64,000 nt of DNA from Planctomycetota bacterium (GCA_014584395.1 JACTMY010000011.1:1-64000), one strand, 5' to 3'; counted from the first letter of the stretch, positions 1 through 64,000 are shown. Notes: a model not told the origin generated them from the letters alone. Program-made: numbers and translations.

Positions 1-574
1 CATGCGTGTAGATCATGGTCGTTTCCACGTTCGTGTGCCCTAATGCTAGCCTAATTCAGCTTTGACCACAATTTAGTACACAACCAAAGCGAACGCCAAT
101 GAATTCTCAGTTTCCACCAGATCTTTTTGGTGCGTTTCGCTGCGCTCAACGCACCCTGCCAAACTTGGCGAGCGGGATTGCGTCAGCGCCCCAAGTCGGC
201 GAGCGGCGGGCGTTGGAGGCGTGCAGGTAGGGTGCGCAGCCGTGCCCGGGGTGTGCGCAACCCGGTGAGCGGGGTGTATCCGAGGCGTGCTGCGCCCTGC
301 GCTCGCGCTTGGGGCTTGTTGATCAAAACCATGTGCGTGATTCACGGCGCTGTAGAAAACACACTTAAGTGCTTGGTTTCACGCACCCCCCTCCCGTGAA
401 ACGATCACTACGATGGGGTCATACTTGACGCATGACTATGCGATGTAGCGGATTACGGCAAATGGCATTTCAGATGGACTGTTTGATCATTTCACGGCGA
501 GCATCGGAGTGAGATATCTATGCCGCAGCCGATTGCCGATGACCGTCTATGTAAATCGTGCACGGGATGGGGGA
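1..574. other. Intergenic stretch without a convincing gene
   Basis: No open frame here has a recognisable protein family or a good ribosome binding site. The first 400 bases contain only overlapping antisense frames in GC-rich sequence, rich in Arg, Pro and Ala, which look like composition artefacts. The one structured item is the inverted repeat at 129-155, listed separately. The window begins inside this stretch, so a gene to the left may own part of it. Confidence 0.6.
129..155. repeat. Short inverted repeat GGTGCGTT-N11-AACGCACC
   Basis: Two perfect 8-base arms (129-136 and 148-155) flank an 11-base loop, TCGCTGCGCTC. Similar palindromes built on GGTGCGTT...AACGCACC occur as dispersed repeats in many bacterial genomes. 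I see one copy in this window, so calling it a member of a repeat family is inference. It lies in gene-free DNA, as such repeats usually do. Confidence 0.55.
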
Positions 575-589
575 AGCAATTCCATTGCT
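575..589 (-). terminator. Hairpin after asnS, possible terminator
   Basis: AGCAAT and ATTGCT form a 6-bp stem with a 3-base loop, 12 bases past the asnS stop codon on the minus strand. No run of T follows the stem, so a rho-independent terminator is only possible, not shown. Confidence 0.3.
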
Positions 590-600
590 AAAGTTCGCTA

Positions 601-2025
601 TTAGAATTCCGCGTTACCTGGGGTGCGCGGGAAGGGGATGACGTCGCGGATGTTGGCCATGCCGGAGAGGAAGAGGATCACGCGCTCCAGCCCCAATCCG
701 AAACCCGAATGGGGGACCGTGCCGAAGCGGCGCAGGTCCAGATACCAGCCGTAGGTGGCGGGGTCGAGCCCCTGTTCCTTCATTCGTTCCGCCAGCACCT
801 CCAAGCGTTCCTCGCGCTGGCTGCCGCCGATAATTTCGCCCACGCCGGGCACAAGGACGTCCATGGCCCGCACGGTTTTGCCATCGTCGTTGACGCGCAT
901 GTAAAAGGGTTTGAGCGAGCGCGGATAGTCATGGAGGATGAGCGGCGAGCCAAACTTTTTCTCGGTGAGATAGCGTTCGTGTTCCGATTGCAGATCGCGC
1001 CCCCAGCCAATGGGAAACTCCCAAGCCTGGTTGGCGGCTTCGAGGTGTTGGATCGCTTCCGTATAGGAGATGCGCAGGAAGGGGCTATTCAGGTTTTTCT
1101 CCAGCCGCTCAATCAGCCCCTGGTCGATGCGGTCATTGAAGAAACGCATGTCTTCCTGGCACTGGTTCAGTGCATCGCGAATGATGCGTTTGATGTAGGC
1201 CTCGGCCAAGGCCATGTTGTCCTCAAGATCGAAGAAGGCCATCTCCGGCTCGATCATCCAGAATTCCGCCAAATGCCTGGGTGTATTCGAATTCTCAGCC
1301 CGAAAGGTGGGGCCAAAGGTGTAGACTTTGCCCAGGGCGCAGGCGAGGGCTTCGGCCTGAAGCTGGCCGCTGACAGTGAGATAAGCAGGCTTGTGGAAAA
1401 AGTCCTTATGAAAATCGACTTCGCTCGGCACGGGCTGTCCTTGCCCCGGCGGGACGGCTGATTTCAGGGGAACTTGCTGCAGGTTCAACGTGGTGACCTT
1501 GAACAACTCCCCTGCCCCCTCGCAGTCGCTCGCCGTGATGATCGGGGGATGGATGTAGAGGAAGCCCTGCTCTTGGAAAAAATCGTGGGTGGATTTGCTC
1601 ACGCAGTTCCGCAGTCGGGCGATGGCGCCAAAGGTATTGGTGCGCGGCCGGAGATGAGCGATGGTGCGAAGGAATTCGAAGGAGTGGCCTTTCTTTTGCA
1701 GCGGGTATGTTTCGGGATCCGCCCAACCGAGCACGCGGACGCTTTGGGCATGGAGTTCCGTGGCTTGCCCCTTGGCGGGCGAAGCCTTGATGGCACCCTC
1801 GATGCTCACGCTGCAGCCGACGCTGATTTTCTTGACCTCGGTTTCGTAGTTGGCCAACTGCGCGTCAGCGACGACTTGGAGGTTGCCCTGGCACGAGCCA
1901 TCGTTGATCTCCAAGAAGCTGAAGCCACCCTTGGAATCGCGGCGGGTTCGGATCCAACCTTGAACGATCGCCTGTTGGCCAATGGACTCGGATTGTCTTG
2001 CTTGCTGCACGCTGAGCTTATGCAT
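601..2025 (-). CDS. asnS: Asparaginyl-tRNA synthetase
   Basis: Class II aminoacyl-tRNA synthetase that charges tRNA-Asn with asparagine in the cytoplasm. The N-terminal OB-fold anticodon-binding domain (about residues 5-110) contains the family stretch RGW-like '[17 protein letters not shown]'. Motif 2 is FRAENSNT near residue 240, where the AsnRS-type ENSNT and the following [11 protein letters not shown] set it apart from AspRS. Motif 3, GLGLERV, lies near residue 443, and the protein ends in the typical PRTPGNAEF. The frame extends to 2073, but the ATG at 2025 is preceded by GGCAGGA at 8 bases and gives the family N-terminus, so I chose it (474 aa). It is transcribed away from the FHA/kinase genes. 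Nothing looks unusual. Confidence 0.96.
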
Positions 2026-2182
2026 GTCGATGATCCTGCCTTTCACATCGCGATCAGAGTCTACGCTCATCATGGGATTATAAAAACTGTACCTTCGAGG
2101 CGATAGGGTGAAGCCACCGGGGCGTCCGGTCCTGCCGGGTTCACGGAGTCGAAGGTATCCTCCCCCCCCCGGAGAATTACGC

Positions 2183-2211
2183 TAGTGACCCGTGCAAGTG
2201 AATGATATACT
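2183..2211 (+). promoter_or_regulatory. Possible extended -10 promoter of the FHA gene
   Basis: The sequence TGATATACT (2203-2211) is an extended -10 element, TGn followed by TATACT. The matching -35 position (2183-2188, TAGTGA) fits poorly. Transcription from here would give a leader of about 75 bases before the FHA protein. A run of nine C (2162-2170) lies just upstream. Confidence 0.4.
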
Positions 2212-2292
2212 CAGGGATGAACCGGTTCGTACCTACGTGTTCCAACCGCGTGCTGCTGACTACCACCTAGGCTATGCAAGTGAAGCAAGCCC

Positions 2293-2766
2293 ATGGCCGT
2301 TCGATTGCAAGCACTGGATTACACTTTCACCATCCTCGTGGATAAACCCATTCTGTTGATCGGCCGGCACGCGGAATGCGATGTTCAACTGGAATCGAGC
2401 AAGATATCCCGGCGCCATTGTTTCCTCGCCTTGGTCAATCAGCGGCTCTTCATACGCGATCTGGAAAGCACGAATGGTCTCCGCATCAATGGGGAAAAGC
2501 ACGAGGAAGCCGAGTTGAAGGAAGGCGATGAGCTTTGGATTGGGAACATCCGCTTTAAGATCGTTTGGGAGAACTCTTCCATTCCGCTGAAGCCGCCGAG
2601 CCAGGTGAAACCTGGGGAATTATGCGAATCCAAGATGCCCGATACCGGGATGCCTGCTCATTTACTGTCATGCGAGTTTCCCGTCCCCATCCTGGAAGAT
2701 GGTCAAATCACCGCCCCAACGCCAAGCAGTCAAGTGAGGAAGAAAGCCCGCCCCTCCACTTCATGA
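2293..2766 (+). CDS. FHA-domain protein
   Basis: A 157-residue cytoplasmic protein that is mostly one forkhead-associated domain, a module that binds phosphothreonine peptides. The hallmark residues are present in order: GRH near residue 24, SRRH near residue 38, and STNG near residue 58, followed by strands ending near residue 95. The C-terminal 60 residues are Pro- and Ser-rich and look disordered. The next gene on the same strand encodes a double Ser/Thr kinase, so the FHA protein is a likely substrate or adaptor of it; that link is inference. No strong ribosome binding site is visible before the ATG. Confidence 0.88.
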   Translation: MAVRLQALDYTFTILVDKPILLIGRHAECDVQLESSKISRRHCFLALVNQRLFIRDLESTNGLRINGEKHEEAELKEGDELWIGNIRFKIVWENSSIPLKPPSQVKPGELCESKMPDTGMPAHLLSCEFPVPILEDGQITAPTPSSQVRKKARPSTS

Positions 2767-2965
2767 ATGAGAACAGGGATATACGCTGCCTCGTGGTGAC
2801 GCGTTGGAGATCGCTCGCCAATTCGCCGTGACCTTGGTCCAAGATGGACAGAAATCGGCCCAGCCAAGACGTGCAGCAAAGATATTCCCTTTTCAGAGCC
2901 GCTAAAACTGGTTACATTCAGCATAGACGCGGCATGGACTTTTGCATTGGGACGATCAACGCCTC

Positions 2966-5900
2966 ATGGGCAAAGCATACGTTGAGGGTGACAAACCGCT
3001 GCCCGGATACCAGCTAGTGCGCTTCCTGGGGCGCGGAGGGTTCGGTCAAGTCTGGAAAGCCATCGGCCCGGGCGGCATCGAGGTCGCCCTCAAAATCATC
3101 GATCTGCAGGGCAGTGCCGGGATCAAGGAGTTTCGCGGCATTCGACTTTTCAAGCAAATCCGCCATCCCAATCTGGCTCCCATCACAGCTTTTTGGCTCA
3201 AGGACGAAGCGGGCAACCTGGTCGGCGAATCGGATTCCCCCGACGGCAACACCAGTACGATGATCATGTCCCGCGCCAAGGAACTGCTCATCATCATGGG
3301 GCTGGGCGACAAGAATTTGCTGGACCGCCTCAAGGAGTGCCAGGCCGAGGGCAAGATGGGCATTCCCCCGGATGAATTGCTGGATTACATGGAGGAATCC
3401 GCCAAGGCCATCGATTATTTGAACAGCCCGCGGCATGATCTGGGTTCCGGCCCAGTGGCGATTCAACATTGCGATATTAAACCGCAGAATATCCTCATCG
3501 TCGGCGGTTCGGCGCAAGTCTGCGATTTTGGCTTGGCCCGCGCCCTAAGCGATTCACGAACCACGGCCGCCTCGGTGTCCGCCGCCTATGCCGCACCTGA
3601 GGTGCTCACCAGCAATCAGCCGAGCCGATTCACAGATCAATACTCCCTCGCCATCAGCTACATCGAACTCCGCACGGGCAACCTCCCCTTCAATACCAGC
3701 TTTCCCGCCAGCATTCTCTACGCCCATTTGCAAGGCAAGCTCGACCTCTCGCAACTGACCCCTGAAGAGCAGATCGTCATTCGCAAGGCGACCGCCCCTA
3801 ATCCTGAAGATCGCTATCCGACCTGTCTGGATATGGTGAAGGCCCTCAAACAAGCCTTCGCCCCCAAAACCACACCAGCGATGGAGCCAACCCCAAAGGT
3901 CAAATACGGCGGCCGGGCCGGAGTCGGCGTGGAATTAGTCCCTGGATACAAGTTGATCAAGCTCCTGGGCAAGGGGAGCTTTGGCGAAGTGTGGGAAGCC
4001 ACGGCTCCCGGCGGCAAACACGTTGCCTTGAAAATCATCCGCAATTTGGATGCTCCCGCAGGCAAGCAAGAATTTAAAGCCCTGGAAACCATCAAGGGGA
4101 TCGACCACAACAATTTGATGGAGTTGCACGCATACTGGCTGATTGATCGCGAAGGGCAAATCATCACCGACGAAATGCGTGAGAAACCGCAGGCCCCTCA
4201 AGCGGCCACGCTGGTCATCGCAGGGAAATTGGCCAAGATGCATCTGGGTCAGAGGCTTCGTGAATGCCAGGAAAAGACCGGCAAGGGCATCCCCGTTAGC
4301 GAATTGCTGCGTTACATCCGCGAATCGGCTGAGGCCATTGATTTTCTCAACACGCCCCAGCATCGCATGGGAGATAAAATCGTCGCCATTCAGCACCGCG
4401 ACATCAAACCGGAGAACATTCTTCTGGCGGAGGGCGGCGCCAAGGTGGCCGATTTTGGCCTCGCCAAGGTCTTAGAGGACACGTCCGCGATCGTGCATAG
4501 TGAAAGTGCCGGGCTGACGATGGCCTACGCGGCCCCGGAATTGTTCCGCGGTCGAGTCACGCAATGGACAGATCAATACGCCCTGGCCATCACGTATTAC
4601 CAATTACGCACTGGGGTTCTGCCCTTCTCCGGGGTCACCTCGGCGAACGACGTCGTGCAAATCCACGTCCAAGGGCGATTGGTCTTTGATCGCGTCCCTC
4701 CCCCGGAAGCCGAGGTGCTTCATCGAGCCACCTCGCTGGTGCCAGAAAACCGTTTCCCTAGTTGCATGGAGTTTTATCGATCCATTTACGATGCCTGTGC
4801 GGCCGAGGACGTTCTGGATGAGCCCGGCCTCGATGCTCCCCCTGGATCCTCGGGTCAACTGTCCCGGCGGCCTAGCAGTTCTAGTTCAGGCGCCGGTCTG
4901 GGAAAACGCAGTTCCAGCACGTCATCCATCCCCAAGGCCTCCTCGCGGCCCACGTCTCTCGACAAAACCATGGCCGGGTTTGAAGAGGATGAGGCTTACG
5001 GCGGCACTCGACCTGGATATGGCGGGGATCAACCAACCGTCCCGGTGCATCCCGAGGCACCTCACCGGGCCAGCACGAAAGCCACGGTGCGCTCCGATCA
5101 TGTCGAGGATTCATCGGCCACGATTCGAGTGGCGAGTCAAACCCCTTCCGCGACCAAGGGTAAAGTTGCAGAACGAAAAGCATGGCAAGATGAACGGCCT
5201 GGCGGCCGCGATTATCGACCTCCCCCCAAACCATCCATGGCGCCGTGGATTATCCTCATGTCGCTTCTGGCCATGGCGGGTTTCGGAGTTGGTGCATGGT
5301 GGTATTTGAAAAAATATCCGCCTGGAGAAGACCTTGAGACTTGGATTGTCAAACGGATCGATCAAAATCAATGGACAGAAGCCCTCAAACGCTTGGAGGG
5401 CGAGCAAGACATCAGCGATGACAAGCGAACGGAGTTGAAGCAGAAAATTGGCCAGTCATGGCTGTCGTCCTTGAAAAAGAAGTATGCCGAGGTTCAGGGC
5501 AAAGCCGATCTCGAGGAAGTGGCTGCACAGGGCAAGGAGTTCCTTGGCTACTTTCCTGACGAATCCAACGTCAGCGACATCGTTGAAGCCGCGCGCAAAC
5601 GGATCGGCGAACTGGTCGCCATGGCCAACGGCACGAAACCGACTCAAGCAACCCAAACCACTAAGCCAACGGTACCGATCGACACTCCTCCAGAACAGGA
5701 TCGAACCTTGGAGCGTTTCCGCGTGGTGGTCGCGAATCTAGGACCAGCGTTCGATTGGCCGACCCATGCGGACCACTGCCAGGAACTTATCAAAAAATAT
5801 CCACAAGTCAGTTGGCTGAAGCTGGCCTTGGCCGAGGCCTTGATGGAAAAAAGCAGCGAAGCGGAACCCTTTTCGGCACAGCAGGTCAGGGACTTGCTCC

Positions 5901-8494
5901 AACAAGCAGGTCAACCCTCCGAAGAAAAGGCCTATGCGATATATGTGAGAGCAGTGCTGGATTCCAAAAACCGGGCCAGGCGTCTGAGTGCGGAAAAAAT
6001 TATGGACGTGGCCCCCACGGATGCGTTTCTACAATCATCCGAGCATCGCAAAACCAGAGCGGTGGCCATTTTGCTGGAAGCAGCCATGGTGTTGCGGGTC
6101 ATCCCTGAAAAATTCCGACATCCCTTTGCAGGGGATGAGGAAGCCCAGTTGGCATGGAAATGGCTGCAGCAAGCTCGAAACTTCCTTCCCGACGCTCCTT
6201 GGCAAGCCAAGGAAGAATTGACGGAACTGCTGGCCGCCGAGGAAACCAAGCAACCCGCTCAAATCATGACTGCTTTGCTCAAGGGCATCTCGAATCGACT
6301 TGATCTGCAAGAAAAGCTCTCTCCGATGGAGCGCTATGAGGTCTATTGCCTGCGGCTCAAATACCCGCCAGCAACTCTCCAAGAACTTCTGCAAACCACA
6401 GCCATGGTGGAACAGCTTTTAGCGGCCCTTAAGTCGGATTTATCCTATCTCGATCTTGCGGATCAGTATCACTTGGTGTTTGAGCCGGCTTTGAAGATTG
6501 AACAGGTCATTGGAGAGCAGGAAAGCTCCATTCCCGAGGCTGAGCTAACCTCCTATCGCAACCGCATGGCCAAGATGCACGATGCCCTTGGCCTCATGAT
6601 CTTGGAAAATTTGTACACCCCCATGCCTATGTTCGAGGGTAAACATAAGGAACGAGCAGTCCAAGCATTCACTCGGGCCATTGAGCTGCAACCTAAAACA
6701 GCCGACTTTTACATTCATCGAGCCTCCGCCCTGAGCAAGCTCAATCGCGTGGAAGACCTTCCCACGATCCTCAAGGATGGCGAAACCGCCCGCGAACTCG
6801 ACGATCAACTGCCAGGCTCCCATGGATGGATTGCCTATGCCCTGCACCATCAAGCTCGAAGCCAACTCGACCTGCCAAAGAAGGAGCAGCAACTTCGAGA
6901 TGTTTTAAAGGGTTACGACCAAGCCATTCTGAAATCCAGTCAAGACGAGCGCTACAAAACCGAATGGACTTCTTGGAAGGTCAGCCGCAGCAGCGCCTAT
7001 GTCGAGTTGGCGAACTCGATGACGGAGAAAAATCTGCAACGGCTCAGGACCTTGCGCGGCGACGTGCTGCAAAAAGCCATCATTGATGCCCAGGAAGCCA
7101 TCCAAAGCCAGCCAAAATATCCCGAATTGGCCTACGAAGCCTTGGGCAACGCTCATGAAGACATGGCGATGTTCACGGGGCAAGTTCAACATTATCAGTT
7201 AGCCGATCAAGCTTTTGATCAAGCCATCCGCGCACGCAGGGACTTGCCCCATTCCTATGTTGCCCGGGGACGATGCTTATACCGAGCTATCATGGACGAA
7301 GCGGTGCCGAGGACGCAGTTTCCCTTGGCGATCAATTATCTGAACCAGGCCCTTAATAAGGGAAATGACACCGTCTATGGCGCCGAATCCCGTTTTTGGC
7401 TGGGGAAGATTTACTTCGAACAAGAGCAGCACCAGCGCGCGGAAGATGAATTCAAGGCATCACTCGAGGCTTTTAAAAAATTAGGGCGCATCGATTGGGT
7501 GGCCGCTTGTTATCAAACTTTGGCCTTGAACGCGGCCCGGGTAGCGGGCGCCAGCCGGGCTGGAAGTCAAGATCCTTTGGGAACCCAAGGGTTTGCCAAG
7601 GCCCGCGGCTACGTTGACAGTCTCGATCAAATCCACTCTCCATTGAGCAAGGATTTGCTGATCAGCATTATGAAGATCGAAGCCCAAACTTCGGCTAATG
7701 CTGGCTTTTTCGCTCAAAATCAAAGAAAGACGGAGTTGGCTGACCAGGCGTATCAACGAGCCTTGAGCATCGCCAAGGAGTTGCAGGACCTGGGCGAAAA
7801 GGCCCAGAGCGCCATCATCGAAATCGAGGTGCTCAATTACAAGGGCCAACTTCAAGAAGCCCTTGATCTGACCACCAAAAAACTGCCCCGCTCATTGGAG
7901 GCCGTCAAGCCAGAGGAATTGGAGCTTTTGCTCAAGCGTGCCGAGCTGATGCTCCTCGTCAAAGACAAGAAAGATTTGCCCTCCTCTAAAGCCATCGACC
8001 TGTTGGATATTCGGAACATATTGGTCCGCTGTGAACAATTGCTGGATGCCGATCAACATGATGCCAAATTGGTCGCCATTCTCTATGGCCGCATCGGTGA
8101 GTTTTATTATCGCATGATCATTCAACTACCTCTCGTCCCGACCAATCCTGAAGAAGAACGCCTTAAACGATCTTTTGGCGACAAAGCGATTTCGTTTCTC
8201 AAAAAAGCGTTGGGATTGCACCCCAAGCACATCGAGTCCTATGCCTGGCGGGCCGCGCTCGCGGACATCTACTCTGAATTGGATATTCATCCAGTGAAGG
8301 ATTTATCCAAATTAAGCTCGGGACAAAGGAAAGAATTGATGGAGAAGTGCGAGGAAGCCATTAAACTGCTCAGCGAAGTCCAAGCCGATCCCATCTTCAA
8401 AAGAATGACTGAAGGGTTTCGGCGCCAGATCAGCGACTCCAAGGACAAACTAGAGAAACGGTTGAAGGAAATCCAAGCCCTCGGCTCAACTTGA
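2966..8494 (+). CDS. Tandem Ser/Thr kinase, membrane-anchored, with TPR region
   Basis: A protein of about 1842 residues with two Hanks-type kinase domains in series. Domain 1 (about residues 12-285) has the loop GRGGFG, the ATP lysine K43, H168-C169-D170 in place of HRD, and DFG at D187. Domain 2 (about 325-600) has GKGSFG, K356, H477-R478-D479 and DFG at D496. A Ser/Pro/Thr-rich linker leads to one membrane segment near 757-780 ([17 protein letters not shown]). More than 1000 helical residues follow, with TPR-like stretches such as [15 protein letters not shown] and [19 protein letters not shown]. The kinases should be cytoplasmic and the repeats across the membrane. The HCD loop marks domain 1 as a non-RD kinase, which usually lacks activation-loop control. 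The open frame begins at a TTG (2942); the ATG at 2966 is preferred. It follows the FHA gene by 199 bases. Confidence 0.92.
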
Positions 8495-8600
8495 AGTTAT
8501 GCTGTAACCTCCTCGATGATCCAATCAAAGCAAGAACGCAGGCAAAATTGACGAGCAGCATCTTGTCGAATTTCCAGGCCGATCATAGGATTTCCATCTA

Positions 8601-8632
8601 CCCCACCTCCTTGGGTGGGGCGTTCCTTTATT
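8601..8632 (+). terminator. Hairpin terminator before rpmJ
   Basis: CCCCACC (8601-8607) pairs with GGTGGGG (8614-8620) around a 6-base loop, followed by the T-rich CGTTCCTTTATT. It lies 107 bases after the kinase stop and 12-23 bases before the rpmJ start. It can end the kinase message, and it may also act as an attenuator in the ribosomal leader. Confidence 0.6.
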
Positions 8633-8643
8633 GGGGCTGGATC

Positions 8644-8757
8644 ATGAAAGTACGAGCGAGCATTCGCCGCATCTGTGAGAATTGCAAGATCGTGCGCCGA
8701 CAAGGCAAGGTTTACGTCATTTGTACCAATCCGCGTCATAAACAGCGGCAAGGTTAA
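8644..8757 (+). CDS. rpmJ: Ribosomal protein bL36
   Basis: A 37-residue large-subunit protein and first gene of the alpha operon. It begins [17 protein letters not shown] and carries the zinc-binding pattern CxxC, a later Cys in VICTNP, and His in RHKQ, so it is the zinc-containing form. The frame is open far upstream to 8491, but only the ATG at 8644 gives the family length and N-terminus; GGGGCTGG lies just before it. rpsM starts 18 bases downstream, the usual bacterial order. Confidence 0.96.
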
Positions 8758-8775
8758 AGGAAAGGGCAAGACAAT

Positions 8776-9159
8776 ATGCCGCGTATCATGGGCGTTGACA
8801 TTCCGAACGAAAAGCCCGTTCACATCTCGCTACGCTACCTGTATGGGATTGGGGCTACCACGTCGGTGCAAATCTGCCAGCAATGCAACATTAACATGCA
8901 GAAAAAAGCCCGCGAGCTGACGGACGATGAATTGTCCCGGATCGCTTCCATCTTAGATCGTGAATTCATGGTGGAAGGACAACTCCGCCGCAAGGTCCAA
9001 CAAGACATTGCCCGCTTACGCGACATCGGCAGCTATCGCGGCATCCGCCACCGCCGCGGACTACCCGTTCGCGGACAACGCACCCGCACCAACGCTCGCA
9101 CCCGCAAAGGGCCGCGCAAAACCGTGGCCGGCAAGAAGGGCGTCAAGGAAATGCGCTAG
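8776..9159 (+). CDS. rpsM: Ribosomal protein uS13
   Basis: Small-subunit head protein that contacts the P-site tRNA and bridges to the large subunit. The 127-residue product has the family N-terminus ([15 protein letters not shown]), the helix-two-turn-helix start YLYGIG, and the C-terminal basic tail with [25 protein letters not shown] split over residues 90-115. AGGAAAGGG precedes the ATG at a good distance. It lies between rpmJ and rpsK in the standard alpha-operon order. Confidence 0.98.
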
Positions 9160-9234
9160 TCGATGGCGGTCTCGGCTGTGGCTGCGACGACACCATCCAA
9201 TCTCGGTTCAAGACGATGAGGTTTTGGGAGAAAC

Positions 9235-9615
9235 ATGGCAAAGAGCAAAAAACGAAAAACCAGGCGTAACGTCAGCCGCGGGGTATGCCATATCCAGGCC
9301 ACGTTCAATAACACCATCGTCTCCATCACGGACACGAATGGCGACGTGCTGTGTTGGGCCTCGGCTGGCACGGTAGGCTTCAAGGGCAGCCGCAAGAGCA
9401 CCCCCTTCGCCGCTCAGCGGGCCGCGGAAGTGTGTGCGGAGAAAGCTATCAAGTTCGGCATGAAGGAAATCGACGTGAAGGTCAAAGGCCCTGGCGCGGG
9501 CCGCGAATCCGCCATCACGGCGTTGCAGCAGGCGAATTTGATGATCAAAGCCATCGAAGATGCCACCCCATTGCCGCACAATGGCTGCCGACCTCCCAAG
9601 CGCCGCCGCGTGTAA
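9235..9615 (+). CDS. rpsK: Ribosomal protein uS11
   Basis: Small-subunit platform protein, 126 residues. Family features include [18 protein letters not shown] near the start, [19 protein letters not shown] in the middle, [10 protein letters not shown] near residue 85, and the C-terminal [21 protein letters not shown] precedes the ATG. A gap of 75 bases separates it from rpsM, with no gene in it. Confidence 0.98.
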
Positions 9616-9706
9616 TGAATTTAGAAACGCCTACGAACCCGGCCAAGCGCCAGGTGAATGTCCGAATAAGTCAAGAGATCGCATCGCCGTCCCTTAGGAA
9701 TTCAAC

Positions 9707-10342
9707 ATGGCCCGTCAAATCGATCCCGTTTGCAAACTGTGCCGCAGAGAAGGCATGAAGCTTTATCTCAAGGGGTCACGTTGTGATTCCCCCAAGTGCG
9801 CCATCGAACGGCGCAACTCCACACCCGGCATGCATGGCGCCAAACGATCCAAGCTGAGCGAATATGGCGTTCGCCTCCGAGAAAAACAGAAACTCAAGCG
9901 TTTTTACGGCGTTCTGGAAGCGCAATTCCGCCGCGTTTTCCAAATTGCCTCGCGGTCTCCCGCCAACACGGGCGAAGTGTTGTTGTCCCTCATGGAACGA
10001 CGACTCGATAATATCGTTTATCGTCTGGGCTTTGCGATGTCCCGCCGCAATGCACGGCAACTGGTGACCCATGGGCATATTCTGGTGAATGGGCATTATG
10101 TCAACATCCCCAGCTATATCGTCCGCCAAGGCGATGTCATTACTGTAAAAAATCGCCCGGCGAGTCGCGGCCAGGTCAGAATGGTGCTGCAAAACAACCC
10201 GCCGAAGCCGCCTGATTTCCTCGAGCGCGTTGCCGTCGACCCCCCTGAAGGGCGTGTGATTCGCCTTCCCAATCGCGAGGACGTCGATTCTAATATCAAA
10301 GGCATCAACGAACAACTCATCATCGAAATCGCGACTCGATAG
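9707..10342 (+). CDS. rpsD: Ribosomal protein uS4
   Basis: Primary 16S rRNA-binding protein of the small subunit, 211 residues. The N-terminal segment carries four cysteines as CxxC and C(x4)C (CKLC, then CDSPKC), so this is the zinc-binding form of S4. The S4 RNA-binding domain runs from about residue 98 (ERRLDNIVYRLGFAMS...ARQLVTHGHILVNG). In some bacteria S4 represses the alpha operon through a leader structure; I cannot show such a structure here. AGGA precedes the ATG. Confidence 0.98.
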   Translation: MARQIDPVCKLCRREGMKLYLKGSRCDSPKCAIERRNSTPGMHGAKRSKLSEYGVRLREKQKLKRFYGVLEAQFRRVFQIASRSPANTGEVLLSLMERRLDNIVYRLGFAMSRRNARQLVTHGHILVNGHYVNIPSYIVRQGDVITVKNRPASRGQVRMVLQNNPPKPPDFLERVAVDPPEGRVIRLPNREDVDSNIKGINEQLIIEIATR

Positions 10343-10510
10343 TCGTGCCCATGCAAGTAACACGACCATGACTTCCATCAGTGAAGATTGGTCGACGTTG
10401 AGGAGGACAGCCTACCCTCAATTCTGACAGTCGTTTATTGGGGTCCAGGCAAAATCGGTCCGTAGGCAACCGATGAGCGACACAACCCCAAACTCATGGG
10501 AGACAGCGAT

Positions 10511-11503
10511 ATGCGCATCCGTTGGCGCGGGCTCGAATTGCCCACAAAGGTCTTGGTCGAAAAAGAAACCCTCACCGACACTTACGGCAAATTCATCACG
10601 GAACCCTTCGAGCGCGGCTTTGGCGTCACGATTGGCAACAGCCTGCGCCGCATCCTCCTCTCCAGCCTCGAAGGCAGCGCAGTGAGCAAGGTCAAAATCC
10701 AAGGGGTTCAACATGAGATCAGCACGATCCCTGGCGTGGTGGAAGATGTGACGGACATCATCCTCAACATCAAAAGCCTCGTCGTGAAGAACGTCAGCGA
10801 CACGCCGCGAACCATCAAAATCAGCCGACATGAGAAGGGCGTTGTCACTGGGGCTTATGTTCAAACCGATGAAGCCGTGCAGATCATCAATCCCGAACAC
10901 GTGATTGCCACGCTCACGGCCGATGTTCCCTTTGAAGTGGAAATGACCGTGGAAAACGGCCGCGGCTATCGCACCGCGGAGGAGAACGCCGAGAAAGAGC
11001 GTGAAATCGGCGTCATTCCCGTGGATTCGAGCTTCTCGCCCGTGATCCGGGTCAAATACGACATCGAGGAAACCCGCGTCGGTCAAAAGACTAACTACGA
11101 CAAATTGATCCTGGAGATCTGGACGAATGGCACCACCACACCGCAAATGGCCTTGGTGGAAGCCGCCAAGATTCTCCGCAAGCATTTGAATCCCTTCATC
11201 CAATACACTGAACTCGGCCAAGAAATTCCGGTCGAGATGAGCGAAACCGCGGCCGCTTCCAGCGTGGACACCGAACTGGAGCGCAAACTCAACATGAGCC
11301 TGGCCGAGTTGGAGTTGTCGGTTCGAGCCACCAACTGCTTGGAATCGGAAGGGATCACCTCGGTTCGCGATCTCGTCATTCGCTCGGAAGATGAGCTATT
11401 GGAAGTGCGCAACTTCGGGGAAACGACGCTCAAGGAAGTTAAAATGAAACTCGCCGAACGCGGTCTTCACTTGGGCATGAAGTCGACCGCTCTCAGGCGA
11501 TAA
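10511..11503 (+). CDS. rpoA: RNA polymerase alpha subunit
   Basis: Assembly platform and regulator-contact subunit of RNA polymerase. The N-terminal dimerisation domain begins [14 protein letters not shown] and includes [14 protein letters not shown]; the C-terminal domain (about 250-325) has the DNA and activator contact motif, with [15 protein letters not shown] and [11 protein letters not shown]. The open frame starts at 10496, but GGGAG sits 8 bases before the ATG at 10511, so I chose that one (330 aa). The gene is 168 bases after rpsD and 152 before rplQ, longer gaps than is common in this operon. Confidence 0.97.
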
Positions 11504-11510
11504 TGTGCTC

Positions 11511-11588
11511 CCATCCAGCTATAAGGTGGATGGCCACACCATTGCGATAAAGTTGCAGAGGTTTCCACACATGTGCTGGGAACCACCT
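11511..11588 (+). promoter_or_regulatory. Two hairpins between rpoA and rplQ
   Basis: CCATCCA (11511-11517) pairs perfectly with TGGATGG (11527-11533). A second structure pairs AGGTTTCC (11559-11566) with a stretch of GGGAACCACCT (11578-11588), including one G-T wobble and a bulge. Neither is followed by a clear T run. They could tune readthrough from rpoA into rplQ, protect the message end, or have no function. Confidence 0.35.
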
Positions 11589-11655
11589 GCCTTTTGAGAT
11601 CAGTTTTCCTAGAATTAAAAGCTCACGCGTTTTTAACATAGAAACAGGTTCAACC

Positions 11656-12072
11656 ATGCGACATCTCAAACGCGGCCGCAAACTCGGCAGGAATTCCGAA
11701 CATCGTGAAGCCATGTTTCGCAACATGGCCTGCAGTTTGATCGAACACGAGCGGATCACGACGACCGTGGCCAAGGCCAAGGAATTGCGCCCCTATATCG
11801 AAAAGCTCGTCACGCTGGCTCGCAAAAACACCTTGCATGCACGCCGCTTGGTCATCACTCGGCTGGGCAACCGCAAGGAAGCGGCCAAGAAGCTTGTCGA
11901 TCAATTGGCTCCACGCTTCAAAGATCGTCCAGGCGGCTACACGCGCATCGTCAAGCGCAATTACCGCCGTTTGGGGGATGCCGCTCCCACGGCCATTATT
12001 GAGTTTGTCAAGGAAGGCGACAGCCGCAAATCCAAGAAGACTGAACCCGTTGCGCCGGCCGTCTCCACGTAA
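11656..12072 (+). CDS. rplQ: Ribosomal protein bL17
   Basis: Large-subunit protein near the exit tunnel, last gene of the alpha operon. The 138-residue product begins [12 protein letters not shown] and continues with [19 protein letters not shown] and [18 protein letters not shown], all typical of L17. The last 20 residues (Lys-, Ser- and Pro-rich) are a short extension beyond the folded core. A clear terminator follows 40 bases downstream. Confidence 0.97.
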
Positions 12073-12112
12073 AGTTCAAGCCCTTAAGGCCAACAACGAA
12101 TAACCGTTTCCA

Positions 12113-12136
12113 CCCCAGGTCCCCCCTGGGGTTTTA
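12113..12136 (+). terminator. Rho-independent terminator of the alpha operon
   Basis: CCCCAGG (12113-12119) pairs perfectly with CCTGGGG (12125-12131) around the loop TCCCC, followed directly by TTTTA. It closes the rpmJ-rplQ unit. Confidence 0.82.
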
Positions 12137-12296
12137 TAGTGCCCAGCCCACCGCTGTTCAGTCATGTCGGCACCATTGCACTCCGATGGCTGCTTGACCA
12201 AGGCGAGCCAGTCCGAATTGACCCCCTGACGCAAGAAAGGTAAACTGCGCTGGCTCATTGAACCGAAACGCCATCTCCCCATCCGAGGAGCAACCC

Positions 12297-13667
12297 ATGC
12301 AAGGACGCATCCCATTGCCCGCCCCCGTCATGCGATTCACCTGGATCGGCATTCTGATTGGCCTGAGTTTCGCCGCTCTGCATGCGCAGCCGACCGAGAA
12401 AGTCATATTGAAGTCCAACGCACAAAAAAACGATCAATGGCAAGTCGCCATGACCATGAAGGTCAAAGGCAACATCGTGATGAAAAGCGGCGACAAAACA
12501 ACCACGATCGAGATTGGCGCGGATGCAGAGCACCGTTTTTCAGAGATGATCCTGAATTCCCTGGAAGGCACGCCGACCAGCCTGGCGCGCTTTTATGAAG
12601 TGGCCAAGGCCAACATCGTGTTCAATCAAGGTCAGCCGCGGCCGCGCACGCTTCGCGCGGATCGCCGCTTTCAAGTCGCCCGCTCCAGTTCGGAAGGCAC
12701 GACGCTTTATTCCCCGACGGGACCGCTCACGCGCGAGGAATTGGAACTCACCGGCGATCATTTCGACACGCTCGCCATTCACGGCATCTTGCCAAACAAG
12801 GAAGTGGCCATGGGCGAGGAATGGGACATCCCCATTCCCACCGCCCAAGCCCTAGCAGACCTGGAAGGCGTCATTGAATCTCACCTCAAGGGGAAATTGG
12901 CTCAGGTGAATCAAAAGATCGCCTATATCCACGTCACGGGCACGGTGGAAGGCATTCAACAAGGGTCGGAACTGAAAGTCACCTGCGCTGGCGTCTTGGA
13001 ATACAACTTGTCGGATCAGCGCCCCCTCCGGGCTGAATGGAAGCTCAGGGAAGATCGTGCACAAGGCCCCATCAATCAAGCCTGTTTTCTGGAAAGCTTA
13101 ACCAATGTCCAGTGGACCTACGGCACGGTCAGCAAGGAACTCACCCCGGCCTTGTTGGCCACTATCCCTGACGAGCCACTGGCAGGGCATCTCATGCTGA
13201 CGTATCGCGACGAGAAGGGTCGCTTTCAATTTACCCACGAACGCAATTGGCACATGGTCGCGCAAACGCCGGAGTTCATCGTCATGAGGCAGATGGACCG
13301 CGGCGAGTTGATCAGTCAAGTCAACATCACCCCCTGGAAGTCAGCCAAGCCGGGACAGCACATGGAACCTGAAGACTTGCAAAAGCACATCACGCAGGCT
13401 CCAGGCTTTAAAGTCCAGCAGATCGCTCAGCAAGGCGAAATTCAAGGGCAGCCAGGCTATTGGATTTATCGCTTATCCACCGTGGGTGAAGCCGATGGAC
13501 TGCCGTTGCTGCAAAACGCCTACGCGATCAGCGGCCCGAGAGGCGACCAAGTCGTTTTCACCTTCACCACAGAAGTAGAGCACGCCGCCAAATTGGGCAC
13601 GAAGGATCAGGCCATGGTTAAAACCGTGGAATTCCCTGCCGTGATGCAAGTCGGTGGCAAGCAATAA
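12297..13667 (+). CDS. Secreted protein of unknown function
   Basis: A 456-residue protein I do not recognise. It begins with a basic N-terminus and hydrophobic core (FTWIGILIGLSFAALHA) ending at a plausible signal-peptidase site before QPTEK, so it is probably exported. The rest is a soluble mixed sequence, with beta-type repeats rich in Lys and Glu in the first 300 residues; no catalytic motif is visible. GAGGAG lies 7 bases before the ATG at 12297, which is why I prefer it to the TTG at 12258. The gene stands alone between the rplQ terminator and a strong hairpin before rplC. Confidence 0.8.
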   Translation: MQGRIPLPAPVMRFTWIGILIGLSFAALHAQPTEKVILKSNAQKNDQWQVAMTMKVKGNIVMKSGDKTTTIEIGADAEHRFSEMILNSLEGTPTSLARFYEVAKANIVFNQGQPRPRTLRADRRFQVARSSSEGTTLYSPTGPLTREELELTGDHFDTLAIHGILPNKEVAMGEEWDIPIPTAQALADLEGVIESHLKGKLAQVNQKIAYIHVTGTVEGIQQGSELKVTCAGVLEYNLSDQRPLRAEWKLREDRAQGPINQACFLESLTNVQWTYGTVSKELTPALLATIPDEPLAGHLMLTYRDEKGRFQFTHERNWHMVAQTPEFIVMRQMDRGELISQVNITPWKSAKPGQHMEPEDLQKHITQAPGFKVQQIAQQGEIQGQPGYWIYRLSTVGEADGLPLLQNAYAISGPRGDQVVFTFTTEVEHAAKLGTKDQAMVKTVEFPAVMQVGGKQ

Positions 13668-13736
13668 TCGATTCACACGCCTCCGATAACGACATCAAGC
13701 TAATCTGCTCACTCAAGAGCATGTTCACCTATTCCA

Positions 13737-13776
13737 GACCGATGCGGACCCTTGGAAATTGGCCGCATCGGTCTTT
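13737..13776 (+). terminator. Strong hairpin terminator before rplC
   Basis: An 11-bp perfect stem, GACCGATGCGG (13737-13747) with CCGCATCGGTC (13763-13773), encloses a 15-base loop and is followed by TTTCC. It ends the message of the secreted-protein gene and isolates rplC from upstream transcription. Confidence 0.7.
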
Positions 13777-13802
13777 CCGCCATGTGGCTTGCTTTCTATG
13801 AT
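13774..13802 (+). promoter_or_regulatory. Possible rplC promoter
   Basis: TATGAT (13797-13802) resembles a -10 box, with TTTCCG 17 bases upstream as a weak -35. It lies between the hairpin and rplC and would give a leader of about 60 bases. rplC must have its own promoter if the hairpin works, but this assignment is uncertain. Confidence 0.35.
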
Positions 13803-13867
13803 GACCTTTCGCACTCACGCAAGAATACCATGGCTCGGTGAGCCATTTATTGGTTAGGAGCATCCAC

Positions 13868-14587
13868 ATGCCGCTTGGATTGATTGGTCGCAAAATTGGC
13901 ATGACGCAGATATTCGATGAAAAGGGGCTTTCCGTGCCGTGTACGGTCTTGGAACTCGGCCCCTGCACGGTATTGCAAGTCAAAGACAAGGATGGCGATG
14001 GCTACACGGCCTTGCAATTGGGTTACATGGATAAGCCACGGCGTAAGGCCATCCGCGCCGAACGCGGTCACGTGGCCCGCATCGAATCCAAGCGCAACAA
14101 GGCACGACAAGCGGCTGGAGTAACGTTGTCGCCCAAGGCCGATTGTGAACCGAAGCGCTGTATTCGTGAATTTCGAGTGGAGGATGCCTCCACGCATAAA
14201 GTGGGTGATCAACTATCGGTTACTTTGTTCAATGACATTAAAGCTGTGGATGTCATCGGCACCTCCAAGGGTCGCGGTACGACGGGCGTTATGAAGCGAT
14301 GGAATTTTGGCGGTCTGCCCGCAAGCCATGGCGTTAAACGGCATCACCGGGCTTCAGGAAGTCAATCGGGACATGCCACGGATCGCGGCAACAGCGGCAA
14401 GAAGAAGAAAGGCAAACGCATGGCCGGCCGCTATGGCAACGAGCGCGTGACCATTCGCAACTTGTCCGTCGTCAAAGTCGATTCGGAAAATAATTTACTG
14501 CTGGTTCGCGGAGCAGTTCCTGGCCATAACAACAGCTTCTTGATGGTCCGGCCCACCAACAAGAAACGCAAGACGCAGCCAGAATGA
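13868..14587 (+). CDS. rplC: Ribosomal protein uL3
   Basis: Large-subunit protein near the peptidyl-transferase centre. The 239-residue product starts MPLGLIGRKIGMTQIF and has the family core, with GTSKGRGTTGVMKRW...GGLPASHGVKRHHRA and the central SQSG, then GKRMAGRYGN. It is about 25-30 residues longer than common bacterial L3, mainly through basic additions. TTAGGAG precedes the ATG at 7 bases; the frame is open back to 13838. The usual S10-operon neighbours (rpsJ before, rplD after) are missing: a hairpin lies upstream and a terminator directly downstream, so rplC is a single-gene unit here. Confidence 0.95.
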   Translation: MPLGLIGRKIGMTQIFDEKGLSVPCTVLELGPCTVLQVKDKDGDGYTALQLGYMDKPRRKAIRAERGHVARIESKRNKARQAAGVTLSPKADCEPKRCIREFRVEDASTHKVGDQLSVTLFNDIKAVDVIGTSKGRGTTGVMKRWNFGGLPASHGVKRHHRASGSQSGHATDRGNSGKKKKGKRMAGRYGNERVTIRNLSVVKVDSENNLLLVRGAVPGHNNSFLMVRPTNKKRKTQPE

Positions 14588-14609
14588 TCCACAACCGTCA
14601 AACGGCTTT

Positions 14610-14642
14610 CCCTCGGAAGTGATTTTCCGGGGGATTTTTTTT
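14610..14642 (+). terminator. Rho-independent terminator of rplC
   Basis: CCCTCGGAA (14610-14618) pairs with TTCCGGGGG (14625-14633), with one T-G wobble, and an A and eight T follow (14634-14642). It lies 22 bases after the rplC stop. Confidence 0.85.
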
Positions 14643-14784
14643 GTCCATGGCTTTGCATGGGAACCCGTCCAAGCGGTTCAATGTCATCATCATTTTTTGG
14701 GTTTTGGCAAGGACGCGAGCATGGCAGACGTTAAGATGGTTTCGCAATCCCATCCAGCGTCGCATGCCGCTAAGTCCTTTGATG

Positions 14785-14816
14785 CACGTGCATTTAACAA
14801 CACGTGCACTTAACAA
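14785..14816 (+). repeat. Tandem 16-bp direct repeat before a methyltransferase gene
   Basis: CACGTGCATTTAACAA (14785-14800) is followed at once by CACGTGCACTTAACAA (14801-14816), differing at one base. Each unit starts with the palindrome CACGTG. The pair ends 14 bases before the methyltransferase ATG at 14831, overlapping the likely leader. Two phased, partly palindromic units suggest an operator for a regulator; that is inference. Confidence 0.6.
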
Positions 14817-14830
14817 AAGGTTAACATCCC

Positions 14831-16333
14831 ATGACTTCATTTGCTGACGTCCAGAATCGTGAAGCTCCACTCTCTCTAACACCTGGTGATGACTATGGTG
14901 CCATTCGAGAACACTTCAAGAATGTTGGCTATACCAAGGAGGGACTCCGCCAAGCCACGCATATTCTTGGACTGGAGACATCAGCCAACCTGAATGTGAT
15001 CGAGGTGGAACGCAGGCTGCCCAAGGAGGGTCCGCTTCGAGAATTGATTCGCCTGTTTCGTTTGGGACAACCATTGAGCGAGAAAGAAGCGACGTCAGCC
15101 TTCCTACCCTTTTCCATCAAGGAAATGGTGCGCTTAGGATTGTTGTTCAAGGACGATCAAGGCTATCGAAGCCCGTTTACGCTCAACCTGCATGAAGATT
15201 TATACGTCCTCGGCGATCAACCCAGTGAAAAACCCTCGCCCCATCATGTCATTCGGCTCAATCCATCCGCCGTCGTGACTGCGGCAATGACGCCGCGGCG
15301 GACCGTGGCATCAGCTTTGGACCTGGGCACCGGCAACGGCATTCAGGCCATGCTCGCGGCCCGGCACGCCCAACAGGTGATTGCCACCGATATCAATCCT
15401 CGAGCCTTGAACGTCGCGGCAGCAAATGCACGACTGAACGGCATTGCCAACATCGAATTTCGTTTGGGCAGTTGGTTCGCCCCTGTCAGCGACGACCGCT
15501 TCGACCTCATCGTCAGCAACCCGCCCTTTGTCATTTCCCCCAAGTCCCAATTTGTGTATCGCGACAGCGGCCAGCCGGGCGACGTGATTTGCCGCATGGT
15601 TGCGCAAGATGCGGCAGCTCGACTTCATGAGGATGGTTTGGGCGTCCTCTTGGGCAACTGGCCTTTCATACCGGGGCAGGATTGGGCGGCGGAGCCGAAG
15701 CAGTGGCTCGATGGGTGCCACGTGGACGTTATTGCCCTGCTCAATCAGCAAGCAGATCCCCTGGGTTACACGATTCACTGGCAAGGGGTCGAACATCAGA
15801 CCTGGGAGAGTCTTGCTCAGACCACGGAGCAATGGCTCGCCTATTTTCGCGAGCGCCACATCCAAGCCATCGCCACAGGCAGCCTGATCTTTCGCAAACG
15901 CGCTAACGGACCCTATTTTTTCACGGGTTACGATATTCCCGACGTGCCCGCAACGCCAACAGTGGGTGAACACCTTCTCTGCCTGATTAACCATCATGAT
16001 CGCATTAGAGCCATGAAGTCATCACAAGACTGGCTGCCGATGCGCTTGCGCCCCCATCCCGCCTTGCGCATCGAGCAAACCCTCACTCCCGCCAGCGGAC
16101 GATGGGAAATCGGTTCCAGTCAAGCCCGTCTGACGACCGGCCTTGCCTTTGCGGCGCAACTGAACGCCATCACGCAAGGCTTGCTCATTCACTTGGGCCA
16201 AGCGTCAAAAACCGTAGATGAGTTGATTCACGAACTCAGCAGCAAACATAACCTCAGCCTCGAACGCATGGGGCAAACCTGCTTGGACGCTCTGCAATAT
16301 TGGTTATTACATGGGCTGATCGAGATTGCTTGA
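14831..16333 (+). CDS. Class I SAM-dependent methyltransferase, HemK/small-domain type
   Basis: A 500-residue protein with a central Rossmann methyltransferase domain (about residues 155-300). SAM motif I is LDLGTGNGIQAML near 159, the acidic residue of motif II is in TDIN, and the catalytic SNPPF is near 225. The NPPF signature is typical of enzymes that methylate exocyclic or amide nitrogens of nucleic acids, glutamine side chains or similar planar groups. The first 150 residues form a helical, winged-helix-like domain, and the last 180 are unassigned; this three-part build resembles large bacterial homologues annotated only as methyltransferase. The substrate is unknown. AAAGG precedes the ATG, and a tandem repeat lies just upstream. 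Confidence 0.85.
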   Translation: MTSFADVQNREAPLSLTPGDDYGAIREHFKNVGYTKEGLRQATHILGLETSANLNVIEVERRLPKEGPLRELIRLFRLGQPLSEKEATSAFLPFSIKEMVRLGLLFKDDQGYRSPFTLNLHEDLYVLGDQPSEKPSPHHVIRLNPSAVVTAAMTPRRTVASALDLGTGNGIQAMLAARHAQQVIATDINPRALNVAAANARLNGIANIEFRLGSWFAPVSDDRFDLIVSNPPFVISPKSQFVYRDSGQPGDVICRMVAQDAAARLHEDGLGVLLGNWPFIPGQDWAAEPKQWLDGCHVDVIALLNQQADPLGYTIHWQGVEHQTWESLAQTTEQWLAYFRERHIQAIATGSLIFRKRANGPYFFTGYDIPDVPATPTVGEHLLCLINHHDRIRAMKSSQDWLPMRLRPHPALRIEQTLTPASGRWEIGSSQARLTTGLAFAAQLNAITQGLLIHLGQASKTVDELIHELSSKHNLSLERMGQTCLDALQYWLLHGLIEIA

Positions 16334-16358
16334 TTCTACGCGGCACTGTCTAGCATCC

Positions 16359-16389
16359 TTGATCTAATAAAACTGGAATCTGCTACGAT
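16359..16389 (+). promoter_or_regulatory. Possible antiporter promoter
   Basis: TGCTACGAT (16381-16389) is an extended -10 element; TTGATC (16359-16364) is a fair -35, but the 19-base spacer is long. The antiporter start lies about 140 bases downstream. The 196 bases between the methyltransferase stop and the antiporter start hold no gene. Confidence 0.33.
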
Positions 16390-16529
16390 GCCATTCAGCG
16401 AATTGAATTGTCTTGGGTTGATTTCAACCATGGGGTATGTTATTTCCTTCACTGGAAACGAATCAATGAAGCGCTTGCACCGCGGCTCACATCGGCCTTG
16501 ATGCGGGGTTGCTTTTGGAGGCCGGTTGT

Positions 16530-18371
16530 TTGTCCAAAGAGATCATGTTGCAATTAGCCGGGATTCTCGTCTTGGGTGTCATCGCCCAATGGGTGGCCTG
16601 GCGCATCCGATTGCCTTCCATTTTGCTGTTGCTCGTGACGGGAATCCTTGCCGGTCCCATTTTTTCTTGGCTCAAGCCTGACAACTTGTTTGGCGATTTG
16701 ATGCTGCCACTCGTCTCGCTCTCGGTCGCAGTCATCGTGTATGAAGGAGGGCTGAATCTCAAGTTCCGGGAGCTACGGCACGTCGGCCGGGTCTTTATTT
16801 TGATGTGCACTGTTGGCGTCTTGATCACTTGGCTGATCGGGACCCTGGCGGCGCATTACATCGTGGGCTTTCGCTGGGCCGTGGCCGCACTCCTGGGTGC
16901 GATCCTGGTCGTGACGGGACCGACTGTGATCGGCCCGATTCTGCGCCACTTGCGCCTGCGCGGCCGAGTGGGCGCCCTGCTGAAATGGGAAGGCATCATT
17001 GTCGATCCCTTGGGCGCCATCCTGGCCGTGCTGGTCTTTTCCGTGGTCGAATCGCGCGTCTTAAGCGAAGGCGTCGGCGCCGCTGCGCTTCATCTTGGAG
17101 CGACATTTCTCATCGGCGTCCTCGCGGGGGTGTTGGCCGCCATTCTGTTAATTGTGGCCTTATCCAAGTTTTGGATTCCGGATGTGTTGCATAATCCCGT
17201 CTCCTTGATGCTCATGATCGGGACCCTGACTTTTGCCAACGGCCTTCAGGACGAAGCAGGCTTACTGGCGGTGACCGTCATGGGCGTGGCCCTGGCCAAT
17301 CAAAAATGGGTCTCCATCCGACATGTCGTCGAATTCAAGGAAACCCTGACCGTTCTCCTGATTTCATGCCTTTTTATCATCCTGTCGGCACGACTCCAAA
17401 TGGACGATCTCAAGGGCCTCGGGTGGCAAAGCCTCGCCTTTGTGGTGGTCATGATCGTCGTGGCTCGCCCCTTATCCGTCTTGGCGTGCAGCATCGGCTC
17501 GAGTTTGACCTGGTCGGAACGCTGCTTCCTTTGTTGCATGGCCCCGAGGGGAATCGTGGCGGCGGCGATTACTTCGGTGTTTGCCCTTAATCTCGCCCAA
17601 GTGGGCTACCCCACGGCGAGCGACATGGTCCCGCTGACTTTTCTTCTCGTCTTTGTCACCGTCCTTTTCTATGGCGTTACCGCGGCCCCGCTCGCTCGAT
17701 GGCTTGGGTTAATTCAATCCAATCCACAAGGCATTTTGTTCATCGGCGCTCATCCTTGGGCGCGCAGCTTGGCCCATGCCTTGCATCAAGAGGGGATTCC
17801 TGTTTTCCTCATCGACACGGACTGGGAGAACATTTGCAACACGCGGATGGCTGGTTTGCCTTGCCATTTTGGGAGTGCCTTGGCGGAGGTCACCCGCGAT
17901 GAGATCGATTACACTGGCCTCGGCCGCATGCTCGCGATCACTTCCAACAACGAGGTCAACTCACTGGCTTGCTTGCGGTTCGTGGAGGATTTTGGCCGCC
18001 AAGGGGTTTATCAACTGCCCTTCCCGCCTCCCAGGGAAGAGCGTTACGAAGCCATTGCTCCCGATTATCAAGGCCGCTTGCTCTTTGGCCAACAATACAC
18101 ATTTGCTTTCCTGGAAAAACAGGTTGGGCTTCAACCCAGAATTTCCAAAACCAAACTCACCGCCGCGTTCGACTATAAGTCCTACCTGGCCATGCATGGC
18201 ACTTCCGTGATTCCATTAGGCATTCTGAAACAGGATGGCACCCTGCAAATTCGCACGGTTCACGGTTTTGTCGAACCCGTGGCAGGCGATATGGTGATCA
18301 GCTTCTCCTGCAGCGCTCCTCATGAACCTGCTCCTTCCATGGCTCCCGAGCGAATGGGGTTAATCAAGTGA
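16530..18371 (+). CDS. Cation/proton antiporter with C-terminal Rossmann domain
   Basis: Inner-membrane antiporter of the CPA1/NhaP type, exchanging protons for Na+ or K+. About twelve hydrophobic segments fill residues 5-390, with LAGILVLGVIAQWVAWRI, PSILLLLVTGILAGP and the conserved pair near VTGPTVIGPIL. After them comes a soluble domain (about 400-520) beginning GILFIGAHPWARSLAHAL and FLIDTD, a TrkA-N-like nucleotide-binding fold whose glycine-rich loop is degenerate (GAHPWA in place of GxGxxG). GGAGG (16516-16520) lies 9 bases before a TTG at 16530, which I take as the start (613 aa); the ATG at 16545 is the alternative and 16509 the upstream limit. It converges on the glycosyltransferase gene with a 28-base gap. 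Confidence 0.9.
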   Translation: MSKEIMLQLAGILVLGVIAQWVAWRIRLPSILLLLVTGILAGPIFSWLKPDNLFGDLMLPLVSLSVAVIVYEGGLNLKFRELRHVGRVFILMCTVGVLITWLIGTLAAHYIVGFRWAVAALLGAILVVTGPTVIGPILRHLRLRGRVGALLKWEGIIVDPLGAILAVLVFSVVESRVLSEGVGAAALHLGATFLIGVLAGVLAAILLIVALSKFWIPDVLHNPVSLMLMIGTLTFANGLQDEAGLLAVTVMGVALANQKWVSIRHVVEFKETLTVLLISCLFIILSARLQMDDLKGLGWQSLAFVVVMIVVARPLSVLACSIGSSLTWSERCFLCCMAPRGIVAAAITSVFALNLAQVGYPTASDMVPLTFLLVFVTVLFYGVTAAPLARWLGLIQSNPQGILFIGAHPWARSLAHALHQEGIPVFLIDTDWENICNTRMAGLPCHFGSALAEVTRDEIDYTGLGRMLAITSNNEVNSLACLRFVEDFGRQGVYQLPFPPPREERYEAIAPDYQGRLLFGQQYTFAFLEKQVGLQPRISKTKLTAAFDYKSYLAMHGTSVIPLGILKQDGTLQIRTVHGFVEPVAGDMVISFSCSAPHEPAPSMAPERMGLIK

Positions 18372-18399
18372 GCCGCAACGCCGCTCGATTCAAGCCGAT

Positions 18400-19563
18400 T
18401 CAGCGTGATTGAGTCCTGGAGCGGTTTTGCACCCATGCCAGCGCTTGACGTGCAATGCTTAAGGCGGCATCGGGTGTGCCGAGTGCACTGGCGCGCCGTT
18501 TCATTTCGCGCAAGCGCTGCTGATCTTGCAACAGGCCATTGATTTTCATGGCCAGTGTGGCGACGTGGTTGACCTTGAGCGCCGCCCCATTTTCCAACAG
18601 ATAATCGCTATTCCTGCTTTCCTGGCCGGGGATGGGATTGATCACGACCATCACGGCTCCTCGCGCCAAGGTCTCGGAAGTGGTCAAGCCGCCGGGCTTG
18701 CTCACGACGACGTCCGCCATGGCCAACCATTCGTCCATCTCCCGGGTATAGCCAATGATCTGCACACGATGCCGATCTGGCGTGGGCTGTCGTTCAAGTT
18801 GTTCCTTCGCTTTGACGTTCTTGCCGGTCACCACGATGATGGTGCTCGGCACTTCGATCTCAAGAAGCCCATGAAAAATCTGCGCGATCGGCCCCACACC
18901 AAAGCCCCCCGCCAACTGCAAGAGGACGGGACGATCATGGGGCAACTGCCGCGATTGCAGCAAGGCCACGCGATCCTTTGGCTGGACGAAGATGGGATCG
19001 ATCGGAATGCCCGTCACGGCGATGTCCTTCCCAGGCACCCCCCAATAACAGAGATACGCGGCCCCCTCTGGCGTGGCGGTGAAATAGCGATCGCAAGGCT
19101 GATTGACCCACAACCGATGCGTTTCAAAATCGGTCGTGACGGTGAAATGCGGCGTTGTGATCTGGCCTTTTCGGCGCAGCGACGCAACGATCTCCGCGGA
19201 CAAGAAATGCGTATTGATGATCAAATCAGCGGCGTTCTGCTTCAAGGCGCGAAGAAAAGGCCGAAGACTCATTTTTTGCAGGATCAATCGCAAGTCATCC
19301 ATTTTGCCGCGGTGTTTGCCTTTGCCAGGCGGCCGATCAAGGCGATCATAAAAATACCCCAACACGTGGGGCGCCTTGTTGACGAGGTCCAAATAGGCCT
19401 GGCCATAGACGCGCCGGAATGCCGCTGAGGCCCATTGAAGGACATCGTGATTGGCCACTTCGACGCTTGGATCAAGCTGATGGAGCGCGAGCGTGACGGC
19501 CTCGGCCGCGCGCAAATGTCCCGCACCCACGGAGGCGGACAAGACCCAGATTACACGAGACAT
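18400..19563 (-). CDS. MGDG-synthase-like glycolipid glycosyltransferase
   Basis: GT28-type glycosyltransferase, related to plant monogalactosyldiacylglycerol synthase and Bacillus UgtP, which add sugars from UDP-sugars to diacylglycerol at the membrane face. The N-terminal acceptor domain begins VIWVLSASVGAGHLRAAEA. The C-terminal donor domain has LQLAGGFGVGPI near residue 215 and the nucleotide-sugar motif SKPGGLTTSETLARG near 305. The protein is 387 residues, a usual length. I chose the ATG at 19563, which begins MSRVIW, over an in-frame ATG 18 bases upstream. No signal peptide is visible, as expected for a peripheral enzyme. Lipid acceptor and sugar cannot be read from sequence. Confidence 0.9.
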   Translation of the reverse strand: MSRVIWVLSASVGAGHLRAAEAVTLALHQLDPSVEVANHDVLQWASAAFRRVYGQAYLDLVNKAPHVLGYFYDRLDRPPGKGKHRGKMDDLRLILQKMSLRPFLRALKQNAADLIINTHFLSAEIVASLRRKGQITTPHFTVTTDFETHRLWVNQPCDRYFTATPEGAAYLCYWGVPGKDIAVTGIPIDPIFVQPKDRVALLQSRQLPHDRPVLLQLAGGFGVGPIAQIFHGLLEIEVPSTIIVVTGKNVKAKEQLERQPTPDRHRVQIIGYTREMDEWLAMADVVVSKPGGLTTSETLARGAVMVVINPIPGQESRNSDYLLENGAALKVNHVATLAMKINGLLQDQQRLREMKRRASALGTPDAALSIARQALAWVQNRSRTQSR

Positions 19564-19665
19564 GGATGGACCCATCTCCATTGGACGCGTTTGATCACCC
19601 CGAAGACATGATACTTAACCCTACTGCAACCGCTGCGAACTACTCTGAATTTTCACACGAACTAT

Positions 19666-19684
19666 AGCCATTCCCGAAATGGCT
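19666..19684. promoter_or_regulatory. Inverted repeat in a divergent promoter region
   Basis: AGCCATT (19666-19672) and AATGGCT (19678-19684) are perfect arms around CCCGA. The repeat lies between the divergent glycosyltransferase and PH-domain genes, 51 bases before the latter's start. It could be an operator or a leader hairpin. Confidence 0.35.
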
Positions 19685-19735
19685 GATAATCTGACAACGT
19701 CCGCAGATGAGCCCTTGTCCAACCAGGAGCCCCCT

Positions 19736-20323
19736 ATGACTGATATGCGCCATCAAGCCATTTTGGGAGTGATTCCCCCCAGCGTGGCTGAAGCCATGAT
19801 CGCATGGCGGGTGCCGTCCTTGGCTGCCAGGCGAGGTTTGGCTCAATTGGTGGATCGCATCCAAGGAGTAGCGAAGTCCCTATTTCAAGCGACGATTCGG
19901 TTGCCCTTGTTTTTATCTATTTTTCTGATCGTCCCGGTAACCTTACTCTGTCTGGGAATCGCCTTGGTCGCTTGGCTGATGGCGGCGCCGTTCTACTTTC
20001 TCCGCGTCGTGCCCTTCTTGGGTCGCCGCTATTTATTGACGAATCAGCGGCTCGTCATCCAAAAATACCCCGCCAAGGGGATTCAGCCGATCCAGGAAGT
20101 GAAGTTAACGGAAATTCGGCGCGTTCAGGTGGTGCCCGGGTCGGAAATGCCCTTTTACCTTGCCGCTGATTTAACGATCTTAGGCGAAGCAGATAAGCCA
20201 TTAATGACGTTGCCGGGCGTCCCCGAATTCGAAAATTTCAAGGTCAATATCGAAGATGCTTATAAGGCGTGGGCTCGTGAAATGCCAAAGGAACAGGTCT
20301 GTCCCGCCTCCGCCATGAAATAG
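19736..20323 (+). CDS. Membrane protein with bacterial PH domain
   Basis: A 195-residue protein with two adjacent hydrophobic segments (about residues 52-75 and 78-95), then a bacterial pleckstrin-homology domain recognised by RRYLLTNQRLVIQ, where the 'LTNxRL' strand is typical, and IQEVKLTEIRRVQVV. Such proteins are membrane-anchored scaffolds of largely unknown role. AGGAG lies 6 bases before the ATG at 19736; the frame extends to 19679 without a ribosome binding site. It diverges from the glycolipid glycosyltransferase and converges on the prenyltransferase operon. Confidence 0.82.
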   Translation: MTDMRHQAILGVIPPSVAEAMIAWRVPSLAARRGLAQLVDRIQGVAKSLFQATIRLPLFLSIFLIVPVTLLCLGIALVAWLMAAPFYFLRVVPFLGRRYLLTNQRLVIQKYPAKGIQPIQEVKLTEIRRVQVVPGSEMPFYLAADLTILGEADKPLMTLPGVPEFENFKVNIEDAYKAWAREMPKEQVCPASAMK

Positions 20324-20398
20324 CGTTGGTTAAGGTTCCATCCGTATACCCTCAGACTGCCGTTGGCACATTGTTTCATCCAACCAATGCTGTCCTGC

Positions 20399-21310
20399 TT
20401 ATGTAACGTAAAGCCAACGACCGAACCATAGAGCTGGCAACGCGAGCACGAGCAGCAACAAGCCGGGTTCACCCACCACGGCAAATGCTAAACAGGCATC
20501 CAAGCCAATCACTCCCAGAATGGCCATCTTGACGGCCCGCTGAACGTGCTCCGCGCTCTTTCGAAACACGGGCCGCCATACGAACCAGGTCAAGTAACTC
20601 GTCAAGAGGACCATGAGCAGAATGAAGACCCATAAATGACTGTCCGTATGAACGGCATGTGATCCAATAATTATCGCTAGAAAAGTCATGCTGAGACTCA
20701 GAACCATGACGCCGCTGCCCAACCATAGCGAAACGGCTTTCGATTTCCCTGCTTCATCTTTTGCTAGGATGGTCACGCCAACAATGTAACTGCCGACCGT
20801 CAGGGCAGCTAATCGGGCTGACTCATGAAAAAGCCCGGAAACTGACGCTCCAAGCAGGACATTCCATGCTCGACATAACCCCATCCCCGCGGGCCCAACC
20901 CACGTCGCTTTCAATCCAACGTTATAAATGACAATAGAGAAGGTTAGAGCAAGAGCGATCAGCAGCGGCAAAATTCCGACAAAGAGAGACACCATTCCGG
21001 CACTCAGACATCCCAGGGCTAGGAGACCCCATGCCCATCGTCCAGCACGTTGTAGACTGATTTGCCCCGAAGGAATCGGGCGAAAGGGTCGTTCTCGCGC
21101 ATCGATCTCGGCATCCATGACATCATTGAGCGCCATGCCGCCCGTGTACAAGCAGGTGGAAATCAAGACCAATCCGAACCCCATCCCCCAATATGCCCAC
21201 GACCCGTCCGGCAAGCCCGCGGTGATGAGATATCCCAAGGCCACGTCTGCCCATGCGGTAAAGACATTGGGAAAACGGACCAGTTGAAGGATCGTCCGAG
21301 CGCGTGCCAT
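20399..21310 (-). CDS. eboC-like: EboC-like UbiA-family prenyltransferase
   Basis: Integral-membrane prenyltransferase of the UbiA superfamily, 303 residues with about eight hydrophobic segments. The first Asp-rich motif is NDVMDAEIDARERPFRPIPSG split over residues 62-82, with the NDxxDxxxD core that binds Mg-prenyl diphosphate. The second motif is weaker (AKDEAGKSK near 185). CLYTGGMALND before motif 1, GPAGMGLCRAWNVLLGAS after it, and GSYIVGVTILAKDE match, from memory, the EboC subgroup, linked to the ebo gene clusters of cyanobacteria and other bacteria, not ubiquinone UbiA. It is the last gene of a four-gene operon, 22 bases after the TIM-barrel gene. AGGA lies 10 bases before the ATG. 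The acceptor is unknown; an inositol-derived polar group is plausible from context. Confidence 0.85.
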   Translation of the reverse strand: MARARTILQLVRFPNVFTAWADVALGYLITAGLPDGSWAYWGMGFGLVLISTCLYTGGMALNDVMDAEIDARERPFRPIPSGQISLQRAGRWAWGLLALGCLSAGMVSLFVGILPLLIALALTFSIVIYNVGLKATWVGPAGMGLCRAWNVLLGASVSGLFHESARLAALTVGSYIVGVTILAKDEAGKSKAVSLWLGSGVMVLSLSMTFLAIIIGSHAVHTDSHLWVFILLMVLLTSYLTWFVWRPVFRKSAEHVQRAVKMAILGVIGLDACLAFAVVGEPGLLLLVLALPALWFGRWLYVT

Positions 21311-21332
21311 GAGGTTACAATCCTAATCGTCC

Positions 21333-22181
21333 TCAAGCCAAGGAAGGCAACCATGTCAGCACGCGCTCTCGGGCCAGGCGGGCGGCCTGATCGGGATCAT
21401 CCACATAGGGATAGAGCTCAATGGTCACCCAACCTGGGTAGTTCACCTGCTGCAAGGCGGACAAGGTGCCCGTTAAATCGATCGCTCCCTCTCCAGGAAT
21501 CAGATGATGATGCACGCGCGTGTCGGCGATGTCTTCCAAATGAACATGGCGAATCAGCGCTTGCAAGCGACGCACCGTGGCTACAGGATCGTCACCCACA
21601 CAATAGAAATGGCCCACGTCGAAATTCAAACCCACGGCGGGATGTTTGAATCGTTGGTCAAAGCGTTCATATTGTTCCGCTGTTTCAATCAATAATCCTG
21701 GTTCTGGCTCAACCAATAACAACACACCCACCGCCGCTGCATGATCCGCGACCGGCGCGAGGGTTTCGATAAAGATTTCCAGCCCATCCTCCCACGATTG
21801 CCCTGGCTCCAAGGGACCGCCAGGCTCGGTCGTGATGCACGGCGCGCCCAACTCAGCCGCTAAATCCAACGCTCTACGCGTGTGATCGATCCTGACTTGT
21901 CGATAAGGAGCATAAGGTTCGATCCAGGAGGGATGCCAATAACGTTGCCTGGCGTCATTGATGGCGTTCATCATGAAGGCATTGATATTGGAAATGGATA
22001 AATGATGATCTTTGAGGGCTTGGCGAATGGCTTGCTTTTGCTCTGCGAGTAGAAATGCAGGCCAAGCATGCGGCACATCGGCCATGATCTCGATGCCGCG
22101 ATAGCCCAACTGAGCGATCCTCTTGGCCGCCTCGGAAAAGCTAAATCGCAAATAGGCATTGCTGCTAAAGGCCAACCGCAT
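21333..22181 (-). CDS. Sugar phosphate isomerase/epimerase, TIM barrel
   Basis: A 282-residue member of the AP-endonuclease-2/xylose-isomerase-like family. These are (beta/alpha)8 barrels that usually bind one divalent metal and act on sugars, inososes or related polyols. The likely metal ligands are seen in order: Glu in LLVEPEPG near residue 155, Asp-His in NFDVGHFY near 190, His in IRHVHLEDI near 215, and Glu in VTIELYPY near 258. It begins MRLAFSSNAYLRFSF, with no signal peptide. It is 8 bases downstream of the DcuC-like gene and 22 upstream of the prenyltransferase, so translation is probably coupled. With inositol-phosphate synthase as first gene, an inositol- or inosose-type substrate is the best guess. 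Confidence 0.88.
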   Translation of the reverse strand: MRLAFSSNAYLRFSFSEAAKRIAQLGYRGIEIMADVPHAWPAFLLAEQKQAIRQALKDHHLSISNINAFMMNAINDARQRYWHPSWIEPYAPYRQVRIDHTRRALDLAAELGAPCITTEPGGPLEPGQSWEDGLEIFIETLAPVADHAAAVGVLLLVEPEPGLLIETAEQYERFDQRFKHPAVGLNFDVGHFYCVGDDPVATVRRLQALIRHVHLEDIADTRVHHHLIPGEGAIDLTGTLSALQQVNYPGWVTIELYPYVDDPDQAARLARERVLTWLPSLA

Positions 22182-22189
22182 GAGCTAAC

Positions 22190-23632
22190 CTACCTCGAGA
22201 AAAGTGATTTGAATCCGTAAGATGGTGCTTCCGTTTGATTGCGAAACGTGAGTTGACTCGGCATCGGTGCCGTAAGGGTCTGATGCGTGGATGCTGATTC
22301 CAAGGGTCCAGCATCATGTGCTATGGTCAGCATGGCGTAAACCATCACCACGCCTATGCCCGCCAACAAAGGCCCAGCCACTCTGCGGCTCAATTCGGCT
22401 GGCTTGCATTGAACCAGCGTGGAGGACATCAGGGTGACGGCGGCAATCGGCGACATGGTGCGTCCCGCCGCAGATCCAATCGACACCAGGCCGCCAATGG
22501 CGATCGGATCCACGCCCAAAAGCCTCGCCGGCTCAACGAAGAAAGGATACAAGCTTTGCGTCGCCGCCATGCCAGAGCCGCTGATAAAAGCGAATCCCAA
22601 TGGGATCAATGTGGCCAATGGAATGAGAAGTCCAGGGAACTGCACGATGAGGCTCTTCAAAATGGCGGTCAAGCCGCTCACTTCAATCGCCTGGCCAAAA
22701 CAACTGGCTACCACGATCAACGAAATGATGTGCGTATAGGCATAACCCGCTCCTTGGAAGAACGTCGTGGCCGTCTGGCGGATGCTGGCTCGGTCCGATA
22801 AAGCCGCGGCAATGATGCCCACGATCATGGCGGCGCCGATCAGTCTTGCTTCGTAACCTTGCTTGCCGGGCTGAACGAGCCAATCCTCGGGAATATGGAC
22901 CCAGTTGAGCGGTGGGCCGCTTAGAAATAGAAGAATGAGCGGCAGAATGGGGATGGCGGCCTTGATCAGATTGACTTTGAAAGCGGCCTCTTGATCGTTG
23001 TTCGCCGCCTCTCCCGCGTTCAATGAGCGACGCTGCCTCCACCAAAGAACCACTGTGGCGGCCACAACGTGGATCATCAAGAACGGCATGAGCGTCCGAA
23101 TACAATCGCGGGAACCAATCTTTAATTCCCGTGCGATGGTGTTGAGTTCAGGAGCTCCAGGGTTGAGCAATTCCCCGCCGATGGACGACCCCAAGAGCAA
23201 TACGGCACCCACGGTCACCATCGGCAGGCCTGCCCGTTGCAGCAGCGGCACCAAGACGGTCCCCAGGGCCAAGGCTGTGCTGGATTGGCTGATGATGGGA
23301 ATATTGACCGTGAAGCCGATCAACACGCCTCCTGGAATTAAAACCCAGCGGAACTTTTGCAACGACCCGGTGAGCAGATGAATCAAATGCTGATCACAAC
23401 CGGTTTGCTTGAGGACGTGGGCAAACCCCATCGCGCAGCAAATGGGAACGATGAATTTTTCATCCGCCAAGGTGGAGAAGAAGGTGTGCAGCACCACTTC
23501 GGGCCGTCCCCCGATGCTGGCCACGGCGACGGAAGCCACCAGCAGGACCAATCGGACCTCCAGTTGTCTCATCACTGCCACGATGGCGAGGATGATGACC
23601 CCCAGGCTTGGCAGCCAGATCCAATCGTTCAT
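22190..23632 (-). CDS. DcuC-family carrier
   Basis: A 480-residue polytopic inner-membrane protein with about 11-12 hydrophobic segments, resembling the DcuC C4-dicarboxylate carriers. Recognisable parts are GFAHVLKQTGCDQHLIHLL near residue 70, SQSSTALALGTVLVPLL near 115, LLGSSIGGELLNPGAPE near 145, and the repeat-like FISGSGMAATQSLYPFF near 355. The substrate in this group is often not a dicarboxylate when the gene sits in a biosynthetic operon. Its ATG overlaps the stop of the inositol-phosphate synthase gene by one base (TGATG), so the two are translationally coupled. It could import a precursor or export the pathway product. Confidence 0.82.
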   Translation of the reverse strand: MNDWIWLPSLGVIILAIVAVMRQLEVRLVLLVASVAVASIGGRPEVVLHTFFSTLADEKFIVPICCAMGFAHVLKQTGCDQHLIHLLTGSLQKFRWVLIPGGVLIGFTVNIPIISQSSTALALGTVLVPLLQRAGLPMVTVGAVLLLGSSIGGELLNPGAPELNTIARELKIGSRDCIRTLMPFLMIHVVAATVVLWWRQRRSLNAGEAANNDQEAAFKVNLIKAAIPILPLILLFLSGPPLNWVHIPEDWLVQPGKQGYEARLIGAAMIVGIIAAALSDRASIRQTATTFFQGAGYAYTHIISLIVVASCFGQAIEVSGLTAILKSLIVQFPGLLIPLATLIPLGFAFISGSGMAATQSLYPFFVEPARLLGVDPIAIGGLVSIGSAAGRTMSPIAAVTLMSSTLVQCKPAELSRRVAGPLLAGIGVVMVYAMLTIAHDAGPLESASTHQTLTAPMPSQLTFRNQTEAPSYGFKSLFSR

Positions 23633-24846
23633 CAGGTTGACCGCACTTTGGTTACGTATTCCAACAGCATCTGACTTTGCTTGAAAAAGTCATGTTCCTG
23701 CACGCCCAGGGGATTTTTGAAAAAACACGCCAGGTGCGTCAAGGCCCCGACTTCACCCCGCCTTTGTGCCAAGGCCATGAATCGTGCCAAATCGATGACC
23801 AGCGGCGCGGCCAAGATCGAATCACATCCTTGCCACGTGAACTGCATCATCATTTTGACGCCCAGGAAACCTTCGAAATGAATATGATCCCAGGCCGTTT
23901 TCCAATCGTCGAGGGATTCGATGTATTCGATGGAAACATGCGTTTGAGGTGCATAACCCAAGATGGAAGAAATCACTTGATCCTTGGTTTGGATCTTCGA
24001 TGCCTTATTGGCGGGATCATTTAAGACGAGGCCGTCGCGATTGCCGAAGATGTTATGGCCGACCCAACTGAGCAGTTTCAGATGCCGCATGGCGAACATG
24101 GGGGCCAAGACCGATTTCAGCAACGTCTCGCCCGTCTTGCCGTCTTGGCCTGCCAGCGGCACGCGCCGTTCCTCGGCCAGCGCCAGGGCCGCTGGGAAAG
24201 AAGCTCCGAGAGAGGGAGTGAAATTAAGGTACGGCAAGCCCATCTCGATCGCCGCCAGGGCATAAAGCGTGCTGGCGGGCAAACGCGGCGGATCGTTCAC
24301 TTCATCCAGCATGCTCTTGAGTCGCGGCCAGTATTGATGAATTTCGCCGAGCGGCGTCGGCGGTTCGGTCGAGGCCACATTGACGATGATGAGCTGGTCG
24401 AGCTGATGTTGGTCGCGAAACTGGCGATAATCCGTTTGGATGTTTTCGATGATCCGCCATCCATTCGCGGACGATGGCGTCATGACCCAGTCCGCCAATC
24501 CTTGAATCGTTTGCCCGCTGCCTTGCACGGTCCCGGGCCGGATATTTTCCGTCCACGACTCCAGGACATCCTGACATGCAGCCATGAGCGGCTCGCTGAA
24601 AATCCCCGATCGCGCATGTAATTCCTTGAGCGAGATAACAAAAGTCGATTGTCGAACGTCGTGGCCGCCAACCACAAAAGACGCGGGAGCATCCAGGTCC
24701 AACCCCGCAAACAGGGGCAATTCCGTGACCAGTCCCGTCGAGGAAATGGAAGAGCACCTCAAGGCTGCCAGCCCCAAGGCCACGGTCGACCCCACCCCTC
24801 CCAGTGCGCCAATGAGCCATAAACCGATCTTTCGCGGAGCATTCAT
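23632..24846 (-). CDS. ino1: Inositol-3-phosphate synthase
   Basis: NAD-dependent enzyme that isomerises glucose 6-phosphate to 1D-myo-inositol 3-phosphate, the entry step to inositol compounds. The 404-residue protein has an N-terminal NAD-binding loop (IGALGGVGSTVALGL near residue 12), and the C-terminal catalytic signatures AGQDGKTGETLLKS near 242, SWVGHNIFGNRDG near 270 and LNDPANKASKIQTKD near 287, all typical of the family. It is the first gene of the operon, followed with a one-base overlap by the DcuC-like carrier. Inositol synthesis is unusual in bacteria outside a few phyla, and here it is tied to a transporter, a TIM-barrel enzyme and a prenyltransferase. Confidence 0.94.
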   Translation of the reverse strand: MNAPRKIGLWLIGALGGVGSTVALGLAALRCSSISSTGLVTELPLFAGLDLDAPASFVVGGHDVRQSTFVISLKELHARSGIFSEPLMAACQDVLESWTENIRPGTVQGSGQTIQGLADWVMTPSSANGWRIIENIQTDYRQFRDQHQLDQLIIVNVASTEPPTPLGEIHQYWPRLKSMLDEVNDPPRLPASTLYALAAIEMGLPYLNFTPSLGASFPAALALAEERRVPLAGQDGKTGETLLKSVLAPMFAMRHLKLLSWVGHNIFGNRDGLVLNDPANKASKIQTKDQVISSILGYAPQTHVSIEYIESLDDWKTAWDHIHFEGFLGVKMMMQFTWQGCDSILAAPLVIDLARFMALAQRRGEVGALTHLACFFKNPLGVQEHDFFKQSQMLLEYVTKVRST

Positions 24847-24900
24847 GCCTTCGTTCCTTTAGCCCTTCGGTGGGATTGCGTTTCAGGCGGGTTCCTTTCG

Positions 24901-24909
24901 ATTTTAGCA
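24901..24909 (-). promoter_or_regulatory. Possible promoter of the inositol operon
   Basis: On the minus strand TGCTAAAAT is an extended -10 element, one mismatch from consensus, about 55 bases before the ino1 ATG. No good -35 box is visible 16-18 bases upstream. Confidence 0.4.
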
Positions 24910-25147
24910 AATCCAGGTCTACGTGCCGCAGGCTTCAACCGCAAATCCTTTGATTTTCCCTCTGAATGGGTGAGACTGTAACATCTAGGAATTGTTGGGC
25001 GGTCACTTGACCCTGGCCAGACACTCCTTTACGATCATGAAGTATGGCATGGAAGGCATGACCTCCATGCGACTCGCACTCCGATGTCAAGCAAGCTTTG
25101 TTGACTGCTGTTCTTTCCATTCTGAGGGCGTCTGGATCCATGACGCG
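24910..25147. other. Divergent intergenic region
   Basis: This lies between the ino1 promoter candidate and the preferred start of the YrdC/phosphatase gene. The frame of that gene is open back to 24992, so part may be coding if an earlier start is used. No other feature is visible. Confidence 0.5.
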
Positions 25148-26302
25148 ATGATGCACATAGCGATTGCCAAAGACGCCGACGCCATTCCGGAAGGTTATCT
25201 CCCCCTTTTGGAAATCCTGACGCGCGGCGACTTATTGGGCTGGACGACCCCCTCACATGCATGGGCCTTGACGTCTCTGACTGGAGCAGATCGACTACTC
25301 CAAATCGCGCGTTCGACCCACAGCCGCGATTTACGGCTTTTCTTGCGCCGCCCCGCCGAGATGGCCGACTGGGTCCCCGATTTAAGCCAACGCGGACGGC
25401 GTTTTTGTCGCCGGGCTTGGCCCATGGGGTGCAGCATTCGATTCCACGACGGGTTCCAACAAGGCTTGTTCACTCGATTGCCCAAAACCCTGCGGCAGTG
25501 GATCGATCAGCAGGGCTACCTGACCTTGATGCATGGCCATAAAGATATTCTGAGTGACATGGCGTTGTCCCTGCGGCAACCACTCCTGTTCCTGGCTCAT
25601 CCTCCGGAAACGGACTTGACGCCCCACGTGGACGCCATGCTTTCCTTGCCAACGCCCAGCGAAGAGCCTGAGGGACCGGTGCTGGCCTGGCAAGAGGAAC
25701 ACGGCCACGTCATTGAAGGGGCGCTGGATCCAAACGTGCTCCAGAAGATGCACCAATGCATGGTCCTGTTTCTGTGCACGGGAAACACGTGCCGTTCGCC
25801 CATGGCCGCTGCCTTGTTTCAAAAAGGTTTGGCCGAAGCGCTGGGGTGCACCATGGATGCCTTGGGCGACCATGGATGGCAAGTGGTCTCCGCGGGATTG
25901 GCCGCAGCGCCGGGGATGGAAGCCAGCGAAGGCGCCAGAAAAGCGGTGGCTCCACATGGTCTCTCCTTGGAGTCGCACCGGAGCCAGCCCATCCACCTGG
26001 GATTGCTCGATGAAGCTGACCATATTTTCACCATGACACAAAGCCACCTCCAGGCCCTCCTGGGCCGACTCCCGCACCTCCATGCCAACTTAGAACTGCT
26101 TTCACCCGACGGGTTTGATATCATGGACCCATATGGGAGCGAACAACCGATTTACGATGAATGTGCGGCCATTTTGATGGAGAATGTGCAGCGGCGGCTG
26201 GCTGAATTGCTAAAAAGACCATTGGAGGTCATTGCCACACCGTCGGCCAGCACCGACATGCATCAACCCCGCGGGCCGGTCGAACCGGCAGGAGAGTTAT
26301 GA
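25148..26302 (+). CDS. Degenerate YrdC domain fused to low-molecular-weight phosphatase
   Basis: A 384-residue fusion. The C-terminal half (about 205-370) is a low-molecular-weight protein-tyrosine phosphatase: the P-loop is C210-TGNT-C215-R216-S217 and the general acid is D327 in DPYGS, so it should be active on phosphotyrosine, phosphoarginine or a similar ester. The N-terminal half aligns by eye with the YrdC/Sua5 threonylcarbamoyl-AMP synthase fold, but the key motifs are lost: PTDTVYGL reads TTPSHAWAL, the KxR loop reads ARSTHSRDL, and the SxN motif is gone. It probably binds a ligand or only stabilises the fusion. The start is uncertain; frames are open to 24992, and the ATG at 25148 suits the YrdC N-terminus. 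The stop overlaps rpiB by 4 bases (ATGA). Confidence 0.82.
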   Translation: MMHIAIAKDADAIPEGYLPLLEILTRGDLLGWTTPSHAWALTSLTGADRLLQIARSTHSRDLRLFLRRPAEMADWVPDLSQRGRRFCRRAWPMGCSIRFHDGFQQGLFTRLPKTLRQWIDQQGYLTLMHGHKDILSDMALSLRQPLLFLAHPPETDLTPHVDAMLSLPTPSEEPEGPVLAWQEEHGHVIEGALDPNVLQKMHQCMVLFLCTGNTCRSPMAAALFQKGLAEALGCTMDALGDHGWQVVSAGLAAAPGMEASEGARKAVAPHGLSLESHRSQPIHLGLLDEADHIFTMTQSHLQALLGRLPHLHANLELLSPDGFDIMDPYGSEQPIYDECAAILMENVQRRLAELLKRPLEVIATPSASTDMHQPRGPVEPAGEL

Positions 26303-26748
26303 AAATTGCCGTCGGCAGCGATCATCGAGGCTTCGAGACGAAGCTCAAGGTGATCAACGCATTACGTCAATGGGATCATCAAGTCGAAGACTTGGGCGCC
26401 TTCACCCACGATAGTTGCGATTACCCCGATTTCGCCTTTAAAGTGGCCCAACTCGTCGGTGAAGGCAAAGTGGATCGCGGCGTGCTAATCTGCGGCACGG
26501 GGATCGGCATGTGCATCGCCGCCAACAAAATCCCCGGCGTCCGGGCAGCCCTGTGCCATGACAGTATCACCGTCGAGATGAGCCGCCGTCACAACGATGC
26601 CAACATCCTCTGCCTCTCCGCGGATTTGCTCGGCGAGGAATTGATCGAACGCATGCTCAAAATATGGGTCGAAACGGCCTTCGAGGGCGGCCGCCATCAA
26701 CGTCGCGTCGAGAAAATTGCCCGCTGGGAAGCAGAACATTGCCAATAA
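26299..26748 (+). CDS. rpiB: Ribose-5-phosphate isomerase B
   Basis: Interconverts ribose 5-phosphate and ribulose 5-phosphate in the pentose phosphate pathway. The 149-residue product shows the RpiB marks: KIAVGSDHRGFE at the N-terminus, LICGTGIGMCIAANK (catalytic Cys near residue 66), and RAALCHDSITVEMSRRHNDANIL (His near 99). Length is normal. It starts with a 4-base overlap on the YrdC/phosphatase gene, so the two are co-translated. In Bacillus the order ywlC (Sua5), ywlE (phosphatase), ywlF (RpiB) is similar, which suggests an old neighbourhood. Confidence 0.96.
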   Translation: MKIAVGSDHRGFETKLKVINALRQWDHQVEDLGAFTHDSCDYPDFAFKVAQLVGEGKVDRGVLICGTGIGMCIAANKIPGVRAALCHDSITVEMSRRHNDANILCLSADLLGEELIERMLKIWVETAFEGGRHQRRVEKIARWEAEHCQ

Positions 26749-26781
26749 TTATCCCCACTTGATTCATCAAGGATGTTCTCC

Positions 26782-28188
26782 ATGAGCAATACTCCTCCCC
26801 CCATGCCGCCAGGGGATGCCGCTTCGTCGCAACAAGAAACGTCCCCGCCTGCTCCCGCAAAGCCACCCGCCAAGGGGCTGCCTCCATCGGTGGCACCCTT
26901 GGCGGAATCGCCACCCAAGTTGTCGGGGTTGGCCTTGCGCAAATCCTTCGACGCGGAGATCGAAGCGGAACTGGAAGCCGCTATGTCGGGCATCGATCGG
27001 CAAAGTTTGCATGGAGAAATCAATCAAGCCCAGGCGAAAGCTGCACCGGCAAGCTCGGCATCCGATGGCGGCAAGAAAAAGGGCCGCATCATCAGCATCC
27101 ATGGCGATGATGTGTTCGTGGACGTCGGCGGCCGCAGCCAGGGCGTGTTGGGACTCGATCAATTTGCGGAGCCGCCGCAAATCGGCCAAGACATCGACGT
27201 CCACATCGAGGGCTATGACCATGCCAACGGGCTGCTCATCCTCACCCGCCAAGGGGCGGCCGTCGCCCACGTCGACTGGTCGACCGTGGCTGAGGGCATG
27301 ATCGTTGAAGCCAAGGTGACCGGCCACAACAAGGGCGGCCTGCAAGTCGAAGTCCATGGCATTCGCGGCTTCATTCCCATCAGTCAAATCGACTTGATGC
27401 GGATCGAGGACCTGCAGCCCTTTGTGAACCAACGCCTGACTTGCATCGTGACGGAGGCGGTTCCCTCGGAAAGAAATCTGGTGCTCAGCCGCCGAGCGTT
27501 GCTTGAACAGGAACGGGATTCCGCCAAGGCCAAATTGTGGACCGAGCTGGCCGAGGGACAGGTGCGCAGCGGCGTCGTCCGCAAAATCATGGATTTTGGC
27601 GCATTTATCGATTTGGGTGGCGTCGATGGGTTGCTGCCCATTTCAGAATACAGTTGGCAAAGAACCGCCAGCCTGGAGGAGCATCTTAAAGTTGGCCAGC
27701 GGCTCGACGTTGAAGTGATGCGGTTGGACCGGGAAAGGCAAAAGATTACACTGAGCCGCAAGCATCTCGAAGCCAGCCCCTGGGACGATATCGAGACACA
27801 ATTTGCCGTTGGCACCCAGGTCATGGGTAAAGTGACCCGCTTGATGGAGTTCGGTGCTTTCGTGGAAATTGCGCCGGGATTGGAAGGACTGGTTCACATC
27901 TCCGAACTATCGACCAAGCGCGTCCATCGACCCAGCGACGTTGTTAAACCTGATCAGTCTGTTCTCGTTCAAGTTCTCAAGATTGAACCAGAACAAAGGC
28001 GAATCGCCCTTTCTCTCAAGGCCGTCGCCAAGGCCGCTGAAGAGCGAGCCAAGGCCGAGGCCGAAGCCCAAGCAGAAGCGGAAGCAGCGGAACTGCCCTC
28101 GAAGCCGCCGCCCCCGCGCCGAACCGACCTCAAGGGCGGCGTCGGCCAGGGCAATCCGTTCGCCAACCTGCTCAAGCCAAAGTCGTAA
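26782..28188 (+). CDS. S1-domain RNA-binding protein with four S1 repeats
   Basis: A cytoplasmic protein of 468 residues related to ribosomal protein bS1. After a Pro/Ala-rich N-terminus of about 95 residues come four S1 repeats: 98-157 ([18 protein letters not shown]), 171-240 ([16 protein letters not shown]), 258-330 ([17 protein letters not shown]) and 343-412 ([18 protein letters not shown]). Repeats 3 and 4 match the classical mRNA-binding S1 consensus best. The tail (413-468) is rich in Ala, Glu and Lys. AAGGA lies 8 bases before the ATG at 26782. Four repeats are fewer than the six of E. coli S1, as in several other phyla; it may be the organism's bS1 or a paralogue. Confidence 0.87.
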
Positions 28189-28214
28189 TCCTCAGCTAGA
28201 GAAACGTTGTTTAA

Positions 28215-28232
28215 GGACAAGGGTCCTTGTCC
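28215..28232. terminator. Palindrome between convergent genes
   Basis: GGACAAGG-GT-CCTTGTCC is a perfect 8-base inverted repeat, 27 bases after the S1-protein stop and 19 before the stop of the opposing kinase gene. A bidirectional terminator is likely by position, though T runs are weak on both strands. Confidence 0.5.
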
Positions 28233-28250
28233 GTCATGCCACACATGAGG

Positions 28251-30020
28251 TTACTTTCGACTTGGCATTCCCGTGATCGCGAGCTCGGAGGTGTTGAGGT
28301 GGCGAGCTTGTTCTAATGCTACCTTGATGGCGGTTTGCCTTTGCTGGTAGTAAATGTACCCCGGTACGAAAAAGGCCACGGCAGAGACGAAACCGAAGAG
28401 CAGCACATCCATGCGCGGCCAAATGGCCATGGCGATGGCACAGAGAAACATTCCCCCCGCTGTGAAATAGAAGCTGCCCGAAAGGGTGCCCCCTTTGATC
28501 AAGAAGACCATCCCCGCAATGATAGCCAGCACCGGCGAGAGCGTCAGGGCGGGCATGTGGAGCAAGATTTCCACCAAGAAAAGCGCAATGCTCGCCAGCA
28601 CAGCCCCGGCCCAAACATGGGCAATCTGCCTTTCGACGAAATGAATTGGCCCCCCCCGCAGTCGGATATTCCAGAAAAAGTAGGCCCAGATGGATAGTCC
28701 CGTGCCCCACAGGCCCATGTAGACCAAATGCGAGCCTTGTCCTAGTTCCTTGAGGCCATTTGTCACAGCACACAGGAAAAGCACCACTACGCTATGCCAC
28801 ATCCAAAGCAAACCCCAGTTTTCCAACACCGCGGCATGATGCGTCGGCCGCAGCATGCGGATGACAAATTGCACAAGACTTTCCGGGCCAGCCGTGATGG
28901 GTTGACCTTCTAAATAGGCATGCAGATCAGCGGCCAAGGCGGCGGCGGACGAATACCGCAAATCGATCGGCTTCTGCAGACACTTCAAACATATATTCTC
29001 CAAGTCGCGGGGCACTTTGGGATTGAGCATCCGCGGCGGCACCGGGTCTTGTTCGAGGACCAGCATCAGGGTATCGACCAGGGTCGCCGCTTGAAATGGC
29101 GGCCGCCCGGTGAGCAGGTGATACAGGATCGCACCCAAGCTATAGACGTCGCAAGCAGGAGTCAGGGAGCCGCGAAAGCGGCCCGCTTGCTCCGGCGGCA
29201 TGTAACTGGGAGTGCCTAAAATCGCTCCGGATTGCGTAAGCGAAAGGAGGTCGGGTTTGCCCTTGCCTGCTGCCTCGACCTGGGGGGTGGCCGGAGGTTG
29301 GATCATCTTGGCCAGGCCAAAGTCGGTGATGTGCGGCTGTCCTTCCGTGTCGAGCAGGACATTGGATGGTTTTAGATCCCGATGCAAAATGCCCTTCGAA
29401 TGAGCATGTTCAACTGCCTCGGCCAGGGTGAATAATAGCTGAGCCGCCTCCTCGGCCGGCAGCGGCCCCCTGGCCACGCGCGCGGCTAACGTCTCCCCCT
29501 CGATGAATTTCATCGAGAAATAGGCTCGACCTTGATGCTCACCAGTTTCATAGATGGGGACAATGTTGGGGTGGTCCAACTGGCCGATGGCAGCCGCCTC
29601 GGCTCGAAAGCGCGTTATTTCCTCCGAGCTGGCCAAGTCACCGCTGGTCATCATCTTCAGGGCGACCTTCCGATGCAGCGATTTCTGCCATGCTCGATAA
29701 ACAACCCCCATCCCTCCGCGGCCCACTTCCTCGATGAATTCATAATCACCGAATGCCTCTGGCATCGGGCGGCTAGACGCCGCCGTGCCGCGATAGGGCG
29801 CCGTTGCTCCGCCTGAAAGAAGTGGCGGCGCTAATTCCTCGGCCAGCAGCAAGGCCGGCCAGAGTTCGCGGAGGTCGGTTTCCCAAGCGGGATGATCGCG
29901 AATGACTTCGTCCAGATCGGGCGTCTCCCCTCGACGCAAGGCCGCGGTCAACTCGGCCAGGCACTTGGCCAATGCCTCCTCATCGCGTTCACTCATGGCG
30001 GGGGCAGGTTTGGGATTCAC
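28251..30020 (-). CDS. Membrane Ser/Thr protein kinase paired with ECF sigma factor
   Basis: Hanks-type kinase of 589 residues. The first 90 contain a short helical segment common in planctomycete kinases (PDLDEVIRDHPAW). The kinase domain (about 92-365) has the loop GRGGMG near 100, ATP lysine K122, HRDLKPSN with catalytic D215, and ITDFGLA followed by GTPSYMPPEQA, so it looks active. The C-terminal 190 residues have about six hydrophobic segments ending in a short cytoplasmic tail, so the kinase is anchored and may sense the membrane or envelope. Its ATG overlaps the sigma-factor stop by 4 bases, indicating coupled translation and a functional pair. Confidence 0.93.
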   Translation of the reverse strand: MNPKPAPAMSERDEEALAKCLAELTAALRRGETPDLDEVIRDHPAWETDLRELWPALLLAEELAPPLLSGGATAPYRGTAASSRPMPEAFGDYEFIEEVGRGGMGVVYRAWQKSLHRKVALKMMTSGDLASSEEITRFRAEAAAIGQLDHPNIVPIYETGEHQGRAYFSMKFIEGETLAARVARGPLPAEEAAQLLFTLAEAVEHAHSKGILHRDLKPSNVLLDTEGQPHITDFGLAKMIQPPATPQVEAAGKGKPDLLSLTQSGAILGTPSYMPPEQAGRFRGSLTPACDVYSLGAILYHLLTGRPPFQAATLVDTLMLVLEQDPVPPRMLNPKVPRDLENICLKCLQKPIDLRYSSAAALAADLHAYLEGQPITAGPESLVQFVIRMLRPTHHAAVLENWGLLWMWHSVVVLFLCAVTNGLKELGQGSHLVYMGLWGTGLSIWAYFFWNIRLRGGPIHFVERQIAHVWAGAVLASIALFLVEILLHMPALTLSPVLAIIAGMVFLIKGGTLSGSFYFTAGGMFLCAIAMAIWPRMDVLLFGFVSAVAFFVPGYIYYQQRQTAIKVALEQARHLNTSELAITGMPSRK

Positions 30021-30664
30021 GAGGCAGGACCTGATTTCATGACTTGACTATCCTCGGGTCCTAGCAGCGTTCGCAAGCGTCTCAAGGCGCGGAGATAACG
30101 CATGGATGCCGCCGCTTCCGTCAGATTGAGCAGCAAGGCCACTTCCTGATTCGCCAACTGCTCCACGTGGCGGAAGACGATGATTTCGCGATCATCCTCA
30201 TCCATCTGCAGCAGAGCCTGGCGAAACCGTTCTTGCAATTCGCGACGTATGGCAGCGGCGGCGGGTGTCTTTTCTGGGTCGATGAAGGCCATAGCCAGAT
30301 CCATCGACGATTGATCGTTCGCGGCGTTCATGGCCTGCTCGCGATCCAGACTGCGCCGCTGTGCTTTCCGGTGCCGGCGATGCGCATCGATTATGTGATC
30401 CCGTGCTAAATGTCTGAGCCACAACGAGAACGGCATCTTGTTCTGTCGAAGGTAATCTTCGAATCGTTTGCTTGCCTCAAGCATGACGTCTTGCACGATG
30501 TCGCTGGCATCGACGCGCCGCGCTAATGCGGGATCCAAACGCATGGCAATCGCCCTTCGCAGCGCTTCGCGGTGTTCGGTCAGCAATTGCGTCAAAGCTT
30601 CTGATTGGCCTTTTTTAGCCAGCTCGAGCAACTGAGCCGTGCGTTCGCTCGTGGGCCAGGACAT
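30017..30664 (-). CDS. ECF-type RNA polymerase sigma factor
   Basis: A 215-residue sigma-70-family protein with region 2 (about 20-95, including DASDIVQDVMLEASKRFEDY) and region 4 (about 140-200, MDEDDREIIVFRHVEQLANQEVA followed by the recognition helix). It lacks sigma-1 and sigma-3, as in ECF factors. A neighbouring Ser/Thr kinase is the mark of the kinase-associated ECF groups abundant in planctomycetes, where phosphorylation is thought to replace an anti-sigma factor. No anti-sigma gene is seen nearby, which agrees with this. AAGGA lies 7 bases before the ATG. Confidence 0.9.
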   Translation of the reverse strand: MSWPTSERTAQLLELAKKGQSEALTQLLTEHREALRRAIAMRLDPALARRVDASDIVQDVMLEASKRFEDYLRQNKMPFSLWLRHLARDHIIDAHRRHRKAQRRSLDREQAMNAANDQSSMDLAMAFIDPEKTPAAAAIRRELQERFRQALLQMDEDDREIIVFRHVEQLANQEVALLLNLTEAAASMRYLRALRRLRTLLGPEDSQVMKSGPAS

Positions 30665-30735
30665 AAGGTTTCCTTTTATGTAAGTCTATGCCTGGATGGA
30701 TATAAAGGAATAATTAGATAAAATGTAGACAAAAA

Positions 30736-30757
30736 GGTAGATATTTATAGTTATACC
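30736..30757. promoter_or_regulatory. AT-rich imperfect palindrome before the Rrf2 gene
   Basis: The 22 bases from GGTA to TACC form an imperfect palindrome in an AT-rich stretch 40 bases before the Rrf2-type regulator. It could be an autoregulatory operator, but it does not match the IscR consensus I know. Confidence 0.25.
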
Positions 30758-30797
30758 AAAAGAGGCCACCGCGGATTCACTTGCAAGAGAGCTATTC

Positions 30798-31337
30798 ATG
30801 AAAATCTCCGCACTGGAAGAATATGGATTACGCTGCCTGATTCAACTGGCGCGGACGCTGGATCGCTCGCTCAGCATTACTGAAATCGCGGAGCGGGAAG
30901 GCATGTCCAGCCCATACGTCGCCAAACTACTATCCATCTTGCGCCAAGAAGGACTGGTTGAAAGCGTCCGCGGCCGCAGCGGCGGCTATCGGCTGGTGAG
31001 TCCACCGACAGAGATTCGGGTCGGCCAAATTCTCAAGGCCTTGAGTCAGCCGATGTTCGAGGATCCTGCCTATTGCGAACGGCACGCGGGCACGGAAACC
31101 TCGGGCCTGTGCATTCATCATGGCCAATGCTCTCTCAGAGCCTTGTGGCAGACCATGGAAGATTGGATGCAGTCCGCGATGGATCACATCACCTTGGCCG
31201 ATTTATTGGGCGACCAAGATCAACTGTCCAACTTGTTGCGGACCCGGTTGCTTGAATCCGTGCAGCAATTGCCGAAGCCGCTGATTCCATTGACGACCAT
31301 GGATCGCGTCGCCTCTCCGATCGAGATGGCGCCCTAG
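30798..31337 (+). CDS. Rrf2-family regulator, probable iron-sulfur sensor of the suf operon
   Basis: A 179-residue winged-helix repressor of the Rrf2/IscR/SufR type. The N-terminus MKISALEEYGLRCLIQLA, the recognition helix SSPYVAKLLSILRQ and the wing RGRSGGYRL are typical. Three cysteines, C93, C105 and C111, are placed much like C92, C98 and C104 of IscR, so it probably binds a [2Fe-2S] cluster, though the first spacing is wider (11 instead of 5 residues). It lies directly upstream of sufB on the same strand, 70 bases apart, so it likely controls the suf genes in response to cluster status. The C-terminus is a helical extension of about 40 residues. Confidence 0.87.
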   Translation: MKISALEEYGLRCLIQLARTLDRSLSITEIAEREGMSSPYVAKLLSILRQEGLVESVRGRSGGYRLVSPPTEIRVGQILKALSQPMFEDPAYCERHAGTETSGLCIHHGQCSLRALWQTMEDWMQSAMDHITLADLLGDQDQLSNLLRTRLLESVQQLPKPLIPLTTMDRVASPIEMAP

Positions 31338-31407
31338 TTGACAACGAATTCACGAACCGCTGTCGAATAGACACGGATCGATCACAACATACACGAGGAA
31401 TCTCCCA

Positions 31408-32859
31408 ATGCCAACCTCAACGCAAACCATCGCGGAATTGGCGAATCGCGAGTACAAGGAAGGCTTTTTCACGGCCATCGAAAGCGACACCTTGCCGAAA
31501 GGTTTGAATGAAGAAACCATTAGGCAAATCTCCGCCAAGAAGCAGGAGCCTGATTGGTTATGTGCTTGGCGGCTCAAGGCATTCGAGCACTGGCGGACGA
31601 TGGAGGAGCCGCGCTGGTGGCCCAACCTGAAGATCGCGCCGATTGACTATCAGGCGATTAGTTATTACTCAGCCCCGAAGCCAAGAAAACAACTGGAAAG
31701 CATGGAGGAAGTGGACCCGGAACTGCGCCAGACGTTCGAAAAGCTCGGGATCTCCCTCGAGGAACAAAAGCGGCTGGCGGGGGTGGCTGTCGATGCGGTT
31801 TTTGACAGTGTTTCCGTGGCCACGACCTACAAGGAAACCCTGAAGGAGAAAGGCATCCTTTTTTGCTCCTTCTCCGAAGCCGTCCGCGAACACCCGGAGC
31901 TGGTTCGCAAGTACCTCGGCTCCGTTGTTCCCTACAATGACAACTTTTTTGCGACCCTCAACTCGGCCGTCTTCAGCGATGGTTCGTTCGTCTTTGTTCC
32001 CAAAGGGGTGCACTGCCCCATGGAGTTGTCAACCTACTTCCGCATTAACGCCGCCGAGACGGGCCAGTTTGAACGCACGCTCATCGTGGCCGAGGAAGGG
32101 GCTTACGTCAGCTACCTGGAAGGCTGCACCGCGCCGATGCGGGATGAGAATCAGCTCCATGCCGCGGTGGTCGAGCTGATCGCCGTGGGCGATGATGCTC
32201 AGATTAAATACTCCACAGTGCAAAACTGGTACCCAGGCGACAAGGAGGGACGCGGCGGAATTTACAACTTCGTCACCAAACGCGGCGCCTGCCGAGGCCG
32301 ACGGTCAAAGATTTCCTGGACTCAGGTGGAAACCGGATCCGCCATTACTTGGAAATACCCCAGTGTGATCCTGCAAGGCGATCATGCCGTGGGCGAATTC
32401 TATTCCGTTGCCCTCACCAAGAACCGGCAGCAAGCCGACACGGGCACGAAGATGATCCACATCGGCAAACACACCAAGAGCACCATCGTTTCCAAGGGCA
32501 TCTCGGCGGGTGAAGGGCAAAACACCTACCGCGGCGAGGTGAAGGTTCTGAAAGGAGCCGACCACGCCCGCAACTATTCACAATGTGATTCCATGCTGCT
32601 TGGCGACCGCTGCGGTGCCCATACCTTCCCTTACATCGACGTGCGCAATCCCTCGGCCCGGGTCGAGCATGAAGCCAGCACGTCGAAGATCGGCGAAGAT
32701 CAAATCTTCTACTGCAAGCAGCGCGGCATCAGCGCGGAAGATGCCGTCAGTTTGATTGTTAACGGTTTTTGCAAGGAAGTCTTTCGGGAACTGCCCATGG
32801 AGTTTGCCGTCGAAGCGCAGAAGCTGCTCGGCGTCAGCCTCGAAGGCAGCGTCGGCTAG
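31408..32859 (+). CDS. sufB: Fe-S cluster scaffold SufB
   Basis: Core scaffold subunit of the SufBC2D complex on which iron-sulfur clusters are built. The 483-residue sequence is full-length SufB, with [22 protein letters not shown], and the C-terminal beta-helix region including [30 protein letters not shown] and [17 protein letters not shown] near residues 405-460; the conserved C-terminal Cys is present. GAGGA precedes the ATG. It is followed not by sufC but by a small secreted-protein gene. Confidence 0.97.
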
Positions 32860-32897
32860 AAAGTACCATCCTCCTTTCAACGACTCGAGGTGACATC

Positions 32898-33356
32898 ATG
32901 CGAACGTTGCTCGTAATCTTGGCTGCAGGGTTTATCTTGATGCTGCCGGGTTTAGCCAGCGCGGACCACAAGAAAGGCACGATTGAGCTCAAAGAAGGAT
33001 TTAAAAACGCCACCAAGATTGACATCGGCGATAAACTCAAGGGCGAATGCCAATGGTACATTAACCCCAACTTTTTCAAGAAGCGGGTCATCTCCGTGCA
33101 GTGCGAGATCAAAAATCCCACGAAAGCCCCCCTCTACTACGGCTACCACGTCGCTTTCTTTGACAAGGAAGGCCATTTGATCGCCACGTCGTCGATGAAT
33201 GGCATGAGCGCCGTTGCTCCGGGCAAGTCAACCTTTGTGGGCAATGTGATCAGCCTGCCCAAGCACATGATGGATCGCATCACCAACTATCAGGTCACTT
33301 TGTTTTCGGAAGAGAAGCCTTTCGATCAGTTTTCCGACTCTGAAAAGGACAAGTAA
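32898..33356 (+). CDS. Small secreted protein inside the suf operon
   Basis: A 152-residue protein of unknown family. Residues 1-23 form a signal peptide (LLVILAAGFILMLPGLASA before DHKKG). The mature part is a likely beta-sandwich: ECQWYINPNFFKKRVISVQCEI, then PLYYGYHVAFFDKEGHLI and VAPGKSTF, a pattern like small extracytoplasmic domains that bear the consequences of a GLIATSS turn. It has two Cys that could form a disulfide. GAGG lies before the ATG at 32898, and the next gene, sufC, begins 4 bases after its stop. An exported protein in an otherwise cytoplasmic assembly operon is unexpected. Confidence 0.82.
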   Translation: MRTLLVILAAGFILMLPGLASADHKKGTIELKEGFKNATKIDIGDKLKGECQWYINPNFFKKRVISVQCEIKNPTKAPLYYGYHVAFFDKEGHLIATSSMNGMSAVAPGKSTFVGNVISLPKHMMDRITNYQVTLFSEEKPFDQFSDSEKDK

Positions 33357-33360
33357 GATC

Positions 33361-34131
33361 ATGCTTAAAATTGATAGTTTGCACGCGCGAGTGGAAGACA
33401 AGGACATCCTGCGCGGCCTGAGTCTTGAGATCACGGCCGGGGAAGTTCACGCCATCATGGGGCCGAACGGCTCGGGCAAGAGCACGTTGGCTGGCGTCTT
33501 GGCGGGGCGGGACACCTACGAGGTCACGGGCGGAACCGTGACCTACATGGGAAAGGATCTGCTCGAGATGGACCCGGAAGAGAGGGCCCGCGAAGGCGTT
33601 TTCCTGGCCTTCCAATATCCCGTCGAAATCCCTGGCGTGAGCAATCTCTATTTCCTGCGAGCAGCTCTGAATGCCGTGCGCAAACATCATGGCCAGCCCG
33701 AAGTGGACGCCGTGGAGTTCTTGAAGCTCGTCCGCTCCAAGCTCAAACTGCTGCAGATGGATGAAGCCATGCTGCAACGGGCCGTCAATGAAGGCTTCTC
33801 CGGCGGCGAGAAGAAACGCAACGAAATCTTCCAAATGGCAGTCCTCGATCCGCGCTTGGCAATCCTGGATGAAACGGATTCCGGCCTGGATATCGACGCC
33901 CTCAAGATCGTTTCCGACGGCGTCAATGCCCTGCGCGGCAAGGATCGCGGCATCCTGGTGATCACCCATTATCAGCGTCTGCTCAACTTCATCGTCCCCG
34001 ATTTCGTTCATGTGCTCTATCAAGGACGCATCGTGAAGAGCGGCGGCAAGGAACTGGCACTGGAGTTGGAAAGCCAAGGTTACGGCTGGATCGAAAAGGA
34101 AGCTCGCCAGGCGCAGTTGGCCTCAGTTTAA
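33361..34131 (+). CDS. sufC: Fe-S assembly ATPase SufC
   Basis: ABC-type ATPase of the SufBC2D complex that drives conformational change in the scaffold. The 256-residue protein has Walker A GPNGSGKST near residue 35, the SufC-type signature FSGGEKKRNE near 145, Walker B LAILDETDSGLD near 165 with catalytic Glu, and the H-loop ITHYQRLL near 200. It begins MLKIDSLHARVEDKDIL. It starts 4 bases after the secreted-protein gene, with AAAGGA upstream, and is followed by sufD after 17 bases. Confidence 0.98.
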   Translation: MLKIDSLHARVEDKDILRGLSLEITAGEVHAIMGPNGSGKSTLAGVLAGRDTYEVTGGTVTYMGKDLLEMDPEERAREGVFLAFQYPVEIPGVSNLYFLRAALNAVRKHHGQPEVDAVEFLKLVRSKLKLLQMDEAMLQRAVNEGFSGGEKKRNEIFQMAVLDPRLAILDETDSGLDIDALKIVSDGVNALRGKDRGILVITHYQRLLNFIVPDFVHVLYQGRIVKSGGKELALELESQGYGWIEKEARQAQLASV

Positions 34132-34148
34132 AAAGGAGTGGTCTCCAG

Positions 34149-35507
34149 ATGTCAAGTACGACCAAATCCGTGAGCACCACGACGCCCCCGCACCGACAAG
34201 CGGTGCAACCTTACGTCGACGCTTTCACCACCCTGGAACGAAGCCAGGGCGCTGTTTGGCGGCCTGCCGTGCGTTATCTGAAGAAGGCTGCCATCGCTCG
34301 ACTAAGTGCCATAGGCTTCCCTGGCCCCAGGGACGAGGAATTCCGCTTCACGCCAACTGCGCCGCTTTGGCAAACGAACTTTCAGATGGCCGACGCTGCA
34401 TGCGTCGATCACGTAGACGTCGACTCCGCCTTGAGCCAGGCCGTGTCCATTCCCGATGCCGTGCAGGTAGTTGTCATTGACGGCTTTTGCGCACGGATCA
34501 TGGGCCATGCTGACTTGCCCAAGGGAATGATCATTACATCCCTGGCGAAGGCCATGGTGGAACATGCCGACCTGGTGGAAGGTTACTTAAACAAGCATCT
34601 CAAGACGGATCGAATGCCGTTTGCGTTGCTTAATACCGCCTTGTTCGAAGACGGCGTGTTCATCTACCTACCAGATCAATGCGTGGTCGAACGGCCAATC
34701 CATCTGATCTTCCTGAGCACGGCCGACCAGCCTCGTGCTCATTTCCCCAGACAATGGTTCGTAGCGAAAGAGGGCAGCCAGGCCACGCTATTGGAAACGC
34801 ATTTAAGCGTGGATGAAGGCATCCCTTTTACCAACGGCGTCAGCGAATACCATCTGGAACCAGGCGCCTACATCGACCATTACCAGGTTCAGCGCACAAG
34901 CCGAAACGGCTTCCACTTCACCACGCAACATGTCCATCTGGCTCAGAAAAGTCAGTGGCGTTCGCACCTGTTGCATTGGGGCGGCCGCTTGGTTCGCAAC
35001 GACGTGATAGCTGTCTTGGATGGGGAATACGCCGAATGCACGATCAATGGACTCGTCCACGTCGATGGGCAGCGGTTGATCGATCACCACACCGCCATCG
35101 ATCACGCGCAGCCCAACTGCCCCAGTCATGAATTGTTCAAGCACGTCGTGGATGGCGAGGGTCAGGCCGTGTTCAACGGCAAAATCTTCGTCCGCCAGGA
35201 TGCCCAAAAGACCGATGCCAAGCAGACGAATCAAACGCTGTTGCTCTCCCCCGATGGACGCGTGCTGACCAAACCGCAGTTGGAAATCTTTGCCGACGAC
35301 GTGAAATGCACGCACGGCGCCACGGTCGGCCAACTGGAAGAGGATGCATTGTTCTACCTGCGATCCCGGGGACTGGGGCAACAACAGGCCCAAGCGCTGT
35401 TAACCTTTGCTTTTGCCAACGACATCATCCACCGCATTCATCTGACTGCCCTGCGCGAAGCACTTGAGCATCAGTTGCTGGCGGTGCATCATTTGCCGGA
35501 GGAGTGA
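34149..35507 (+). CDS. sufD: Fe-S assembly scaffold subunit SufD
   Basis: Partner of SufB in the scaffold complex. The 452-residue protein has the SufD N-terminal region (GFPGPRDEEFRFTP), then the shared beta-helix core, and the C-terminal block CTHGATVGQLEEDALFYLRSRG with the conserved His, followed by LTFAFANDI. AAGGAG precedes the ATG. Its stop overlaps the longest frame of the next gene by 4 bases, though the true sufS start is probably 18 bases further on. Confidence 0.96.
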   Translation: MSSTTKSVSTTTPPHRQAVQPYVDAFTTLERSQGAVWRPAVRYLKKAAIARLSAIGFPGPRDEEFRFTPTAPLWQTNFQMADAACVDHVDVDSALSQAVSIPDAVQVVVIDGFCARIMGHADLPKGMIITSLAKAMVEHADLVEGYLNKHLKTDRMPFALLNTALFEDGVFIYLPDQCVVERPIHLIFLSTADQPRAHFPRQWFVAKEGSQATLLETHLSVDEGIPFTNGVSEYHLEPGAYIDHYQVQRTSRNGFHFTTQHVHLAQKSQWRSHLLHWGGRLVRNDVIAVLDGEYAECTINGLVHVDGQRLIDHHTAIDHAQPNCPSHELFKHVVDGEGQAVFNGKIFVRQDAQKTDAKQTNQTLLLSPDGRVLTKPQLEIFADDVKCTHGATVGQLEEDALFYLRSRGLGQQQAQALLTFAFANDIIHRIHLTALREALEHQLLAVHHLPEE

Positions 35508-35524
35508 TCCTCCAGGGACGATCT

Positions 35525-37351
35525 ATGAATCAAACTCTCACAACGCAGCCGCCGCGAGGCCGCGGCCTATCGGGCTTCGACGTGGCCCGGGTGCGGCTTG
35601 ACTTTCCGCTGCTGCAGCAATTGGTTCGCGGCAAACCACTGGTCTACCTCGACAACGCGGCCACAAGCCAAAAGCCGCAAGCGGTCATCGATGCTTTGAT
35701 GAATTACTATCGGCGGGACAATGCCAACATTCATCGCGGCGTTTATCAGCTCAGTCTCTCGGCCTCCGCGGCTTATGAGGAAGCCCGCGAGGCGGTGGCA
35801 CGCTTTATTCATGCCGCTGACGCACATGAATGCCTCTTCACGCGCGGCACGACGGAAAGCATCAACCTGGTCGCACAAACTTGGGGCCGAACCTTTCTGA
35901 AACCAGGTGATGAGATTCTCCTTTCGCAGCTCGAGCATCATTCGAACATTGTCCCCTGGCAAATGTGCTGCGAACAAACCGGCGCCGTCATTCGCGTGGT
36001 TCCCGTCGACGATCAAGGAACGCTGTTGATCGAGGAGTATGAAAAACACCTCTCGTCCCGGACCAAATTGGTGGCCATCACCCACCAGTCTAATGCCCTG
36101 GGTTCGATGAACGACGTGAAACAACTCGCGCGACTGGCCCACGAACGGGGAGCGCTGTTTCTGGCCGACGGCGCCCAATGGGTGACGCATCACCCCACCG
36201 ACGTGCAGGACCTCGACGTCGATTTTTACGCCTTTTCAGGCCACAAGCTCTACGGCCCCACAGGCATCGGCGTCCTCTATGGCAAACGGACGCTTCTGGA
36301 GAAAATGCCCCCCTATCAGGGTGGCGGCGACATGATCGAATCCGTCTCCTTTGAAAAAACCACCTATGCGGGACTGCCCAACAAGTTTGAAGCAGGCACT
36401 CCCCACATCGCGGGGGTCATCGGACTCCATGCCGCCATCGATTACCTCAATGCACTGGGCATGGATAACATCGCAGCCCACGAGGCTTCGTTGCTGCGGC
36501 ATGCCACGGAACGGCTCAGCGAAGTCCCTGGCTTGAGGATCGTGGGCACCTCCCCGCGGAAATCCAGCGTAATCTCGTTCCTCCTTGAAAGTCCCTGCAT
36601 CGCGCCGGTCGACGTCGGCGCGGAATTGGACCTCGATGGCATCGCCGTCCGCACCGGCCATCACTGCTGTCAACCCTTGATGCAGCGGCTCCACATCACC
36701 GGCACCATTCGCGCGTCCCTTGGACTTTACAACACCGTGGAAGAAATCGATACCCTGGTGGCCGCCCTCAAGCGGATTCGCATCAAGAAGCAAGCGGAAA
36801 TTCCCCGCTGCGCGGAACTGCCCATGCTGGGGGACGTGAAATACCCGGAAGCTTCGGCGCCCTCCCCCAGGGAGGCCGCCGCCGACCTGGTGGAAGCGTT
36901 CAGCTTCCTGGGCGATTGGCCGCAGCGCTACGAATACATCATCGATCTGGGCAGGAAGATGCTCCCCCTGCCGGAATCGGAAAAAGTGGAAGCCAACCGC
37001 ATCAAGGGCTGTCAAAGCATGGTTTATTTGTCGGCCCGCAAGCGGCCCGGCAGCCATGACGTGATGGATTTCCTGGCCTATTCCAATGCCGACATCGTCA
37101 GCGGACTGATTGCCATCTTGCAAAGAGTCTATTCAGGTCAACGGGCCAAGGATATTCTCGCTTTCGACGTCGAGGATTTTTTCCATCGGCTGGGCATCGA
37201 CCAAAACTTAGCGATGCAGCGCCGCATCGGCCTGGGCGAAATGGTCAAGCGGATTCAACACTTGGCCCTGGCGCTGGAACATTCGGCCGCCACCTGCACC
37301 AAGCAAGATTGCGCCCAGTGCGAGGAAAATAAGCGCATCACCCTGGAATAG
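35525..37351 (+). CDS. sufSE: SufS-SufE fusion: cysteine desulfurase with sulfur acceptor
   Basis: A 608-residue fusion. Residues 10-415 are a SufS cysteine desulfurase, PLP-dependent: the lysine is K241 in SGHKLYGPTG, and the persulfide Cys is in the loop R-T-G-H-H-C381-C382-Q-P, where two neighbouring cysteines replace the usual single one. Residues 450-590 are a SufE domain with its sulfur-accepting C496 in the KGCQSMVY motif. The last 25 residues form a Cys tail, C-x4-C-x2-C (CTKQDCAQC). The fusion joins sulfur mobilisation and transfer in one chain. I chose the ATG at 35525 over an upstream ATG at 35504 because it removes a non-conserved extension. Confidence 0.95.
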   Translation: MNQTLTTQPPRGRGLSGFDVARVRLDFPLLQQLVRGKPLVYLDNAATSQKPQAVIDALMNYYRRDNANIHRGVYQLSLSASAAYEEAREAVARFIHAADAHECLFTRGTTESINLVAQTWGRTFLKPGDEILLSQLEHHSNIVPWQMCCEQTGAVIRVVPVDDQGTLLIEEYEKHLSSRTKLVAITHQSNALGSMNDVKQLARLAHERGALFLADGAQWVTHHPTDVQDLDVDFYAFSGHKLYGPTGIGVLYGKRTLLEKMPPYQGGGDMIESVSFEKTTYAGLPNKFEAGTPHIAGVIGLHAAIDYLNALGMDNIAAHEASLLRHATERLSEVPGLRIVGTSPRKSSVISFLLESPCIAPVDVGAELDLDGIAVRTGHHCCQPLMQRLHITGTIRASLGLYNTVEEIDTLVAALKRIRIKKQAEIPRCAELPMLGDVKYPEASAPSPREAAADLVEAFSFLGDWPQRYEYIIDLGRKMLPLPESEKVEANRIKGCQSMVYLSARKRPGSHDVMDFLAYSNADIVSGLIAILQRVYSGQRAKDILAFDVEDFFHRLGIDQNLAMQRRIGLGEMVKRIQHLALALEHSAATCTKQDCAQCEENKRITLE

Positions 37352-37364
37352 CGTGGAGGCCGCC

Positions 37365-37760
37365 ATGTCCCTATCATCGAAAGTACCCTTGCAAACGACG
37401 GGTGAACACGAACCCAAAATCCCTCTCGATGCGGGTATGCCAACCGTGGATGTTCAACAACCCCTCAACGAGCAGATCATCGACGTCTTGAAATCGTGCT
37501 TCGACCCTGAGATACCCGTCAACATTTATGAACTTGGGTTGATCTATGAGATCAACGTCTCACCCGAAAACGCCGTTCACATCAAAATGACGTTGACCTC
37601 TCCTGCTTGCCCGGTGGCGGGAACCCTGCCCATCATGGTGCAGAACAAGGTGCAGTCACTGCCTGGCGTGAGCGGCGTTAAAGTCGAAACGGTCTGGGAA
37701 CCTCCATGGGATCAGAGCCGCATGTCCGAAGCCGCCAAGTTGCAGCTTGGGTTGCTCTAA
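37365..37760 (+). CDS. sufT: SufT-type DUF59/MIP18 protein
   Basis: A 131-residue protein of the DUF59 family, which helps Fe-S maturation or carriage. Family marks are CFDPEIPVNIYELGLIYEI near residue 45 and TLTSPACPVAGTLP, with the conserved reactive C82. The C-terminal WEPPWDQSRMSEAAKLQLG is typical. GGAGG lies 5 bases before the ATG at 37365; the frame opens at a GTG 12 bases earlier. It directly follows sufSE, as in many suf operons. Confidence 0.93.
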   Translation: MSLSSKVPLQTTGEHEPKIPLDAGMPTVDVQQPLNEQIIDVLKSCFDPEIPVNIYELGLIYEINVSPENAVHIKMTLTSPACPVAGTLPIMVQNKVQSLPGVSGVKVETVWEPPWDQSRMSEAAKLQLGLL

Positions 37761-37762
37761 AC

Positions 37763-38257
37763 ATGTCCATGGTTAAGCATCCGCGTTATGCTCCATCAAG
37801 GGCGTTTCCGCCTTACACCTATGTGCCGGGTCAGCAGCCACACCCCTTTTCCGATCCCCTCGGCCACAGCTTTGGCCAGCCGCGTCCCCATCCTCCCGCT
37901 ATCGACTGGACCACCGGCTCCGCTTCGGATGCCTTTCGCTTTGCCTTGGATTTATTCAATCACGGATTCTATTGGGAAGCCCACGAGCAGTGGGAAGGGC
38001 TTTGGGAAGCCGTGGGCCGCAAAGGACTGTTGGCCGACTTTCTCAAAGGGTTGATCCATTTAGCTGCCGCGGGAGTGAAGGTCCGTGAAGGTGTTCCACA
38101 GGGAGTGCGGAGCCACACGAGCCGCGCCAGGGAACTTTTTGACCATGTCCTTACCGCCACGCCAGGTTGGCCGCTTCATTTGGGGATTGACGCCAAGGAA
38201 CTTGTGCAACGCTTGCAGCAGCCCGAACTGCCTTCACTCCATTTAATCATCTCTTAA
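37763..38257 (+). CDS. DUF309 protein
   Basis: A 164-residue cytoplasmic protein of the DUF309 family, whose role is unknown. The marks are FNHGFYWEAHEQWEGLWEAVG near residue 75, with a His-Glu pair that suggests a metal site, and FLKGLIHLAAAGVKVREG. The first 55 residues are Pro-rich. It begins two bases after the sufT stop, so it is probably co-transcribed with the suf genes. The longer frame to 37706 overlaps sufT and is not preferred. Confidence 0.87.
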   Translation: MSMVKHPRYAPSRAFPPYTYVPGQQPHPFSDPLGHSFGQPRPHPPAIDWTTGSASDAFRFALDLFNHGFYWEAHEQWEGLWEAVGRKGLLADFLKGLIHLAAAGVKVREGVPQGVRSHTSRARELFDHVLTATPGWPLHLGIDAKELVQRLQQPELPSLHLIIS

Positions 38258-38355
38258 GCCTGATTAGCTTCATGGTTGGCTTAATCCATGCACTGAGAAG
38301 CAATGGGTTGCTTTATTGGCCTCTTTCAGTTAGCCTTATGCACAATAACTTGGAC

Positions 38356-38364
38356 TGATATAAC
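38356..38364 (+). promoter_or_regulatory. Extended -10 promoter candidate
   Basis: TGATATAAC matches an extended -10 element (TGn followed by TATAAC). It lies 22 bases before the ATG of the next membrane-protein gene. The -35 region is weak (TTATGC), as is common with extended -10 promoters. Confidence 0.45.
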
Positions 38365-38386
38365 CCATTTCAAAAGCGAGCCAATC

Positions 38387-38941
38387 ATGGTGCATCCCAC
38401 TCAAAATCAACCTGAAGGTGCATCTGGATTTGCTGTCGGCGGCAAGTCAGCTAGCGAACTGCAGTCGATGGGGAAAAACTTTCTGGCCAGGCTCACCCTG
38501 CCCGGGAAACTCTTGCTGGCCGGTAGCTTGATCGGATTCGTGGCGTGCTTCTTGCCCTTTTTTAGCGTGAGCGTTTCAGGCAATACGGGGCCGATCAACT
38601 TAAAAATGTCGCAAAGTGCAATGGCATTGGAAGCGTGGCAAGGCATTATTGCCTTGTTGACCTTTGGAGGATGTGCGGTTCTATCCTACCTCTTGTTTGG
38701 CGAAAAACCGCATGCCAACCAGCGTGAGCTGATGTTTGCCACTTTAGGTTGTGCCGCTGTCGCTCTGGTCATGACACTATGGCTCTTCTTCCAGACTTCT
38801 GGTGGGACCAACGTTTCCATGGAAATTCCAATACCAAAGGTCAGTGCTGGACGAAGTATTGGAGCCTATCTCATGCTCGTTGGGGCTGGCTTGGCCGTTG
38901 TCGGAAGCATCATGAAGGCGAAGGAAGATCGCCTCTTTTAG
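38387..38941 (+). CDS. Four-segment membrane protein of unknown function
   Basis: A 184-residue protein with a 45-residue hydrophilic N-terminus and four hydrophobic segments, near residues 47-68 (LLLAGSLIGFVACFLPFFSV), 90-110, 120-140 and 162-180. No family was recognised. It ends in a short basic tail (KAKEDRLF). The frame opens at 38303, but the ATG at 38387 fits the promoter candidate just upstream. It converges on a zinc-ribbon membrane protein gene. Confidence 0.7.
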   Translation: MVHPTQNQPEGASGFAVGGKSASELQSMGKNFLARLTLPGKLLLAGSLIGFVACFLPFFSVSVSGNTGPINLKMSQSAMALEAWQGIIALLTFGGCAVLSYLLFGEKPHANQRELMFATLGCAAVALVMTLWLFFQTSGGTNVSMEIPIPKVSAGRSIGAYLMLVGAGLAVVGSIMKAKEDRLF

Positions 38942-39012
38942 CATTGATTTCACTTGCATCATGGATGCCAGCGCAATCCCCGAAAGCAGATTCAGGTCCA
39001 TCGGGGAAGTGT

Positions 39013-40854
39013 CTATGATGGGGGTGGTGAACTTGGCGTGGCTTCCTTATCCAGGTCGCTGCTGACGTTATCACCTGCTTCCTGTTTGACTCTCCGCTTC
39101 TTCTTTTTCTTTTTCTTGCTCGGTTTGACCTCTTCCTCATATAGCAAGGAGCCAAAGCGGCCCAGGAGCCGAGCGTAGATGAGACCTGCCGCGCCCCAGA
39201 TTAAGCCCATCAGCGGTGCGGTGATCAGATAATCAAAGCTCCACCAACTCAAGTAAAACACGCCCGCCATGAGTATCCCTGCGATCAAGCAGAGCGAAAA
39301 GTAAAAGCGGCCGCGCAGGGCGATGCGGCCCAGCGCTACCGCGCTCAGTGGAAACCATTCGTTGGCGGAAATAAGCGAACTGAACAGAACCACGGGAAAC
39401 AACCAGGTGGTTCCCAGGGACCAACCGATGCCGCCGAACAACCAATAAAAGGGATACGCCGCGGCCATGGTCAATGCCAGGAGCCAAACGAGCTTGAACA
39501 TCCCCCAGATCCATTCCCGCCACGAGCCTTCCGGCCAACTGATGCTCTTGGCCCGATGGCTGGTGTCGATCACGATGTTGAAAAAACACATGGAGAAATA
39601 GGAACCAAGCAGGACGACGATCCAGATGAGCGAGACGCCCAGCCCCGCCAGGCCAAGGCCGCTGGCAACGTTGCTGCCTGTGTTGCCGCCCAGGTTGGCG
39701 ATCAGTCCTGACATCAACTGCAAATGGAAAAAAATGAGCATCATACCGAAACTATTCCAAAGCCAAGGTCCGATGTTGCCCGATTGGAATGGCAGCGACC
39801 AGACTCCCTCGAAATACAAATGTTCCGGTTGCGGCTCCGGTCGCTCGGGTTCCAATTCTGCCCGCGATAATTTGTACATCTGCAGATCATTGGTTGCCTC
39901 CGTGGGTGCAGCCGCGGCCCGCTCATCGGCAACGGGCTTGGCCAATGGGGGCGGTTCGGACTCGATGGATTTTGCTACCGGAGCCTTTTCAGCCGCGGCT
40001 TCATCTGGGGTCATGGAGAAGCCGTAGGCAGCAACGGTCGATGGCGATCCGCTGGGCGTTTTCTCAGGCGGCTTTTCTGCGAGAGGGTCTCGAACACCGG
40101 AACCAGGTTGATTCCCGATGGGGACTTCTTGCTTGCCCCGAGGCTCTGGCATCGGCACAGGAGCCGGCGTGATCATCGGCGCTGGCATGGCATCCAAAAA
40201 CAGTGGGTCCACCTCGACCTGCTTTTGCTCGGGCGCCTGAAAAAAATCTTCCGTTTCTGTGGTGATCTTTGTGGAGAGGGAAGCCATGGGCTGACCCGTG
40301 GCGGTGCTGTCTAGCTTCGATCCATGTTCAGCCTGGAGAAAGGAATCGAACTCTTTTTCCAGGCGGTTGCGATCGGCCTCCTCTTCCCTGGCTTGACGCT
40401 CGGCTTCTGCATCGGGTTGTTTTTTAGGTCGAGAAGCTGGCGGAGGAACAAGCGGCGCTGGCGAAGGCTTTGGTTCATCCGCAAGGCGAAAAATTCCCAA
40501 GTCCGAATCCAGAGTTGGCTCTGAAGTGGAAGAAACAGGTGGAGCAGGAGCGACTATCGTAGAAACGGACGTCTTCTCTCCGAATTCGCCCGCTGCCAAG
40601 GTGTAGATTTTCTGATCCAGCTCATTCGGCAGCAATTGCGCGGGTTCAGGCCAGTCTTCTTCCTCCAAGGGAACCAACCCCAAGGGTTCATCGGAATGGC
40701 TGATCTCGATTTGCCGTGCCGGCGCTGGCTCCGGAGGAGGAATCCGCAAATTGCACTCCGGGCATCGGCCGCGCATATGGCGGTATTCCGATTTAATGCG
40801 AAACGCGGTTTGACAGGAGGGGCAAGTGAGATGGAGCCAGGAGATTTCCGACAT
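39013..40854 (-). CDS. Zinc-ribbon membrane protein
   Basis: A 613-residue protein of unknown function. Residues 10-37 form a four-Cys zinc ribbon of the MJ0042 type (CPSC...CPEC). A long disordered region follows, rich in Pro, Ala and Glu, to about residue 345. Five or six hydrophobic segments then occupy residues 355-575. It ends with a Lys-rich tail that includes seven consecutive Lys. A cytoplasmic ribbon joined to a polytopic domain is a common planctomycete build. The tail explains the long C/T-rich run on the plus strand near 39090-39120. Confidence 0.78.
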   Translation of the reverse strand: MSEISWLHLTCPSCQTAFRIKSEYRHMRGRCPECNLRIPPPEPAPARQIEISHSDEPLGLVPLEEEDWPEPAQLLPNELDQKIYTLAAGEFGEKTSVSTIVAPAPPVSSTSEPTLDSDLGIFRLADEPKPSPAPLVPPPASRPKKQPDAEAERQAREEEADRNRLEKEFDSFLQAEHGSKLDSTATGQPMASLSTKITTETEDFFQAPEQKQVEVDPLFLDAMPAPMITPAPVPMPEPRGKQEVPIGNQPGSGVRDPLAEKPPEKTPSGSPSTVAAYGFSMTPDEAAAEKAPVAKSIESEPPPLAKPVADERAAAAPTEATNDLQMYKLSRAELEPERPEPQPEHLYFEGVWSLPFQSGNIGPWLWNSFGMMLIFFHLQLMSGLIANLGGNTGSNVASGLGLAGLGVSLIWIVVLLGSYFSMCFFNIVIDTSHRAKSISWPEGSWREWIWGMFKLVWLLALTMAAAYPFYWLFGGIGWSLGTTWLFPVVLFSSLISANEWFPLSAVALGRIALRGRFYFSLCLIAGILMAGVFYLSWWSFDYLITAPLMGLIWGAAGLIYARLLGRFGSLLYEEEVKPSKKKKKKKRRVKQEAGDNVSSDLDKEATPSSPPPS

Positions 40855-40984
40855 GCGGCACCCGAATGAAGACGGTGATGACTCTTTTTATTAGAGCATC
40901 CGCCATTCACTCAGGCAACGCACGCCGGTGAAAATTTCAACTGATTGCGTAAAGGCTTTGAGCCTTCGCAGTAATGACCAATCC

Positions 40985-41548
40985 CTAGGGAATCTGCTGG
41001 AAACGCCAAATGGGAACGTGCGGCGGCAAGCGGCCAACTTGATAATCCTGGGCGGGCAGCAGTTCACGAAGTTTCTTCAGCGCCTGCCGGCGCACGGTGA
41101 TGTAATAATACTCGCACCGCGAATCACGCACAGCATCCCAGATTTGGTAGAGCTGGTCCACTTCTCGAATGGCCCGGCGCAACTCTTCAGCGTTGGTCAC
41201 GTCGATGGGTTGCCGCTCCTCCAAGTATTTCCGATAAGCCCGATTAAAGACGAGCAGCTCATTAACCACGGCTCGATCCGGAAACCGAATGGAATCCGCC
41301 AAGGTCGGAGCATCTTGCAACTCCTGGTAGTTGCGGCGGATTTTCATCAGGTCGGAATAGAAATCCTTGGCCGATGCGAAAGTAAACCGCGTTTCCCTCG
41401 GATCGAGTATTTCCCACTCGAGGGCCAACGAAATGAGGGGACCGCGCAAAAGATGGAAGCGTTCTTCCAAGGCGCCCGGATCCGGAAGATCAAGGAGGGG
41501 GTTGCTGGTGATCAGTAGAGCAGCCAAAAGCCAGTCGGCATGGGTCAT
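40985..41548 (-). CDS. Conserved-looking hypothetical protein
   Basis: A 187-residue, mostly helical protein without a known family. The N-terminus MTHADWLLAALLITS is mildly hydrophobic and could be a weak membrane anchor or signal. The rest is charged, with EEL and RRAIREVDQLYQIW segments suggesting coiled helices. GGAGG lies 6 bases before the ATG at 41548, giving good support to the gene and start; the frame extends 60 bases further. Confidence 0.7.
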   Translation of the reverse strand: MTHADWLLAALLITSNPLLDLPDPGALEERFHLLRGPLISLALEWEILDPRETRFTFASAKDFYSDLMKIRRNYQELQDAPTLADSIRFPDRAVVNELLVFNRAYRKYLEERQPIDVTNAEELRRAIREVDQLYQIWDAVRDSRCEYYYITVRRQALKKLRELLPAQDYQVGRLPPHVPIWRFQQIP

Positions 41549-41919
41549 GACCGACCTCCGCGGGAACGGCGACGGTAGCCTGACGGCTGGCCGTCCCCTT
41601 GGACGCAAGGCGCGGCTGAGCGCGTCTGCTGCCAGCCATCACCCTTTTATCGGTTGTAAACTTGAAGAAAATTCAGTCTATTTCCCATCGCTCAAAGTTG
41701 AATAGTGACTTGCAAAGCGTCAAAATAGATCGTTTTTACAGATAAGAGTAACTTTTCATTTCTTAAAAGCGGCTTCCTGCCAATTTGAATGCTATATGAT
41801 TGAACGAATGTTGATCATACATGTCGCTAGGTGTTTAAAAAGGCGTTTCGCGCCATGTCAACTCAACCCAAAATGCCGCAATACCGCATCGTGTTGCTCT
41901 ATCTCGAGTTTGGTATATT
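41549..41919. other. AT-rich divergent intergenic region
   Basis: This stretch is more AT-rich than most of the window. It holds a weak extended -10 (TGCTATATG, 41790-41798) reading toward the HD-GYP gene. A 22-codon frame, ATG at 41855 to TGA at 41923, overlaps the HD-GYP GTG start and could be a leader peptide or the remnant of a lost N-terminal part. No other feature is visible. Confidence 0.4.
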
Positions 41920-42696
41920 GTGAATTTTTTATTCCGACGAACTCACCATGAAGTGGGCGTCGGAAGCAGAGTCCTATCTTCAAATCAGAGTGTCAAGGGT
42001 TGGCTTTTCATCTGCTTTACCAGCTTGTTGTTGTTTTTTCTCATCGACCGCAACCTTAGGATAATCCATCGCGCCCATCAAGCGCTGTTAGACAGTTATG
42101 ATCAAACACTTCTCGGATGGGTCGAGGTCATGGACCTTCGCCATAAGGAAACCAAACATCACACGCAAAGAGTCACGCAAATGACGCTGCGACTGGGCCG
42201 TCTCGCAGGCTTGACCGGGACAGACCTCATCAAAATGGAGCGCGGCGCCATTTTGCATGACATTGGTAAAATTGGCGTTTCCGATGTCATCTTGCTAAAG
42301 CGAGGCCCCCTGACCGCGGAAGAGTGGATTGAGATGAAAAGACATCCGCAAATTGCCTATGATCTGCTTAGAAAAATCCGCCATCTCAAGACTTGTGTTG
42401 AAATACCCTACTGTCATCATGAACGCTGGGATGGCCATGGTTATCCCCGCGGCCTTAAGGGTCAAGAAATCCCTCTCAGCGCCCGCATCTTTTCGATCGT
42501 GGATGTTTGGGATGCGTTGATTTGACCCCGGGTTTATAAAGAAGCTTGGCTCGAAAGCAAAGTCCTTGTCTACCTCCGAGAGGAAGCAGGAAAGCAATTC
42601 GATCCACAACTCGTTCGCTTGTTTCTCGACCATTATGTGCAAATCAAGGAGGGCATCGAGGTTCCATCGAGCATGGAGTCGTTCAAACACCACTAA
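41920..42696 (+). pseudogene. HD-GYP phosphodiesterase gene interrupted by in-frame TGA
   Basis: HD-GYP domains hydrolyse cyclic di-GMP. This gene encodes a membrane-anchored form: one hydrophobic segment (GWLFICFTSLLLFFLI near residue 27-42), then the HD-GYP core with HTQRV, HDIGK, the KRHP histidine, and CHHERWDGHGYP near 167-178. The frame from GTG 41920 stops at TGA 42523-42525, right after VDVWDALI. The same frame then runs on without a shift to TAA 42694-42696, encoding PRVYKEAWLESKVLVYLREEAGKQFDP split over the expected C-terminal part. The TGA sits where HD-GYP proteins usually have a Ser (DALTSDRPY-like). So the product is a 201-residue truncated protein; the intact one would have 258. 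Confidence 0.88.
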
Positions 42697-43055
42697 TTGA
42701 TGTTTTCTTGGCAATTTAGAGTCGTCTAAATCGCTTTTAAGTTCGTCGGTTGTATGAGTTCTGGATTACATGCTGACCATACCGAAAATGGGGTTTCACC
42801 CCAAGGGCAATCAACAACTCAATCCCCGCTTTTTAAAGGCTTTTCAAGGAAGGACTTTTCGTCGCCTAGGGTGGCTCTTATAATGAATTGAAGAATCGGA
42901 CCAAAGTTGGCTCATCCGATTCGAGCCTACCCTCTGGGGTGGGTTCGTTTGTTATTTTATTGGAGCCAACGCTTCGGCTTCCTTCGAACTTCAATCGGGA
43001 GGCTTGGCCTATGTAACTTTTTCCGATGGGGTGGTGGTCCTTGACAAAGGATAAA
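42697..43055. other. Intergenic region before infB
   Basis: No gene is visible in 359 bases. A short hairpin, TGGGGT-TTC-ACCCCA, lies at 42789-42803. The stronger terminator-like hairpin at 42926-42960 is listed separately. The infB leader presumably begins between that hairpin and the start. Confidence 0.55.
42926..42961 (+). terminator. Hairpin with T-rich tail before infB
   Basis: CCTACCC (42926-42932) pairs with GGGTGGG (42937-42943), with one wobble, around TCTG, followed by TTCGTTTGTTATTTTATT. It lies 230 bases after the nearest upstream gene and 95 before infB, so it could act as an attenuator in the infB leader as well as a terminator. Confidence 0.6.
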
Positions 43056-45857
43056 GTGCGAATTTATGTACTGGCACGTGAGTTAAATCTTGAAAGCAAA
43101 GATTTAATCGATATGTGCCAAGAGGCTGGGCTGGACGTTAAAAACCAGCTTAGCAGCATTGACGCCGATCAACGTGATCTCATTGAGCAGATGCTGAAAC
43201 AGAAACGCAGCGGTGCCGGTGCCACACCCGCCACGCCTCGACCGGTTCCCTCTGTCGCCAGGCCCACTCAACTGCTAAAGCCCATCCCGGTATTACATAC
43301 GCCAAAACCACTTGCTCCAAGCTCCCCGGTCTTGACGCCGGCCACGACGCCCATTCCCGCCTCTAAGGTCGAAAGGCCCGCGGTCAAGGAAGTGGCACCC
43401 CCTGCTCCACCAGCGGCAGCGGCCGACGCTTCCACTAGCATTAGCCCTGCAGCGACGCCGCCACCGGCCACCATCCCGCCACGCCTGCCCCCCGACATGA
43501 CAAGCAAGATTCGCAACCTGGACGCCATTCGCCGGCCCTCTTCGACCACCGGTCCCGTTATCGACAAAGGCAAACCTGGCGCGGAAAAAAAGGCCGACAA
43601 ACCCGACCGTCCCAAGGCTGGCGCGCCGAGGATTCTTCCTCCCCCGCAAAGGAAAAAGCTGGCTATTCCCATCCCCGGCAAGACCGAGGAAAAAAAGGCA
43701 GACCAACCCGCCACTCAGAAACCTTTGATGAAGTTGTCACCAGAAATGCTTCAAGGCGGCGGGTTAAATGTGAAGGACGTCCTCAAAAAAATTGAGGAAA
43801 AAGTTCGCTCCGAGCAGGATGGCGGACGCGGTATGAAAATTCCCGCCGTGGCTCCAGGCGCCGCCGAGGATGAGGAAGAGGATGAGGAGAAACGCCGACC
43901 AGGAGCCGTCAAGGGCCGAGAAGAACGGCACAAAAAACGCAACCTCCGCGCCAAAACGCGCCCCGACGACGTGGTCGACCTAAGACGCATCGAACTCGAC
44001 GAGGAGGAAACATCCCATCAACGCCAGCAGCGGCTGCATCGTCTGCGCCATCAGCAGCGCCCCTCGGCTCAGGCCAAGAAAAGCACAAAGATACTCGTGG
44101 AGCCGCCCTTCACCATTCGATCTTTATCCGAGGCCATGGGCGTCCCCGCGCAAAACATTCTCCGCAAACTCCTCGAACGCAAAATGATGGTTAACATCAA
44201 TGCCGTTCTCGAAGAGTCTCTCGCCGAAGAAATCGCCATCGAACTGGGCCATGAACTCGAAATCAAGAAACCCATGGACCCGGAGGAGATGCTCCTCAAA
44301 CGCTTCGAAATGACCTCGGAGCCGGAGCGTCTGGTCCCGCGCGCCCCCATCGTGACCATCATGGGCCACGTCGATCACGGCAAGACGAGCTTGCTGGACC
44401 GCATTCGGGAAAGCAATGTGGTGGCCACGGAAGCCGGCGGCATCACGCAGCATTTACGAGCCTGGCGCGTTCTACATGGGGGCCGCCCGATCACCTTCCT
44501 CGACACGCCAGGCCACGAAGCGTTTACCCAAATGCGCGCTCGCGGGGCGAACGTCACGGACATTGTCGTCCTGGTGGTCGCGGCCGATGACGGCGTCATG
44601 CCGCAGACCGACGAGGCCATCAGCCACGCCAAGGCGGCGGGAGTCCCCATCATCGTCTGCATCAACAAGGCCGATCTCCCGAATGCCAATATCCAAAAGG
44701 CCCGCCAACAGTTGTATGGCCGCGAACTTATTCCCGACGACATGGGCGGCGACACGCCGTTCCTCGAAACGGTGGCCACCAAGGACCGCGCCCGCGGCAT
44801 TAACGAACTGCTCGACATGATCTCGCTGGTTGCCGAGTTGAAGGAACTGAAAGCAGATCCCCATCAGCCGGCATCAGGCGTGTGCCTGGAGGCTTGCGTC
44901 AGCGGCGACGAAGGCGTGTCCACCACCGTTCTGGTGCAAAATGGCACGCTGCACAAGGGCGATGTGATCCTTTGCGGCCCTGCGTATGGCCGCGTGCGTG
45001 CCATGTTCAACGACCTGGGCATGGCGATCGAAGAAGCAGGGCCATCCGTGCCCGTTCGCATTATGGGTTTGGATGAGCCGCCCAACGCCGACGACAAATT
45101 TTATGTCTTGCCCGATTTGTCCCAGGCCCGCGACATCGCCGAGCGTCGTCGCGACCGCCAGCGGCAGATTCAACCCATGCAAAAATCCACCTTCCGCCTC
45201 GAGGATTTGGGGAAGGTGAAAGCCTTCGAATTAAAGCTGATTATTAAGGCTGATGTGCGCGGTTCGATCGAAGCCATCACCAAGGAAATCGGCAAGTTGA
45301 CCCATGAAGAGGTGCGGCTCAAGGTGCTTCATGCCGGTGTGGGCGCCATCACGGAAGGCGACGTGGTGTTGGCCTTGGCCTCGCCGGATGACACGCTCAT
45401 CGTCGGTTTCAACGTCGTCCCCGACGATCGCGCCAAGTCGCTCGCCGATGAGAAGGGCGTGAATATCCGGCAATACAACATCATTTATCAACTGACCGAC
45501 GATCTGCGCGCCGCCCTGGAAGGCCGACTCAAGCCGCACGAAGAGATTATCAACCTGGGCCGAGCGGTGGTACGCGACACGTTCAAAATCAGCCGCGTGG
45601 GCACGATTGCCGGCTGCTATGTCACTCAAGGGACGATCGAACGCTCCGCGCGGATTCGGCTCATTCGCGACGGCGTGATCATCTATCCGCCCGCTGACCG
45701 CGCGGCCACGCTCGATTCGCTCAAGCGCTTCAAGGACGACGTGCGCGAGGTTCGCGAGGGGTTCGAATGCGGCCTGAAAATAGCGGGATACGACGACGTC
45801 AAGAAAGGCGACGTCATCGAAGCTTACAAGATCGAACAAGTGCAGCGAACCCTCTGA
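43056..45857 (+). CDS. infB: Translation initiation factor IF-2
   Basis: GTPase that brings fMet-tRNA to the ribosome. The N-terminal IF2N module is clear ([21 protein letters not shown]); a Pro/Ala/Lys-rich linker of roughly 250 residues follows, then a second IF2N-like module near residues 350-400. The G domain begins at about residue 433 with GHVDHGKTS (G1), DTPGHEAF (G3) and NKAD (G4), and domains II-IV complete the factor. I chose GTG at 43056, with AAAGGA 4 bases upstream and the family N-terminus; the frame extends to an ATG at 43026 without support. It leads an infB-ylxP-rbfA unit (933 aa). Confidence 0.96.
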
Positions 45858-45908
45858 ACCTGAGCCAACGCAGCCGAGTCTGACCTAGACACTGATGTGT
45901 GAAACGAG

Positions 45909-46187
45909 ATGTATGTAGGAACTTTGGAAGTGCAGATGATTGTGCGCGAGGCCCGCTCCTTGAAAGACAAACGCCAAGTGGTGAACAGCATCAAGGATCG
46001 GTTGCGCAATCATTTCAATGTGTCGGTGGCCGAGGTGGCCTTTCAAGAGGATCGTCAAACCTTGGGACTGGGCGTGGCCATGGTGAGCAATGAATCGAGC
46101 CACATCCGGAAAACCCTCGACCAGATCCTGGACGCTTTGCGCGGCCATCCCGTGGCGGAATTGGTCAAATATGAAATCAACGTGTAA
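45909..46187 (+). CDS. ylxP: YlxP-like DUF503 protein
   Basis: A 92-residue protein of the DUF503 family. It has the family N-terminus MYVGTLEVQMIVREARSLKDKRQVV and core NSIKDRLRNHFNVSVAEV. In Bacillus ylxP lies between infB and rbfA and has been linked to ribosome maturation; the same position here supports the call. It starts 51 bases after infB and ends 2 bases before the first rbfA ATG. Confidence 0.93.
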   Translation: MYVGTLEVQMIVREARSLKDKRQVVNSIKDRLRNHFNVSVAEVAFQEDRQTLGLGVAMVSNESSHIRKTLDQILDALRGHPVAELVKYEINV

Positions 46188-46189
46188 GG

Positions 46190-46651
46190 ATGCAACGCTC
46201 CATGAAGGGTAGTCCACATCGCCGAGCACGCGTGGCGGAAGCGATCCGCGAATCAGCGAGCGAGACCGTGCTCTTCAAGCTCCGCGATCCCCGGGTCAAA
46301 ATGGTGACCGTGACGCGCGCGGAAGTCTCGGCGGACATGCAGCATGCCAAGGTCTACGTGTCGATCATGGGAACGGACCAAGAGCAGCGGGCTTGCCTCA
46401 AGGGTTTGCAACACGCGGCGGGCTTTGTCCAAAAACAATTAGCTGACCGGCTGCGCATGCGCTTCACGCCCGCCATTGTATTCACGCTCGACAAGGGCGT
46501 GAAAAACAGCCTGGATATCGCCCGGCTTCTGCGGGAAGAAGGACCGGCTCTCGCGTCGGAGGATGACGAGGATGCCGCCGGCCTAGAGCCAGAGATTGTC
46601 AGCGAGGATGAACCGTTCAACATGGATGGAGAGAACGACAGCGAAGGGTAA
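46190..46651 (+). CDS. rbfA: Ribosome-binding factor A
   Basis: Late 30S maturation factor with a KH-type fold. The 153-residue product shows RRARVAEAIRESASETVLFKLRDPRV near the start, VTVTRAEVSADMQHAKVYVSIMG in the centre, and LRMRFTPAIVFTLDKGVKNSLDIARLL near 100, all typical. The last 35 residues are an acidic extension rich in Glu and Asp. The ATG at 46190 is only 2 bases after ylxP; the in-frame ATG at 46202, with AAGGA 11 bases upstream, is an equal candidate. Confidence 0.94.
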   Translation: MQRSMKGSPHRRARVAEAIRESASETVLFKLRDPRVKMVTVTRAEVSADMQHAKVYVSIMGTDQEQRACLKGLQHAAGFVQKQLADRLRMRFTPAIVFTLDKGVKNSLDIARLLREEGPALASEDDEDAAGLEPEIVSEDEPFNMDGENDSEG

Positions 46652-46697
46652 TTAGCTAATTCGCGAACCGTCAAGGCTGAAAGGGAATTCCAACGCC

Positions 46698-47414
46698 ATG
46701 TCCACCACCAATCACAACGTCAAGCAAAAAGTCATCGCCCGTTTTGGCCCGGCTTTGAAAAAAGAACTGGGCGTGAAAGAGACGGAACCGCGACCCGTCC
46801 TGGATCAAATCATTTACGCCATTCTCCGGGAAGATTCGAGCCGCGAACAAGCCGACCGGGCGTTCCAACAACTGCGCGAGCGTTTTTTTGATTGGAATGA
46901 AGTCCGCGTGAGCACGGCCCGTGATGTTGCCCGCGCCTTGCCGGGACTGACGCAGACGTTCGACCGCGCTAGCCGCATCATCAGTTTGCTCCAGCAAGTT
47001 TTTGAAACCAGCTATGATTACGACCTCGAGGGCATGAGTAAAAAAGGGCTGAAACTCGCTGAAAAACAATTGGAGCGTTTCGATTGTTCGACGAATTACA
47101 CGGTCGCCTTCGTCATTCAAAATGCCTTGGGTGGACACGCCATGCCCGTCGATGAGAACATGCTGCGTGCGCTCACCCGGCTCAGCATCGCTTCCGAAAA
47201 CGATTCCGCCAGCACGGCCCAGGGCATGTTGGAGCATCTGATTCCCAAGGCCAAGGGCAGTTGTTTCACGGAAATGCTCAGCGCCATCGCCCATGATTAT
47301 TGCTTGGAGAAGGAGCCGAGGTGCTCAAATTGCCCGCTCGCCGACCTTTGCCCTACGGGATTGGAAAACAGCAAGCGGAAAACCGCCAAAGCCAAGGCCA
47401 AAGCCCGACCCTAG
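46698..47414 (+). CDS. Endonuclease III homologue with degenerate helix-hairpin-helix
   Basis: A 238-residue member of the HhH-GPD DNA glycosylase superfamily. The C-terminal [4Fe-4S] site is intact, C-x6-C-x2-C-x5-C (CLEKEPRCSNCPLADLC), and the catalytic Asp is found in MPVDENMLRAL, corresponding to VDTHV in endonuclease III. The helix-hairpin-helix, normally LPGVGRKTA with the lyase lysine, instead reads LERFDCSTNYTVAF, so the Lys and the glycine turn are missing. It may be a monofunctional glycosylase or a DNA-binding protein without lyase activity. The C-terminus is Lys- and Ala-rich. It follows rbfA by 46 bases, with AAAGGGA upstream. Confidence 0.82.
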   Translation: MSTTNHNVKQKVIARFGPALKKELGVKETEPRPVLDQIIYAILREDSSREQADRAFQQLRERFFDWNEVRVSTARDVARALPGLTQTFDRASRIISLLQQVFETSYDYDLEGMSKKGLKLAEKQLERFDCSTNYTVAFVIQNALGGHAMPVDENMLRALTRLSIASENDSASTAQGMLEHLIPKAKGSCFTEMLSAIAHDYCLEKEPRCSNCPLADLCPTGLENSKRKTAKAKAKARP

Positions 47415-47550
47415 GTCTCTGGTCATACGGTGGGCTGACGCCTGACCTTATCGACCGCCATGGGAGCGCGGCTGACAGATCAAGTTGATGCATAGCTTTC
47501 TAATAGGCACATCGCCTAAACTACCAAAAGCCCCGGGTTTCATTCCCAAG

Positions 47551-47579
47551 TTGACAGTTTTCGTCAGAAGAGTTATAAC
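47551..47579 (+). promoter_or_regulatory. Near-consensus sigma-70 promoter of the polysaccharide operon
   Basis: TTGACA (47551-47556) is a perfect -35 box, followed after exactly 17 bases by TATAAC (47574-47579), one base from the -10 consensus. Transcription would start near 47586, just before the NusG-like gene. It is the best promoter match I see in the window. Confidence 0.8.
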
Positions 47580-47609
47580 GCTTCCAGCTTGTCGTGAACG
47601 GTGGCAGCG

Positions 47610-48197
47610 ATGCCGATTTTGCCGAAAGAAACCGCGATTTACCCCGAGCGTTTACTCGAGGATGAGTTATTGGCTTCGAGTCAGGCAGATGAGGACGACC
47701 CGCCGCGATGGTGGGTGCTGCACACTAAGCCACGCCAAGAAAAGGCCCTGGCCCGGCAACTTTTGGAGTTGGACGCGGCGTTTTATCTCCCCTTGTATGC
47801 CAAGCGGAACCGCGTTCGCGGCAGGTTGCAGGTTGCCCATGTACCCTTGTTTGATGGATACCTATTCCTGTGGGGAACTTTGATCCAACGGCAAAAAGCC
47901 TTCCAGACGCAGCGCGTAGTGCAAGCCATCGCCGTGAACGATCCGGTCCGGTTGATTCAGGATTTGCGACAAGTGAAGCTGCTGCTCGACACGGGCCGAC
48001 CTGTAACGCCCTTAAACCACCTCGAGCCCGGCGATGAAGTGGAAATCAAAGCCGGCCCCTTGAGCGGACTGCGAGGCACGATCATCAGTTCCACCCGCAA
48101 TCAACGCTTTGTCGTGAAAGTGGACTTTATACAGCGCGGGGCAGCCATTGAGATCGAGGACGTCGACCTGACCCCGGTGAAGTCAACGGAGATGTGA
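47610..48197 (+). CDS. NusG-like transcription antiterminator, RfaH/UpxY type
   Basis: A 195-residue NusG paralogue. The N-terminal NGN domain (about 32-135) begins WWVLHTKPRQEKALARQL, and the C-terminal KOW domain has GDEVEIKAGPLSGLRGTII near 145. As the first gene of a surface-polysaccharide cluster it is probably an operon-specific processivity factor like RfaH, UpxY or LoaP, which help RNA polymerase read through long exopolysaccharide operons; that role is inferred from position. The first 30 residues are acidic and may be flexible. The start may be ATG 47610 or GTG 47601; both lack a strong ribosome binding site. Confidence 0.87.
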   Translation: MPILPKETAIYPERLLEDELLASSQADEDDPPRWWVLHTKPRQEKALARQLLELDAAFYLPLYAKRNRVRGRLQVAHVPLFDGYLFLWGTLIQRQKAFQTQRVVQAIAVNDPVRLIQDLRQVKLLLDTGRPVTPLNHLEPGDEVEIKAGPLSGLRGTIISSTRNQRFVVKVDFIQRGAAIEIEDVDLTPVKSTEM

Positions 48198-48245
48198 AGT
48201 CAAAAAGGCTGACTTGCGAATCCTCCCTGGAGCGATTCGCCCCTC

Positions 48246-49178
48246 ATGGATGAGGATGGATCATTGACTCCTGTCGTCGATTCCACTCGAACATCGCTGG
48301 CCGGTCTGGCCCGGCCCCTGGCAAAGGAGTTGGCCCCAGCCGCCTCGGCTATCCCGCCGCTCACCATCTTGGAAGCCAGTTCCCCTCGGCTGCGCAGGCT
48401 CGGGGCCGAACTGTGGGCCCACCGTGAACTGCTGCTTTTCCTGGCCTGGCGCGACGTGAAGGTGCGCTATCAGCAAACCGTGCTGGGCGTCCTTTGGGCG
48501 ATTCTGCAGCCGACCGTAACCATGTTGGTCTTCGTTCTTTTCCTGGGTCGAGTGGCCCACATGGTGGCATCGACCACCGTTCCCTATGCCTTATTTCTGC
48601 TGACGGGCCTGGTTCCCTGGATGTTTTTTGCCAACGCCCTGACTTCCAGCAGCCAAAGCATCGTCGGCAGTCAACAACTCATCACCAAGGTCTATTTCCC
48701 TCGCCTGGCGATTCCACTCTCGGCGGTTCTTGCCAGCAGCGTGGACTTCCTGATCATGATGCTCCTCTTGCTGGGGTTCCTCGTGGGCTTTGGCGTTCCC
48801 ATGACAGGTATGACCCTGCTTGCACCGTTCTTCATGCTCGGGATTCTCGCCGCCGCGGCTGGAGCGGGAACCTGGCTGAGCGCCCTGACGGTCGCCTATC
48901 GAGATTTCCGATTTTTGCTGCCGTTCATCGTGCAGATCGGCATGTTCTTAACGCCCGTCGTCTATGGATGGGAACCATTGCCGACTCCATGGCGGTGGTT
49001 GATCCTGGCGAATCCAATGACCGGCTGGGTCGAATCATTCAGGGCATGCCTCCTGGGCCAATGGGGCTGGACCACGACCGCTTTGATGAGCATTGCGCTC
49101 ATGATCACGGCCCTGCTCAACTTGAGTGCCTGGCATTACTTTCAGCGCGTGGAAAGACGCTTCGCGGATGTGATTTGA
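48246..49178 (+). CDS. wzm: ABC-2 polysaccharide export permease, Wzm-like
   Basis: Membrane subunit of an ABC transporter that exports lipid-linked polysaccharide. The 310-residue protein has a 50-residue N-terminal extension, then the family start HRELLLFLAWRDVKVRYQQTVLGVLWAI near residue 58, and six hydrophobic segments. It ends in the usual LSAWHYFQRVERRFADVI. GGAG lies 14 bases before the ATG, a long spacing. It pairs with the ATPase gene 25 bases downstream. Confidence 0.93.
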   Translation: MDEDGSLTPVVDSTRTSLAGLARPLAKELAPAASAIPPLTILEASSPRLRRLGAELWAHRELLLFLAWRDVKVRYQQTVLGVLWAILQPTVTMLVFVLFLGRVAHMVASTTVPYALFLLTGLVPWMFFANALTSSSQSIVGSQQLITKVYFPRLAIPLSAVLASSVDFLIMMLLLLGFLVGFGVPMTGMTLLAPFFMLGILAAAAGAGTWLSALTVAYRDFRFLLPFIVQIGMFLTPVVYGWEPLPTPWRWLILANPMTGWVESFRACLLGQWGWTTTALMSIALMITALLNLSAWHYFQRVERRFADVI

Positions 49179-49203
49179 CGGGATCGTCTGGGGAGAAAGG
49201 TTC

Positions 49204-50472
49204 GTGAGTTACACGGCCGTTCAAGTGGAGCGAGTGAGCAAACGCTATCGGCTTGGCGCAACCGCCGGCTACGATACCTTGCGCGAAGCGCTGATGCATC
49301 AAGTCCAGCGCTGGACGCGCGGCCGCCGTGGTGAGCCGGCCCCTGAGATCGATGCCCTCAAGGACGTCAGTTTTCGCATCCAAGCCGGGGAGGTCGTGGG
49401 CGTGATCGGCCGCAATGGCGCGGGTAAATCGACGCTGCTTAAAATCCTCAGCCGCATCACCGAACCGACGCATGGCCGGGTGGAGTTGCGCGGCCGGGTG
49501 GGCAGTTTGCTCGAAGTCGGCACGGGGTTTCACCCTGAACTCACAGGACGGGACAATATCTTTCTCAGCGGCGCCATCCTGGGGATGAAACGCGAGGAGA
49601 TTCGCAAACGCTTCGATGCGATCGTCGCCTTCGCCGAAGTGGATCGCTTCCTGGACACCCCGGTCAAACGCTATTCGAGCGGCATGTTCGTTCGCCTGGC
49701 CTTTGCCGTGGCCGCTTATCTCGAACCGGAAATCATGCTCGTCGATGAAGTGCTTGCCGTGGGGGATGCCCGGTTTCAAAAGAAATGTTTCGAGCAAATG
49801 CACGATCGGGCAGCTCAAGGTCGCACAGTGCTGTTCGTGTCGCACAACATGCAAGCCACGTCCCGGCTCTGCCCGCGCGCCATCTTGTTCGAACAGGGTC
49901 AGATTGTGGCTGATGGCCCGACGGTGGACGTCGTCCGCAAATACCTCAACAGCGAAAGTGGCACTTCCGCTTCCCGGCATTGGCCCGAAAACGATGCCGC
50001 CCCTGGCAATGCCATTGTCCGCCTGCGCGCGGCCCGCATTCGGGACGAAGCCGGCGCCGTCAATGAAATCATCGACATCCGCGAGGGTATTCGCATTGAG
50101 TTGGAATTTGAAATCCTCGAAGCGGGGCATCTGCTGTTGCCCAATTTTCACCTGCTCAATGAAGACGGTCTCTGCGTTTTCGTTGCGGGTGATCAGGATG
50201 CACAGTGGCGGCGGAAACCCCGGCCCAAGGGTCGCTATGTCAGCACCGCATACATTCCCGGACAATTGTTGAGCGAAGGACGCTATAGCGTTCAAGCGGC
50301 CCTGAGCACCTTGGAGCCGTTGATGGTGCATGCCTGTGAACGGGACGCGGTTGGCTTTCAGGTCGTGGATCGACAAACCGGGGACACGGCTCGAGGCGAT
50401 TATGTGGGTCCAATGCCGGGCGTCATTCGCCCCCTGCTCAAGTGGACCACGGACTATCGGCCAGCGGCTTGA
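49204..50472 (+). CDS. wzt: ABC polysaccharide export ATPase, Wzt-like
   Basis: ATPase partner of the Wzm-like permease, 422 residues. The ATPase domain has Walker A GRNGAGKST near residue 72, the Wzt-type signature YSSGMFVRLAFAVA near 158, Walker B IMLVDEVLAVGD near 178 and the H-loop FVSHNM near 218. Residues 265-415 form a beta-rich C-terminal domain, present in Wzt proteins that recognise the modified end of the O-polysaccharide. The gene starts with GTG. A 1.26-kb antisense frame covers it but is a shadow. Confidence 0.95.
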   Translation: MSYTAVQVERVSKRYRLGATAGYDTLREALMHQVQRWTRGRRGEPAPEIDALKDVSFRIQAGEVVGVIGRNGAGKSTLLKILSRITEPTHGRVELRGRVGSLLEVGTGFHPELTGRDNIFLSGAILGMKREEIRKRFDAIVAFAEVDRFLDTPVKRYSSGMFVRLAFAVAAYLEPEIMLVDEVLAVGDARFQKKCFEQMHDRAAQGRTVLFVSHNMQATSRLCPRAILFEQGQIVADGPTVDVVRKYLNSESGTSASRHWPENDAAPGNAIVRLRAARIRDEAGAVNEIIDIREGIRIELEFEILEAGHLLLPNFHLLNEDGLCVFVAGDQDAQWRRKPRPKGRYVSTAYIPGQLLSEGRYSVQAALSTLEPLMVHACERDAVGFQVVDRQTGDTARGDYVGPMPGVIRPLLKWTTDYRPAA

Positions 50473-50498
50473 GGCAAGGCGGCAAGGAGGTCCAGCCC

Positions 50499-51332
50499 AT
50501 GAAGATCGTCATCCTGGCAGGAGGCTTGGGAACGCGCCTGGCCGAGGAAACAGAAGTGCGGCCGAAACCGATGGTGGAAATCGGCGGCCGGCCGATTCTG
50601 TGGCATATCCTCAAGCATTTCGCCACCTATCAACTCCATGAGTTTTACCTAGCCCTTGGCTATAAGGGCGAAGTGATCAAACGCTATTTCCTCGATTACC
50701 CGACCCTCAACGGCAACCTGACCGTGCATACTGGCTCCGGACAAGTCGAGGTCCAGCGAGCACTCCGTGATGATTGGACGGTGCATCTGATCGACACCGG
50801 ACAAGACACGCTCACCGGGGGGCGCGTCAAGCGCTTGGAAACCCATTTACGTTATGGTGGCACCTTCATGGTCACCTATGGAGACGGCGTGAGCGACGTG
50901 AACCTCCGCAAACTGCTCGCCTTTCATCGCAGCCAAAAACGCATCGCCACCGTGACGGCGGTTCGCCCCCCCGCCCGCTTCGGCGGGTTAATCTTCGATG
51001 GCCACCGCGTCGCACGCTTTACCGAAAAACCCCAGGCCGGCGAAGGTTGGATCAACGGCGGTTATCTCGTCTTCGAACCCGAGGTTTTCGATTATCTCGA
51101 TGGCGACCAAAGCAGCCTCGAAGCCCATGCCCTGGAGGCCCTCGCAGCGGATGGGCAGCTTGCCGCCTATCGCCATGATGGCTTTTGGCAGTGCATGGAC
51201 ACCATGCGCGATAAAAAGCTGCTCGAAACCATGTGGCAAAGCGGCCAGGCTCCCTGGTGCGTCTGGGAAAAGCCGCCGGCCGGTCCAGCGGTTCGAACTT
51301 CCATTCGATCAAGAAAGCGAAAAGCATCATGA
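50499..51332 (+). CDS. rfbF: Glucose-1-phosphate cytidylyltransferase
   Basis: Makes CDP-glucose from CTP and glucose 1-phosphate, the first step to CDP-linked deoxysugars. The 277-residue enzyme has the nucleotide-binding loop [14 protein letters not shown], the family's [18 protein letters not shown] near 22, [10 protein letters not shown] near 126, and PAR-GGLIF near 155. AAGGAGG lies 8 bases before the ATG at 50499. The last four bases overlap the next gene's ATG, so the CDP-glucose pathway genes are translationally coupled. Confidence 0.95.
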
Positions 51333-52321
51333 GCGGATTTTGGCGCGACCGACCCACCTTGGTGACGGGTGGAACGGGCCTTGTGGGCAGTTGGCTGGTG
51401 CCAGCCCTGATCGAGGCCGGCGCGGAAGTGATTTGCCTGGTTCGGGATTGGGTGCCGCAATCTCGATTGCTCCAAGGGACATTCGCTGCACACATCAAGC
51501 TGGTGCGCGGCGACGTCGTCGATCAACCGCTTTTAGAGCGAACCTTGGGCGAATATGAAATTCGCTCGGTCATTCATTTGGCGGCGCAAACGATCGTCGG
51601 CGTCGCCAATCGCAACCCCATTTCAACCTTCGAAAGCAACATCAAGGGGACCTGGGCACTCCTCGAAGCTTGCCGGCGCAGTCCGCTCGTGGGGCAAATT
51701 GTGATCGCTTCTTCCGACAAGGCCTATGGAGATCACGATCATCTCCCCTATGACGAATCCACGCCCCTCCGCGGGCGGCACCCCTATGACGTCAGTAAAT
51801 CCTGCGCCGATCTGATCGCTCAAGCGTATGCTCAAACCTATGATTCACCCGTTGTGGTGACGCGCTGCGGCAACTTTTACGGCGGCGGCGACCTCAACTG
51901 GAACCGCATCGTGCCCGGCACCATCCGTTCGATCATCCGCGGCGAGCGGCCGGTCATCCGCTCCGATGGATTGGCCCAGCGGGATTACTTCTACGTTGAG
52001 GATGGAGCGGCTGCGTACATGATGCTGGCTGAACAGTTGGCCTTGCGGCCTGAGCTGCGCGGCGAAGCTTTCAACTTTTCTACGGAACAACCGCTGACGG
52101 TCTTGGACGTCGTTCAGCACATAACTCGCCTCATGGGCAGTTCCTTGACACCGGACATCCGCAATGAATCTCGCGGTGAAATCCGCCATCAGCATCTGTC
52201 CGCGGCGAAAGCTCGGCAGCTACTAAACTGGCAACCCCATTTCTTGATGGAGGAAGGACTTCGGCGCACGATTCGGTGGTATCAGTCCTTTCTGGGAGAC
52301 CGAACATGGAAGGCCGCGTGA
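51329..52321 (+). CDS. rfbG: CDP-glucose 4,6-dehydratase
   Basis: NAD-dependent short-chain dehydrogenase/reductase that turns CDP-glucose into CDP-4-keto-6-deoxyglucose. It has the Rossmann loop TGGTGLVGS, the catalytic Y-x3-K in [10 protein letters not shown] near residue 153, and the family's CDP-glucose type block [17 protein letters not shown] and [19 protein letters not shown]. At 330 residues it is slightly shorter than many homologues of about 360. It overlaps rfbF by 4 bases and the methyltransferase gene by 16. Confidence 0.93.
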
Positions 52322-53553
52322 ACACCCCCTGCCGCGCCTGCGGGCATGCATCTTTGGATTTGATTCTTTCGCTTGGCCGAACGCCGCTGGCGAATGCGTT
52401 GCTGACCAATGATAGGGTTGATCAGGCTGAACCCACTTTTCCACTCGAGGTCGCCTTTTGCCCCGAATGCACCTTATTGCAACTGACGCACACGGTCCCT
52501 CCAGAGGAGTTGTTTCGCGATTACCTCTATTTTTCATCGTTTTCAGATACGATGCTGCGGCACGCGGAACGTTTGGCCAACCGCTTGATCGATGAACGGC
52601 GGCTTTCGCCCAAGAGCCTGGTCATTGAAGTGGCCAGCAATGATGGTTATTTGTTGCAATACTACAAGGCGGCTGGTGTGCCTGTCTTGGGAATCGAGCC
52701 TGCCGAGAACATCGCCAAAATCGCCGTGGAGCGCAAACACATCCCAACCTGGACCGCATTTTTCGGGGCGCCGCTGGGTCAACGGTTGCGAACGGAAGGC
52801 CGACGGGCGGACGTCCTTCATGCCAACAATGTTTTGGCCCATGTGCCGGACCTCAACAGTTTCGTGGCGGGTCTGCGGCTGGCGATTAAGGACCAAGGTT
52901 GGATCGTCATCGAGGCCCCCTATGCCAAGGACATGATAGACCACGGCGAGTTTGACACGATCTATCACGAGCATGTTTTCTATTTCACGCTGACGGCACT
53001 GGATCGATTGTTCCGTCGGCATGATCTGCTCATTCACGACGTGGAGCGTCTGCCAATCCACGGGGGCAGCCTGCGGCTGTTGGCAACGCCATGGAGTTTG
53101 AATCCGACCGTCCAACCCTCGAGCAAAGTTAAGCGGTTGTTGGATGAAGAAGCCCGCTGGGGCGTTGCGGACGTCTCTTTTTATCGTCAATTTGGCCAAC
53201 GCGTGGAAGCCTTGAAAGGCTCGCTGCGCCACTTGCTGGCAGATCTCAAGCAGTCGGGCAAGCGCATCGCGGCCTATGGAGCCGCCGCCAAGGGCAGCAC
53301 CTTGCTCAACTACATGGGCATCGGCAAGGAAACGCTCGACTTCGTCGTCGACCGCAGCATTTACAAACAAGGCCGCCTCATGCCAGGGGTGCGCGTGCCC
53401 ATTATGGCCCCCGAGCAACTCCTGGAAAAGCAGCCGGACTTCGTGCTGCTGCTGACCTGGAATTTTGCCGACGAGATCATCCAGCAACAAACGGAATATC
53501 GCCGGCGCGGCGGACGCTTCATCGTTCCGATCCCTCATTTGCGGGTGGCGTGA
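52306..53553 (+). CDS. NDP-sugar C-methyltransferase, TylC3-like
   Basis: A 415-residue protein with three parts: an N-terminal zinc-binding domain with CRACGH and CPEC, a central SAM-binding domain ([19 protein letters not shown] near residue 108), and a C-terminal domain containing [12 protein letters not shown]. This is the build of enzymes that C-methylate keto-deoxysugars, such as the mycarose TylC3. Next to CDP-glucose dehydratase it probably methylates a CDP-4-keto-6-deoxyhexose carbon to a branched sugar; the position is unknown. GGGAG lies 7 bases before the ATG at 52306, which is inside the end of rfbG. Confidence 0.9.
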
Positions 53554-53561
53554 GATCGCTT

Positions 53562-54134
53562 ATGCGCTTCAGCGAATTGGCTTTGCCTGGCGTCTGGCTC
53601 ATCGAGATGGAACTCCATTGCGATGATCGCGGTTACTTTGCCCGCACCTGGTGCCGGGAAGAGTTCGAGCGTCATGGACTCTGTCCCGATCTGGCGCAGT
53701 GCAGCGTTTCCTTTAATCGCAAACGGGGCACCCTCCGCGGCATGCATTTTCAAGCAGCTCCGCATGAGGAAACCAAACTCGTTCGGTGCTTGCACGGCGT
53801 GATTTATGACGTCGTCCTCGATCTGCGACCCGATGCACCGACCTGGGGACGATGGTTGGCCGTGGAGCTATCCGCTCAGAATCGCTCGATGATTTACATC
53901 CCGCATGGATGCGCCCATGGCTTCCAATCCCTGACGGATGGCGCCGAAGTGCAATATCAAATCTCGACCCCCTATCGCCCTGAGTCGGCTCAAGGGGTGC
54001 GCTGGAACGACCCAACTTTTGCCATACGCTGGCCGATGCCCGAGGAGGCCATCCTATCGGATCGCGATCGGCACTTTCCCCTTTGGCCCGAACATCCTCG
54101 AAATCTCTCCCGTTGGACACGGAGGGCAGGATAA
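53562..54134 (+). CDS. rfbC: RmlC-type sugar 3,5-epimerase
   Basis: Cupin-fold epimerase of the dTDP-4-dehydrorhamnose 3,5-epimerase family, 190 residues. The catalytic His is in TLRGMHFQ near residue 60; the family IYIPHGCAHGFQSL and a late Tyr in VQYQIS are present, and it ends with the usual RWNDPTFAIRWP. Because the local pathway uses CDP-glucose, the substrate is probably a CDP-keto sugar instead of the dTDP form. A GTG at 53550 overlapping the previous stop is the alternative start. Confidence 0.9.
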   Translation: MRFSELALPGVWLIEMELHCDDRGYFARTWCREEFERHGLCPDLAQCSVSFNRKRGTLRGMHFQAAPHEETKLVRCLHGVIYDVVLDLRPDAPTWGRWLAVELSAQNRSMIYIPHGCAHGFQSLTDGAEVQYQISTPYRPESAQGVRWNDPTFAIRWPMPEEAILSDRDRHFPLWPEHPRNLSRWTRRAG

Positions 54135-55267
54135 TGGCACAGCTTCGTTATCGTCTCATTCGACCGAGCGACCGAGCCAGCCTGGCTGAACTCTATCGGG
54201 AGCATTATTGGCGACCCCAATGCGTCCTCATGGACCCGGTGCTTTACCATTGGCAATTGGAGCAACCCCCTGAAAGCAAACGCAAGGGGGGCGATCAATC
54301 CATCGTAGCCGTGGATGAGCACAACCGGGTCGTGGCGGCTCTGTCGATGTTTCCGATGAGCGTATGGGATCGAGGATCGGAACGGTCCGGCGTGCAACTG
54401 ATTAGTTGCCTCAATCATCCCGACGTCCGCGGTCAGGGCGTCGGGACCCGTATTGTGGAAATGATGTGCGAACGCTACGCATTCCGCATGGGCCGTTCCC
54501 TTTCCCCTGCTTCACAGTCGGTTTATGCGAAGTTCGCTTTTCGTTACATGCAGCATGCGATGCGCTGGCTGGCCATTCTCGACGCTCAGCGGGCGGAGGA
54601 ATTGGTCATCGAACCGCATGAACTGACGAGCAAAAGGCTGAAGGCACGGGAAATCCCGCGACTGTCCCCGCGCCCTTATCAGGTGAGCAATCGCCCACCC
54701 ACGGGCGCCGCCAACCTCACCTGGAAAGTCCTCCGCTCAGCCACGACGTTTGCGCGCACTCCTGACTATTTAGTTTGGCGGTACACCCTCCATCCTATGC
54801 TCCGATATCGCTTCATCACGTTGGGCGAAGCCTATCAGCCGGATGGTTTGGCCGTGGTCCGCTGCGAAAAAGTCAGCGGCCGACCGGGCCACGTGCTCAG
54901 AATCTTGGAGTTCATCGCCGACGAAGAGCATCAAGTGGCTTTGGCCCGGGCCGTTTTCGATTACGGCCGCGAACAGGGTTGCAGTTACGCTGATCTCTTC
55001 GGCATGTCGGAACGCTTTGTCGCTGGCTTCTTGGCGGCGGGTGGTTTTCACTGGCAAGAGGATCATCTTCGCCTGCCGCACTTGCTCCAGCCTTGGGATG
55101 CCCACGACGCCCCGCCCGGCTGGCTCTTTTCAGGCCCTCGTGATCCCATCACCGGTATCGCCGCCACGGATAACTTGGCCAATTTTTACGTCGGTCGCGG
55201 GGATGGCAACATGGATTGGCCCTCCTGGGCGACGGTCCAGGCAACCTTGGACGCCCAAGCGGCTTAA
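54134..55267 (+). CDS. GNAT-family acetyltransferase
   Basis: A 377-residue protein. The N-terminal part is a GNAT domain with the acetyl-CoA loop HPDVRGQGVGTRIVEMM near residue 97. The C-terminal half, with EDHLRLPHLLQP near 310 and a strand-helix pattern, looks like a second, more diverged GNAT-like domain, which is common in enzymes that acylate surface sugars. It likely transfers an acyl group to an amino sugar made by the aminotransferase two genes down. The ATG overlaps the rfbC stop by one base (TAATG); GGAGG lies just before. Confidence 0.83.
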   Translation: MAQLRYRLIRPSDRASLAELYREHYWRPQCVLMDPVLYHWQLEQPPESKRKGGDQSIVAVDEHNRVVAALSMFPMSVWDRGSERSGVQLISCLNHPDVRGQGVGTRIVEMMCERYAFRMGRSLSPASQSVYAKFAFRYMQHAMRWLAILDAQRAEELVIEPHELTSKRLKAREIPRLSPRPYQVSNRPPTGAANLTWKVLRSATTFARTPDYLVWRYTLHPMLRYRFITLGEAYQPDGLAVVRCEKVSGRPGHVLRILEFIADEEHQVALARAVFDYGREQGCSYADLFGMSERFVAGFLAAGGFHWQEDHLRLPHLLQPWDAHDAPPGWLFSGPRDPITGIAATDNLANFYVGRGDGNMDWPSWATVQATLDAQAA

Positions 55268-55281
55268 ACAAGGAGTACACG

Positions 55282-56022
55282 ATGTCTCGTCCTGCTCAAA
55301 TCCCTGGCAACGGTGTGACTTTGGCCGCACCGCCCAAGCCGCCCACGCCCCGGTTCCGCTCCCTGAGCCGGGATTGGCTGGAAGAATCGAGCCGGCATGG
55401 CTATTCCTACAATTTCACGTGGATGGGGCGGCCCATCATTCAATATCCTCAAGACATCCTCGCCATGCAGGAACTCATCTGGAAAGTCCAACCGCGCTGG
55501 ATCGTCGAAACCGGCATCGCTCACGGCGGCTCCCTGGTCTTCAGCGCATCGATCTTGCAGTTGGTGGCCGGACCAGGCCGCGTCTTGGGAATCGACATCG
55601 ACATTCGGCCGCACAACCGGGCCGCCATTGAAGCCCACCCCATGGCCCACCGCATCGAGATGCTGCAAGGTTCATCCATCGATGAGGCCGTGGTCCAACA
55701 AGTGCGGCAACGCATCGTCGGCGAAGCGCCGATCATGGTGGTCCTGGATTCGAACCACACCCACGACCACGTGCTGCGGGAATTGGAACTGTATTCTCCG
55801 CTGGTCACGCGGGGTAGTTATCTCGTCGTTTTCGATACTGCCGTGGAGGATCTCTCCCCGGACTTGTTCCAGGATCGTCCATGGGGCGTTGGCAATAATC
55901 CCAAAACCGCCGTGCAGCAGTTTCTCCAGAATTCAAACCGCTTCGAGATCGACCGTGAATTGGAAAATCGCTTAATGGTGAGCGCCGCGCCCAGCGGCTA
56001 CCTCCGCTGTATCGATGATTGA
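55282..56022 (+). CDS. CmcI-family O-methyltransferase
   Basis: A 246-residue protein of the 'cephalosporin hydroxylase' (CmcI/rhamnosyl O-methyltransferase) family, SAM-dependent enzymes that O-methylate sugars. The marks are GRPIIQYPQDILAMQELIW near residue 50, ETGIAHGGSLVFSASIL near 75, the acidic loop GIDIDIR, and LDSNHTHDHVLREL near 152. In this cluster it probably O-methylates a sugar of the polysaccharide, a modification that can end chain growth. AAGGAG lies 6 bases before the ATG at 55282. Confidence 0.88.
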   Translation: MSRPAQIPGNGVTLAAPPKPPTPRFRSLSRDWLEESSRHGYSYNFTWMGRPIIQYPQDILAMQELIWKVQPRWIVETGIAHGGSLVFSASILQLVAGPGRVLGIDIDIRPHNRAAIEAHPMAHRIEMLQGSSIDEAVVQQVRQRIVGEAPIMVVLDSNHTHDHVLRELELYSPLVTRGSYLVVFDTAVEDLSPDLFQDRPWGVGNNPKTAVQQFLQNSNRFEIDRELENRLMVSAAPSGYLRCIDD

Positions 56023-56084
56023 TCGTAAGACCGGCATCGAGGGTCAACCAGCGCGTGCCAAGCTGCCATCAAGAGGAGTAGGTT

Positions 56085-57239
56085 ATGTCTACCGTGCGAC
56101 GCATTCCAGTCGCTGGCCCTTGGATCACGGAAAAGGAAGTGGCCTACGTAGCCGAGGCCGCGCGAACCGCTTGGTATGAGCATGCCAACGATTTTCATGC
56201 ACGCTTCGAAAAAGCCTTCGCGGCTCACCTGGGCATGAAACACGCCATTGCTTTGCCAAGCTGCACCTCGGCCATCCACCTGGCCCTGGTCGCCTTGGGG
56301 ATCGGCCCCGGGGATGAGGTGATCGTGCCGGAATCCACTTGGATCGCCTCAGCCGCTCCCATCCATTACGTCGGCGCTCGGCCCCTTTTTGCCGACGTTG
56401 ACCCGGTGACCTGGTGCATCGACGCGGCCAGTTGCGCCAAGTTGATCACGCCTCGCACCAAGGCCATTATTCCCGTGGACCTCTACGGCGGCATGCCCGA
56501 TTGGGATGCCCTCACCGCTCTGGCCAAGCAACATCAACTTGCCATCATCGAGGATGCCGCCGAGGCCATCGGCGCCGCTTATCACGACCGCCCCGCGGGA
56601 AGTTTCGGCGACGTCGGCGTGTTCAGTTTTCACGGTTCGAAAACCCTCACCACGGGCGAGGGCGGCATGCTCGTGACCAACGACGACTATATCCGCGATT
56701 GCGTGCTCAAGCTCCGCGATCACGGCCGCATCTCGGGGCCAAAGCAATTCTGGAACGGGGAAATCGCCTTCAAATACAAAATGAGCGCCATGCAGGCCGC
56801 GCTGGGATTGGCCCAATTGGAACGAATCGATGAACTGATGCACCGCAAGCGGCAAATTTTTACTTGCTATCGCGAGCAACTTCTGCGTCATCCAGGCATT
56901 CAACTGAATGCGAAACCGGAGGGCACCACTCATGGCTATTGGATGGTGACCGCCATCTTCGATCCACAATACGGTCGAACCAAGGAAGAATGGATGCAAG
57001 AGCTGCACGTTCAGGGCATCGACAGCCGTCCCTTTTTCTATCCCCTCAGCTCGTTGCCTGCCTATCAGAAGGAGCCAAGTGCTCAAGGCGCACAGCAGCG
57101 GAATCCCGTGAGTTATTATCTAGGCACGTATGGCCTGAATCTGCCATCGGCCATGAATTTGACGCCAACCCAGATTCAATTGGTCTGCTCCGCGATCGAC
57201 AAACTCATCGAAGCGAAGCCGCAAAAACGTGCCGCATAA
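56085..57239 (+). CDS. DegT/DnrJ/EryC1/StrS aminotransferase
   Basis: PLP-dependent sugar aminotransferase, 384 residues. The PLP lysine is K186 in FHGSKTLTTGEGG, so it is a true transaminase and not an E1-type 3-dehydrase of the RfbH kind, which has His there. Other marks are ALPSCTSAIHLALVALGI near residue 63 and IEDAAEAIGA near 160. It would aminate a keto-sugar, giving an amino deoxysugar. It is the last gene of the polysaccharide cluster in this window; 182 bases separate it from the next gene. Confidence 0.94.
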   Translation: MSTVRRIPVAGPWITEKEVAYVAEAARTAWYEHANDFHARFEKAFAAHLGMKHAIALPSCTSAIHLALVALGIGPGDEVIVPESTWIASAAPIHYVGARPLFADVDPVTWCIDAASCAKLITPRTKAIIPVDLYGGMPDWDALTALAKQHQLAIIEDAAEAIGAAYHDRPAGSFGDVGVFSFHGSKTLTTGEGGMLVTNDDYIRDCVLKLRDHGRISGPKQFWNGEIAFKYKMSAMQAALGLAQLERIDELMHRKRQIFTCYREQLLRHPGIQLNAKPEGTTHGYWMVTAIFDPQYGRTKEEWMQELHVQGIDSRPFFYPLSSLPAYQKEPSAQGAQQRNPVSYYLGTYGLNLPSAMNLTPTQIQLVCSAIDKLIEAKPQKRAA

Positions 57240-57421
57240 CAACCGGCGGCCTGTCTGAATTCTTCCATCCTGGAGACTCCGGGACCGCACATCCTCTTAG
57301 TATTTCCTAAATTGCGCCGCTTACGTTGATTTGGTCTTCATGGTCAAGTTGCGCGACTTGTCCGCCGATAACGAGATTAAGGGTTGCATCGTCCATGAGG
57401 CCAACCGACAAGGGGAGCGGC

Positions 57422-58951
57422 ATGTCCTTTTGCCCGATGATAGGTCAGATCCTCAGGCTTGGTCTGGTGGGGCTCCTGCTCACGACGGGTTCCTTGCAGC
57501 TCCGCGCGGGGCAGCCGCCCTGTGAGTTCTGGCTGCAATTGCTGAACAGCGACGCGGCCAGTGTTCGGCTGGCTGGGGTCGTGCAGATCTCGCAATGGGC
57601 GGGCCTCGAGCTGCCTCCCGACGAACGGTTGCAAGGGACCTTGCTGATTCCGAAGCTGACCGCGCTCATGGAGGATGACCACCGCGAGGTGCGTTTGGCC
57701 AGCGTCCGGGCATTGGGACGGCTTGGCATCGAAGCTGCCGCTCTTTTTCCCTCTTTTCAAAAAGCCCTTGAGTGTTCCGACCGAGAACTCCGCCAAATCA
57801 CTCTCGAAGCGGTGATTCGCTACCTCATGGACAACGCTCGCTCCGTACAACTCTCCACCGGCGCCTCTCGGCCGCGGATTGTCAGTCAATTCATGCAAGA
57901 TGCAGCCGACTTGGCTCCGCTGCTGGCTAGTAGTTTGCATGACGCCGATCCCGCGGTCCGTTGGACGGCGCTATCGGGTTTGGAAAATTTGCTCCTGCGC
58001 ACACAAACCCTGTTCCCGGGCCACACTCGCCATCCAACGCCAGGACTGGCCAATGCGGACACGAGGCGGAAGTTGATTCAATGGGTGGGGGAATGGACGA
58101 CCTTGGCGACCGCGCTTGTCCCGAGGGTCAAAGCGGGTTCCCTGTCAGAGCGGCTCCTCGCCGTTCGCGTTCTGGAAGTGCTGGCGGATTGGGCGATGGA
58201 CTTCGACCGCGAAAGCCAAGCGCTGGGGCTTGTGGGGGAAGAAAAACAGGCATGGCAAGCACGCCTTCGCGAAGTCTATCAATCGCTGCCAGACCTGTTT
58301 GAGGACTTGGAAACGTCTCCCGTGCGCTTGCAATTGGGCGTCTTGGCCGTGTTGGAAGCGATGGATCATCATTCCGCTCACGTTCGCGAACAGGTACAGC
58401 CTTTCCTCAGGCATCCGCAGCGGTTCGTTCGCTGGGCGGCCCTGCGAACACTGGCCAAATGGGGCGCCCCTCGGCAAAGTGAAGAATGGCAGCGCGTCGT
58501 GATCTTGCTTGAGGATGCGGACGTGGACGTTCGCCAGGCGGCCTCGCGGACGCTGCTCTTCTGGGTGGCCGATCAGGAATCCTCGACCGTCGGTCCAGCA
58601 TTCGTTATGAAGGGTGAAGCCATGCATGGCAACATGGAAGCCTCGATGCTCATGCTCATGCATCCCCTGATGCGCATCGTCAGCCAAGGCGAGCCTGAAC
58701 AGCAAGAAGCCGCCCTGGCCACGCTCGGCTGGTTGGGTCGAGATGCCTACCCCGCGCACAGCGTTTGCCTGCGGGCCTTGCAATCGGCGGAGCCGCGCAT
58801 CCGCAAACTGATCCCCGACGTGCTGGTGAAGATTGCGCCGCTGGATCCAGAAACGGGACGAGCCCTCGAAGCCGCGTTAACTGATGCTGACGACGAAGTG
58901 AAAACGGCGGCCGCTCATGCCCTGCTCCGCTGGCGCGAACGGCAAAAATAA
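57422..58951 (+). CDS. Secreted HEAT-repeat protein
   Basis: A 509-residue protein with a signal peptide (LRLGLVGLLLTTGSLQLRA before GQPPC) and a chain of HEAT/PBS-type helical repeats. Typical units are DDHREVRLASVRALGRLG near residue 85, DADPAVRWTALSGLENL near 175, and DADDEVKTAAAHALLRW at the C-terminus. Such proteins form a solenoid for protein binding; the partner is unknown. GGGGAG lies 6 bases before the ATG at 57422; the frame runs to 57326 without support. It is followed by convergent intergenic DNA. Confidence 0.85.
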   Translation: MSFCPMIGQILRLGLVGLLLTTGSLQLRAGQPPCEFWLQLLNSDAASVRLAGVVQISQWAGLELPPDERLQGTLLIPKLTALMEDDHREVRLASVRALGRLGIEAAALFPSFQKALECSDRELRQITLEAVIRYLMDNARSVQLSTGASRPRIVSQFMQDAADLAPLLASSLHDADPAVRWTALSGLENLLLRTQTLFPGHTRHPTPGLANADTRRKLIQWVGEWTTLATALVPRVKAGSLSERLLAVRVLEVLADWAMDFDRESQALGLVGEEKQAWQARLREVYQSLPDLFEDLETSPVRLQLGVLAVLEAMDHHSAHVREQVQPFLRHPQRFVRWAALRTLAKWGAPRQSEEWQRVVILLEDADVDVRQAASRTLLFWVADQESSTVGPAFVMKGEAMHGNMEASMLMLMHPLMRIVSQGEPEQQEAALATLGWLGRDAYPAHSVCLRALQSAEPRIRKLIPDVLVKIAPLDPETGRALEAALTDADDEVKTAAAHALLRWRERQK

Positions 58952-59221
58952 TGGTCTGTTTACAGGCTTGAGCCATGGGCGCCGGTTCAGAGGCCAGTGT
59001 TGGGGACGGTTGAACCTTAAATGCTGCCAACCGAGCGGCCCGCCATCGCCTTCTCATCCAATACAAGCCGAGCCCACGCGACGACCCCGCCCGTTATGGC
59101 ATCAGCCCCATGCCGCAACCAAGGACGCTGCAGATTGGCGCGCTGCGATCAAGCCCTTTTTTTAGGCCAGAAGCGACTGCAGGGTCGTTGATGGAAAGTG
59201 GCGTTTAACCGGGTTCCCCCA
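58952..59221. other. Convergent intergenic region
   Basis: I see no gene or clear terminator in the 270 bases between the HEAT-protein stop and the stop of the opposing gene. Confidence 0.5.
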
Positions 59222-59854
59222 TTAGAGCCATTGGTCGGCCAGTTCAGCCACGCCTAAGCGGTAACCGAATTGACGATGCTCTTCTTCAAAATGGGGATGA
59301 GTGCAGTGGATGTGCTCGGCTTCGGTCAAGATGCGCATCTCATCATCGCGAGGAATGCGATGTTCTCGCAAGATGGCTTCGAAGGGCCGCAACTGCGGCG
59401 CGTAAACATAGAGCAATTTGTGCTCATCGAAATGGACTTCGATTTTGCGTTCTTCATTCAGGACGGCCAGGCCCGTGCAGCCATCGTTGAGCAAAATGTC
59501 CTCGAACTCCAAGCAATGGCTGATCAGGATGGGCAGATCAATCCCCTCGCGCTCGGATTCAATGAGACCGTCCACGATTTCCTGGTCGTGGCTGGATTCG
59601 AGAATGATATCGACCATCGGCCCCAACGGTTCGAGCAAAGCCAGGAAGACGTCCAGCAGATGCTCACGACTGATCGAGGCAGTCAGCACGGGGAGGCGAT
59701 GGCCTCTGGAGCCATCCCGATGGGTTTGAATGCGATAGGCCTGGCGAGGATGAACGCCGTGAGTTAACCCCGGCCGAATGGCCGCGGTTAAGCGGAATGA
59801 GCCAAATCGATCTCGGGCAAGGTGGCGTGACATCTGGTTGGCATCCATGACCAC
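59222..59854 (-). CDS. Hypothetical protein
   Basis: A 210-residue, soluble, acidic protein I do not recognise. It is rich in Glu, Asp and His, with HCTHPHFEEEHRQFGYRLG near the end and a middle segment, LPILISHCLEFEDILLNDGCTGLAVLNEE, of alternating strand and helix. The His/Glu-rich C-terminus could bind metal, but no family motif confirms it. AAGGAG lies 6 bases before a GTG at 59854; an ATG is 6 bases on. The strong ribosome binding site supports a real gene. Confidence 0.72.
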   Translation of the reverse strand: MVMDANQMSRHLARDRFGSFRLTAAIRPGLTHGVHPRQAYRIQTHRDGSRGHRLPVLTASISREHLLDVFLALLEPLGPMVDIILESSHDQEIVDGLIESEREGIDLPILISHCLEFEDILLNDGCTGLAVLNEERKIEVHFDEHKLLYVYAPQLRPFEAILREHRIPRDDEMRILTEAEHIHCTHPHFEEEHRQFGYRLGVAELADQWL

Positions 59855-60205
59855 GATGTACTCCTTCAGTGTAAACGTCGCTTGGACGTACCTTGAATAG
59901 TATAGCCCTGCCGTTGCTGCTCTTGTAGCTGTACAGAGCTATTTCGCCTGAAACCGGGGCGGTAAGATAGGGAATTTTGTGGTCCTAAATGGGTTATTTC
60001 CCAAGGAGATACCACGAGTGACTATCGAGAGGAATATGTCCAAGATTCCGATAGCACCTTGGGGCGATCCATTCGGCACATTCCGAAACTTCGCTAACTT
60101 GGTATCGAAATTCGCCTCTTTTTTGCTTGCTTTCACCACGAACGGATGTTCGAGCGGTTATCCTGGAGCATGGATGTTGTCTGGCGGTCAGCATGGAGGG
60201 CGAAC
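59855..60205. other. Divergent intergenic region
   Basis: A region of 351 bases between a hypothetical gene and the transglutaminase-like gene. AAGGAG at 60002-60007 precedes a GTG in a 65-codon frame with no recognisable product; I do not call it a gene. No clear promoter pair is visible. Confidence 0.4.
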
Positions 60206-61798
60206 ATGAAGACAGACCATCAAACCACCCTGGCTTGGAGCCGAGGCGCTTGGACGATTTTGCTCTTGCTCAGTCTGTGCCTCGCGGTCCAATCCGCTTC
60301 GCCTGCTGACCCCCCTGTCGCTCATCCAGCCTTATCCAAAAAGGACACTCCGCCTCTTAAGGACACTTGGGAAGCCGCTTTTCTGGACGGCGTCCACGTC
60401 GGCCACGTTCATCGGCTGTTCCGCGAGATTCACGTCAACTCGAATCTGCTTGTGGAGAGCAGCGTGGAGATGGACCTTGCTTTTCGACGCCATCGCCAGC
60501 CCGTTCGCTGGCACTCGATCCATGCCACCCACGAAACCCCAAGCGGTCGTTTGTTGACGTTTATTTTGCAAGAAGGCGTGGGGACCCAGCAACGACTCTA
60601 TCGCAAAGGTCGCGTGGAGGATCAGAAGCTGATTTGGACCACGCAAATGGGCCAGCGGCCAACCACGGAAAAGCAGTTGGCGTTGAAGGAAAGCGTTCTC
60701 GGATTGTATGCACAAGAAGTGCTGCTCGCTCATCGCGCCCGATCCCTCAAACAAGTGCAAATTCATCGGTTCGAACCGGTCTTCGATTCCGTCCTGCCTG
60801 TCCAAATCAAAATTCTGGAATCGGAAACCACAATGCTCCTCGATGGCCAAAAGCCATCGTTGCTCAAAACCGAATGGCGAACCCTTGGCGTCGCGGAGCA
60901 AGATGCCCCGCCAGAACGGATTTGGGTGAACGAAGAAGGCGAATGCGTGAAGCGGCAAACCCGCCTTCCCCTGCTCGGCGAGTTAACCTGCTACCGCACC
61001 ACCGAACAGCGTGCCAAAAGCGGACTGGCCTCGGCGAAATTGGACATCGGACAGAGCAGTCTCTTTCCATTAGACCGTCCATTGCCAACGGCACGACAAC
61101 TCAAGTCGGCCACCTATCGCGCCACGCTCATCGGCTTCGAGGACGTTGTCAAGGCGTTCCCAAGCGATGGTTTTCAAGAGGTGCGGAAAGTGGGAGAGCA
61201 ACAGGTGGAGATCCGCGTTCAAGGGTGGCGCAAGCCGGAAGCGGCCCCCGTCTTTGGCCGGAAGGATTCCTCCCAGCCCCCGCTTGAGTATCTAAAAAGC
61301 AATGAATGGATCACGTCTCAAGACGCTCGCGTTCAGCAGCTCGCAAGGCTGGCCAGCGGCACGGAGATCGACCTCTGGCAGAAGGCCGTGCGCATCGAAC
61401 GCTGGGTGCATCAAAACATGAAGAGTTTTCAAACCACCGAAGGATTCGCCACAGCGTCCGAAGCCGCTCAAACCCTTGCTGGGGACTGCAAGGGCCACGC
61501 AGTCCTGGCCGCGGCGATGTGCCGCGCCTCCGGTGTGCCCAGCCGCATCGTGATTGGGCTTGTGTATGTGCCCCGAGAAAAGGCCATGGGGTTTCATATG
61601 TGGTTGGAGGTCTGGATCGATGGCCATTGGTTTGCCTTGGATCCCACCCAAGGGCTGGGCGGCGTGGGCGCGGATCATATCAAGGTGATCGATCACCATT
61701 TGAACGATCAAGGTTCCTTCACGCCGATGCTGCACGTGGCCCGGTTGGCCGGTAAAATGCAATTGGAAGTGCTTTCCAGCGGCCTGGAGGGACGATAA
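60206..61798 (+). CDS. Secreted transglutaminase-like protein
   Basis: A 530-residue protein with a signal peptide (WTILLLLSLCLAVQSASPA). The C-terminal part (about 405-500) is a transglutaminase-like domain with the cysteine-protease-type triad C428 (GDCKGHA), H464 (FHMWLEV) and D479 (ALDPTQ). The large N-terminal region is probably beta-rich, without a known family. Such bacterial proteins are proposed to act as proteases or crosslinkers in the cell envelope. GGAGGG lies 5 bases before the ATG at 60206. The ABC exporter gene follows. Confidence 0.87.
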   Translation: MKTDHQTTLAWSRGAWTILLLLSLCLAVQSASPADPPVAHPALSKKDTPPLKDTWEAAFLDGVHVGHVHRLFREIHVNSNLLVESSVEMDLAFRRHRQPVRWHSIHATHETPSGRLLTFILQEGVGTQQRLYRKGRVEDQKLIWTTQMGQRPTTEKQLALKESVLGLYAQEVLLAHRARSLKQVQIHRFEPVFDSVLPVQIKILESETTMLLDGQKPSLLKTEWRTLGVAEQDAPPERIWVNEEGECVKRQTRLPLLGELTCYRTTEQRAKSGLASAKLDIGQSSLFPLDRPLPTARQLKSATYRATLIGFEDVVKAFPSDGFQEVRKVGEQQVEIRVQGWRKPEAAPVFGRKDSSQPPLEYLKSNEWITSQDARVQQLARLASGTEIDLWQKAVRIERWVHQNMKSFQTTEGFATASEAAQTLAGDCKGHAVLAAAMCRASGVPSRIVIGLVYVPREKAMGFHMWLEVWIDGHWFALDPTQGLGGVGADHIKVIDHHLNDQGSFTPMLHVARLAGKMQLEVLSSGLEGR

Positions 61799-61945
61799 CG
61801 GCACGCTTCGCGGGCCGACCGATGGAAATCCTTGCTCGATTGACGTAGGATGGTCATTATTAATGCCTGGCCGGCTTCTCCAGGGGGGAAATGGAGACAG
61901 CCGCGGCCGGGCCCCTTTCGAAACGCCCAACGCTCAGGGGGTTCC

Positions 61946-63910
61946 GTGTTTCGAGCCGCCTTCACTCGTGCCCGACAATACCTGTATTACGATGCCCCGG
62001 CTGTGTGGAACACGCGGATCACGTCCTTCCTTTTGGCCTTGCTCACGGTCGTCGGCCTGTGTTTGATCGGGCTAATGCTGGAATTGATGGCTTATCAGGG
62101 CGTTCTACAACCCGGCAAGGAAGAGGCGGTCAAGGCGTGGGCCAACCAATGGCTTGCCCCTGAAAGCCGTCAGGAATTCCTGCAGCAAGCCGATCAGGGA
62201 TACGGCTTGGTCGCCTTAGCCATTCGCCGGTCCGACGCCTGGTACGCCGATGTGTTTTCCTCCATCGCAGCCCATATGAGCTGGACGCGCAACAACGCTT
62301 CCTATCTCAACGGCTTGACGATCCTGCTACTCTTATGCGCCTGCCTATATGCCGCATTGCGGTTCAATCTGGTCCACGCCGCGGCCCGAGCTTCTCTCAG
62401 CGCGTCGCAGCGGCTTCGGCGGGCCATTTATCAGCACAATCTCCGCGTGGGACGAATGGCGTTGCCCGGTTTCCACCGCGGCGATGCCTTGAGTTCGTTC
62501 ACCCGGGACCTTGAAGCGGTTCAAGAGGCCTTCTATCGCTGGCTGACAGTGACCTACGTTGAGCCTTTGCGTTTTCTCTTGGCTTTGGGCTTTGCTTTGC
62601 TCTTGGACTGCAGCGATGGCTTTCCTTGGTTAACGATCACGTTCGTCATGCTCGGCCTCTTCTTGTGGCTGATGGGAAGGGAGTTGGGCCACTCCCTGCG
62701 CCGACGCGAACGGCAACGAGCCACTCAGGCTTCGGAAGACATGGCCGCCATGCAGGAAGCGCTGCAAATGGCTCGATTGATCAAGGCCTTTGGCATGGAT
62801 CGATTCCAACAACGGCGCATGGAGCGATTGCTCGAGCAATATAACCAACACATGCGGCAACGCTATCTGTTGAGAGGATGGTATCAGGTGGCGTTGACCC
62901 TGCTCATCACCGCCTCGCTATGCATCCTGGGGTATGCGATTGGGTGGAATTTGCTCAACGACAATCTCTCCTGGCCGCGCACCCTCACGATGATCATCGC
63001 CTTTGTCAGCATGGCGCTTCCCTTCCAACGACTGCTGCACCGGCAGCAAAAAGTCCTGGTCGCGGAACGGGCCGCCACGACCCTTTTCAAATTCCTGGAT
63101 ACGGAGGACGATGTGCGCCAGGTCGTAGGCGCGGAATGCCTGCCCTCGATCGCACAGGCCGTTGAGTTTGACGACGTGAGCTTGACGCTTCCTGGCCACG
63201 CTAAACCCATCCTGAGTCAAATCACGCTGCGCATCCCGGCTGGCGAGCGATGGGCTGTGATCGGACAGGACGAAATCGGCAAACACGCCCTGGCTTACCT
63301 GTTGCCGCGCTTCCTGGACCCCACTTCGGGTGAAATCCGCATCGACGGATTTAAACTCCCGAAGCTCACTTTAGAGAGCATTCGCGCCCAAATCGGCATG
63401 GTGATGCAATCGGATTTGACCTTCAGCGATACCGTCACCGCCAACATCGGTTGCGGGGATCCGAATTATACATTGCCGCAAATCATGGATGCGGCCAAGG
63501 AAGCTCACGCCCATCAGTTCATCAGCTCGCTGCCGCAAGGTTATGACACCATCATTGGCGAATGGGGGCATCCCTTGACCTTGGGCGAACAATATCGCAT
63601 CGCCTTGGCCCGCGTTATTCTCCGCAATCCCAACCTCGTCATCATCGAGGAACCGCCGTCAGGAAGCCTGGACGAAGCCACCAAGTCCTTCCTCGACGAC
63701 ACCATGTCCCGCTTCCTCGAAAAACGCACGGCTCTTTTCCTGGCTCATCGTTTATCCACCATCAAGAACGCTGATCGGCTGGTGCTCATCCATCAAGGTC
63801 AACTGGATGCCATGGGTCATCATGAAGACCTGATTCACATCAGCGAACGCTACCGCCACCTGCTGTATTTGGAATATCATGTCTTTGCAGGCCATGGAGA
63901 CGGAGATTAA
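61946..63910 (+). CDS. ABC exporter with degenerate ATPase domain
   Basis: A fused transporter of about 654 residues: a membrane domain with about six hydrophobic segments (20-400) and an ATPase domain (425-654). Several ATPase motifs depart from consensus: Walker A reads GQDEIGKH (K446, with His447 instead of Ser/Thr), the signature is LTLGEQ instead of LSGGQ, and Walker B ends IIEEPP, with Glu in place of the Mg-binding Asp. The Q-loop (VMQSD) and H-loop (LAHRLST) are kept. It may be slow, or need a partner with a normal site. I prefer the GTG at 61946 (AGGGG upstream); the frame opens at 61850. Confidence 0.85.
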   Translation: MFRAAFTRARQYLYYDAPAVWNTRITSFLLALLTVVGLCLIGLMLELMAYQGVLQPGKEEAVKAWANQWLAPESRQEFLQQADQGYGLVALAIRRSDAWYADVFSSIAAHMSWTRNNASYLNGLTILLLLCACLYAALRFNLVHAAARASLSASQRLRRAIYQHNLRVGRMALPGFHRGDALSSFTRDLEAVQEAFYRWLTVTYVEPLRFLLALGFALLLDCSDGFPWLTITFVMLGLFLWLMGRELGHSLRRRERQRATQASEDMAAMQEALQMARLIKAFGMDRFQQRRMERLLEQYNQHMRQRYLLRGWYQVALTLLITASLCILGYAIGWNLLNDNLSWPRTLTMIIAFVSMALPFQRLLHRQQKVLVAERAATTLFKFLDTEDDVRQVVGAECLPSIAQAVEFDDVSLTLPGHAKPILSQITLRIPAGERWAVIGQDEIGKHALAYLLPRFLDPTSGEIRIDGFKLPKLTLESIRAQIGMVMQSDLTFSDTVTANIGCGDPNYTLPQIMDAAKEAHAHQFISSLPQGYDTIIGEWGHPLTLGEQYRIALARVILRNPNLVIIEEPPSGSLDEATKSFLDDTMSRFLEKRTALFLAHRLSTIKNADRLVLIHQGQLDAMGHHEDLIHISERYRHLLYLEYHVFAGHGDGD

Positions 63911-63960
63911 AATCCCTCATGCCAAGATGACGCCGCGGGCATCTACCTAGAACCAAAGAG

Positions 63961-64000
63961 ATGACTTCAACTACCGCCACCTATCGCGGCCGCCACTTTG
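63961..64000 (+). CDS. Possible start of a gene cut by the window edge
   Basis: ATG at 63961 opens a frame of 13 codons (MTSTTATYRGRHF) to the edge. The purine-rich AAAGAG directly before it is too close to be a good ribosome binding site. No product can be named. Confidence 0.3.
   Translation, partial: MTSTTATYRGRHF

Follow-up and report, generated by a model that had tools for sequence, protein, structure and literature searches.

The window analysed here, a 64-kb stretch of DNA from a planctomycete genome (G000; 3.7 Mb, 20 contigs, 87.4% complete), contains a four-gene operon (Table 1). ORF calling and the junction lengths bear out the tight packing on the minus strand described in the first-pass annotation of this DNA: the genes for inositol-3-phosphate synthase (MIPS) and the DcuC-family carrier overlap by one base, and gaps of 8 and 22 bases separate DcuC from the TIM-barrel gene (TIM-A) and the latter from UbiA, respectively. 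Scans for sigma-70 promoters and terminators yielded signals no better than those in shuffled sequences.

Table 1. Genes of the operon, in window coordinates.
Gene	Position	Strand	Product length and start	Pfam
MIPS (inositol-3-phosphate synthase)	23632-24846	-	404 aa, ATG	PF07994, PF01658
DcuC-family carrier	22190-23632	-	480 aa, ATG	PF03606
TIM-A (TIM-barrel sugar isomerase-like enzyme)	21333-22181	-	282 aa, ATG	PF01261
EboC/SCO3242-type UbiA prenyltransferase	20399-21310	-	303 aa, ATG	PF01040

MIPS enzymes use glucose 6-phosphate as substrate and release inositol 3-phosphate. The protein encoded in the window contains both MIPS domains, can be aligned over nearly its full length with Archaeoglobus mIPS (1u1i, E=3.6e-84), and has four lysines (K284, K288, K316, and K377), invariant across 42 relatives, at the alignment positions of Archaeoglobus K274, K278, K306, and K367. 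Its domains and lysines match those of an EC 5.5.1.4 enzyme, which is its predicted function.

TIM-A scores 149 bits against its Pfam family, and its putative metal ligands E158, D188, H214, and E255 are invariant in 43 family sequences, as expected for a metal-dependent isomerase of the TIM fold. The best NCBIfam matches, myo-inosose dehydratase and keto-gluconate epimerase, are both far below the curated cut-offs (64 bits against a cut-off of 290 for IolE, 61 bits against 300 for IolO). A true IolE is ruled out by this score, and a true EboE was rejected as well, TIM-A being a different PF01261 barrel. A tree separates TIM-A, found in the window and in haloarchaea, from a second family, TIM-B, found in Streptomyces, Gemmatirosa, and many members of the class; TIM-B is orthologous to the isomerase of the Streptomyces cluster, and the examples fetched share 42-54% identity with the Streptomyces protein where a same-frame match was obtained.

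For the prenyltransferase, the top NCBIfam model was EboC (NF035940, 185.7 bits, below the curated cut-off of 250), followed by the SCO3242 family (152 bits, likewise below the curated cut-off), while the DGGGP-synthase-type model scored 74 bits and chlorophyll synthase less than 40 bits; the match to PF01040 (74 bits) is above the cut-off. The Asp-rich motif N62-D63-x2-D66-x3-D70, which follows the NDxxDxxxD pattern, is invariant, and Y55 and R147 are invariant across 17 diverse EboC/SCO3242 proteins. In a tree of 43 UbiA sequences, built with no DGGGP synthase as outgroup and containing several long branches, EboC, SCO3242, haloarchaeal, and class proteins formed one group (support 97/99), separate from E. 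coli UbiA, MenA, CyoE, and the two other UbiA proteins of G000 (a heme O synthase scoring above the cut-off, and a UbiA/MqnP-like protein). The resolution within this group is poor, and the tree does not fix the exact place of the window protein inside it. Model, hallmark residues, and grouping together uphold the EboC-like character proposed in the first-pass annotation. The protein lies outside the tested quinone and heme types; a place inside such clades would, according to the annotation, have been fatal to its proposal. Its separation from UbiA, MenA, CyoE, and its own paralogues rules out a quinone or heme enzyme. A scan of the genome contigs with this UbiA returned three weak loci only. 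Since the catalytic residues are kept in MIPS, TIM-A, and UbiA, all three core enzymes look functional.

A UbiA of the window type was found in 60 of the 61 genomes of the order, and EboC-type UbiA in 148 of 149 genomes class-wide. Gene positions in the 149 class genomes, with adjacency defined as a gap of less than 1.5 kb, place MIPS next to TIM-A in 49 of the 72 genomes having both and TIM-A next to UbiA in 62 of 86, strand and order being identical in all. The three genes are contiguous as MIPS-TIM-UbiA, in fixed order and strand, in 33 of the 149 genomes (20 genera, 4 families); in 13 further genomes, which lack TIM-A, MIPS directly precedes UbiA. All adjacency counts are lower bounds, because contig ends break linkage. 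This arrangement is well beyond chance. Scattering of the genes in close relatives, which had been named in advance as evidence against an operon of this kind, is thus half true: MIPS and UbiA are on separate contigs in many relatives, yet wherever the genes adjoin, their order is fixed.

MIPS-TIM-UbiA recurs, but the four-gene order that includes DcuC was absent from every other genome examined. The carrier is a clear family member (202.5 bits against NF037994, cut-off 100), and DcuC-family genes are present in 44 of the 61 order genomes. Among the order genomes compared for MIPS positions (all except G039-G060), however, DcuC adjoins MIPS only in G000, G003, and G004, which represent three genera of one family. 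As it is beside MIPS in one family only and unlinked elsewhere, DcuC was ruled out as a core component, and we read it as a lineage-specific addition outside the conserved core, which may move an inositol-type or organic-acid compound; the earlier suggestion that the pathway has its own carrier is accordingly weak.

The cyclase gene accompanying EboC-type UbiA differs among the genomes of the class. A profile built from five EboD proteins of named plasmids splits the 149 genomes cleanly, 38 scoring 395-472 bits and the rest no more than about 210 bits, the level of AroB. G000 belongs to the second set: EboD was not found there, its best match (178 bits) being of the AroB level. MIPS alone is present in 104 genomes, EboD alone in 37, both in one, and neither in seven (Fisher p about 1e-26); by genus, the corresponding numbers are 57, 29, 1, and 5. 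The sole genome with both cyclases (G109) may be contaminated, because its EboD and MIPS contigs differ in GC content (67.9 and 61.0%), and in six genomes with neither cyclase an ORF listing, which carries no family annotation, revealed no evident replacement beside UbiA. The second exclusion concerns the TIM barrels: 86 genomes have TIM-A only, 60 have EboE only (all above the curated cut-off), none has both, and three, which are 77-89% complete, have neither; EboE was not found in G000. The two swaps are combined in every one of the four possible ways (71, 32, 25, and 11 genomes). The p-values are optimistic, because the genomes were treated as independent samples, which they are not; genus counts and mixing within families are the safer argument. 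Both cyclase states occur within each of six families, and therefore the pattern does not reflect one ancient split. The near-perfect mutual exclusion indicates that MIPS stands in for EboD, as the first-pass annotation had supposed in assigning it the cyclase role; a replacement of EboD by MIPS, and of EboE by TIM-A, within the ebo pathway is very probable. TIM-B, at a detection threshold of 1e-30, was present in 49 of the 104 MIPS-only genomes and in none of the 37 EboD-only genomes, and therefore seems to travel together with MIPS.

No further ebo homologues, EboA included, were detected within the 64-kb window, and to this extent the earlier remark that the other ebo genes are absent is correct. 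We read the operon not as a separate pathway, however, but as a variant of ebo, and nearly all relatives carry EboB and EboF unlinked to it: among the other 60 order genomes, EboB is present in 58 and EboF in 59. Neither was found in G000 itself at 1e-10 (the genome being 87% complete). The missing 13% of the genome could explain one of these losses and, less easily, both; the ebo pathway may be reduced in this bacterium, or parts of it may be unassembled. The general conclusion about an ebo variant rests on the relatives in this respect.

The pairing of MIPS with EboC-type UbiA extends beyond the class, as revealed by tblastn searches of plasmids and by their annotation. The Streptomyces cluster contains MIPS, SCO3242 UbiA, an isomerase, EboA, TatD/EboB, EboE, and EboF, without EboD; the Gemmatirosa cluster contains EboE, EboB, EboF, UbiA, MIPS, and an isomerase, also without EboD. 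Plasmids of Halocatena, Natronococcus, and Halobaculum encode EboB, TIM, UbiA, and TIM together with MIPS-EboF, with no EboE and no EboD nearby, and in Nonomuraea MIPS is inside or beside the ebo genes, with no EboD there. Conversely, EboD-type clusters (Aureibacter, Mycetohabitans, Deinococcus, Salipiger, and Azospirillum) had no MIPS in the stretch read.

We therefore regard the operon as the probable core of an ebo pathway variant of the inositol type, with a prenyl-cyclitol lipid or carrier as its product, and infer the following series of steps. MIPS would occupy the slot of the sugar-phosphate cyclase EboD and convert glucose 6-phosphate into inositol 3-phosphate by cyclisation; the metal-type barrel TIM-A, in the place of EboE, would modify the cyclitol; and the intramembrane EboC-type prenyltransferase would join this cyclitol, or its phosphate, to a polyprenyl chain, a reaction chemically akin to the alkylation of glycerol phosphate by DGGGP synthase. 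In the relatives, unlinked EboB (a TatD-like hydrolase) and EboF (a PF01663 phosphodiesterase) would complete the pathway. The outcome would be a prenyl-cyclitol lipid or carrier, a prenylated cyclitol of the inositol type being the likely product. Because MIPS, the natural substitute for EboD, has a known reaction, it makes inositol or inositol 3-phosphate a candidate prenyl acceptor open to testing, and we are inclined to think that EboC acts on an inositol-derived acceptor in MIPS-type systems. The two exclusions provide a clean system for complementation tests. Weighing against the proposed variant are EboB and EboF, missed in G000 but present in nearly all relatives, the sub-cut-off EboC score of UbiA, the seven genomes with neither cyclase, and the farnesylation of quinolines by the characterised EboC Ubi-297 (PMC9235831).

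Whether this product extends to EboD-type systems is less certain. As EboD is freely exchanged for MIPS, an enzyme whose chemistry is known, while EboC stays the same, we tentatively suggest that the ebo product of all carriers could be an inositol-equivalent prenyl-cyclitol lipid, forming a new class of membrane lipids or an export carrier; that EboD-type systems yield an equivalent cyclitol is conceivable, though the balance is somewhat against it. A comparable degree of belief is due to the opposite reading, that two products exist: EboB, EboC, and EboF would be shared, but the cyclitols would be of the inositol type (C6) with MIPS and of the valiolone type (C7) with EboD, and the swap would alter the product. 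EboD has been positioned close to the sedoheptulose-7-phosphate cyclases (PMC5133447), whereas MIPS takes glucose 6-phosphate, a difference that fits two products; so does the restriction of TIM-B to MIPS genomes, as it would give the MIPS route an extra enzyme of its own. Against this, the tree intermixes EboC proteins of both types, and within family f3 the two types are close. EboC of the EboD-type genome G100 is sister to those of the MIPS-type genomes G074 and G109 (51-52% identity); the enzyme therefore seems to tolerate either cyclase. Cyclase switching within the six families would also be easier if the acceptor were the same or equivalent.

It is improbable that MIPS merely supplies inositol for phospholipids or osmolytes and stands beside UbiA incidentally. 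Many organisms do use MIPS for housekeeping, and in many relatives it is on a different contig from UbiA, but ordinary supply leaves unaccounted for its exclusion with EboD, the fixed MIPS, TIM, UbiA order in 20 genera, and its location within the full ebo clusters that Streptomyces and haloarchaea carry. Still less probable is an operon for inositol or sugar catabolism, in which an IolE/IolI-like TIM and DcuC would process inositol-type substrates with UbiA as a bystander: the closest NCBIfam families of TIM-A and the carrier family of DcuC invite such a reading, but TIM-A is far under the iol cut-offs, MIPS is biosynthetic, UbiA is the most constant gene, and DcuC is missing from the cluster elsewhere.

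The ebo genes are widespread and have been transferred even into algal plastids; in Nostoc, they are reportedly required to export the scytonemin monomer, a precursor-export role. The inositol-type variant proposed here suggests a lipid-tailed, inositol-like product for the pathway. If a universal prenyl-cyclitol product were true, this lipid class would be common to bacteria, archaea, and some algal plastids. The ebo cluster was defined in a 2016 study, in which an isoprenoid-cyclitol product was proposed; three planctomycetes were reported there without ebo clustering, two of them missing eboD (PMC5133447). The MIPS-for-EboD swap could explain this old remark. Searches of the main ebo papers gave no mention of inositol, and the papers found contain no description of an ebo variant with MIPS; this silence does not establish novelty, since the search did not reach the majority of preprints and subscription journals. 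SCO3242 clusters can be recognised in RefSeq annotation, but no interpretation of them was found.

Canonical ebo clusters (EboA-F) are known from cyanobacteria, Bacteroidota, Pseudomonadota, and Deinococcota (PMC5133447, PMC6282210). The window shares with them an EboC-type UbiA, a cyclase, and a TIM barrel, and the genomes of its relatives also have EboB and EboF; it differs in having MIPS for EboD, another TIM subfamily for EboE, and DcuC, and the genes are mostly dispersed. The SCO3242-type cluster of Streptomyces, known here from annotation alone, likewise combines MIPS with an EboC-type UbiA and no EboD, but keeps EboA, EboB, EboE, and EboF in one operon, and its isomerase is TIM-B, not TIM-A. 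In the haloarchaeal cluster, MIPS and a TIM-A-like barrel (42-44% identity to that of the window) flank the same type of UbiA; unlike in the window, EboB and EboF are linked, a second TIM-A-like paralogue is present, and MIPS is sometimes divergent. Ubi-297, the EboC of Maribacter (PMC9235831), has the same Asp-rich motif, and its Tyr-56 and Arg-145 align with Y55 and R147 of the window protein. In vitro it farnesylated quinolines; of the 14 aromatic acceptors tried, six were farnesylated, 8-HQA being the best, and its reported acceptors include no sugar or cyclitol (PMC9235831). It differs from the window protein in belonging to an EboD-type ebo cluster. Finally, the solved structure closest in sequence to the window UbiA is that of DGGGP synthase (6m31, E=2.3e-12). 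This archaeal lipid enzyme of the UbiA superfamily transfers an alkyl group to a hydroxyl on a polyol phosphate; its match to the window protein is much weaker than that of EboC (74 against 186 bits), and its gene context is different.

TIM-B, the second TIM-barrel family, was present in MIPS-type genomes of the class and in no EboD-only class genome, and in many cases its gene directly followed that of UbiA. The TIM-B loci listed in the table are examples; further loci exist. Both MIPS and EboD were absent from seven class genomes (G138, G141, G144, G145, G147, G152 and G162), six of which contain EboC together with TIM-A, the family found in the window, or EboE. These seven genomes possibly possess a third cyclase or reflect assembly gaps.

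Several other genes flank the locus in the order of the window genome. The bifunctional riboflavin gene ribBA lies upstream of MIPS and divergent from it in four genomes. In one of these loci (L056), MIPS-TIM-UbiA is followed by a Gfo/Idh/MocA-type dehydrogenase gene (6852-7751), which could possibly provide an inositol-type oxidation step. An M2/M3-like peptidase (~570 aa) adjoins UbiA in several loci, being encoded downstream on the same strand in most of them.

Coordinates of TIM-B, ribBA and peptidase genes in loci of relatives
Feature	Locus	Coordinates	Remark
TIM-B	L113	7736-8590	
TIM-B	L114	8151-8987	
TIM-B	L126	2693-3526	
TIM-B	L087	9738-10634	
ribBA	L045	11202-12626	
ribBA	L047	10892-12160	identified by family search
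ribBA	L048	11250-12557	
ribBA	L056	10899-12236	
M2/M3-like peptidase	L047	6041-7735	also in 6 more loci of the order

In the window, UbiA is adjoined by a gene (19679-20323, plus strand) for a 214-aa protein with no family match, kept beside UbiA in two same-family genomes (L037, L040), where UbiA has no adjacent MIPS. Also on the plus strand are genes for a protein with a low-molecular-weight phosphatase domain (24992-26302), whose N-terminal ~250 aa have no Pfam match and which is directly followed by rpiB, and for an 1850-aa protein with a tandem pair of protein-kinase domain matches (2942-8494).

TIM-B is the orthologue of the isomerase in the Streptomyces cluster. In Nonomuraea (L093, 9948-11423), a single 491-aa frame encodes a fusion of TIM-B and EboA; fusions of this type in Actinobacteria were already noted in the 2016 paper (PMC5133447).
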